Assembly (NCBI GenBank): GCA_017987115.1
Contig: JAGNUG010000030.1
Span: 1-36,103, forward strand
Direction of reading: 5' to 3'
DNA from: Flavobacteriales bacterium
GTDB taxonomy: Bacteria; Bacteroidota; Bacteroidia; Flavobacteriales_F; PHOS-HE28
Length of the DNA: 36,103 bases
A program made the translations under genes and the position numbers. Position 1 is the first letter of the stretch. Every line of letters starts with the position of its first letter. This document shows positions 1 through 36,103 of this stretch, piece by piece. The notes beneath the pieces are model-generated. The model was not told the DNA's origin, searched no databases, and was given only the letters and a program-made list of their open reading frames with translations.

Positions 1-143
1 GGGTGGATAAGATCGAGCCTTGGTTCAGTGGCGGCCTAATGGTGAAGTTGAAACCGACCTCCGATAAGCCAGATGCAGAACCGGAACAGATCGAAGTATC
101 ACGCAGACAAGCCAGTCGATTCAAGGATCTGCTGAGTCTATAA
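1..143 (+). CDS. C-terminal fragment of an unrecognised protein
   Basis: An open frame enters from the left edge (codons begin at position 3) and ends at the TAA at 141-143, giving 46 visible residues. The tail is polar and charged (KPTSDKPDAEPEQIEVSRQ, then FKDLLSL), which looks like a flexible cytoplasmic C-terminus, not a T9SS sorting domain. No family is recognisable from so short a piece. It converges on the VOC gene on the other strand. The absence of stops and natural composition support a real gene end, but this is the least certain of the edge calls. Confidence 0.55.
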   Translation, partial: VDKIEPWFSGGLMVKLKPTSDKPDAEPEQIEVSRRQASRFKDLLSL

Positions 144-212
144 ACCGTCAGAACGGAACATGTGTCTTCGAATTGCTAAGCCGTTGTGTACACCGCGGTC
201 TCGACGGATCTC

Positions 213-584
213 CTATCGGTGCTGATCGATCAGTATCTGGTTGCCATCCGGATCAATAAATACGATACTGGCCGGACCCTCTGTCTTTTCATCAGCTTCA
301 CTGATCAGCTGTAAGCCGTGGTTCTTTAGTTCAGCTTGGATCCTTCGCACATCATCGAAAGGATCCACCGCTTTCGCTTGTTCGTCCCAACCAGGGTTGA
401 ATGTGATAATGTTTTTTTCGAACATACCTTGGAACAACCCTACCAACGCGTTACAATTCTTCATGATCAGATAGTTCTTGGACTGGTCACCAGCAAATAC
501 CTCAAAACCGAGTTTCTCATAGAACGCTCTTGAAACTCCAATGTCTTTAACGCTAAGGCTGATCGAAAATGCTCCCAATTTCAT
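213..584 (-). CDS. VOC (glyoxalase/bleomycin-resistance fold) family protein
   Basis: The 123-residue product is one VOC domain. It starts with the first beta-alpha unit (SISLSVKDIGVSRAFYEKLGF) and ends with the family's closing strand and turn (PASIVFIDPDGNQILIDQ). Members bind a metal or small ligand in a dimeric beta-barrel and act as lyases, dioxygenases or resistance proteins, so the substrate cannot be told from sequence alone. No signal peptide is seen, so it is expected in the cytoplasm. It stands alone, converging on the fragment at the left edge, with a 251-bp gap before the divergent secreted-protein gene. The ATG at 582-584 puts the first strand right at the N-terminus, as usual for the family. 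Confidence 0.85.
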   Translation of the reverse strand: MKLGAFSISLSVKDIGVSRAFYEKLGFEVFAGDQSKNYLIMKNCNALVGLFQGMFEKNIITFNPGWDEQAKAVDPFDDVRRIQAELKNHGLQLISEADEKTEGPASIVFIDPDGNQILIDQHR

Positions 585-800
585 GATCGTGTTTTTTCAC
601 TTGTTGAACAGTCGTTCCCGTCATCGAACTACGGATCTGCAATATAACTGTGAGGATCAACGGTTCTCGAGAATGTCAATTCTTAAAGTCAGAACATAGG
701 GCATGGATAAGCACTAACGGAACTAATTGCACAGTGTGCATCAACCAGGGCGGATCGCCCCGCTGAGCATTAGGTCATTCGTTTTCCAGAAGATCAATCC

Positions 801-808
801 TATCTTGC
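801..808 (+). promoter_or_regulatory. Putative -7 box (TATCTTGC)
   Basis: TATCTTGC lies 27 nt before the ATG of the secreted protein at 836. It differs from the Bacteroidota -7 consensus TAnnTTTG by lacking one T, but the same octamer occurs at matching distances before the csp and ytxJ genes in this window. A -33 element is not clear (GTTTTC about 20 nt upstream is the best candidate). Confidence 0.35.
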
Positions 809-835
809 CTCCGCTTACCACAAAACCCTCAGCTC

Positions 836-2944
836 ATGATCCGCATCATTACCCTGCTTATCCTAGCTCTTTTCACTTCTGCACTATTTGCCGATCAAGG
901 CGGACCAGATGCCTATGGCTATATCTGGAAGGATAGTAACGAACCGGATGGACCGGTCTATGCATGGCAGGACATCACAAGTATAGGTACTCTGGTCACT
1001 GGGCTTGCCGATGATAATACGGTCGGACCGATAGTGATGCAGACCAGTTTTCAGTATTACTGGTATACCCGCAAATTCGTTTGGGTGGGAAGCAATGGCT
1101 ACGTAGCGTTCAACAGTGGAAACATCGCTTCACCGTTCCCTACTATACCAACATCAGGCGGAACCAATGATTACATCGCCGCCATGATGAGCGATCTCAC
1201 ATTCCTGGGGGCTGGTAATCCGGCACAATGCTATTTCCACGATGATGGAGTCGTAACGACCATCTCGTACATCAACGTTCCATTCTGGAGCGCAACAGCT
1301 CCGAATAACTATGAAGGTTCCAATACTTTCCAGATCATTCTAGATACGAACGATAGCACCATCACAGTGCAATACCAAGGGCAGACAGGCCTAACGCAGA
1401 ATACCGATCTGAAACTAGGAATTGAGAGCGTTGCAGGAAGCATTGGTCTGCAACACTCGGCCAACGTGTATCCAGTTGCCAATTATGCCATTCGCTATTA
1501 CCAGCCGCCAGTTGGTCTCCTGGACATCAGTGATGCGACGATCACCTACAACACTGACGTTGGTAGTGGTGGGCAATTCCTATCTCGCGGTGGATCACAG
1601 TTTCCGTTGAGTACGGTAATCGGGAATATCGGCAATGTGGATGTGGCCGACTTCCTTACTACGGGTGAGGTCCTTAACGCAGCAAATACGGTAGTTGTTA
1701 CGAACCAACAATCCGTTGGGTTCATGGCTCCCTATGGCGACACGTTGATCACCTATCCGAATGCCTTCAACCCTACCACGGCAGGTACTTATCGATTCCG
1801 CACAACGATCAGCGGTATCATGGATGAACTCGTCACATTGAACAATACGCAGATACAAGAGCTCGTTGTGCTCGATACCACTGTTGCAACCCATGACCTT
1901 AAGTACCACGGCAACGCAGATGATGGGCTTGGACTTGGTTGGAGTGGCGGAAACGGTGGAGTTGGTGTTCATTTAGTACCACCCTATTACCCGGCATATG
2001 CAACAGCAACTACGGTACGGATCGCAGCCAACGCAACGCTCTCCCCATTCACAATGATGGTATACGCGGATGATGGGCCCGACGACACGCCCGGCACCTT
2101 ATTGGACTCGGTATACGTTTCCGGCGCTAACGCTGGGATCGGCGACCATGTGATACCATTATCATCACCGATAACACTATCCGATGGAGGCGTTTATGTA
2201 CAATGGTACATGGAAGGTGAAGGGGTGAACATTGCACAGGACATTACACCGCCCTTTTCCCTTCAGACCTTCGAAGTACTCGGTGGTACTTGGGCAGAAT
2301 TCCGGGATCGTGAGAACATTGATTTTTTCATAGGTCTTCGATTGGAACAAGTACCCGTCCGTGACATTGGTTGTTCCGGATTCTTCGGCGTTGCCGCGAT
2401 GGATGATATCGGAAGCCCATTGTCCGTCCGTGCATTTGTGCACAATTACGGAAATGTGGCGATCACGAATTTCCCATTGAGCTATCGGTTCGGAACGGAC
2501 CCTGTGTTCACACAGACCTATACTGGCGCGTCCATTGCACCCGGTGCTGAAACGTTGATCACGTTCACGCAGCAATTCATTCCCACAATGGATGGACAGG
2601 GAGACCTATGCGCTTGGACAGCGGAACCCAGTGATGTTATCACGAACAACGACACACTTTGTTTGACCGTTTCCACATGGATCGGAATTGAAGAACTCTC
2701 CCCACTTACTGCTACTGTTGGACCCAACCCGGCGAATGAGCTCGTCCGTATATCAGCAATACCGATCGGCTCATATTCCATGGAATTGCATGATATGCAA
2801 GGCAAGTTGGTTGCGCAAAACAGACTGAATGTGGCACAGGAAGGTGTCCAGATCGCGGTAGCGGCAATACGTTCGGGAGTTTATGTGCTGCATATGCGTT
2901 CTGAGGAAGGCAGTTTCCGCACTCTGTTATCGATCGAGCATTAA
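836..2944 (+). CDS. Secreted T9SS type A sorting-domain protein
   Basis: This 702-residue protein starts with a Sec signal peptide (MIRIITLLILALFTSALFA) and ends with a T9SS type A sorting domain. That domain has a GPNPANE start, a MELHDMQGKLV strand, a SGVYVLHM core and ends at residue 702. Between them is an N-terminal beta-rich region (about 40-220) and two segments resembling CARDB/Ig-like adhesion folds (near 230-340 and 500-600, the latter with VRAFVHNYGNVAITNFPL). The middle, about 360-490, resembles a jelly-roll module. It should be exported across the inner membrane by Sec and then moved to the surface by T9SS. No catalytic motif was found. The role is probably structural or adhesive, an inference from composition. 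A putative promoter sits 27 nt upstream. Confidence 0.85.
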   Translation: MIRIITLLILALFTSALFADQGGPDAYGYIWKDSNEPDGPVYAWQDITSIGTLVTGLADDNTVGPIVMQTSFQYYWYTRKFVWVGSNGYVAFNSGNIASPFPTIPTSGGTNDYIAAMMSDLTFLGAGNPAQCYFHDDGVVTTISYINVPFWSATAPNNYEGSNTFQIILDTNDSTITVQYQGQTGLTQNTDLKLGIESVAGSIGLQHSANVYPVANYAIRYYQPPVGLLDISDATITYNTDVGSGGQFLSRGGSQFPLSTVIGNIGNVDVADFLTTGEVLNAANTVVVTNQQSVGFMAPYGDTLITYPNAFNPTTAGTYRFRTTISGIMDELVTLNNTQIQELVVLDTTVATHDLKYHGNADDGLGLGWSGGNGGVGVHLVPPYYPAYATATTVRIAANATLSPFTMMVYADDGPDDTPGTLLDSVYVSGANAGIGDHVIPLSSPITLSDGGVYVQWYMEGEGVNIAQDITPPFSLQTFEVLGGTWAEFRDRENIDFFIGLRLEQVPVRDIGCSGFFGVAAMDDIGSPLSVRAFVHNYGNVAITNFPLSYRFGTDPVFTQTYTGASIAPGAETLITFTQQFIPTMDGQGDLCAWTAEPSDVITNNDTLCLTVSTWIGIEELSPLTATVGPNPANELVRISAIPIGSYSMELHDMQGKLVAQNRLNVAQEGVQIAVAAIRSGVYVLHMRSEEGSFRTLLSIEH

Positions 2945-3007
2945 CTCTGGCATCAACGTCTAACTTCGCGCGCTCTTTGGTAGAAATTGCCGAGGACAAG
3001 CTTGCTC

Positions 3008-3664
3008 ATGAATAAGAATACAACTATCCTGTTGATCGTTTGGAACGTGGTACTTACCGCTCTGATGGCATGGAGCCTTATGCGCTCATCCAGGCCTGAT
3101 CAGACCGTGGAGGTTCCGGTAACTGGATCGACGGAAGAAGCGGTGGAAGCAGTGATCTCTCCAAGAGATAGTGTTGCTATCAAAGATGCCCGTATAGCCT
3201 ATTTTGTGATGGACTCCGTTCAATCGAAGTACGAAATGGTAAAAGAACAAGGTGACAGATTGCGCGGCGAAGGGAAAAGACTGGAAGGCAACCTACAACG
3301 TGAGATGGACAAGGCGCAAGGTCGCTATCAGGAACTGATGCAGAAGGACCATACGTACAGCACTCAGGCCGACATCCAGAAAGACGAAATGGAATTGCAG
3401 AACTTGGGTGAAAAGATCCAAAAATTGCAGGCCAGCAGTGAGGAACAATTGGGTCGTATGGAGATCGAAAGCTTGAACCTGATATCCAAAGAGATCGAGG
3501 ATTATCTCCGTGATTTTAACGAAGTTGCCGGATTCGATTACATATTCAGCGTTCAGAATGGTGGCCAGATCTGGACCGGCAACGAGAACTTGGACATCAC
3601 AGGAACGGTGGTCAAAGAGCTCAACAAAAGGTATAGGGCCAAAAAGGCCGCGGCAAAGCCTTGA
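3008..3664 (+). CDS. OmpH/Skp family outer membrane protein chaperone
   Basis: The 218-residue product has an N-terminal membrane anchor or uncleaved signal (LLIVWNVVLTALMAWSL, about residues 8-25). A Skp-like unit follows: a strand (IAYFVMDSV), long charged coiled-coil helices (about 75-165) and a closing strand region (FDYIFSVQNGGQIWTGNENLDIT). Skp/OmpH proteins hold unfolded outer-membrane proteins in the periplasm. Here the membrane anchor would tether it. The frame opens further upstream at a TTG (2987), but I choose the ATG at 3008 because the hydrophobic segment follows directly. It lies 63 nt after a T9SS cargo gene and upstream of DUF4924 and the OstA-like gene on the same strand, which fits an envelope-biogenesis role. 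Confidence 0.85.
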   Translation: MNKNTTILLIVWNVVLTALMAWSLMRSSRPDQTVEVPVTGSTEEAVEAVISPRDSVAIKDARIAYFVMDSVQSKYEMVKEQGDRLRGEGKRLEGNLQREMDKAQGRYQELMQKDHTYSTQADIQKDEMELQNLGEKIQKLQASSEEQLGRMEIESLNLISKEIEDYLRDFNEVAGFDYIFSVQNGGQIWTGNENLDITGTVVKELNKRYRAKKAAAKP

Positions 3665-3716
3665 TCGTTATTGGCGCCGGGTTCCAGTGCATCGATCAGT
3701 ATGGACTGACCGATAG

Positions 3717-3744
3717 CGTTACGAGCTTATAACTTCTAATTTTG
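3717..3744 (+). promoter_or_regulatory. Putative promoter of the DUF4924 gene
   Basis: TAATTTTG at 3737-3744 matches the Bacteroidota -7 consensus TAnnTTTG exactly and ends 22 nt before the ATG at 3767. A weak TTACGA sits about 19 nt further upstream, in the position of the -33 element. This is a prediction from consensus and spacing. Confidence 0.5.
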
Positions 3745-3766
3745 CTGGATAATAGCGAACGCGTGA

Positions 3767-4315
3767 ATGGATCTATTGGACGGAAAAAAGAAAGAGAACA
3801 TCGGCGATTATGTGATCAGCATGTGGCACATCGAGGATCTGATGCGGGCCAGCAAATTCGACATGAAGATCATTGAAGCGCAGCTGATCGAGCCGATCGA
3901 TGGGGACTACGAAACCCGTGAGACCGTTCGTGAGTGGTACTCTGATATCATTGCCCGGATGAAAGAGGATGGTCTGGAGCAAAGCGGCCATTTACCCGAA
4001 GTGAACGACGTACTTGGCGAGCTTGAAATGCTGCACCGTTCATTGGTGGAAGGTGAAAGTGATGAGAAGTATACCGCTCTATACGCCCAAGCCAGTGAAG
4101 GGATCAAGGACCTTCAGGAACAAGCCGGAGAAGAAGCACTACCACCGATAGAGACTTGTTTTACCGCAGTCTATGGCGTGATGGTGCTGCGCGCAAAGAA
4201 CACCAATATCGCCAAAGGCACGCTTGAGGCAGAGAAGTCCATGAGACAGCTGCTGGAATATTTGAGCGTGTATTACAAGCAGATGCGGAAATTGCCAGGG
4301 ATCTCTTTGAACTAG
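3767..4315 (+). CDS. DUF4924 family protein
   Basis: The 182-residue product has the features of DUF4924, a Bacteroidota family of unknown function. These include the N-terminal KKKENIGDYVISMWHIEDL segment, the conserved VREWYSDIIARMKEDGL stretch, LGELEMLHRSL, and the C-terminal LEYLSVYYKQMRKLPGI. It is acidic, helical and has no signal peptide or membrane segment, so it is probably cytoplasmic. It lies between the OmpH-like and OstA-like genes, each about 100-135 nt away. That neighbourhood hints at an envelope link but does not show one. The length is normal for the family. Confidence 0.9.
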   Translation: MDLLDGKKKENIGDYVISMWHIEDLMRASKFDMKIIEAQLIEPIDGDYETRETVREWYSDIIARMKEDGLEQSGHLPEVNDVLGELEMLHRSLVEGESDEKYTALYAQASEGIKDLQEQAGEEALPPIETCFTAVYGVMVLRAKNTNIAKGTLEAEKSMRQLLEYLSVYYKQMRKLPGISLN

Positions 4316-4449
4316 TCGATCAGTTCGAGACTTCATTAAGTGCATCGAGCAGCGAACACATTGGATCCAATTCCAGATACATTTGGAACGATAGTTGACT
4401 TGGTCTTTACGAACACGGTAACGGAATTCCCATCCCCACATCCAATTTC

Positions 4450-5967
4450 ATGCGCTCTCTGACATTCTTGGCCCTATTGTTCTGTGCAAGCTTTATGCAG
4501 GCACAGGAGAACGCGGGTTCCGAGGTTGGAGGCGTAGAGATCTTGAACGCGGATGTTTGGGAATTCGATCAGGCGCGTGCGCAAGGGGCGCAGGTCCTGA
4601 AAGGCAATGTGCGCTTCAAACACGGCAAGGCGATAATGAAATGTGACAGCGCTTACCTGTACGAGGACGAACGTGTACGGGCTATGGGACGTGTGAACAT
4701 CAACCAAGGCGATACGTTGTTCGTGGATGGCGATGTTCTGGAATATGAGAGCAATGCCAGAATGGCCCGCTTGGAAGGCAACGTTCATCTGCGCAATGGC
4801 GATATGGAATTGACAACGCCGGCCTTGGACTATGATATGAACGCAAAACGTGCTTTGTACACGAGCGGCGGTCGCATCATCAGCAAAAAGGAGAACAATA
4901 CACTCACCAGTGATGTCGGCCTGTACTTGGCAGATACGCGTTCTTTCATTTTCAGTCGGAATGTTCTGCTGGATCATCCGGAGCATACGATCACAAGTGA
5001 TACCATGCACTACGGAACAAGTAGCGGCATTGCTGAATTCTTTGGACCCACGCAGATATTACAGGATAGCACGATCATCACTACACTTCGCGGCACTTAC
5101 GACACGCGGAACGAACGAGCAAGATTCACAAAACGATCCAGCATACTAAGTGGTGGCCGATTGCTCGAGGGCGATAGTTTGCATTATGATAGACCAACAG
5201 GGATCGGGCGCGCTTGGGGAAACGTTGCTGTTACGGATACTGCAAGTGATATGATCGTGACCGGGGATGAAGGTTTTTACGACGAGAGCAACGAGCGGTC
5301 AATGATAACAGGCCATGCCGAACTAGTGATCCTGATGGATGGAGATAGCCTATTCCTTCACGGCGACTCCATCTTCACAGTGCCCGATAGCGCGGGAAAG
5401 CGCGTTCTAGCTCATCGCAATGTGCGTTTCTTCAAAAGTGATATGCAAGGCGTTTGTGACACACTTATCTACTCGGATGCGGACAGCTTGATCCGCATGT
5501 TCAATGCTCCGGTTCTATGGAGCGGATCGGATCAGATCACTGGAGATCATATCCGAATTGCGATGAAGGACGGACAGGCGCATCGACTGTTCGTGGAGGA
5601 CAATGCATTCCTCGTTTCCCAGGCGGATAGCGTGCATTTCGATCAAGTAGCAGGCACCACGATGACCGGCTACTTCGTAAACAATGAGTTGGACCGGATC
5701 CTTACCGAAGGCAATGCACGCACGGTCTATTTTGCGCGTGAGGAAAAAGATGGGATCGAGTCGATCATCGGTGTGAACCGAGCTGATTGCAGCAGGATCT
5801 CGGTAAAACTCGCGGAAGGCAAAGTGGGTACCGTTACATTCATGGAACAACCGGATGCCATCCTCTACCCTATTGATAAAGCTCCAACGAATGAGCTACG
5901 CATGGAAGGGTCGGACTGGCGTGATGATGAACGGCCGATGGATCGGCAAGCGATCTTTGATCAGTGA
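4450..5967 (+). CDS. OstA-like protein (LptA/LptD N-terminal-like, LPS transport)
   Basis: The 505-residue protein has a signal peptide (MRSLTFLALLFCASFMQA) and repeated OstA/LptA-type beta-jellyroll units. Several are visible as recurring patterns: VLKGNVRFKHGKAIMKCDSA, then MARLEGNVHLRNGDMELTTP, and later RAWGNVAVTDTASDMIVTGDE. OstA-like domains carry LPS across the periplasm in the Lpt bridge, and Bacteroidota have a long OstA-like protein of this size besides LptD. It is most likely the periplasmic LptA-equivalent or a longer relative. LptD is encoded at 16371, not next to it. Its last 7 bases overlap, tail to tail, the end of the beta-helix gene on the opposite strand. Confidence 0.85.
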   Translation: MRSLTFLALLFCASFMQAQENAGSEVGGVEILNADVWEFDQARAQGAQVLKGNVRFKHGKAIMKCDSAYLYEDERVRAMGRVNINQGDTLFVDGDVLEYESNARMARLEGNVHLRNGDMELTTPALDYDMNAKRALYTSGGRIISKKENNTLTSDVGLYLADTRSFIFSRNVLLDHPEHTITSDTMHYGTSSGIAEFFGPTQILQDSTIITTLRGTYDTRNERARFTKRSSILSGGRLLEGDSLHYDRPTGIGRAWGNVAVTDTASDMIVTGDEGFYDESNERSMITGHAELVILMDGDSLFLHGDSIFTVPDSAGKRVLAHRNVRFFKSDMQGVCDTLIYSDADSLIRMFNAPVLWSGSDQITGDHIRIAMKDGQAHRLFVEDNAFLVSQADSVHFDQVAGTTMTGYFVNNELDRILTEGNARTVYFAREEKDGIESIIGVNRADCSRISVKLAEGKVGTVTFMEQPDAILYPIDKAPTNELRMEGSDWRDDERPMDRQAIFDQ

Positions 5968-8120
5968 TCCTTTCCCCCGAAATCGGAAATGATCTTCGGG
6001 TCGAGCGTCTCCTTCTCGTCTATCCCGGAATGGTCATCAACTGCGCTTTCCTGCTTGTTATCCGTGAATTCGTTAGGATACCGGATCACGCGTGCACCAC
6101 CTTGGATCGGATCGATCCGCTGCAACTTGAACACAGTTCCATTGCTACTGAACCTGTTTCCGGATGCATGGATCAAAGCGAGATCGGACCCTTTCACAAC
6201 GGTGTTGTTACCATCGAACTCACATTCAAGCAGCAATAACTGCCCCGCTGAACCAACGGTGATCGCTTCATTGGTCATTCCTGTAAAGTTGCAATCCTGG
6301 ATCATCGAACGTTCGCCATTGATCAGCACACCGCTACCGACAGTACTTCTACGCGAACTGCGGAAATTACATTCACGAACCTCACTACGCGCATGCTCCA
6401 ACGCAAGCAATGGACCGGTTCCACCATAGAAATTGACGTCGACCAACGTTACATGACCACCACTGATCTCCAGACCATGACCCTTAGCAGCCTCTATCTC
6501 GCAGCCGTCGAATGTAGCATTGATCGCTCCACGGATCGATACTTGATCACCCGCTGCCCCGCCGCCGCTGATGTACAAACCTGAAACGTGGCATAGTGCT
6601 TTCCCATCCCCTCGCATAGCTATGCCCTTGAATGGTTGGGCATCATTTGCGGCGCGTATGAACACGGGGCGTAAACGCGAACCTCGAATATGCAAAGGGC
6701 CCTGCACCATGATCCCACTTCCAGGAGCCATTGTGATCCGAGCACCTTCATTGATCACCAGCGCTTTTCCAGGAGGAAGCACGACATCATCCTTTAAGTA
6801 ATATTTCCCTCTGTTCAGGACCAATGTATCGCCTTGTGTTCTTGCTGAGAAGAACCACCGTGCAACCTCTTCGATCGGTGTTGTGCCTTCCAGCGCTTGA
6901 ACCAGAACCGGCCCGGCACCTGAGGTGTTACCAATGAAGGTGGCACGTCCAGGACCTGCGACCCAATGTGCATTATGATACGCCAGTGGATCACCGTTCT
7001 CCAACCGATCTTCCAGCAATACATTGGCAATACGGTTTGCAGTTGCACGTGCCCACGCCAGATCACCTTTCTCCGCAAGCAACGGTAGCCACGTATTATC
7101 CATCGCAGCGAACCTTTCCTTCATACGCCACCTTAGATCGTTCAATTCTTCGCGTCGTTCGATCAAAGATGTTCGGAATTCCTCCTGCTGTAACAATGCA
7201 CTTACCGGATCCATCGTGAATGCTGACGGGCCATTTCCATATTCTGGAACGCGCTGGTAAACAGGTGAAACTTTTCCTGTAGTACGTCGATGGATGTATG
7301 GAACCGTTCCGTTGACCGTTGGATCGCCGTTCTCCAGCCAACGCATCAACAACCAAGAAACGGAGGCATCCTTATCCAATACGCTGTTCAGGGCTTCTGT
7401 GTCACCGTTCGCCATTTCAGTATATAGCGTAGACCACAAAGCCACCAGCTCCGGCCCCATCAACGGATCGCTGAACGTGTTCGGGAACATGCCTTGTGGA
7501 CAATTCGGGTCCGCAGAAGCATTGAACAACGTAGCATCAGCTAATCGCTTCTTGGCCAAGAATGCACGACCCAGATCTTCTTCTTTCTGATAGATCCCTA
7601 GATCCTTACCACAAGCAATGATGCGAACGAAAGAGACCTCTGCAACAGGCAATTCGAGTTCAGTAGCAAGAACCTCTAAATAAACCGATCGGATATTCTG
7701 GATCGTGGCAGGCACCAAGTTGATCCGGTGCTGTTGTTCGAACGGTCGGCTTTCCGGGAATCGGATCGAGAATGAACCTGGCACAGGTCCTAGATGGGCC
7801 ACTTCTGCCTGTGAACTATAATGTTCCGACGTGAATTCTATACTACGCCATTGATCGTCGTAGTCAGTGACCGGACAATGCCCGGTTGCCCCACCGATGC
7901 GGAGTACAGGAAGACCCTGTGCTCTTGGATCCTCAAGTAGAGTGCCTTTCAGGTTAACGAACATGCGGACCTCATCAGCCTTTATGCCAAATGGCCACTT
8001 GCCAGTAAGCAGCTTAGATGAGGCAAGTGCGAATACGCCAACGATCAATCCCACCGGAATCATCAGACCCAGGAACCAGGCTTGTGGACGCGTTGATGCT
8101 CTGCGGACCACACGCCTCAT
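5961..8120 (-). CDS. Membrane-anchored degenerate CotH-like protein with beta-helix
   Basis: The 719-residue protein has a basic N-terminus and one membrane segment (about 14-36), so the rest is probably extracytoplasmic. Residues about 50-300 resemble a CotH spore-coat kinase fold. The clearest part is GKDLGIYQKEEDLGRAFL (171-188), matching the family's NGxxxGxYxxxE strand-helix. The segment VSWLLMRWLENGDPTVNG (254-271) matches the helix before the active-site loop. Where CotH kinases have a WDxD metal motif, this protein has SPVYQRVPEYG (285-295), so catalysis is probably lost. Residues about 433-690 form a right-handed beta-helix with many short turns (FDGCEIEAAKGHGLEISGG and similar). It is the last of three genes joined by 4-bp ATGA overlaps. 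Family assignment rests on pattern, not on a profile search. Confidence 0.65.
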   Translation of the reverse strand: MRRVVRRASTRPQAWFLGLMIPVGLIVGVFALASSKLLTGKWPFGIKADEVRMFVNLKGTLLEDPRAQGLPVLRIGGATGHCPVTDYDDQWRSIEFTSEHYSSQAEVAHLGPVPGSFSIRFPESRPFEQQHRINLVPATIQNIRSVYLEVLATELELPVAEVSFVRIIACGKDLGIYQKEEDLGRAFLAKKRLADATLFNASADPNCPQGMFPNTFSDPLMGPELVALWSTLYTEMANGDTEALNSVLDKDASVSWLLMRWLENGDPTVNGTVPYIHRRTTGKVSPVYQRVPEYGNGPSAFTMDPVSALLQQEEFRTSLIERREELNDLRWRMKERFAAMDNTWLPLLAEKGDLAWARATANRIANVLLEDRLENGDPLAYHNAHWVAGPGRATFIGNTSGAGPVLVQALEGTTPIEEVARWFFSARTQGDTLVLNRGKYYLKDDVVLPPGKALVINEGARITMAPGSGIMVQGPLHIRGSRLRPVFIRAANDAQPFKGIAMRGDGKALCHVSGLYISGGGAAGDQVSIRGAINATFDGCEIEAAKGHGLEISGGHVTLVDVNFYGGTGPLLALEHARSEVRECNFRSSRRSTVGSGVLINGERSMIQDCNFTGMTNEAITVGSAGQLLLLECEFDGNNTVVKGSDLALIHASGNRFSSNGTVFKLQRIDPIQGGARVIRYPNEFTDNKQESAVDDHSGIDEKETLDPKIISDFGGKDH

Positions 8121-9313
8121 TGCGATGAATTTTCAGTGCCTCTCCAAAAGGCCACGGCTTTATCACGGAACGTAGCTGATGTTCGCACTGCTCGTCGGAT
8201 CGAATAACCGTAAGTATCAGCATCCCCAACAATGATGTGCGCATGTTTCGATCGATCACGCAAAAGTGATGGGATCAATCCGGCTTCGGCCTGCCGCCAT
8301 TTATCCAAGAACAGATCATTGTTGAGGAGATGGGTCTTCGCCTCATTGATGTACTGCTCTTTACGCGCAGTCCATTCCGGTTCGTTGGCAACCAATTGTA
8401 ACAATTGCGACATCGGCGAGATCAGCGTAGTATCCGAGTTGCTATCTAACCTATCCTCCATTATGCTTGCACTGCACATTACCGGGTAGAACGTGCCACT
8501 TCGCGAACCAAGAGCCCAAGCGTGTTCAGCACTGTTCATCCGAAGAACCTCAACCGCTGCGCTATATCGGAGAAATGCATCAACATCCAACGTCATCGCG
8601 ATCGAATCACGACGGGCATAAGCGGTCAGTAACGTATCGTTCAGCGCTCTCTTCAATGAACCAGCACGTGCTTCGGACAAGCTATCTGAAGTAGGAAACA
8701 CAGCTTGTTGTCCAATGCCCGAAACGGCAATATCCCTTGTTGAAAGGCCACGGGCTTGCTCCAGGTCAGGCCCTATGATCTCCCGGATCTCCATAACGCC
8801 CAATTCCTCTCCATTGATCCGCAGAACGAACAATCCATCATAAGGAACAACCACACCCATTTCACCAGCTACCCATAAAGCCATATGATCCTGTAACATA
8901 TCGGCGGAAGAAGGGTTCCGGATCTCGATACGGTGGAACGGCAAACTGATCGGAGGTGCTTTGAACGCAACTCGAAATGACCTTTTCTTATGATCAGAAG
9001 GTGGACCATCGAATGAAAACACCGCTTTGCATTCGCTTCCGGCCAACATAAAAGATCCATTCACATCACCTCCAACTTTACTTGCTAGAACCGCGGCAAA
9101 TTCATTGGGATCAAAATTCACTTCCACAAACGGCAACCTGGACGCCGCAGGTTGTTCCGCAAAACCATCAAGCGCGGTCATTGCCGCCGAACTGCTCGCA
9201 ATGGTCAATGCTTTACTTGGACCTAGGAGCACACCGAATATCAGGAATGAGATCGCTATCAATGCAACGATGACCAACCCGACCGCAGTACTGCCCTGTG
9301 GTACGCGGTTCAT
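8117..9313 (-). CDS. Membrane-anchored degenerate CotH-like protein
   Basis: The 398-residue protein has one N-terminal membrane segment (about 10-32) and a predicted extracytoplasmic body. The segment GLFVLRINGEELGVMEIREI resembles the CotH-family core strand pair ending in the conserved Glu. FHRIEIRNPSSADMLQDHMA resembles the family's KLxNxxxDxSxLR stretch but lacks the lysine. In the expected WDxD position there is FYPVMCSASIMED, so the metal-binding Asp pair is missing. It looks like a shorter paralogue of the downstream gene without the beta-helix. Both junctions in the operon are ATGA overlaps, so translation is probably coupled. It could instead be an unrelated secreted domain; a structure prediction would settle this. 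Confidence 0.6.
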   Translation of the reverse strand: MNRVPQGSTAVGLVIVALIAISFLIFGVLLGPSKALTIASSSAAMTALDGFAEQPAASRLPFVEVNFDPNEFAAVLASKVGGDVNGSFMLAGSECKAVFSFDGPPSDHKKRSFRVAFKAPPISLPFHRIEIRNPSSADMLQDHMALWVAGEMGVVVPYDGLFVLRINGEELGVMEIREIIGPDLEQARGLSTRDIAVSGIGQQAVFPTSDSLSEARAGSLKRALNDTLLTAYARRDSIAMTLDVDAFLRYSAAVEVLRMNSAEHAWALGSRSGTFYPVMCSASIMEDRLDSNSDTTLISPMSQLLQLVANEPEWTARKEQYINEAKTHLLNNDLFLDKWRQAEAGLIPSLLRDRSKHAHIIVGDADTYGYSIRRAVRTSATFRDKAVAFWRGTENSSQ

Positions 9314-9717
9314 CGGCCCTGTCGTGTGCTAAGTAGTAGGACCAATGTTGTGGCCAAGGTCATTACCATGGCACTTAAGTTCAGACCAAGCCCAAGTAAG
9401 CATGCAATAATGATCACAGGAAGCCAAATTCCCTTGGGCTGGGTAGAGCGACTTAAGAAGCCAGCAACAATTACTGCGACCGCTATGATGACAGCCGCCC
9501 AGATATGATCACGAAAATGATGCAAAAGGAGCAAGACTCCATATCCTCCAAGCAACAATGCCCAAGGTACCATTGGTCCACGATCCGCAGGACGGAATCC
9601 ACGATTCCAACTAAAACCGATGAGCACCAATGCTACGAACAGCATGGCGAATAACGTGACCAATTCCACCCAACCGTGAAAGAGAGCACCTAGCCAAGGA
9701 TCAGTATCTGGAGACAT
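9310..9717 (-). CDS. Small multi-pass membrane protein, unrecognised
   Basis: The 135-residue product is very hydrophobic, with about four membrane segments (roughly 14-35, 50-67, 71-88 and 97-127) joined by short loops such as WNRGFRPADRGP and SRSTQPKG. No family is recognised. It opens the operon whose next two genes encode anchored CotH-like proteins, each overlapping its neighbour by 4 bp. A membrane partner or scaffold for those proteins is a reasonable guess from context alone. I looked for DUF4956, a membrane family often linked to CotH kinases elsewhere, but its C-terminal soluble part is absent here. Confidence 0.7.
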   Translation of the reverse strand: MSPDTDPWLGALFHGWVELVTLFAMLFVALVLIGFSWNRGFRPADRGPMVPWALLLGGYGVLLLLHHFRDHIWAAVIIAVAVIVAGFLSRSTQPKGIWLPVIIIACLLGLGLNLSAMVMTLATTLVLLLSTRQGR

Positions 9718-9798
9718 GCATTATCCGTTTCAATGGCCTAATTTGAGGACTTTGTAACGGGTTACTGGCGTGCAGACCGATTAGTTTTCAATAACGAA

Positions 9799-9927
9799 AT
9801 GGGAACTAAACCAGATGTTGTGATCCACTGTTGGATCTATGCTCCTGGAAAAAATAGTATCGGTGTTGAACCAACGGGTCGTATTGCGTATGGCACGCTA
9901 TGCCGAAACCTTGGCCACTTCACATGA
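9799..9927 (+). CDS. Possible 42-residue small ORF
   Basis: An ATG-to-TGA frame in the 202-bp gap between two minus-strand genes has a natural-looking composition (starts MGTKPDVVIHCWIYAPGKN, ends CRNLGHFT). A TAGTTTTC box lies 10 nt upstream, closer than the other putative -7 boxes. It overlaps the 3' end of the opposite gene by 8 bp. No homologue is recognised, and chance is a serious alternative. Confidence 0.15.
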   Translation: MGTKPDVVIHCWIYAPGKNSIGVEPTGRIAYGTLCRNLGHFT

Positions 9928-10441
9928 AGCGCGCCATCCAATTGGTGCGCAATTGCACTCGGAAGTTCTCACGTAGATCACCCAATGTCGATACTTGATC
10001 GTCATATACGATCGTATCGCCTGTAATTACACCTTCCGCTATGAGCTCGGGAAGCTCTTGCAATCTACAGCTCCTGATCACACCTTCCTGTTCGAATACA
10101 ACGACCATTCGATCAGTGAGCATCATGTTCAGCGTGTATTCCAGATCCTTGATGAATCCCACGCTCTTGTCAAGACTACATCCGGATGCTTTGGCTTGTT
10201 CCTCATCCACAGCAATAACAACGAACCGATCGTATAGCACATCCACAGTTGCGTCCAATGGTGCACCATGGGCCGCCCATGCACTCGTGAAGGAATCACC
10301 TTGTTCGCGTACCAGTTTCTGTTCTGCGCTGCTAAGATTACGAGCCGATTTATAAACCCATATTCGCGCGGTCGATGCCATATCGGTCAATCGCTTTGAG
10401 ATCAAGGGGGCAGTCTCAGTAGCTTCCATTGTGATCGTCAT
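9920..10441 (-). CDS. Bacteroidota conserved protein, often misnamed 'ABC transporter ATPase'
   Basis: The 173-residue product belongs to a small conserved Bacteroidota family recognised by ARIWVYKSARNLSSAEQ near the N-terminus, a FTSAWAAHGAPLDA segment, the YDRFVVIAVDEEQAKASGC strand with following LDKSVGFIK, and LTDRMVVVFE. Database entries often call it 'ABC transporter ATPase', but no Walker A or B motif is present, so that name is not supported. Function unknown; probably cytoplasmic. The open frame begins at 10441, but Met21 (codon at 10379-10381) sits just before the conserved core and may be the true start. In related genomes this family is commonly found near the Fe-S genes that lie upstream here, from which a toxin-antitoxin island now separates it. 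Confidence 0.8.
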   Translation of the reverse strand: MTITMEATETAPLISKRLTDMASTARIWVYKSARNLSSAEQKLVREQGDSFTSAWAAHGAPLDATVDVLYDRFVVIAVDEEQAKASGCSLDKSVGFIKDLEYTLNMMLTDRMVVVFEQEGVIRSCRLQELPELIAEGVITGDTIVYDDQVSTLGDLRENFRVQLRTNWMARFM

Positions 10442-10630
10442 TTAAGTGCAAGGTGCAAACCATATACCAAAGTCCAAAAGGATCTTTGCTTTAGTTATAT
10501 ACGATGGTTGTGTTGATTAAGTTGTGTTGCGCCCACGGCTGGCGTTTCCGTAGGCATTCAAGGAAAGCCTCATATTTGGGAACAACGTTTCTGCTAATAC
10601 GCAAGAACAGGGACCTAGGATCAGACACCT

Positions 10631-10657
10631 ATCAAAGATCCGCAGTTTCTGCGACCA
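10631..10657. repeat. 27-bp direct repeat, copy B
   Basis: This copy matches 11957-11983 at 25 of 27 positions in the same orientation. Read on the minus strand it encodes ELVAETADL followed by TGA, a near copy of the last residues of the Fe-S protein (ELIAEAADL). The rest of that gene is absent here. It lies between the toxin gene and the 'ABC transporter ATPase' family gene, so with the other copy it brackets the toxin-antitoxin module and the broken gene. Confidence 0.75.
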
Positions 10658-10705
10658 GCTCGATGTACCCCGTTGAACTAAGAACGTGTTAAGAATCTTT
10701 TAGGA

Positions 10706-10996
10706 TCAAATTCTTGCAGACCTATTGTCATGCACGGTTACCACTTCGATCAACTTGCCTTCAACCTTATAAACTACAGAAACATTCGGATGGATCACAG
10801 CGCGGCGGCATCCCGGATATATAGAAGAGACTTGATATCCTTTCGGGTATTGTAGAACCAACTGTTCAAAACCATGAAGCAGGTCCAAAAAGGCAAGTAC
10901 CTCACGCTCTGTCCACTGTGATCGAATGAATTCCTTGATCAGCTTTACTTGTGATAACGATTCATCAGACCAGCGCACTTCACGCTCAACGCCCAT
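10706..10996 (-). CDS. RelE/ParE-type toxin of a type II toxin-antitoxin system
   Basis: The 96-residue product has the compact RelE/ParE fold signature: an N-terminal strand (REVRWSDESLSQVKLI), helices (LDLLHGFEQLVLQYPKGYQ), then strands SSIYPGCRRAVIHPNVSVVYKV and IEVVTVHDNRS. ParE-type members poison gyrase and RelE-type members cleave mRNA on the ribosome; the sequence does not decide which. The gene begins inside the upstream antitoxin gene (11-bp overlap), the usual antitoxin-first order with coupled translation. Regulation is probably by binding of the antitoxin or complex to the promoter before 11210. The pair sits between two direct repeats. Confidence 0.85.
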   Translation of the reverse strand: MGVEREVRWSDESLSQVKLIKEFIRSQWTEREVLAFLDLLHGFEQLVLQYPKGYQVSSIYPGCRRAVIHPNVSVVYKVEGKLIEVVTVHDNRSARI

Positions 10997-11210
10997 TTCC
11001 AGCCCAGAAGTCCTTACTACTTAAAGTTCGGCCTTTCTTCAAGTCCTCCAGACCGCGTTCAATGGAACGCTTTTCCTCATGCGTAACCGTGTCGGCCCAA
11101 TCTTCATGTTGCGTGGCTTTCTTAATGCCTAATAGGGAACCCAACAGACCTTGGTCTTCAAGTTTGCTGATCCAATCGATCAATTCGTGGCGTATCGCGT
11201 CAGTTCCCAT
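10986..11210 (-). CDS. Antitoxin of the ParE-type module
   Basis: The 74-residue product precedes and overlaps the toxin gene. It starts MGTDAIRHELIDWISKLED, a helical N-terminus like that of short antitoxins in Bacteroidota. It ends with a charged segment (TVTHEEKRSIERGLEDLKKG then RTLSSKDFW) typical of the disordered part that wraps the toxin. No helix-turn-helix or ribbon-helix-helix motif can be assigned with confidence. The call rests on size, composition and position next to a clear toxin. A perfect TATCTTTG -7 box lies 17 nt upstream. Confidence 0.75.
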   Translation of the reverse strand: MGTDAIRHELIDWISKLEDQGLLGSLLGIKKATQHEDWADTVTHEEKRSIERGLEDLKKGRTLSSKDFWAGNGR

Positions 11211-11227
11211 GGTCGTTCGATGTTTTT

Positions 11228-11235
11228 CAAAGATA
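11228..11235 (-). promoter_or_regulatory. Putative -7 box of the toxin-antitoxin operon (TATCTTTG)
   Basis: On the minus strand TATCTTTG matches TAnnTTTG exactly and ends 17 nt before the antitoxin ATG. No clear -33 element is seen. It is the best -7 match in the window besides the one at 3737. Confidence 0.5.
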
Positions 11236-11437
11236 GTGAAACGCAGCGCCTTGGGCCTTAAACCCGTTCGAGTTTTCGACTCCGATCTTTTGGTATTCGC
11301 AAGATCAAGTTAAGCGGCTACAAGGTTGGGTCCCACCGTTCGCTAGTCGTCGTCACAGAGTTATCTACAAGAGACCCTGCTAGGTTCAAATGCTCATTCG
11401 CTTCGAGCATCAAGAATTGTCTATCAGATACCGTTGA

Positions 11438-11947
11438 TCAATTCCTATAATTCAATTGTGCTCGATGGGCCTCCTTAACCTTCTCAATCATAGCGCGGTT
11501 ATTCTCGAAATACGTTCTATCAAATTCGAACATATTAAGCGTATTATCCCAAAAGATCTTTGCATATGGCTTGATCAGATCCACATAATCAACACCAACA
11601 ACTGGGTGCATGAACGTCACGTTTATCTCCAAGCCATGCCCACCATATCTTTCTTCTCCCGGAACTGCTATCGTATTGATCATGATATTCTAACCAACAA
11701 CATTATCACCTGTAAAGATCAAACTAAAAGCCGAATCGTATGGGAGCTTCACTTTGAACGTTCCTTGCTCGTTGATATGTTCTGTAAAATATATAGTACT
11801 GTCGGTGAGATCATAAACGGCAAGAATGCCTTCTGCTGGCTTTTCGGTATCGAAGTCACTTAAAATGCCAAAAACCTCAACATGATCTTTGCCGAATGCA
11901 AGACTCCCGATCACAATGAACAATAGGAGAATAGAAAGGCGGCTCAT
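11438..11947 (-). pseudogene. Secreted protein with regulatory-like beta-sandwich, split by an in-frame TAG
   Basis: Two frames lie head to tail in the same phase: 11947-11690 (85 residues, ending GDNVVG) and 11683-11438 (81 residues, starting MINTIAVPGEERYGG). Only one TAG (11692-11690) and two codons (AAT ATC) separate them. Reading through the TAG gives one protein of about 169 residues. It has a signal peptide (MSRLSILLLFIVIGSLAFG), a carboxypeptidase-regulatory-like sandwich (VEVFGILSDFDTEKPAEGIL, then YFTEHINEQGTFKVKLPY) and a conserved-looking C-terminal part (INVTFMHPVVGVDYVDLIK, PYAKIFWD). Related Bacteroidota proteins often have Lys at the interrupted place, so AAG to TAG is a plausible single change. 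The first codon lies 10 nt after the Fe-S gene stop. A recent nonsense mutation is most likely; a sequencing error or readthrough is possible. Confidence 0.75.
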
Positions 11948-11956
11948 TTAAATTCG

Positions 11957-11983
11957 ATCAAAGATCCGCAGCTTCTGCGATCA
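11957..11983. repeat. 27-bp direct repeat, copy A (3' end of Fe-S gene)
   Basis: This is the resident copy: it holds the last eight codons and TGA of the CCG-domain Fe-S gene. Copy B at 10631-10657 is in the same orientation 1326 bp away, with mismatches at 11972 and 11981. A direct repeat of a gene's 3' end on either side of a small accessory segment is the pattern left by 3'-end-targeted insertion, or by duplication followed by decay. Confidence 0.75.
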
Positions 11984-12749
11984 ATTCCGCAATATCCTTT
12001 ACCACAATGCTGCTTTCTTTTTCGAAGTGCTTAACACCATCCGTAAGCATTGTGTTACAGAATGGACATCCGGCTGCGATGACCTGTGGCTCCATTGCAA
12101 TTGCTTCTCCTGTGCGTTCAACGTTCACTTCCTGATTGCCTGGTTCTGCTTCCTTGAACATTTGCGCGCCACCCGCACCGCAACACAATCCTTTTGCTCG
12201 GCTGCGTTTCATCTCTACGAGTTCGCTGTCCAGTTTCATCAGGACCTCACGTGGTGCCTCATATTCGCCATTACCTCTTCCTAAATAACACGGGTCGTGG
12301 AATGTGATGCGCTTGCCTTTGAAACTACCACCTTTCACTTTCAAACGGCCTTCATTCAACAAGGCATTGATGAACTGGGTATGATGCAGCACTTCATACG
12401 TACCGCCTAGAACTGGATACTCGTTCTTCAAGGTATTGAAGCAATGTGGACATGCTGTGACGATGCGCTTTACAGCATATCCATTCAGCACTGCGATATT
12501 CTGCATGGCCTGCATCTGGAAAACGAATTCGTTCCCTGCCCTACGCGCCGGATCTCCCGTACAACTTTCCTCTTGACCCAATACGGCGAATTTTACGCCC
12601 GCATTGTTCAGCAATTTCGCAAATGCCTTGGTGATCTTTTTTGCACGATCGTCGAACGAACCAGCGCACCCTACCCAGAACAATACTTCGGGAACCTCAT
12701 GCGCTGCAGCGAAATCGGCCATGGTGCGGATGGAAAGTTTATTTGTCAT
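11958..12749 (-). CDS. CCG-domain Fe-S oxidoreductase subunit (HdrB/GlpC-like)
   Basis: The 263-residue protein has two cysteine-rich CCG domains: FWVGCAGSFDDRAKK, SCTGDPARR and ACPHCFNTL in the first half, and FHDPCYLGR, GLCCGAGGAQMF and GCPFCNTML in the second. Such domains bind Fe-S clusters in heterodisulfide reductase subunit B, glycolate and lactate oxidase subunits. With the membrane Fe-S protein directly upstream it probably forms a membrane-associated electron-transfer complex whose donor and acceptor are unknown. The frame can open at a GTG (12764), but the ATG at 12747-12749 (MTNKLSIRTMADF) matches the usual length of Bacteroidota homologues. It lies 21 nt after the upstream gene. 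Confidence 0.9.
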   Translation of the reverse strand: MTNKLSIRTMADFAAAHEVPEVLFWVGCAGSFDDRAKKITKAFAKLLNNAGVKFAVLGQEESCTGDPARRAGNEFVFQMQAMQNIAVLNGYAVKRIVTACPHCFNTLKNEYPVLGGTYEVLHHTQFINALLNEGRLKVKGGSFKGKRITFHDPCYLGRGNGEYEAPREVLMKLDSELVEMKRSRAKGLCCGAGGAQMFKEAEPGNQEVNVERTGEAIAMEPQVIAAGCPFCNTMLTDGVKHFEKESSIVVKDIAELIAEAADL

Positions 12750-12770
12750 GATCGTGGGGTTCACAAACCA

Positions 12771-14096
12771 TTAATCCTCCGTCCACTTCATCCGTTGATC
12801 AGGTCCGAACGCCCATGGCGCTCCATTGTTCTCCACATTTGTGAACATGCTTGTAAGGGCAGGACGTGTGCGACTTTCTTCCATGACCAAGTAGCGGCGC
12901 ATGTCGGTTATGATCCCGACCGGATCGATGTTCACCGGGCAGGCTTGTGTACAAGCATTACATGTTGTGCATGCCCACAACTCTTCTTCCGTGATCCGTG
13001 AATGAAGGCTCTTTCCATCATCCTCCCACTTTCCTTTCGCGTCGATCACCTTACCAACTTCCTCCAACCGATCACGGGTATCCATCATGATCTTGCGTGG
13101 GCTCAATAATTTACCTGTGAGATTAGCTGGGCACTCACTCGTACAACGCCCACATTCGGTGCATGTGTATGCGTCCATAAGATTCTTCCAAGACAGGTCG
13201 AAGATGTCCTTAGCCCCAAAACGCTCAGGTATTTCCACGCCTCCCACTTTCAACACGACGGGCTCCGGTGGTGCCACGGAAGGATCCAACATGGACCTTA
13301 CTTCACCAGCAACACGATCCATATTCTTAAGCTGTGTTTTCGGAAAGAGATTGCTGTAGAACGTGTTCGGGAATGCGAGCAGGATGTGAAAGTGCTTACT
13401 ATATGGCAAGTAGTTGAGGAACGCAAGGATACCGATGATATGGAACCACCAGCACACGCGTTCGACAATGACCAGACCGGTAGTACTGAACCCAGCCAAT
13501 GAGGGCGCTATCAACCCACTAACAGGGAACGAGCCTGCTTGTATATAGTGATCGGCACCACGCGTTTGCAAGCTGATGTCTGCAGCATTCATTGTAAGGA
13601 ATGCCGTCATCAACGCGATCTCCGTGAACAGGATGATGCTGGCATCGCTGCGGGGCCATCCGTCCATTTCCTTCATCCAAAATCGTTTCAGGCGAAGTCC
13701 CTCTCTGCGTACCAGAAAGATCACGCAGGCAAGCAGTACACCAAACGCTAGCAATTCGAAACTACCGATCAGAAAGTCATAGAGCGGCCCAAGGAAAGCA
13801 AGTACACGATGTGTACCGAACAGACCATCGATGATGATCTCCAACACCTCGATATTGATGATCACGAAGCCCGCATACACAATGATGTGCAAGAATCCTG
13901 CAATGGGTCGAACGACCATTTTACTTTGACCAAGAGCAACACGTGCCATGGTACTCCATCGCTCTCCAGGACGGTCGTTACGGTCCTCATTCCTACCCAA
14001 ATTAATGTTGCGAGAGATACGCTTTACGTTGCGTGCGAAGAACCAAGATGCCACAATGACAACAATCGCAAAAACAATGTTGGAGATGATGCTCAC
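12771..14096 (-). CDS. Membrane-bound 4Fe-4S dicluster protein (HdrC/NarI-like fusion)
   Basis: The 441-residue protein joins an N-terminal membrane part with about five helices (near 5-21, 64-85, 108-130, 153-172, 205-231) to a C-terminal ferredoxin module. The module has two CxxCxxCxxxC clusters, Cys 312/315/318/322 (CTECGRCTSECP) and Cys 376/379/382/386 (CTTCNACTQACP). The membrane part resembles the haem-binding NarI/DsrM type, with several His (70, 219, 235), so it could pass electrons between the quinone pool and the soluble CCG subunit encoded next. The start is GTG and overlaps the MlaD stop by 4 bp (GTGA), so the genes are translationally coupled. This gene pair beside an MCE gene is common in Bacteroidota. 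Confidence 0.9.
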   Translation of the reverse strand: MSIISNIVFAIVVIVASWFFARNVKRISRNINLGRNEDRNDRPGERWSTMARVALGQSKMVVRPIAGFLHIIVYAGFVIINIEVLEIIIDGLFGTHRVLAFLGPLYDFLIGSFELLAFGVLLACVIFLVRREGLRLKRFWMKEMDGWPRSDASIILFTEIALMTAFLTMNAADISLQTRGADHYIQAGSFPVSGLIAPSLAGFSTTGLVIVERVCWWFHIIGILAFLNYLPYSKHFHILLAFPNTFYSNLFPKTQLKNMDRVAGEVRSMLDPSVAPPEPVVLKVGGVEIPERFGAKDIFDLSWKNLMDAYTCTECGRCTSECPANLTGKLLSPRKIMMDTRDRLEEVGKVIDAKGKWEDDGKSLHSRITEEELWACTTCNACTQACPVNIDPVGIITDMRRYLVMEESRTRPALTSMFTNVENNGAPWAFGPDQRMKWTED

Positions 14097-15121
14097 TTTA
14101 TCCCTTCTTTTTGTAGGCTTTTCTGGATCCGGTCAATATCGCTATTGCTCAACTTTGGTAATCGATCCTTCTTGCCGAACAAAGATAGATGCACGTAACG
14201 GTTCGGGTTCATGCGTACATCTTCCATAAGCAGATCCAATTCTGCGCTGGTCGAGCGTAGGTTATTGTACAATGAATCGTCCGTCATCAACAGACCAAGT
14301 GTCCCTTGCCCACTGTTCAGACCATCCATTATGTTCTTCAATTGAGCACTACTAGCGCTCAGGTCATCCAACACCTTTTCGATCTGACCATTGGCCATCG
14401 TGCTAGTTACCGAATCCACATTCTGAAGAATATGCGAAATGTTCGCATTGGAAGCCGCAAGATTCTCGGATACTTTACGCAGGTTCTCCAAGGTTGCATG
14501 GATCGAAATTGCTTCTGAGGCCATAAGTTCATCCAGCCTAGCTGCAGTCTTGTCGAATGATTCCAAGGTGTGGCGAATACTTGAAAAGCTTGCGTTGATA
14601 TCACCTCGCGTTGTATCGTTCAAGATCATGTTCAACGCAGTTAGAACGGAATCCACGCTAGAGAACATGCCCTCTGCCTTTTTCTTTAATGGATCGATCT
14701 GGCCACTAACAGCATCTGTAAGACTAAGCTGTGCATCACCTATCAATGTATCACCCTGGGAAACAGGCGTTTGCCCAGACCCTAATATCAACTGCAAGGC
14801 CCTCGAGAAGAGGTCGGCACTGTAAATACGGACCTTGGTACCCTCGGTAAGGATCAATCGGTCCTCATCCATTTGGAAAGTGACCGCGATCGAACCACTT
14901 CCGTTCGGCATGAGTTCACGGCGAATGACCTGACCTACCTTATATCCATTGAAAAAAACCGGAGTTGCCTCCGTAACACCAGAAACATCATTGTAAACCA
15001 CATGGTAAACGTTCCGTTTCTGAAATAGGTCCATGCCCTTGAGGTAATTCACCCCAAAGACCAGTAACAAGATGCCACCAAGGACCAATAGTGCAATAGT
15101 ATACTCACGGCGCATCTTCAT
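14093..15121 (-). CDS. MlaD family protein (MCE domain)
   Basis: The 342-residue protein has an N-terminal membrane anchor (about 9-26, ALLVLGGILLLVFGVNYLKG), an MCE domain (about 38-115, including VYNDVSGVTEATPVFFNGYK and a VGQV turn) and a long helical tail (150-300, with repeated SAxLxNL-type heptads). MCE proteins form rings that carry phospholipid between the inner and outer membranes. The anchor and tail fit the Bacteroidota single-gene form, with permease and ATPase encoded elsewhere. It follows the amidase by 18 nt and overlaps the Fe-S gene by 4 bp. Confidence 0.9.
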   Translation of the reverse strand: MKMRREYTIALLVLGGILLLVFGVNYLKGMDLFQKRNVYHVVYNDVSGVTEATPVFFNGYKVGQVIRRELMPNGSGSIAVTFQMDEDRLILTEGTKVRIYSADLFSRALQLILGSGQTPVSQGDTLIGDAQLSLTDAVSGQIDPLKKKAEGMFSSVDSVLTALNMILNDTTRGDINASFSSIRHTLESFDKTAARLDELMASEAISIHATLENLRKVSENLAASNANISHILQNVDSVTSTMANGQIEKVLDDLSASSAQLKNIMDGLNSGQGTLGLLMTDDSLYNNLRSTSAELDLLMEDVRMNPNRYVHLSLFGKKDRLPKLSNSDIDRIQKSLQKEGIK

Positions 15122-15139
15122 CTAATTCGTATTCCTTGA

Positions 15140-16312
15140 TCACTGACCTTGGGCCAATTTAAGCGCTTCTTGCAGATCCATGCGTTGGTCGTTCTTATAC
15201 GCTACGATGAATGCCCCGTCATATCCGACATCCCTGCATCGCTTTTGCACTGCGCGCGCGCCTTCCAATGAAAGCTCATTACCAATGGAATAGCGGAAAA
15301 GACCAGCGCTTTTGTATTCTTCAACGCCTTCCAGTCCATTGAAATTCTTCGGTTTGGGATCAACGTGCTTACTGGTGGTGGCGATCTGTACTTTGAATCT
15401 GATCGCATCCTTTGAAATAGCCGGTGTCTCTACTCTTGGTGCCGGAACCGGGTCAGGTTCCGGTTTCGTGTTCGGCTTTTCCGGCAGGATCGAAGCAGTT
15501 GTGGTATCGACTCCTTCCATTGAATCCTTATACTCCTTGAATGCACGATATACTGCCGATGCCATGTAATCCTGACCAAGTTCTCCTTGCAGGAATTCCT
15601 CTTCCGTAGCATTGGTCAAAAAACCCAACTCCACCAGCACCGCTGGCATTGTGGTGTAACTGATAACCAGGAACCCCGCTTGTTTCACGCCACGATCCGG
15701 GCGGCCTACGCGATCCCTGAACTGCTTCTGGATCAATGAAGAAAGCAATAAGCTTTGGTCCATGTGCGTATTCTGGAGCAAGCCCAAAGCGATCATACTC
15801 TCTGGATCCTTCGGATCGTAGCCATCATATTTCAATTCGTGGCCATCTTCCATCAAAATGGCTGCATTCTCCTTTTGCGCCACCCTCATATTGGCCTCGG
15901 TCTTGTGCAGACCCATCACATACGTTTCACAGCCGTTCGGTGAATGGTTCTCATTCGCGTTGCAGTGTATACTGATGAAGACATCGGCCTTGGCCCTATT
16001 CGCGATATTGGTACGCTCCATCAATTCAATGAAACGATCATCTTCACGGGTATAGATGACATTTACATTCGGATAGGCTTCCTTAATGTATTTACCTATG
16101 AGCTTGACAACATTCAGCGACACATCCTTCTCGGTGGTCTTATAGCGACCCGTCCCCAAATTGCCGGGGTCTTTTCCACCATGCCCCGCATCCAGAACCA
16201 CTGTTCGAATGCGGCTTGCATCGCGACCTTGGCCCGATGCTTGCGAGCAGAACAACGTTAGTGCAGCCGCTACCACACCTACATACGTTAACTGTTTGAT
16301 CATTCGTTCCAT
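15140..16312 (-). CDS. N-acetylmuramoyl-L-alanine amidase with SPOR-like C-terminus
   Basis: This zinc amidase cleaves the bond between muramic acid and the peptide stem in peptidoglycan. From the ATG at 16310-16312 it is 390 residues, starting with a signal peptide (MERMIKQLTYVGVVAAALTL). The Amidase_3 domain (about 35-260) shows the zinc ligands His43 (DAGHGG), Glu61 (TTEKDVSL) and His116 (ISIHCNAN), and catalytic Glu228 (VELGFLTN). A Pro-rich linker (NTKPEPDPVPAPR) leads to a SPOR-like domain (about 305-390) that should target denuded glycan at the septum. The frame stays open to 16468, but that would cover the divergent lptD start and push the signal peptide inside, so I reject it. The start lies 58 nt from the lptD ATG. 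Confidence 0.9.
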   Translation of the reverse strand: MERMIKQLTYVGVVAAALTLFCSQASGQGRDASRIRTVVLDAGHGGKDPGNLGTGRYKTTEKDVSLNVVKLIGKYIKEAYPNVNVIYTREDDRFIELMERTNIANRAKADVFISIHCNANENHSPNGCETYVMGLHKTEANMRVAQKENAAILMEDGHELKYDGYDPKDPESMIALGLLQNTHMDQSLLLSSLIQKQFRDRVGRPDRGVKQAGFLVISYTTMPAVLVELGFLTNATEEEFLQGELGQDYMASAVYRAFKEYKDSMEGVDTTTASILPEKPNTKPEPDPVPAPRVETPAISKDAIRFKVQIATTSKHVDPKPKNFNGLEGVEEYKSAGLFRYSIGNELSLEGARAVQKRCRDVGYDGAFIVAYKNDQRMDLQEALKLAQGQ

Positions 16313-16340
16313 TGGTCCCGGATAGCGTTGCTTAATTTTC
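16313..16340 (+). promoter_or_regulatory. Putative promoter of lptD
   Basis: TTGG at 16313-16316 and TAATTTTC at 16333-16340 are spaced 20 nt apart, matching the Bacteroidota -33/-7 arrangement, with the -7 box ending 30 nt before the lptD ATG. The 58-bp gap must also serve the divergent amidase operon, for which no clear box was found. Confidence 0.45.
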
Positions 16341-16370
16341 GGCCCGCTTTCCAATGGGAATTGCAGACTT

Positions 16371-18941
16371 ATGAAGGCACTGCCATGCTTCCGGACTTCC
16401 GGGTACGAATCTAATTGCAGGATCTCCGGCAGGCTCCTTGGTGTATTTTCAGTTTTCCTCACTACCATGTTGATGTGGGCTTCGTTCGGTGCTTATGGAC
16501 AAGCATTGGAAAGCGAAGTCTACTACACTGCACGTGATAGCATCCGCTATGACATTCAAGAGCAAACAGTATACCTTTTTGGTGCAGCTACCGTAAAATA
16601 CGAAGCTGTTCAGCTCACCGCTGATCGTATCACCTTCAGTTTCAAGAACGAGGAAGCAAGGGCCTTTGGTGTGCCGGACTCAACTGGCAAAATTGTCGGC
16701 AAGCCCGAATTCGTTCAGGATGGCAAAACGATCGAGGCCGATAGCATCCGGTACAACTTCACCACTAAACAAGGGCTTATCCGTGAAGTACGAACGCAAG
16801 AGGAGGGCACGTGGCTTCACGCGGGACTAAGCAAACGGCATAGCGATGGCGAAGTTCATAGCCGAGCTGGCATGATCACCACATGTGACAGGCCTTATCC
16901 GCATTTCCACTTCAAGGTGAACCGCATGATGGTGATACCGGACAAAAAGATCGTTACGGGAGCGGCATACATGAAACTGGGCCGGAAGATCCCAACGCCG
17001 CTGGCAGTACCCTTTGGCCTTTTTCCGAATAAGAAAGGTAGTAGCAGCGGGATCTTGATCCCCGTATATGGGAACAGTGATCAACTGGGCTATTTTTTAC
17101 TGAACGGTGGTTATTACCTACCGATCAATGACCACTTGGACCTGCAATTGACCGGGGACATCTATAGTCGAGGCTCGTGGGGTCTGCGCGGTATTACCCG
17201 TTACAGCACACGGTACCGCTATAGTGGCAATCTGGACATCAGCAGAAGCACGCAGCTGAACGGCGACCCAGAATACCCGGATTTCAGTAAACAGAATAAC
17301 TTCTTTTTGCGGTGGAATCATAATGTTGATCCCAAAGCAAGCCTTACCGATCGATTCACCGCAAGCGTTAACGTGGGTACAAGCCGTAACTTCACGAACA
17401 ACTTCAATAGTAGTACCTCCGATTACCTGAGCAATACGTTCCAAAGCAATATTAACTGGACACATCTCTGGATAGGAAAGCCGTACAACCTAAGTGCGAA
17501 TCTGCGTCATAGCCAGAACACATTGAACGGGTCCTTTGACCTAACTCTGCCTGCAGTAGCCTTCAATGTTACGCGCATTCTGCCATTCCAGAATATCAAG
17601 AAACCAGGAACAAAGCGGCATTGGTATGATCAATTGTATGATCAGATCGGAGTGAACTATTCAGCGAACTTCGATAATAGGCTCAGTACAACGGAGGAAC
17701 AGCTTTCGCTTAACAACTTATCAGCGCTGACCCGCGATATGCAGAATGGTATTCGACACACAGCGGCTGTAACTACCAGTCTCAAAAATAAATTCTTCTC
17801 GTTGAACCCGGATTTCCGGATCAGTGAACGCTGGTATTTCAGGTCAGTGGAGAAAACGACCTTCACATCTGCCGATACGATCTATACTGTAACGGATACC
17901 GTACCTGGATTCAAGCGTGCGGAAGAATGGAGCACAGGTGCCACGTTGACCAGCAAACTGTATGGTATGTATTCCTTTCGTAGCACGAACCTACAGGCGA
18001 TCAGGCATACAGTTACTCCTTCCATCGGATTCAATTATAGGCCCGACCAAAGCACTCAGATCGAAGGACCTTTTGGTGTGAACGGTGCGCTTTCGAACTA
18101 TTCACCATTCGACATTGGGATATATGGAAAGCCCGCAGCAGGTGCTAGCGGGTCAGTGAATCTTGGTGTGATCCAGAACTTGGAAGCCAAAGTGCGCGAC
18201 AGAAAAAATTCGGCGTTGGACAGCACCGTATTCAAAAAGATCAAGCTGTTCGATTATCTCGGGATCACTTCAAGCTATGACATCCTAAAGGACAGTTTGC
18301 GTTGGTCGCCGGTAAACCTTGCCGCACGCACACAGCTGTTCAACATCTTCAATGTGAATGTGGTAAGCCTTTGGGACCCTTATGCTGTGGACACCTTGGG
18401 CCAACGCATCGATCGCAGTGAGCGGTCGGTTACCGGTCGTTTGGCGCGCATGACTTATACCAACGTGGCTTTGGGGTTTGAATTGAAGAGCAAGAAATAC
18501 GGAAAGTCCGTGAATAGCACTTCGGATACGAACGATGCACAGGTTGTAGAGGACAGCGACCCGTCCAAAGGAGCGAAGATCAACTTCAGTTTGCCGTGGC
18601 GGTTGGGTGTGAACTATAGTTATGACGTTACACGATCCTATGCTGGCGGGACGAGCATGGATAGTGAGCGCCAAAGCGTTCTTTTCAATGGTGATGTGAA
18701 CATCCTGAAATATTGGAAACTTGGGGTAAGTAGTGGTTATGATCTGGTAGCACAAGAAATTACACCAACCTCATTGAACCTCTACTGGGATCTTCATTGC
18801 TGGGAATTCAACTTCAATATCATACCACTCGGCGTCAGAAAGAGTTTCAGTTTCCGGATCAACGTGAAGGCAAGTGTTCTGCGAGATCTGAAATATGAAT
18901 TGCGCAGGCCATACGGGAATAATAGGAATTTGCTCTATTGA
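16371..18941 (+). CDS. lptD: LPS-assembly protein LptD, outer membrane translocon
   Basis: The 856-residue protein has an N-terminal signal region (hydrophobic part about 22-40, cleavage near AYGQA) and an OstA jellyroll (about 48-210; EQTVYLFGAATVKYEAVQLTA, then the DSIRYNFTTKQGLIREV repeat). A long beta-barrel (about 215-856) follows, rich in alternating aromatic strands (TRYRYSGNLDISRSTQL, SGYDLVAQEITPTSLNLYWD). LptD forms the outer-membrane pore that puts LPS on the surface. Length and layout match the Bacteroidota form. No lipoprotein LptE lies beside it. The gene is divergent from the amidase and converges on the secreted hypothetical at 19013. Confidence 0.92.
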   Translation: MKALPCFRTSGYESNCRISGRLLGVFSVFLTTMLMWASFGAYGQALESEVYYTARDSIRYDIQEQTVYLFGAATVKYEAVQLTADRITFSFKNEEARAFGVPDSTGKIVGKPEFVQDGKTIEADSIRYNFTTKQGLIREVRTQEEGTWLHAGLSKRHSDGEVHSRAGMITTCDRPYPHFHFKVNRMMVIPDKKIVTGAAYMKLGRKIPTPLAVPFGLFPNKKGSSSGILIPVYGNSDQLGYFLLNGGYYLPINDHLDLQLTGDIYSRGSWGLRGITRYSTRYRYSGNLDISRSTQLNGDPEYPDFSKQNNFFLRWNHNVDPKASLTDRFTASVNVGTSRNFTNNFNSSTSDYLSNTFQSNINWTHLWIGKPYNLSANLRHSQNTLNGSFDLTLPAVAFNVTRILPFQNIKKPGTKRHWYDQLYDQIGVNYSANFDNRLSTTEEQLSLNNLSALTRDMQNGIRHTAAVTTSLKNKFFSLNPDFRISERWYFRSVEKTTFTSADTIYTVTDTVPGFKRAEEWSTGATLTSKLYGMYSFRSTNLQAIRHTVTPSIGFNYRPDQSTQIEGPFGVNGALSNYSPFDIGIYGKPAAGASGSVNLGVIQNLEAKVRDRKNSALDSTVFKKIKLFDYLGITSSYDILKDSLRWSPVNLAARTQLFNIFNVNVVSLWDPYAVDTLGQRIDRSERSVTGRLARMTYTNVALGFELKSKKYGKSVNSTSDTNDAQVVEDSDPSKGAKINFSLPWRLGVNYSYDVTRSYAGGTSMDSERQSVLFNGDVNILKYWKLGVSSGYDLVAQEITPTSLNLYWDLHCWEFNFNIIPLGVRKSFSFRINVKASVLRDLKYELRRPYGNNRNLLY

Positions 18942-19012
18942 CCGCTGGTTCCTGAATAGAGGGCAACGACCTGGACAATTCCTCGGAAGGCTCTGCATCT
19001 GGAACTTCAGGT

Positions 19013-19462
19013 CTAGCCTTTCTTGAAGATCAGCCGAGTAACATAGATGCCTTGACCGTCGTCCTTACCGGCATCACTCTCAACACCACTCACGACGAAC
19101 TCCAATGACCAGCCTTCGGCTACCAGTGTATTGATCTTGTCACCTATCAGTGCATCGTTGGAGGCTATGTTCTGAAAGTTGATCCCTACAGCACTGAAAA
19201 AGTTGAGCAATTTGGTTTCCTTGAATTCATCGACTTTGAGTTCACCACGTTTAACGTCTCCCTGATCACTTTTCTTTCCATCCACACGCTCCGTGGTGGC
19301 AGCTTCCGCGTTAGCGTCCGAGGTGGATTCAATGATGCGTGAACGACCCGTAACTGCCGGAATAATACTTTCAACGACCGTCACGACCTTATATGTGGCT
19401 TGTGCATTGATCGTTGCGGTTCCTGCAATTGACAAGAGCGCTATGAAGAGGAGTTTTTTCAT
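19013..19462 (-). CDS. Secreted hypothetical protein
   Basis: The 149-residue product has a clear signal peptide (MKKLLFIALLSIAGTATINA) and a small soluble body, with a charged middle (TTERVDGKKSDQGDVKRGEL) and a C-terminal GWSLEFVVSGVESD strand ending in IYVTRLIFKKG. The family is not recognised, and no Cys or catalytic triad is obvious. The gene overlaps the stop of the upstream TrpG/PabA gene by 4 bp (ATGA), so it is probably co-transcribed with it, although a shared function is not evident. A periplasmic role is likely. Confidence 0.75.
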   Translation of the reverse strand: MKKLLFIALLSIAGTATINAQATYKVVTVVESIIPAVTGRSRIIESTSDANAEAATTERVDGKKSDQGDVKRGELKVDEFKETKLLNFFSAVGINFQNIASNDALIGDKINTLVAEGWSLEFVVSGVESDAGKDDGQGIYVTRLIFKKG

Positions 19463-20040
19463 TTTCGATTATCTATTTGTTCGTTGATCCAGTTCTCAAT
19501 GATCGTTCCACCTACTTCGGTAAGAACACTTTCCGGATGGAATTGCATCCCACAAACGTTGTACCGAACATGCCGGATCGCCATGACCACGTCAGCATCA
19601 CTTTGTGCTGTGACCTTCAACTCATTTGGAAATTTCCGTTCATCAACTGCCCAGCTGTGATACAGTCCAACTGTAAACTTAGCAGGCAGTTCCTTGAATA
19701 ACGGATCGACCGGTGCTAGAACCGAGCAATTCACCGCAACGCCGTGCATGACATGCTGTTGATTGTATAAAACACCACCACAAGCTTCCACGACACCTTG
19801 CATGCCCAGACAAATTCCAAGTAAGGTATGTGTTGGCATGAGCTTTTCAAGTAGCTCCATCATGATACCAGCTTCACTCGGTAAACCCGGACCTGGAGAG
19901 AGCACAATGCGATCATACTGCGATGCCTCATTAACGGTGATGGCATCGTTGCGCACCACATCGACCTGTGCGAATGGCTCCAACAAATGGTGCAAGTTCC
20001 ATGTGAAGCTGTCGTAGTTGTCCAAAAGCAACACGCGCAT
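19459..20040 (-). CDS. Anthranilate/aminodeoxychorismate synthase glutaminase (TrpG/PabA)
   Basis: The 193-residue class I glutamine amidotransferase releases ammonia from glutamine for a chorismate-using partner. The start MRVLLLDNYDSFTWNL is diagnostic for the TrpG/PabA subfamily. The triad is visible: Cys77 (GICLGMQ), His168 and Glu170 (FHPES). The SPGPGLPSEAG oxyanion segment and LYHSW motif are also present. No partner gene (trpE, pabB, trpD) lies in the window, so tryptophan and folate use cannot be separated. Many genomes use one protein for both. A TATTTTTC box lies 23 nt before the start. Confidence 0.92.
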   Translation of the reverse strand: MRVLLLDNYDSFTWNLHHLLEPFAQVDVVRNDAITVNEASQYDRIVLSPGPGLPSEAGIMMELLEKLMPTHTLLGICLGMQGVVEACGGVLYNQQHVMHGVAVNCSVLAPVDPLFKELPAKFTVGLYHSWAVDERKFPNELKVTAQSDADVVMAIRHVRYNVCGMQFHPESVLTEVGGTIIENWINEQIDNRK

Positions 20041-20063
20041 GCTGGAAATGTAAAATGATGAAT

Positions 20064-20071
20064 GAAAAATA
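20064..20071 (-). promoter_or_regulatory. Putative -7 box of the TrpG/PabA gene (TATTTTTC)
   Basis: On the minus strand TATTTTTC ends 23 nt before the ATG, in the same position as other -7 boxes in this window. It departs from TAnnTTTG by a final C. The surrounding 72-bp gap is A/T-rich, so a chance match is possible. Confidence 0.35.
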
Positions 20072-20112
20072 AAAACGTCTGAATACTAGCTCCTAGCGTT
20101 CTAGTCACTTTG

Positions 20113-20523
20113 TCAGACTCCATTTACGGCTTTGCCGATCCAGCCTAAATGCGTGTGGTGAAAACTATCGTTGAACTTGAGGCCGTAACCGAAGATGCGA
20201 TCCATGCTTGCGTGGCCATATAGGATGATGCCAATTGCGACCAACGGGTTCATCCATGGATCACCCATATCCAATTGTACGAGGTTCACTATCTCGAACT
20301 GCCCGGGCAAGCCAGCCACAACAAAGGCAAGAGCAACAGCCTTATGATGCAATAAATTGTACGCGAAGGCCCCTACTTTAGTGTTGATCAAATACCCGAT
20401 CATTCCTATATCCGGGCCGATGAACAATAGTACATAACACCACCATGGCACGTCGTTCGTGAACAAAACAACGAAGCATAATGCAAATTGCGCAAGCTCT
20501 TCGAACCGAAGGAGGTTCTTCAT
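20113..20523 (-). CDS. DUF4260 family membrane protein
   Basis: The 136-residue product matches DUF4260: start MKNLLRFEELAQFAL, a DIGMIGYLINTKVGAFAYNL segment, a HHKAVALAF helix and the family end DRIFGYGLKFNDSFHHTHLG. Three to four membrane helices are seen. Function unknown; several conserved His near the helices could bind metal or a polar substrate. The open frame runs on upstream through a TG microsatellite (giving a His-Thr repeat) to 20667, but the homologous start is the ATG at 20521-20523. The repeat ends only 9 nt upstream of that ATG, so it would lie in the leader or promoter. Confidence 0.88.
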   Translation of the reverse strand: MKNLLRFEELAQFALCFVVLFTNDVPWWCYVLLFIGPDIGMIGYLINTKVGAFAYNLLHHKAVALAFVVAGLPGQFEIVNLVQLDMGDPWMNPLVAIGIILYGHASMDRIFGYGLKFNDSFHHTHLGWIGKAVNGV

Positions 20524-20530
20524 TAGATCA

Positions 20531-20580
<50 letters not shown>

Positions 20581-20585
20581 CGAGA

Positions 20586-20604
20586 TTCCGGGTCGAGCCC
20601 AGAA
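20586..20604. repeat. Imperfect palindrome, REP-like
   Basis: TTCCGGG (20586-20592), a TCGAG loop and CCCAGAA (20598-20604) form a 7-bp stem with one mismatch, which is a G-T wobble in the minus-strand transcript. It sits directly beside the TG microsatellite in the exonuclease III-DUF4260 gap. It could be a REP-type repeat or part of a terminator, but no T-run follows. Only one copy was noticed. Confidence 0.4.
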
Positions 20605-20635
20605 TGACCATGAAGGGAAAAGCCCTGAATGAGAA

Positions 20636-21400
20636 TTACCATTCAATCCCCACGGGACAATGATCACTGCCCATGACCTCGTTCAGGATGAAGGCGTCCT
20701 TGATCTTTTTCTCGAAACTTGGACTTACAAGGACGTAATCGATCCGCCATCCTACATTCTTCGCTCGCATCCCGAAGCGTTGGCTCCACCAACTGTACTT
20801 CACCAGTTCAGGATGCTTCTTACGGAAGGTGTCCACATATCCGGTTGCAAGCAACGCAGACATTCCATCGATCTCCTTCTGTGTGTAACCTGCGGTCTTG
20901 TTGTAGTTCGGTTTTGGCCGTGCAATGTCGATGGGCTGGTGTGCTACGTTGAGATCCCCCGCAAAAATGACCGGGAGCTGTTGAGCAGCCAATTTCACCA
21001 AATAGGCCCGCAATGTTGCATCCCATTTCGTTCGATAGGTCAAACGCTTCAGTTCTTGGCCTGAATTAGGTACATACGTATTCACAACTACAAAGTCCTT
21101 GAAGGTTGCTGTAATAACCCTTCCTTCGGAATTATGTTCTTCTTCGTTGGGTATGCCGTACGCAACTTCAACAGGTTTCATTTTGCTCGCGATCGCGGTA
21201 CCGCTGTACCCTAATTTCTCAGCTCCATGTGCATGAACATGGTAGCCTTCCAGGCCCTGTAGCGCTGTTGCCACTTGATCAGGTGTTGCCTTGGTCTCTT
21301 GGAAACAATAGATATCAGCATCCATCGTTCTCAAAGAATCCTCAAGACCATTTTTTACACTGGCACGGATGCCGTTAACATTGAATGAGATGAGTTTCAT
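20636..21400 (-). CDS. xth: Exodeoxyribonuclease III (AP endonuclease)
   Basis: The 254-residue Mg-dependent enzyme nicks DNA at abasic sites and removes 3' blocks in base excision repair. The start MKLISFNVNGIRA is typical. Catalytic residues are in place: Asn7 (FNVNG), Glu35 (FQETKA), Asp149 and Asn151 (AGDLNVAH), Asp221 (GWRIDYVL), Asp246 and His247 (GSDHCPV). Tyr109 sits in VNTYVPNSG. The length fits the family. The frame extends upstream to 21604, but it would then overlap the divergent DUF1800 gene, so the ATG at 21398-21400 is preferred. Confidence 0.95.
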   Translation of the reverse strand: MKLISFNVNGIRASVKNGLEDSLRTMDADIYCFQETKATPDQVATALQGLEGYHVHAHGAEKLGYSGTAIASKMKPVEVAYGIPNEEEHNSEGRVITATFKDFVVVNTYVPNSGQELKRLTYRTKWDATLRAYLVKLAAQQLPVIFAGDLNVAHQPIDIARPKPNYNKTAGYTQKEIDGMSALLATGYVDTFRKKHPELVKYSWWSQRFGMRAKNVGWRIDYVLVSPSFEKKIKDAFILNEVMGSDHCPVGIEW

Positions 21401-21553
21401 GGTGTACAAATCTCGTAATTCGTGGTCAAGGATCAGTTTCTCACACCACATACCTGTCGTCCACAGCGTATTGTTCGTCCAAAATACTTGCATTTTCACT
21501 TTGAACGATAAACCTTTACATGTTCCCTGCGTCCTACCAAGAACATCCATAAC

Positions 21554-23209
21554 ATGCCAATAGAACCTTACGCTGGTCCTTTCGGAACTCCCCAACTTAG
21601 GCACTTGCTTCGGCGATCACTTTTTGGTTGTTCGAATGCGGACCTTGGCCACTTCAGCGGCTATTCGTTGGAACAAACAGTTCAAGAACTATTGACGTTC
21701 ACGAATAACACGACGCCACCCATTAAAACGTATTGGGGGTTGAATGGCGGAACACCGGACCCTTCATTGGTAGATCCAGATGTACCCTTCGGCTCCACAT
21801 GGATCAACACTGCGCGTGATTTCCAGGACACCGATATCGCCACGAACCGGATTGCGAATCTTATTTTTTGGCGGACCGGGTTGTTTGTTGAGCAAGAACG
21901 GAATCTGCGTGAGAAATTGACCTTGTTCTGGTTCAATCACATGCCCAATCAGGCATTCGAGGTTTTCATACCGGAACTCCTTTACACTTATGACCAATTA
22001 CTCCGTGACAATTGCATGGGCAATTTCAGGGAGATGATGTATGGCGTTTCCACCAGTGGTGCTATGCTTGTCTATCTGAACGGTTATTTGAACACGGTGG
22101 CTGCTCCGGATGAGAACTTTGCTCGTGAGCTCATGGAGCTATTCACCTTGGGAGAAGGCAGTGGGTATACCGAAGCGGATGTTCAAGCTGCGGCGCGGGT
22201 TCTGACCGGTTGGAGCTTGTTGTTGGAACAAGCTGGACAGCCAATAATTCCAGAGACGACGTTCTACGCCGTGAATCATGACACCACTGACAAAACATTC
22301 AGTGGATTCTTCAACAATACCGTGATCCAAGGTCAAAGTGGAGCAGCTGCGGGGCCTGCGGAAATGAATGCGTTGTTGGATATGATCTTCACGAAGGATG
22401 AGGTTTCGTTGTTCATTTGCAGGGAGATCTATCGCTTCTTCGTACATGCAGAGATCACCCCGACCATCGAAGCAGATGTTATTGTACCGCTAGCTGAACT
22501 GTTCCGCGCGAACGCCAGTGCTCCGGATCAGATCAGGATCGTTATGCACGCATTATTGACAAGCGCTCATTTCTACAGTGTTGAAGTACAGGCTTGCATG
22601 ATAAAGAGTCCCGCGGACCTCGTGATAGGTGCCATCCGCATGTTTGATATGCCATTGCCGACTCCTGCACAGTTCGAGGCACAATATGCAGCATGGCGAG
22701 ATGTGTACTACTTGGTTGATTATGCCGGACAGAACTTATTCAACCCACCGAATGTAGCCGGATGGCCAGCATACTACCAGTATCCTCAATATGATAATCT
22801 ATGGATGGATACTGCTACGTTCCCAACACGTGTCAATGCACTATTGGGCATTTTGTACTCAGGGTTCCTCACTGACGACCTCATGTACCAACCGGCTAGT
22901 CAGAATTTAACGCATAAAGTGGACTTCATGGCGGTGGTTGCTCAATTCAGCAACCCCAGCGACCCGAACGTGCTTGTATCAGAGACGGTTGACCTCCTTT
23001 ACAATGTCCCTATATCGCAATCAGTAAAAGACCAATTGAAGACCAATTACTTGTTATTGGGACAACAGTCCGATATTTACTGGAGTGATGCTTATGACCT
23101 CTACGCCAGTGACCCGAATACGACGAATATGACCGCACAACTTGTACCGACCATACTTCTTTGGATGTATGGAGAAATGGCACAGGCCGCTGAGATCCAC
23201 CTTCATTAA
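21554..23209 (+). CDS. DUF1800 domain-containing protein
   Basis: The 551-residue protein shows the DUF1800 hallmarks: LRHLLRRSLFGCSNADL near the N-terminus, REKLTLFWFNHM, LLYTYDQLLRDNCMGNFREM, the ENFARELMELFTLGEGSGYTEADV stretch (read in parts) and FNPPNVAGWPA near the C-terminal third. DUF1800 is usually encoded next to a DUF1501 protein, as here (8 nt apart). Both are of unknown function and often exported. No convincing signal peptide is visible at the chosen start (MPIEPYAGPFGTPQL), unlike the partner. No earlier in-frame start with a signal was found. Confidence 0.92.
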   Translation: MPIEPYAGPFGTPQLRHLLRRSLFGCSNADLGHFSGYSLEQTVQELLTFTNNTTPPIKTYWGLNGGTPDPSLVDPDVPFGSTWINTARDFQDTDIATNRIANLIFWRTGLFVEQERNLREKLTLFWFNHMPNQAFEVFIPELLYTYDQLLRDNCMGNFREMMYGVSTSGAMLVYLNGYLNTVAAPDENFARELMELFTLGEGSGYTEADVQAAARVLTGWSLLLEQAGQPIIPETTFYAVNHDTTDKTFSGFFNNTVIQGQSGAAAGPAEMNALLDMIFTKDEVSLFICREIYRFFVHAEITPTIEADVIVPLAELFRANASAPDQIRIVMHALLTSAHFYSVEVQACMIKSPADLVIGAIRMFDMPLPTPAQFEAQYAAWRDVYYLVDYAGQNLFNPPNVAGWPAYYQYPQYDNLWMDTATFPTRVNALLGILYSGFLTDDLMYQPASQNLTHKVDFMAVVAQFSNPSDPNVLVSETVDLLYNVPISQSVKDQLKTNYLLLGQQSDIYWSDAYDLYASDPNTTNMTAQLVPTILLWMYGEMAQAAEIHLH

Positions 23210-23217
23210 GAACTACC

Positions 23218-24798
23218 ATGAACAGAAGAAAATTCCTTAGGAACTCGTCCTTGGTAACATTGGGTGGCCTTAGCGTAAGGGGCTTCAGCAGTCCATTGAT
23301 GCAGGCTCTTAAATCACGCGCACTGGAAGACCGTGTGCTCGTCGTTGTACAAATGATCGGTGGCAACGATGGTCTTAACACGGTGATCCCCTTGGACCAA
23401 TACGACGTGCTGAGCCAATTCCGGACCAACGTATTGATACCTGAAACACAAGTGTTGCCTCTTACCGGTCTTAGTGGTACCGGCCTGCACCCATCCATGG
23501 GTGGAATGCGTGACCTCTGGGAAGACGGCAAGCTCGGTATTGTGCAAGGTGTAAGCTATCCGGATCCGAATTATTCGCACTTCCGCTCTACGGATATTTG
23601 GGAAACCGGAGCCAACTCCGACCAACAGCTTAACTCGGGATGGACGGGCCGATACCTGAACAACGAATATCCCAACTACCCAGCAGGTTATCCGAATGAT
23701 GACATGCCTGATCCACTTGCGATCCGTATTGGTGGCCCGGTCAGTTTAGGATTACAGAATATGGGCGTTAGCATGGGTGTTGCCATCAACAATACCGAAG
23801 ATACCGTGGACCTTACCGGCAACATTTTCAATGATCCACTATCCGCTGATTGTAGCGGTGATAAACTAGGGTTCGTGCGCAATGTGCAGCGGCAAACGGA
23901 TCTTTATGGTGACGTGATCAATGCCGCAGCAAACGCTGGGTGCAACCAGAGCACTCTCTACCCTACCGGTGCTGAACCGGGAGCTCGTCTGGCACAAGCA
24001 TTGAAGATCGTAGCTCAGTTGATCTGTGGTGGCCTCAAGACAAAGATCTATTGGGTAAGCGTCGGCGGATTCGATACACATGCCGAACAAGTAGTAGCAA
24101 GCGACCACACAACAGGTGCGCATGCTGATCTATTGCAAGGAGTGAGCGATTCGATCCATGCGTTCCAGGATGACCTTGGTCAGCTTGGGCTTGAAGACCG
24201 CGTGCTTGGCATGACCTTCAGTGAATTCGGACGCAGGATCGTGGACAACGCTTCCGGTGGTACGGATCATGGCAGCGCATTACCCATGTTCATGTTCGGT
24301 ACCAGAGTGGTACCCGGAATGACCGGAACCAACCCGGATATTCCAGCGAACAGCACGTTCCAAACGAACTTGGCGATGCAGTATGATTTCCGTTCAGTCT
24401 ATGCTTCCGTTCTAACGGATTGGTTCTGTTTGGAACCGAGCGAGGTTGATCAAGTGCTACTGGATACCTACCAACCGCTTTCGATCATTGATCCCGCTGG
24501 ATGTTTAGGTACAAGCGTGCATGAGGCCAATCAACGTGCAGGTGACAGCCTTCTAAGCGTATACCCGAATCCATTCGTAGAGCGCACGACGTTGAGCTAT
24601 ACGAGCAATGGCGGCCGCGTGTTGATCCAAGTATTCGACGAGCAAGGGAAACTGATGAGAACCGTATTGAACAGTGTGATGGCACCTGGTCCATACACTG
24701 CTGATGTGGATCTTGGCGAACTACCTTCAGGTGTTTACTACGCGCGCTTCCAGAACGAAGGTCTGCAGCAAGTGAAGAATATGTTGAAGGTACGGTAG
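23218..24798 (+). CDS. DUF1501 protein with Tat-like N-terminus and T9SS sorting domain
   Basis: The 526-residue protein begins MNRRKFLRNSSLVTLGGL, where RRKFLR resembles the twin-arginine consensus, a frequent feature of DUF1501 proteins. The DUF1501 core follows: VLVVVQMIGGNDGLNTVIP, SYPDPNYSHFRSTDIWET, WVSVGGFDTHAEQ and GMTFSEFGRRIVDN with GTDHGSALPMFMFG. The metal-site-like Asp and His resemble those of the alkaline phosphatase/sulfatase superfamily. A T9SS type A domain ends the protein (VYPNPF, VFDEQGKLM, PSGVYYARF). It forms an operon with the DUF1800 gene. A surface hydrolase is plausible but not shown. Confidence 0.92.
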   Translation: MNRRKFLRNSSLVTLGGLSVRGFSSPLMQALKSRALEDRVLVVVQMIGGNDGLNTVIPLDQYDVLSQFRTNVLIPETQVLPLTGLSGTGLHPSMGGMRDLWEDGKLGIVQGVSYPDPNYSHFRSTDIWETGANSDQQLNSGWTGRYLNNEYPNYPAGYPNDDMPDPLAIRIGGPVSLGLQNMGVSMGVAINNTEDTVDLTGNIFNDPLSADCSGDKLGFVRNVQRQTDLYGDVINAAANAGCNQSTLYPTGAEPGARLAQALKIVAQLICGGLKTKIYWVSVGGFDTHAEQVVASDHTTGAHADLLQGVSDSIHAFQDDLGQLGLEDRVLGMTFSEFGRRIVDNASGGTDHGSALPMFMFGTRVVPGMTGTNPDIPANSTFQTNLAMQYDFRSVYASVLTDWFCLEPSEVDQVLLDTYQPLSIIDPAGCLGTSVHEANQRAGDSLLSVYPNPFVERTTLSYTSNGGRVLIQVFDEQGKLMRTVLNSVMAPGPYTADVDLGELPSGVYYARFQNEGLQQVKNMLKVR

Positions 24799-24881
24799 GT
24801 TGCTCTTACCGTACACGCTCTATCGGAAACATTAAGGGTAGCGATATTGAACCCTTGATCAAGAGTAGATACCCCTGAACG

Positions 24882-24915
24882 CAACGAAGCCCCGACCAAG
24901 GTCAGGGCTTCGTTG
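24882..24915. terminator. Bidirectional hairpin terminator
   Basis: A 16-bp stem with one mismatch (starting CAACGAAGCCC and ending GGGCTTCGTTG) closes a short AA/AAG loop between the converging DUF1501 and cold-shock genes. There is no strong T-run on either side, so its strength as an intrinsic terminator is uncertain, but its place between convergent genes supports the call. Confidence 0.7.
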
Positions 24916-24935
24916 AATTGGATCGTCTGTTGGGC

Positions 24936-25127
24936 TTACGCCTTTTGTACGTTCACTGCATTCAGGCCCTTAGGGCTTTCCTCTACTTCGTAAGAAACAG
25001 AGTCGCCCTCCCAGAGCGCTTCACGAGTTCCGGTTTTGTGGACGAAAACGTCCTTTCCTCCTTCGTCAGGTGTGATGAATCCAAAACCTTTCTCCGTGTT
25101 GAAGAATTTTACTTTACCACTTGGCAT
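24936..25127 (-). CDS. Cold-shock domain protein (CspA family)
   Basis: This 63-residue, single cold-shock domain protein binds single-stranded RNA and DNA. RNP1 (KGFGFI) and RNP2 (VFVHK) are intact, as are the start GKVKFFNTEKG and the end GLNAVNVQKA. Length is slightly short but normal for the family. It is monocistronic: the helicase gene ends about 250 bp upstream, a TATCTTGC box sits 28 nt before the ATG, and a hairpin terminator follows. Confidence 0.96.
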   Translation of the reverse strand: MPSGKVKFFNTEKGFGFITPDEGGKDVFVHKTGTREALWEGDSVSYEVEESPKGLNAVNVQKA

Positions 25128-25155
25128 TTGACTGTACTGTGTTGTTAATAAGAGC

Positions 25156-25163
25156 GCAAGATA
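25156..25163 (-). promoter_or_regulatory. Putative -7 box of the cold-shock gene (TATCTTGC)
   Basis: On the minus strand TATCTTGC ends 28 nt before the csp ATG. The same octamer occurs 22-27 nt before the start codons at 836 and 27965. Confidence 0.4.
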
Positions 25164-25274
25164 GGCAGTTAGTTCAATAAGACCGACATTTTACCTTCAT
25201 ATTTCCTGTATGTACCGTGCCTTAGTGCTCATTTATGGAACTTTCCAAAGCGATCTTAAGGTCAATTCAGCCTT

Positions 25275-25317
25275 GAACCCCTAGCACGGGTTCAGCCGAA
25301 CAAGCGGTCAGTTCGGC
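25275..25317 (-). terminator. Two tandem hairpins after the helicase gene
   Basis: GAACCC/GGGTTC (25275-25293) and GCCGAAC/GTTCGGC (25295-25317) are two perfect short inverted repeats, one base apart, about 60 nt downstream of the helicase stop. No T-run follows, so factor-dependent termination, mRNA 3'-end protection or a leader structure for the csp transcript are all possible. Confidence 0.4.
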
Positions 25318-25375
25318 CTTGGATGTTCCATTTTCCTAGGAGGAACGGTAGAATATCGCACATGATCAGTGCCCA

Positions 25376-27826
25376 TTATTCATCACCTTGCTGCAATTTG
25401 AGCCACGCCTGTACCATCTTCAGCTTTCCGTACCCATACTTTCCTCCGAAATGTTTGAAGACACCGGCGCTATCCTGCTCTGGGTTTGAAGTGATATGAT
25501 CGGCAATAAGATCGCGTGTGGTATCATCGAGAACTGAATCTATCTGAACCTCACCAGCAGCTATCCCTTTGGCAGCATGGCTTTCAATAGTGCTTTCCGT
25601 AAGCTTTCGTTCAGCGGCCACCTCCGCAATATTCTTTCCGGACCTGAACAGCTCATAACTTGCCTTGTATGTTCCGCCTTTCTGGGCTTTGGGTTTCCGT
25701 TCCTTTTTTCCTAATACACCTTCGACACTTTCTCGGACACGTCTACGGCCCGTCCTATTGGAGGTCTTTGGCTTGTTCAATTCGGCCCATTCGACTATTT
25801 CGGAAACCAGGGTATTGCGCTGATCAGCAAGTTTCTGGAGCAACTCCGGTTTCCGCTGAATTCTTTCTCCGTTAAGAATGCATGCTGTGATGTATCCCAC
25901 TTTCCCGATCATGTGCAGCTTCTTGGCCAAGAGCGTATCGATCTCACGCAGATCATCCGCATAGCCTTTGCTCCTGTTCACCATTTCCACTTGGGCCAAA
26001 TGTTGCAGAAGATCCTTCATGCTCTGCATCAACATTGCCGAGTAATAGGCCCCTCCTTTTTCGATCCGTTCGAGGAGCGTTTCGTGATCATCGCTCTGCA
26101 ACAACCGCACTAATTGATGCTGGAAAGTGCGGGTGTTCTGAACTTCGGTATCCAACTTCAACTTGAATCGAGCCAGCGCGGTCTTCATACTCGCATCCTC
26201 GAACTCGTCCACATCCGTGTGGTCATTTTGCACAAAACCGACCTTGACCTTGATATCGCCCAGATCGAAGGTGCTGGTCAATACCGCTTGCAAGTACAAG
26301 CGTTGCTGCTCCTTAAGCTGTTGCGGTAACGGCTGCTGCGTGTGTTGCCGTTCGCTGAAGGCCATTACATCCCTATCAGTTGAGACAACGGATGGATCGA
26401 TCCGCGTGCGAAGCGTTAGCCCTTTCAATGAACGCAACCTCGACAGAGCTACATACACTTGACCAGGAGCAAATGCGTTACCCACATCGATGATCGCCTT
26501 ATCGAATGTTAGTCCTTGGCTTTTGTGTACCGTAATGGCCCAAGCCAACTTGACCGGATATTGCTCAAAGGTGCCCTCTATCTCTTCTTCCTGTTGTTTC
26601 GATCTCGCATTCACCACATATCGCTTGTTCTCCCAGACCTCCTTCTTCAATGTGTAGGATGATCCGTTGTCGAGCATCTCAACTTCTACTCCCTCATCCG
26701 TTATGGACCTGACCTTGGCCAACTTTCCATTGAAGTACGCTTTCTCCATATCATTCCGAATGAACATGATCTGCGCACCTACTTTCAGTTCCAATCCGGT
26801 GAGCACCGGATACATGCTTTCCGGAAACTTGCCTTCCACATCGGCATTGAAAACGTGTGACTTTCCCGGCAACGCTGCCAAAGCCTTACTGTTCAATTCA
26901 TCGGCTATCCGGTTGTGGGTGGTAAGTGTTATTACACCTTCTTGTTCGCGCTTTGGGATATTGGCTTTGTAATGCGCATTCAATGTTTCCACATCTTTCG
27001 CGCTTACCGTGTTGTTACGCAAATTGTTGAGGATATCGATGAACTCACCATCCTGTTGCCGGAAGATCTTGTCCAGCTCAATATGGGCATAACCCGCTTC
27101 CTTGATCACACGCGACTCGAAGAAATGTGCGTTCGCGTAGTATTTGCGTAAGACGCTCCACTCTGTGTCCTTCACTACAGGCGGCAACTGATGCAGATCA
27201 CCGATCAACAGCACTTGTACCCCTCCGAAGCTATGGTCGTAAACACCCCGAACGCTGCGCATCCTGTGATCGATAGCGTCCAACAGGTCCGCACGGAGCA
27301 TGCTCACTTCATCGATTATCAGCAGGTCGATGCTCCGAAGCACATTACGCCGTACAGCATTTAATGGGTGCCGTCGTGTGAGCGTATCGCGATCATGGAA
27401 ATTGCCGTACGCTGGAATATCCGCGGGTAAGTTGCGCTCAGGAACGTAAGTACCGAACGGGAGCAGGAATTGTGAGTGGATCGTAACACCCTTCGCATTC
27501 AGTGCCGCAATTCCCGTAGGGGCAAGGATCACATACCGCTTGTGCGTGTTCTGCGCAAGGCGATGCAGAAAAGTGGTCTTACCTGTTCCTGCTTTGCCTG
27601 TTAGGAATACGTGGCGCGAAGTGCTGTTAACAAAGCGCGCAGCCATGGCAGCCATTTCGGTTTCCTCGTGTTCCAGACTTTCCATTAAGGCTGCAAGATC
27701 GCCATATCCGGTGGAAACGAAGTCGGAGTTCGTACGTTTTCGGACAAGGTTGCTTTCCCAATTTCCAAGGTCATCAAGCATTAAAGGGTGAAGGACGGCT
27801 CCGGTTGGCATTGACGAAATTTTCAT
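25376..27826 (-). CDS. Pif1/RecD2-like superfamily 1 helicase with C-terminal HTH
   Basis: This 816-residue ATP-dependent DNA helicase has Walker A (FLTGKAGTGKTTFL, about 75-88), Walker B (LLIIDEVSML), motif III (VQVLLIGDLHQLPPV) and the C-terminal motifs AWAITVHKSQGLTF and VYVALSRLRSLKGL. A long helical region (about 500-690) follows, and the last 90 residues (KNIAEVAAERKLTESTIESH and onward) form the HTH found at the end of some RecQ and Pif1 helicases. It is likely to act at stalled forks or G-quadruplexes. The frame opens at a GTG (27829), but the next codon is ATG (27826), preferred here. It is divergent from ytxJ. Confidence 0.92.
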   Translation of the reverse strand: MKISSMPTGAVLHPLMLDDLGNWESNLVRKRTNSDFVSTGYGDLAALMESLEHEETEMAAMAARFVNSTSRHVFLTGKAGTGKTTFLHRLAQNTHKRYVILAPTGIAALNAKGVTIHSQFLLPFGTYVPERNLPADIPAYGNFHDRDTLTRRHPLNAVRRNVLRSIDLLIIDEVSMLRADLLDAIDHRMRSVRGVYDHSFGGVQVLLIGDLHQLPPVVKDTEWSVLRKYYANAHFFESRVIKEAGYAHIELDKIFRQQDGEFIDILNNLRNNTVSAKDVETLNAHYKANIPKREQEGVITLTTHNRIADELNSKALAALPGKSHVFNADVEGKFPESMYPVLTGLELKVGAQIMFIRNDMEKAYFNGKLAKVRSITDEGVEVEMLDNGSSYTLKKEVWENKRYVVNARSKQQEEEIEGTFEQYPVKLAWAITVHKSQGLTFDKAIIDVGNAFAPGQVYVALSRLRSLKGLTLRTRIDPSVVSTDRDVMAFSERQHTQQPLPQQLKEQQRLYLQAVLTSTFDLGDIKVKVGFVQNDHTDVDEFEDASMKTALARFKLKLDTEVQNTRTFQHQLVRLLQSDDHETLLERIEKGGAYYSAMLMQSMKDLLQHLAQVEMVNRSKGYADDLREIDTLLAKKLHMIGKVGYITACILNGERIQRKPELLQKLADQRNTLVSEIVEWAELNKPKTSNRTGRRRVRESVEGVLGKKERKPKAQKGGTYKASYELFRSGKNIAEVAAERKLTESTIESHAAKGIAAGEVQIDSVLDDTTRDLIADHITSNPEQDSAGVFKHFGGKYGYGKLKMVQAWLKLQQGDE

Positions 27827-27934
27827 CACCGGCGAAGTGGGTAACGTAGGTTTGATCCGAGGATGCGCTGATCAAATTAGGTTGGTGTAAGTCCTGATAC
27901 GTTATCGCGACAATCACGATCAAACGACCTTTAC

Positions 27935-27942
27935 TATCTTGC
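27935..27942 (+). promoter_or_regulatory. Putative -7 box of ytxJ (TATCTTGC)
   Basis: TATCTTGC ends 22 nt before the ytxJ ATG, in the 138-bp gap between ytxJ and the divergent helicase gene. No clear -33 element was found. Confidence 0.4.
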
Positions 27943-27964
27943 AAGATATTGGCGTTGTACCAAC

Positions 27965-28318
27965 ATGAACTGGATCCCACTTACCGAAATTGGCCAATTG
28001 AACGTGATCGATGAAGCTTCGTACGAAAAGCCTGTGTTGATCTTTAAACACAGTACGCGTTGTAGCATCAGTGGAGCTGCGTTGGGGCGGCTGGAACGCG
28101 CGTGGACCGGTGATGACGATGCAGCACATGCCGTCTATTTTCTCGATCTATTGCGTTATCGACCGATCTCCAATGGGATAACAGAACGCTACGGAATAGA
28201 ACATGAGTCGCCACAAGCCATAGTGATAAGCGGTGGGAAATCCGTTCGAGTAGATGCCCATTTCGGGATCGGATATGAAACTACGATCACTGCTTTGCGT
28301 GTGCAAAAAACACCATGA
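27965..28318 (+). CDS. ytxJ: Bacillithiol system redox protein YtxJ
   Basis: The 117-residue monothiol thioredoxin-like protein of the YtxJ family shows the motif KHSTRCSIS, with Cys33 as the single redox thiol. The end (GIGYETTITALR) and the ESPQAIVISGGK strand are typical; Pro precedes the strand as in thioredoxin folds. YtxJ is thought to be a bacilliredoxin that removes bacillithiol from proteins, and several Bacteroidota make bacillithiol. No bshA-C gene is in this window. The stop overlaps the next ATG by 4 bp, so a shared transcript is likely. Confidence 0.92.
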   Translation: MNWIPLTEIGQLNVIDEASYEKPVLIFKHSTRCSISGAALGRLERAWTGDDDAAHAVYFLDLLRYRPISNGITERYGIEHESPQAIVISGGKSVRVDAHFGIGYETTITALRVQKTP

Positions 28319-28644
28319 TCAACGTTATGATCCGCGTCATACTCTGTTCTGCTCTGGTGTCGGCAACCGGCGTTCTGAATGCTCAAGTCAACATAGCGGA
28401 GTCACGTCCTAACACTGCTGGGTTCTCTCTTTTGACACACGAACAACCTCTATTCAATGCAGCATATTCGAGTACTGCCATCCTACCTCGGATCCCATCG
28501 AACTACGACTATGACGCCCTTGGACTTTTCTGTAAATTGGATGTTCAATTTGAAAAACGACTCAAGATGCCGCTGCTCTTCCGCTTGGGCGATGCACAGA
28601 GCATAGCTGCTTGGGAAGGGAAAGGTGTCTTGCGGAAACGCTGA
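28315..28644 (+). CDS. Small secreted hypothetical protein
   Basis: The 109-residue product has an N-terminal signal (VILCSALVSATGVLNAQ) and a conserved-looking core (SNYDYDALGLFCKLDVQFEK, then LKMPLLFRLGDAQSIAAWEGK). I recall small Bacteroidota proteins of this pattern but know no function. One Cys lies in LGLFCKLDV. The start overlaps ytxJ by 4 bp (ATGA). It converges on the propeller gene, 18 bp away. Confidence 0.75.
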   Translation: MINVMIRVILCSALVSATGVLNAQVNIAESRPNTAGFSLLTHEQPLFNAAYSSTAILPRIPSNYDYDALGLFCKLDVQFEKRLKMPLLFRLGDAQSIAAWEGKGVLRKR

Positions 28645-28662
28645 ACAAACAGAATCTCGGTC

Positions 28663-29880
28663 CTACTTCACCACGAATTTTCGGATCGCGCTGCCAACTC
28701 GTGCGACATACATTCCAGGATCGAACCCGGATATATCGATCAAAACCGTACCATTCCTAACGGCCGCGGTGCCAACAAGCCGAAGTTGGGCATCGAACAA
28801 TTGCACCTGTGTTCGATCCAGGATCGGTGATGTCATTACAACATTCAATTCGGTGTTCGCCGGGTTCGGATAGAGCGAGAACTCAACCGATGAGTGTTCT
28901 TCTTCAATGCCGATCCGTACTCCGGATATCTTGCTCAATCCCGAACTTGTGGTCACCCAAACTGCGTCATCGGCATCCACAGCGAGTCGGCGCACATTGG
29001 GACCAGCAAGCCCATTGGAAAGCTCGTATTGTGCCCAATCGTTCCCATCGTACATGGAAACGCCACCTTCGGTCACGAGGTAATCCACGTATACACCGGC
29101 CCATACAAGACCTTGTGAGTCGAGTACAACATCCGTAACAGGATTCAAGGTATCAGGTGCAGGAAGAATGAATGGGCGCGTATGGTTTCCGGTAAATTGA
29201 TCATTGGCATCGAATGTTGAGATCCCCTTGGCTGTAGCCACCCACTTGTTCTGAGCGCCATCTATCGCGATGGACCGTATCTTATTATTGATCAATCCAT
29301 CCGCTTCAACGATGGATGTGAACGAGCTACCATCATAGACCTTAATGCCTGCAAGTCCCGTTCCTAACCAGACGTCACCATCATCAGCAAATGCGATGTA
29401 TGTTGTTCCACCGAATGGAATATCAGGACTTCCAAATGCTGTAAACACGCCATTGCTGTAAACTGTAGCCCCATTGATCGTCGCTAACCAGATATCACCG
29501 TTAGGCGCCTGCTTGATGTTATTGACCTGGTTATCACTGAGCCCATCAGCAGTGGAATAGGTCACGTAATCCGTACCATCAAAAACACTAACACCGTTGT
29601 CAGTTCCTGCCCAAACGTCTCCATTGTCCATTACGGCGATGGCCATGACATTACTGCTAACTAAACCTGGATGCGTTATCGGTGTATGGTTCTCCGCATT
29701 AACCCCATCGAACTTGATCACACCAGCCTGACTAGCCAACCAGACATTACCGGAACCATCGATGGCCACATCGCGGAGGTCATTTGAAGGTAGCCCAGTG
29801 TTCGTGTTGTAGTTCGTAATTGTTTGTGCGGAAAGTGACGCACTGAGGCAAAGGGTTAGCAATGAGATAACGTTCTTCAT
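28663..29880 (-). CDS. Secreted beta-propeller (two-component-regulator-type) T9SS protein
   Basis: The 405-residue protein has a signal peptide (MKNVISLLTLCLSASLSA), about six propeller repeats of the regulator type (NVWLASQAGVIKFDG, GDVWAGTDNGVSVFDG, GDIWLATINGATVYSNG, and others) and a T9SS type A domain (LYPNPANTEL, LFDAQLRLV, PGMYVARV, ending IRKFVVK). Such propellers are sensor parts in hybrid histidine kinases. Here no kinase is attached, so it is likely a surface binding protein. It is the last gene of a three-gene operon and overlaps the CotH gene by 4 bp (ATGA). Confidence 0.9.
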   Translation of the reverse strand: MKNVISLLTLCLSASLSAQTITNYNTNTGLPSNDLRDVAIDGSGNVWLASQAGVIKFDGVNAENHTPITHPGLVSSNVMAIAVMDNGDVWAGTDNGVSVFDGTDYVTYSTADGLSDNQVNNIKQAPNGDIWLATINGATVYSNGVFTAFGSPDIPFGGTTYIAFADDGDVWLGTGLAGIKVYDGSSFTSIVEADGLINNKIRSIAIDGAQNKWVATAKGISTFDANDQFTGNHTRPFILPAPDTLNPVTDVVLDSQGLVWAGVYVDYLVTEGGVSMYDGNDWAQYELSNGLAGPNVRRLAVDADDAVWVTTSSGLSKISGVRIGIEEEHSSVEFSLYPNPANTELNVVMTSPILDRTQVQLFDAQLRLVGTAAVRNGTVLIDISGFDPGMYVARVGSAIRKFVVK

Positions 29881-32150
29881 TCTGACAAGATAAAGGTTTG
29901 ATGTGAGGTCTTATTCGTTGTGCGTACTTCAAGGACATAAGCACCGGGTGTGAGACCAAGAGTTCCGATACGTACCGCTTGATCACCACTCAGCACAAAG
30001 TCCGGCGTTATCCGTTTTCCATCAGGCGAAACGATCACCATTTCATAGGGCTCGTTCCCATCCAGGATCAACGTAATGTCACCGTTGGTTGGATTCGGGA
30101 ATAGACGAAGAAAACGATCCAGGTCATCGATACCTTCAGGTGAATTCCATGCCTTGAATGTTGGGTAGAGTTCACGGAAAACACCTGTTCCATTGGGATA
30201 CCGTCCCGTGGAGGATATTTCATATTGGTTACCAAAATTGACCTGATCGATAACGGTCGAATCCGCATATCCTAACATCACCGTCTCCCCTGTTACTTCC
30301 AACCTGAAGTTGGCATGATCCTCACCTTGACCCGGTTGACCATCGGCCCAGATGATCATGTATTCGGCGGGTTGCAAGATGCGCGATGGCAACGCCCATT
30401 TGGTTGGATCCGCTGCATCATCGCTGAGGTACAGCCCTGCTGTGGAACGTGGATCCATGCTCCGGTTGTACAGTTCTATCCAATCATCTGGATCTCCATT
30501 CTCGTCAACTACCGTCCCGCTGTTAAGTGCCATGAACTCATTGATCACCAGATCACCAGGGTTCATTTGTGTTTCAATCGTGTGGAATTCATATGCCGCT
30601 CGCACAGGTTCAAAAACACCAGCTGTTCCGTTCTCCGCATAGATGTAGTAGTGGATCACACTGGAACTTGCAGTGATCACTGCTCCGAAGACACCATCCC
30701 CGGCCGCACCATCGCTATTCAACCCATCATCCTTCAGTTCAACATGCTCGAATAGACCATTCGCTGATGTCTTGAACGCAAGAAAAGCACTGTCCGCCCC
30801 AACGATGGTCGCAGTAATAGCGACCTCCTCATCAACTGTGATCTCTATAGGAAAATGTGCAACATCGTTGACGATGGGTTGGTTCGTAAAACCCGGGTAA
30901 TCGTACAGGTAGACCGTACGTTGATCTATCAGTTCAGCGATCCCCGGATAGTCGATCAGGTCAACGAAAGTCTCATCCAAATTATCAAGGAACGCTTGGT
31001 AGCTATAGAATTTATTGGTATCAGCCTGAACGTAAGGGGCAATTATGTCCCGCAGATCCTCAGCCCTGTTGTAATAACTGTGATCCGCGAAATTCTCATC
31101 CACGATCGTCCGCATGTGCGCCAGATACATTCGCTGGTAGGTCGGGTTCTCGAACAGATTCCGCATCAACGGCCTTAGTTGAACCGATACACTGTTCAGG
31201 TGTTCCAACGGGTCGATCGTGATGGCCTGTGCAATGCTGAAACCATTCCAATACGTTGAAGCATCGGTCAATCGAAAACTCGCAAACGACATGTTCATGT
31301 CCCAGAGTATCGGATTCCAACGCGCATTATCATCCATGTACATGTAATAGTTCTGCGCGTACCCAACATAACTGTCGAAATTGATCAATGCGTAGTTGAA
31401 CGCATGCATCCAAAGTGTCCGATCCACGTTCAGGACCTCGTGAACATTCTCCGGATCATTATTCAAAACATCGATCAACGTGTACAACTCATCCCAACCT
31501 TCATCGGACTCCAATGAATAGAGGTCGAAATAATCGGCAATGTCCGTTCCCGGAGTATTGCTCAAGTTCGCATTTTCGCCATTGAGATCAACGGAAGCGG
31601 GATTCCCTTTCACGAACGGGTTGCCTCGGGAACCGAAATGAGTATCCACGAATTCCTTGCTCACATCCTCGATGTTCGTGTACAGGCCGACCAGGACATC
31701 ATTCACGTATACGTTGGCATAATTGGCCTGCGATGCCGGCATGTATTGTCGAGCGATCTCATAGGAAAGTACTTCACGCAAGAAGGATGGATCCTGGATC
31801 ACATTGCTCAGCTTCAGCTTTTCATAGCCTTGGTAGTTCTGGCCCGCGTGGACATGGTCCAATTTGATATTGAACGGATTCTTCTCACGGGAGGAACTGT
31901 ACGAGCTGAAGCCTTTGTACCGCACGCCGACATCAGGTATCGAGGTTCCATCAATGATGAGATCACCCTGCAGTCGTTCATCACCGGCCAGGTAAAGTGT
32001 ATCCAAGAGATCATTCCAGTTCGGCTCATCAAAGTATAATCTCACCTCTCGAACGGACCCAGGATCGTATAATCCTGCTTGTGCGTAAAGCCGCCCGTCT
32101 GGAATAGACGAAGTGAATAACGCCAATGCTATGGCAACGTAACGGATCAC
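29877..32150 (-). CDS. CotH kinase family protein with LTD domain, T9SS-secreted
   Basis: The 757-residue protein begins with a signal peptide (MIRYVAIALALFTSSI). The CotH kinase domain (about 30-400) is intact: the EKLKLSN strand with Lys (110-116), GLYTNIEDVSKEFV with Glu161, and WDMNMSF at 283-289 with the metal-binding Asp. CotH kinases phosphorylate secreted proteins using ATP or another donor. A lamin-tail domain (about 540-660, LVINEFMALNSG and PDDWIELYN) follows, then a T9SS domain (LFPNPTNGD, GAYVLEV). The start is GTG, one nt after the sulfotransferase-like stop. Unlike the two CotH-like proteins at 5961-9313, the catalytic motif is preserved. Confidence 0.93.
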   Translation of the reverse strand: MIRYVAIALALFTSSIPDGRLYAQAGLYDPGSVREVRLYFDEPNWNDLLDTLYLAGDERLQGDLIIDGTSIPDVGVRYKGFSSYSSSREKNPFNIKLDHVHAGQNYQGYEKLKLSNVIQDPSFLREVLSYEIARQYMPASQANYANVYVNDVLVGLYTNIEDVSKEFVDTHFGSRGNPFVKGNPASVDLNGENANLSNTPGTDIADYFDLYSLESDEGWDELYTLIDVLNNDPENVHEVLNVDRTLWMHAFNYALINFDSYVGYAQNYYMYMDDNARWNPILWDMNMSFASFRLTDASTYWNGFSIAQAITIDPLEHLNSVSVQLRPLMRNLFENPTYQRMYLAHMRTIVDENFADHSYYNRAEDLRDIIAPYVQADTNKFYSYQAFLDNLDETFVDLIDYPGIAELIDQRTVYLYDYPGFTNQPIVNDVAHFPIEITVDEEVAITATIVGADSAFLAFKTSANGLFEHVELKDDGLNSDGAAGDGVFGAVITASSSVIHYYIYAENGTAGVFEPVRAAYEFHTIETQMNPGDLVINEFMALNSGTVVDENGDPDDWIELYNRSMDPRSTAGLYLSDDAADPTKWALPSRILQPAEYMIIWADGQPGQGEDHANFRLEVTGETVMLGYADSTVIDQVNFGNQYEISSTGRYPNGTGVFRELYPTFKAWNSPEGIDDLDRFLRLFPNPTNGDITLILDGNEPYEMVIVSPDGKRITPDFVLSGDQAVRIGTLGLTPGAYVLEVRTTNKTSHQTFILSE

Positions 32151-32151
32151 G

Positions 32152-33696
32152 TTAGTGCTGAACTAAGATGCGCTTCATGACCCGTTTGCCAGAAACCAAT
32201 GTTACTTGCATGTAATAGATCCCTTCGGCTTGATCACTTAGATCAACTTGAAGTGTGTTGCGGACCGAACGGACCGAGCGACTTGTTCCATCCACGATCG
32301 TGATCAAAGTGACTTGGGAAGCGTCAATTCCACTCAGCACAAAAGCACCAGTTGATGGATTTGGATACGCCTCAATGGTCTCTGAGCTGATTTCAACCAC
32401 ATCCGTAGTAAGCGTACAGACATTCGCACCCAAAATAGCTATGATGCCAGGGTCAGCGCACAAATACCGGAAGCCTTTAGGCGGACTTGCATTGTATTGC
32501 CAAACGATGTTACCGATCTCGTCAACCTCGTACATGTACTCATCCGAAAGTGCGACGAAAATATTTCCGTTCGGCATTCGATCCGAAGCGCTTTGCCCAG
32601 CGGAGTTGGCAATACATACATGCCGCCAATCGTAAGTAATTGGACCAAAGGCGGTATTTGGTATGCGGTCATAGTTGTAACCGTTCAATGGAGGTTCTAT
32701 TGCATCAATGACCGTATTCCCGGTTGGCCCGCCTACGTTGTTCACGAACTGTAAATACCCTGCATTTGGACGACCATCCTTGATCCACCTTACATCATGC
32801 ACCGCTCCTGCAATGGTCTGTGTACCAGTTGTACCATAATTCGCTGGCTTACCCCAACGAAATAAAAAGTCACCACCCATTCCAGCATTTCCACCAGTAT
32901 GGCCTGCTGCTTCAGCTGTAGTAGTGCTATGGTCAATAACAAAGATCTCGCTAGCAAAGCGCGAACTGAATGCGATCTGATCCAGCGCCTCATTGTAATC
33001 GATACCGTTCACGTGGAACCAATCACCAGCACCACCACCAGGACCGCCACCACCTTGAACAACTACATTAATGTTCATGCGTTCCGGATGCTCTGCGATC
33101 GTCATGTAGTTCGGTTTGCTTGCATCAACGTATTGGATGAAACGATCAAGCATGTTCCATTCCCACACCACTTCTCCACCACTTCCATTCTGCTGAACCT
33201 CTATGATCCGTGTTGGCCATTTCGCAGAGTTCCCAGTATAACCAAGCGCTTGTAGTTGTGCATTGGTCTGAACGAACCAAGCCGTGAGCAATACATTACC
33301 ATTCGGCATTAAGCACATATCATGGTGTGTAACGTAATTCGAAGTGGAATAAACGAATTCCCAAACAAGCGCACCAGCTGGTGTGAACTCCTGGACCTTA
33401 CCTCCCACTGCTGCACCGTTCAATTGGTTACCCGCGTTCACTGCTCCTCTAACCAAATTCCCGTTCGGCTTTATGGCCATTGCATAGTTCGCATTCGAAG
33501 GCAACGACCAACTATGTGCAATTGCACCGCTCGCATCGATCAAATAGGCCGTACTCGAGTTCTGGTTGTTATACAACGCATAGCCATCGAATTGGGCTTG
33601 GCCAGCAATAACTGAAAGTGCACCGAAGAAAAACAAAGAAGCTCGCGAGAGCATTGAGCGCTGGTCAGCGAAATTCGAGTAAGGTGTTCTCTTCAT
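32152..33696 (-). CDS. Arylsulfotransferase-like (ASST family) T9SS protein
   Basis: The 514-residue protein has an N-terminal signal (the hydrophobic ASLFFFGALSVIAGQAQ; Met15, codon at 33652-33654, may be the start). An ASST-like six-bladed propeller (about 40-430) follows, with blades such as AYLIDASGAIAHSWSLP, KVQEFTPAGALVWEF, RIIEVQQNGSGGEVVWEW, HVNGIDYNEALDQIAFSSR and MYEVDEIGNIVWQY. His residues in THHDMCLMPNG and WFHVNGIDY resemble the central His of the family. A T9SS domain ends it (AYPNPSTGAFVL, EGIYYMQV, RILVQH). ASST enzymes move sulfate between phenols; whether this one is active is not shown. First gene of the operon. Confidence 0.88.
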   Translation of the reverse strand: MKRTPYSNFADQRSMLSRASLFFFGALSVIAGQAQFDGYALYNNQNSSTAYLIDASGAIAHSWSLPSNANYAMAIKPNGNLVRGAVNAGNQLNGAAVGGKVQEFTPAGALVWEFVYSTSNYVTHHDMCLMPNGNVLLTAWFVQTNAQLQALGYTGNSAKWPTRIIEVQQNGSGGEVVWEWNMLDRFIQYVDASKPNYMTIAEHPERMNINVVVQGGGGPGGGAGDWFHVNGIDYNEALDQIAFSSRFASEIFVIDHSTTTAEAAGHTGGNAGMGGDFLFRWGKPANYGTTGTQTIAGAVHDVRWIKDGRPNAGYLQFVNNVGGPTGNTVIDAIEPPLNGYNYDRIPNTAFGPITYDWRHVCIANSAGQSASDRMPNGNIFVALSDEYMYEVDEIGNIVWQYNASPPKGFRYLCADPGIIAILGANVCTLTTDVVEISSETIEAYPNPSTGAFVLSGIDASQVTLITIVDGTSRSVRSVRNTLQVDLSDQAEGIYYMQVTLVSGKRVMKRILVQH

Positions 33697-34132
33697 TTTC
33701 CATTAAGGGTTGTGGGGTGGTTCATTAATGTTCAGACTACGCTAACGTTCATTGGTTCAAAGGTGCAACTCAGATCCACTTGTGCTCGCACGGGTCGTCC
33801 GTGTAGCTCGTTATGAGATGTTGTTAACAGGATCCTTTGACGATCATAAGCTCGAATTTCCCTCATCGGGTCCGAAGTTCGTCATACCACGCTGCCCGAT
33901 CGTTAAAGGTCGTAATGCTATCCACGAAATACATCTCCGTTTCGCCTTTGCGCTTACTTTCACTTGAAAAGAGATGTACCATCTCATTACAATTGCTATT
34001 CACACAGTCGCCCTTCAAAATTGGATCCATAACTGATCTTTCTGATCGCATTGATATGCATCATGCACGCAGAACGATTACAAATGAATGTATCGCATCT
34101 TTGATCTGAAGTCCTTCATGCAATAGATCAGA
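33697..34132. other. Intergenic region between divergent operons
   Basis: These 436 bp separate the sulfotransferase-like operon (-) from the Crp/Fnr gene (+). They should hold both promoters. On the minus strand CACCTTTG (33758-33765), and on the plus strand CATCTTTG (34096-34103), partly match TAnnTTTG. A small CACGG/CCGTG inverted repeat lies at 33789-33803. Short open frames here (for example 33863-34051, minus) are not convincing genes. Confidence 0.5.
34096..34103 (+). promoter_or_regulatory. Putative -7 box of the Crp/Fnr gene (CATCTTTG)
   Basis: CATCTTTG matches seven of the eight positions of TAnnTTTG and ends 29 nt before the ATG at 34133. Confidence 0.35.
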
Positions 34133-34747
34133 ATGAACGCTAACGACCAAGAAGCTTTAGAGCCATTCAAGACCTTCATCCGCAATTCATCAGGGATCAG
34201 CGATGCAGAATTCGAAAGCATGGCGTACATGTTGCGCCCTGTACATTTCACGAAAGGTGAAGTGGTTCTTGAGATCGGTGCAGTATGCGCACATGCATTC
34301 CACGTAACCAGAGGGCTGTTACGAGTGGCTACGTTGGATAAGAACGGAGACGAACACATCGTTCAGTTCGCTCCGGAAGGATGGTTCGCGTCGGATCGGA
34401 GCAGCATGTATTTCCAGGAACCTTCTCACCTTCGGATCGATGCCATTGAAGAAACGGATGCCGTTATGGTCGGCCAGGATTTCTTCGATTCCGTTGCATC
34501 GATCAGTGATGTATTCCGAAAATTCAATACGACCTTGCTTCACAACCATATACGGCACATGCAGGATCGTATAGCTTTGCTTTTGGGAGCTAGAGCCGAT
34601 GAGCGCTATCAGAAATTCATCAGTTTGTACCCGGATCTGCTATTACGTGTTCCGCAATGGATGATCGCAAGCTACTTGGGCATAACGCCCGAGTCACTTA
34701 GCCGTGTGCGCCGTGATCTAGCTGAACGCAATTTCAACACACATTGA
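34133..34747 (+). CDS. Crp/Fnr family transcriptional regulator
   Basis: The 204-residue protein has an N-terminal cyclic-nucleotide-binding-type barrel (about 15-125, FTKGEVVLEIGAVCAHAFHV, then DEHIVQFAPEGWFASD) and a C-terminal winged HTH (about 150-200, WMIASYLGITPESLSRVRRDL). Cyclic-nucleotide contacts such as the GE-RTS loop are not conserved, and no Cys ligand cluster of Fnr type is present, so its signal is unknown. The next gene, 73 nt on, encodes pirin; this pairing suggests that pirin or nearby genes may be its target. Confidence 0.93.
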   Translation: MNANDQEALEPFKTFIRNSSGISDAEFESMAYMLRPVHFTKGEVVLEIGAVCAHAFHVTRGLLRVATLDKNGDEHIVQFAPEGWFASDRSSMYFQEPSHLRIDAIEETDAVMVGQDFFDSVASISDVFRKFNTTLLHNHIRHMQDRIALLLGARADERYQKFISLYPDLLLRVPQWMIASYLGITPESLSRVRRDLAERNFNTH

Positions 34748-34789
34748 ATTTCTTACCATAGGTCAATGCACGTGGCCTACCATGTGCCG

Positions 34790-34797
34790 GATCTTTG
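34790..34797 (+). promoter_or_regulatory. Putative -7 box of the pirin gene (GATCTTTG)
   Basis: GATCTTTG matches seven of eight TAnnTTTG positions and ends 23 nt before the pirin ATG, so pirin may have its own promoter besides read-through from the Crp/Fnr gene. Confidence 0.35.
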
Positions 34798-34820
34798 TGG
34801 TGTTCAAAATCTAAACTACA

Positions 34821-35699
34821 ATGACCTACAGACCCATCGAACGCGTAATAGCACCCGGCCAACCTCATTTTGTTGGCGACGGATTCCGCGTACACAATTT
34901 CATTCCGCACGGTGCTTCAGTTTCCATGGAACGCATGAGCCCGTTCATTATGCTGGACTACAACTCGAAGTGGGACGTACCTGCTGCGAAGAGTCCTCGT
35001 GGCGTGGGTGTGCATCCGCATCGTGGTTTTGAGACCGTAACAATTGCCTACAAGGGAAAAGTTGCGCACCACGATAGCAGCGGCGGCGGAGGCGTGATAA
35101 GCGAAGGTGATGTGCAATGGATGACGGCAGCTTCCGGTGTGCTTCACAAGGAGTACCACGAAGCGGAATTCAGCAGAAACGGTGGTGTTTTCCAGATGGT
35201 ACAGCTCTGGGTGAACTTACCCAAGAAGGACAAAATGTCCACACCGAAATACCAGGCGATCGCACATGCGAAAATGGCGCAATTCCCGCTACATAACGGC
35301 AACGGTACGATTGAAGTGATCGCAGGTAATTACAACAGTACGCAAGGACCAGCTACAACATTCACACCGGTCCACATGTACAATGCGCGCTTGAATAAAG
35401 GTGCTAGCGCGGAGTTTGAATTTCCCGCCAATTATAACACCTCGCTATTAGTGGTCGAAGGATCTGTTCGCGTTAATGGAACCGAACAAGTTCCCACTGA
35501 TCATTTCGTTCTGCTTTCGAATGAACCAGGAACGATCACCATCGAAGCCATCGAACAAGCCATTGTTCTGGTGCTTAGCGGTGAGCCTATTCTTGAACCG
35601 ATCGCTGCGCACGGGCCGTTCGTGATGAACACGCGCGAGGAGATCATGCAGGCCATGCACGATTTCAACCAGGGCAAGTTCGGGTATTTGGAGGATTGA
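34821..35699 (+). CDS. Pirin family protein
   Basis: The 292-residue bicupin protein keeps the metal ligands of the pirin N-terminal cupin: His65 and His67 (HPHRGFETV), His109 and Glu111 (VLHKEYHE). Iron-bound pirins act as quercetinases or redox-linked cofactors. The C-terminal cupin (about 180-270) has the LLVVEGSVRVNGTEQ strand pair and no metal site. The end (MQAMHDFNQGKFGYL) is typical of the family. It probably belongs with the Crp/Fnr gene upstream. Confidence 0.95.
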   Translation: MTYRPIERVIAPGQPHFVGDGFRVHNFIPHGASVSMERMSPFIMLDYNSKWDVPAAKSPRGVGVHPHRGFETVTIAYKGKVAHHDSSGGGGVISEGDVQWMTAASGVLHKEYHEAEFSRNGGVFQMVQLWVNLPKKDKMSTPKYQAIAHAKMAQFPLHNGNGTIEVIAGNYNSTQGPATTFTPVHMYNARLNKGASAEFEFPANYNTSLLVVEGSVRVNGTEQVPTDHFVLLSNEPGTITIEAIEQAIVLVLSGEPILEPIAAHGPFVMNTREEIMQAMHDFNQGKFGYLED

Positions 35700-35791
35700 A
35701 CGCAACAATAGGTCGTGCTCCGATCGAGGTCGGTCCATCTTCCGGAATCGAGCATTCTTTGTGAGGATCATTATTCGAACACATTCAAAAC

Positions 35792-35825
35792 CACTACGGC
35801 GAGACCCAAAAGTCTCGCCGTAGTG
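35792..35825. terminator. Strong bidirectional hairpin terminator
   Basis: A perfect 14-bp inverted repeat (CACTACGGCGAGAC / GTCTCGCCGTAGTG) with a 6-base loop (CCAAAA) lies between the converging pirin gene and the T9SS cargo at the right edge. On the minus strand GTTTTGAATG follows the stem, so intrinsic termination is most plausible for that side. Confidence 0.8.
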
Positions 35826-35873
35826 CTTCCTAAAAAGGATACTAATTTGCGCCTGGAACGCTAAGAGTCCCTA

Positions 35874-36103
35874 CTATTTCACGACAATACGCTTCACCAC
35901 GTTCAGCGAACCGTCTCCTACTTTCACCATGTAGACACCTGCGCTAACAAAGGACATGTCCAGCATTTTGGAGTACACACCATTATTGTTGTTCAGTGTG
36001 TAATAGGCCAACACAGTCCCCTTGGTATCGTAAATGGTAACGGGCAGCTTCTCGCTTGATGCCACTGTGTTGTATGTAAGCAGGAAGCGACCACCATCCA
36101 TTT
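35874..36103 (-). CDS. C-terminal end of a T9SS-sorted protein (partial)
   Basis: The frame enters from the right edge and ends at 35874 with about 75 visible residues. These form the end of a T9SS sorting domain: DGGRFLLTYNTVASSEKLP, VTIYDTKGTVLAYY, VSAGVYMVKVGDG and the closing KRIVVK. The rest lies outside the window, so the cargo type is unknown. The Met at 36099-36101 is probably internal, because the frame is open to the edge. Confidence 0.85.
   Translation of the reverse strand, partial: MDGGRFLLTYNTVASSEKLPVTIYDTKGTVLAYYTLNNNNGVYSKMLDMSFVSAGVYMVKVGDGSLNVVKRIVVK

Follow-up and report, generated by a model that had tools for sequence, protein, structure and literature searches.

An operon of a small membrane protein and two anchored CotH-fold proteins, conserved within one genus of Flavobacteriales

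The CotH kinase family (PF08757) is represented by CotH of Bacillus subtilis, which is inactivated by substitutions of Asp228 and Asp251 (PMC7821199), and by the solved structures of B. cereus CotH, 5jd9 and 5jda. In a kinome survey, CotH and FAM20 fell into the same cluster (PMC9758233). Animals have pseudokinases that partner secreted kinases, such as Fam20A, which activates the secretory kinase Fam20C (PMC5413348), and we found no report of a pseudokinase partner of bacterial CotH in the open-licence literature. CotH also occurs in operons together with DUF4956 and VTC proteins, and in Gram-positives Pel clusters are accompanied by CotH, a polyphosphate polymerase, and DUF4956 (PMC7112168). 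For DUF4956-VTC operons, too, the open-licence literature yielded no assigned function.

Here we describe a locus that shares features with each of these systems. It lies in a stretch of 36,103 nucleotides from a genome of the Flavobacteriales (contig JAGNUG010000030.1; hereafter the window) and comprises genes for a small multi-pass membrane protein (M) and two anchored proteins (A and B). Both A and B are like CotH in fold, and the A orthologues are also like it in the residues aligned with the catalytic and metal-binding Asp. Unlike the described CotH proteins, however, they are membrane-anchored and encoded in an operon with a multi-pass protein, and A of the window and all copies of B lack the catalytic or WD residues. 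With the DUF4956-CotH-VTC operons, including those beside Pel clusters, the locus shares a multi-pass protein as the first gene and a full-length homologue of B, but M is not detectably a DUF4956 protein, VTC is missing, and a second CotH protein (A) has been added. In genomes with an intact A, A and B would resemble Fam20C and Fam20A in combining a putative atypical kinase of the secreted type with a catalytically dead paralogue, a likeness that we judge here at the level of sequence. The Fam20 pair is eukaryotic, B additionally carries a beta-helix, and pairing and activation of A and B are our proposal, so we use Fam20 as a model for how M-A-B may work and not as a claim of family membership. 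The beta-helix itself belongs to a common fold shared with right-handed beta-helix proteins (PF13229; AlgG/AlgE epimerase fold), though in B it is fused to a pseudokinase and we identified no catalytic site in it.

The M-A-B module is real and conserved within a single genus, which offers a natural series of genomes with a kinase and a pseudokinase, with both dead, with the pseudokinase alone, or with none of them. This series would make the roles of catalysis and scaffolding separable by comparison, and the module ties CotH/beta-helix proteins to the DUF4956-VTC operons.

Gene arrangement and fold

All three genes are encoded on the minus strand, i.e., M at 9310-9717 (135 aa), A at 8117-9313 (398 aa), and B at 5961-8120 (719 aa), and they are joined by ATGA stop/start overlaps at 9310-9313 (M/A) and 8117-8120 (A/B). 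By hydropathy, M has about 4-5 hydrophobic segments, while A and B each have a single one at the N-terminus. This layout agrees with an earlier interpretation made without database searches (the sequence-only reading), and the CotH-like motifs that it had quoted are indeed present in A and B. The 4-nt ATGA overlap between M and A is kept in 21/21 loci with all three genes, an overlap of 4-26 nt joins A and B at every locus where both were read on one contig, and the other five reading frames of A contain 7-28 stops. Chance is therefore not a reasonable explanation of this arrangement.

AlphaFold2 models of A (built with 13 orthologues; pLDDT 70) and B (built with 21 orthologues; pLDDT 81) bear out the suggestion that both proteins are CotH-like in structure. 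Residues 58-397 of A (8123-9142, minus strand) match 5jda with a Z-score of 24.5 over 305 residues (rmsd 3.5), and all rows after CotH in this search fall below Z 10. Residues 69-383 of B (6972-7916, minus strand) find their best kinase match in 5jd9 with a Z-score of 24.7 over 305 residues (rmsd 3.2). In Pfam, A and B of the window score 15.8 and 14.1 bits, i.e., below the CotH cut-off of 23.8 bits, and four intact A orthologues that we scored singly reach 34.7-57.6 bits. A profile of the A family finds solved CotH (5jd9/5jda) with an E-value of 1.1e-13 from its sequences only, pairing HIDQY with NFDGF and WD with WD. A thus belongs with the CotH kinases, and its paralogue B (hhalign probability of 97% between the two) is a pseudokinase fused to a beta-helix. 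This fusion, which had already been noticed, is supported by 42.4 bits in Pfam, well over the cut-off of that domain, and by a model in which residues 407-705 (6006-6902, minus strand) form a right-handed beta-helix whose best structural match is AlgG (Z 26; a common fold). An NCBIfam search of M, A, and B returned nothing useful.

Catalytic residues and distribution across the genus

Alignments with orthologues show that the catalytic residues are missing from both A and B in the window genome, as the sequence-only reading had proposed. The lost segment of A (about residues 258-281; 8471-8542, minus strand) reads RMNSAEHAW...FYPVMCS where orthologues have HxDQYHNQW...FYPxxWD. In B, the motif SPVYQR (7251-7268, minus strand) occupies the position of the metal-binding WD of CotH, and WD is absent from 31/31 full-length copies of this protein. 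A pair of pseudokinases is thus an apt description of the window genome but not of the general layout, because A is intact in 18 of the 21 genomes with the trio. These 18 proteins, among them the diverged orthologues of genomes G018 and G021, carry HxD(Q/N)(Y/F)H(N/D)Q followed by P(V/I)(F/L)WD and so keep both the catalytic Asp and the WD Asp, which we equate with Asp228 and Asp251 by spacing and not by direct alignment to B. subtilis CotH. The remaining three (window, G024, and G064) lack both residues and have also lost about 135 aa at the C-terminus, leaving proteins of 386-403 aa instead of 530-538 aa. The WDxD motif of solved CotH survives among the homologues in part: the WD Asp is intact at the aligned position in the 18 A orthologues but stands in WDxL, and no full-length copy of B has it. 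For A, this is one of the findings that the sequence-only reading had named as speaking against itself.

A is therefore probably a CotH kinase in most of the species that have it, though its kinase activity remains putative given WDxL in place of WDxD. Judged by these residues, a putative kinase and its dead paralogue are encoded together in the 18 genomes with an intact A, while the window genome is an exceptional state in which both CotH domains look dead and neither can be expected to catalyze anything.

M is present in 34 of the 45 genomes of the genus and was not found in the 64 other genera that we searched. B, whole or partial, accompanies it in all 34, of which 21 have M-A-B and 13 have M-B without A; in one further genome (G029), B is cut at the contig end. 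The gene order M-A-B hence recurs in relatives, though in one genus only. Scanning GTDB contigs with the single B sequence gave no match, and a scan with a B alignment gave 26 loci. Their MAGs carry the labels Flavobacteriales, Bacteroidetes, or Bacteroidota, with a single Chryseobacterium among them, and most of these loci lie on the very contigs of the genus genomes already found. The contig in the MAG labelled Chryseobacterium gleum (L167; CAMCAZ010000064.1) seems identical to one of genome G015 of this genus, and the label looks wrong. A search of 395 genomes of the phylum with the A profile found one weak match outside, which covers part of a 376-aa protein; the neighbours listed for this protein include nothing recognisable as M or B.

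The module is flanked on one side by a convergent OstA/LptA-like gene (4450-5967, plus strand) and on the other by a gene for a 173-aa protein (9920-10441, minus strand; cluster c4). In nearly every trio genome with a long enough contig, the LptA-like gene is found past B; G021 has it at the M end of the module. In three module-free genomes (G030, G005, and G013), c4 directly adjoins the LptA-like gene with gaps of 72, 20, and 21 nt, and no traces of M, A, or B are found between them. With this largely constant flank and the clean empty sites, M-A-B behaves as a discrete module whose position is fixed in most genomes, and the broad agreement of the gene trees fits vertical descent with repeated loss.

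Possible roles of the module

We consider it about evenly probable (ca. 0.5) that M-A-B forms an envelope complex of the inner membrane that faces the periplasm and in which the pseudokinase B would assist the kinase A much as Fam20A does Fam20C. In such a complex, the CotH-like domains of A and B would lie in the periplasm, the beta-helix of B may bind a polymer, either periplasmic or exported, B may scaffold or activate A, M may anchor or couple the pair, and A may phosphorylate a secreted protein or glycan in those species that have it intact. The role given to M is a guess because this protein has no detectable relative. A T9SS tail is missing from both A and B, which makes an inner-membrane anchor facing the periplasm likelier than the surface location suggested earlier and renders the latter doubtful. 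In the lineage of the window, where A is devoid of catalytic residues and the C-terminal domain, only a non-catalytic role in binding or scaffolding would be possible for M-A-B. The 13 genomes with M and B show that B is of use even where A is missing, which would not be expected of a pure activator, and this counts against the complex. More tentatively, one may extend the proposal to a kinase-pseudokinase complex of the bacterial periplasm, parallel to Fam20C and Fam20A, where a live CotH protein would be targeted and activated by a dead one fused to a polymer-binding beta-helix, with a scaffold that still works together with M in the several lineages where the kinase has been lost or is dead.

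A somewhat doubtful alternative takes both CotH domains as binding scaffolds with no need for catalysis, so that M and B would be the working unit, with a polymer-binding beta-helix on a dead kinase fold, and A an optional extra binder. The constant company of B with M, its lack of the WD Asp everywhere, and the absence of A from 13 genomes and its degeneration in three are all as expected from this alternative. However, it is hard to explain without catalysis why 18 orthologues of A, the diverged ones included, still have both Asp residues, and the loss of these residues coincides with a burst of evolutionary rate: in the A tree, the degenerate proteins sit on branches of 4.1-5.2 changes/site, where the median for end branches is 0.24. 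In the trees of M, B, and LptA, these three genomes have branches of 0.29-1.22 changes/site. Whether the three degenerate proteins go back to a single or to repeated loss is answered differently by different gene trees.

The same fast evolution, along with the missing motif and C-terminal domain, could mean that the operon is decaying in the window genome, with A becoming a pseudogene after loss of the kinase and the module-free relatives as the end state. The clean empty sites of those relatives would suit such a course, and the LptA-like gene of one of them (G030) is the most similar to that of the window among the genomes tested. Yet we find decay unlikely, since the frame of A in the window is intact over 398 codons despite about 4 changes per site, its model keeps the CotH fold, the ATGA joins on either side of it are exact, and the A proteins of G024 and G064 are in the same shortened state with intact frames. 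The intact frame and exact joins speak for continued production of A in the window species, though decay keeps some probability. An assembly error is an unlikely cause of the short A because three genomes are alike, the joins are neat, and one of the assemblies consists of 7 contigs.

Related operons and neighbouring genes

B aligns over the greater part of its length, 604 columns (hhalign probability of 99.8%), with CotH/beta-helix proteins of operons that we read as DUF4956-CotH-VTC in three other families (L132, L204, and L205), of which L132 was assigned by a Pfam run and the others by alignment or gene order. As we read this alignment, the position of the catalytic Asp is changed in those proteins as well, and CotH/beta-helix proteins may for that reason be catalytically altered in general. 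It is improbable, but in keeping with this homology and with the company of CotH, polyphosphate polymerase, and DUF4956 at Gram-positive Pel clusters, that the trio is a reshuffled operon of this type in which M replaces DUF4956 and the second CotH protein replaces VTC, serving the same polymer-linked pathway. Against this stands the lack of homology of M to DUF4956 or MgtC: a relationship had been surmised from the place of M in the operon and from visual inspection, but profile comparison was negative (probabilities of 0.05% and 0.3% for DUF4956). The trio also has no VTC gene, its flanks being the LptA-like gene and c4, and the window genome keeps DUF4956 and VTC elsewhere (G000:C50).

At that second site (L139, 6894-8311), DUF4956 and VTC are adjacent, with no CotH gene alongside in the stretch that we read. 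In L204 (4423-8539) and L205 (4258-8375), from two other families of the phylum, a DUF4956-like gene, a CotH/beta-helix gene, and a VTC-like gene share one order, and the operon of L204 adjoins genes resembling those for polysaccharide synthesis. The window genome also encodes an 828-aa anchored CotH/beta-helix protein with catalytic positions that look altered (L138, 630-4147; G000:C159), whose gene is followed by genes for a calcineurin-like phosphoesterase and for epimerase- and asparagine-synthetase-like proteins, in an order similar to that in G024 and G010.

The window itself contains a genuine CotH gene at 29877-32150, recognised as such from the start, that scores 146 bits in Pfam, keeps the motif WDMNMSF, and encodes a protein with a T9SS tail. 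It is the middle one of three consecutive genes for T9SS-tailed secreted proteins (28663-33696, minus strand), i.e., a propeller of the two-component-regulator type, the CotH protein with an additional lamin-tail domain, and an arylsulfotransferase-like protein, and the first two of these genes overlap by 4 nt.
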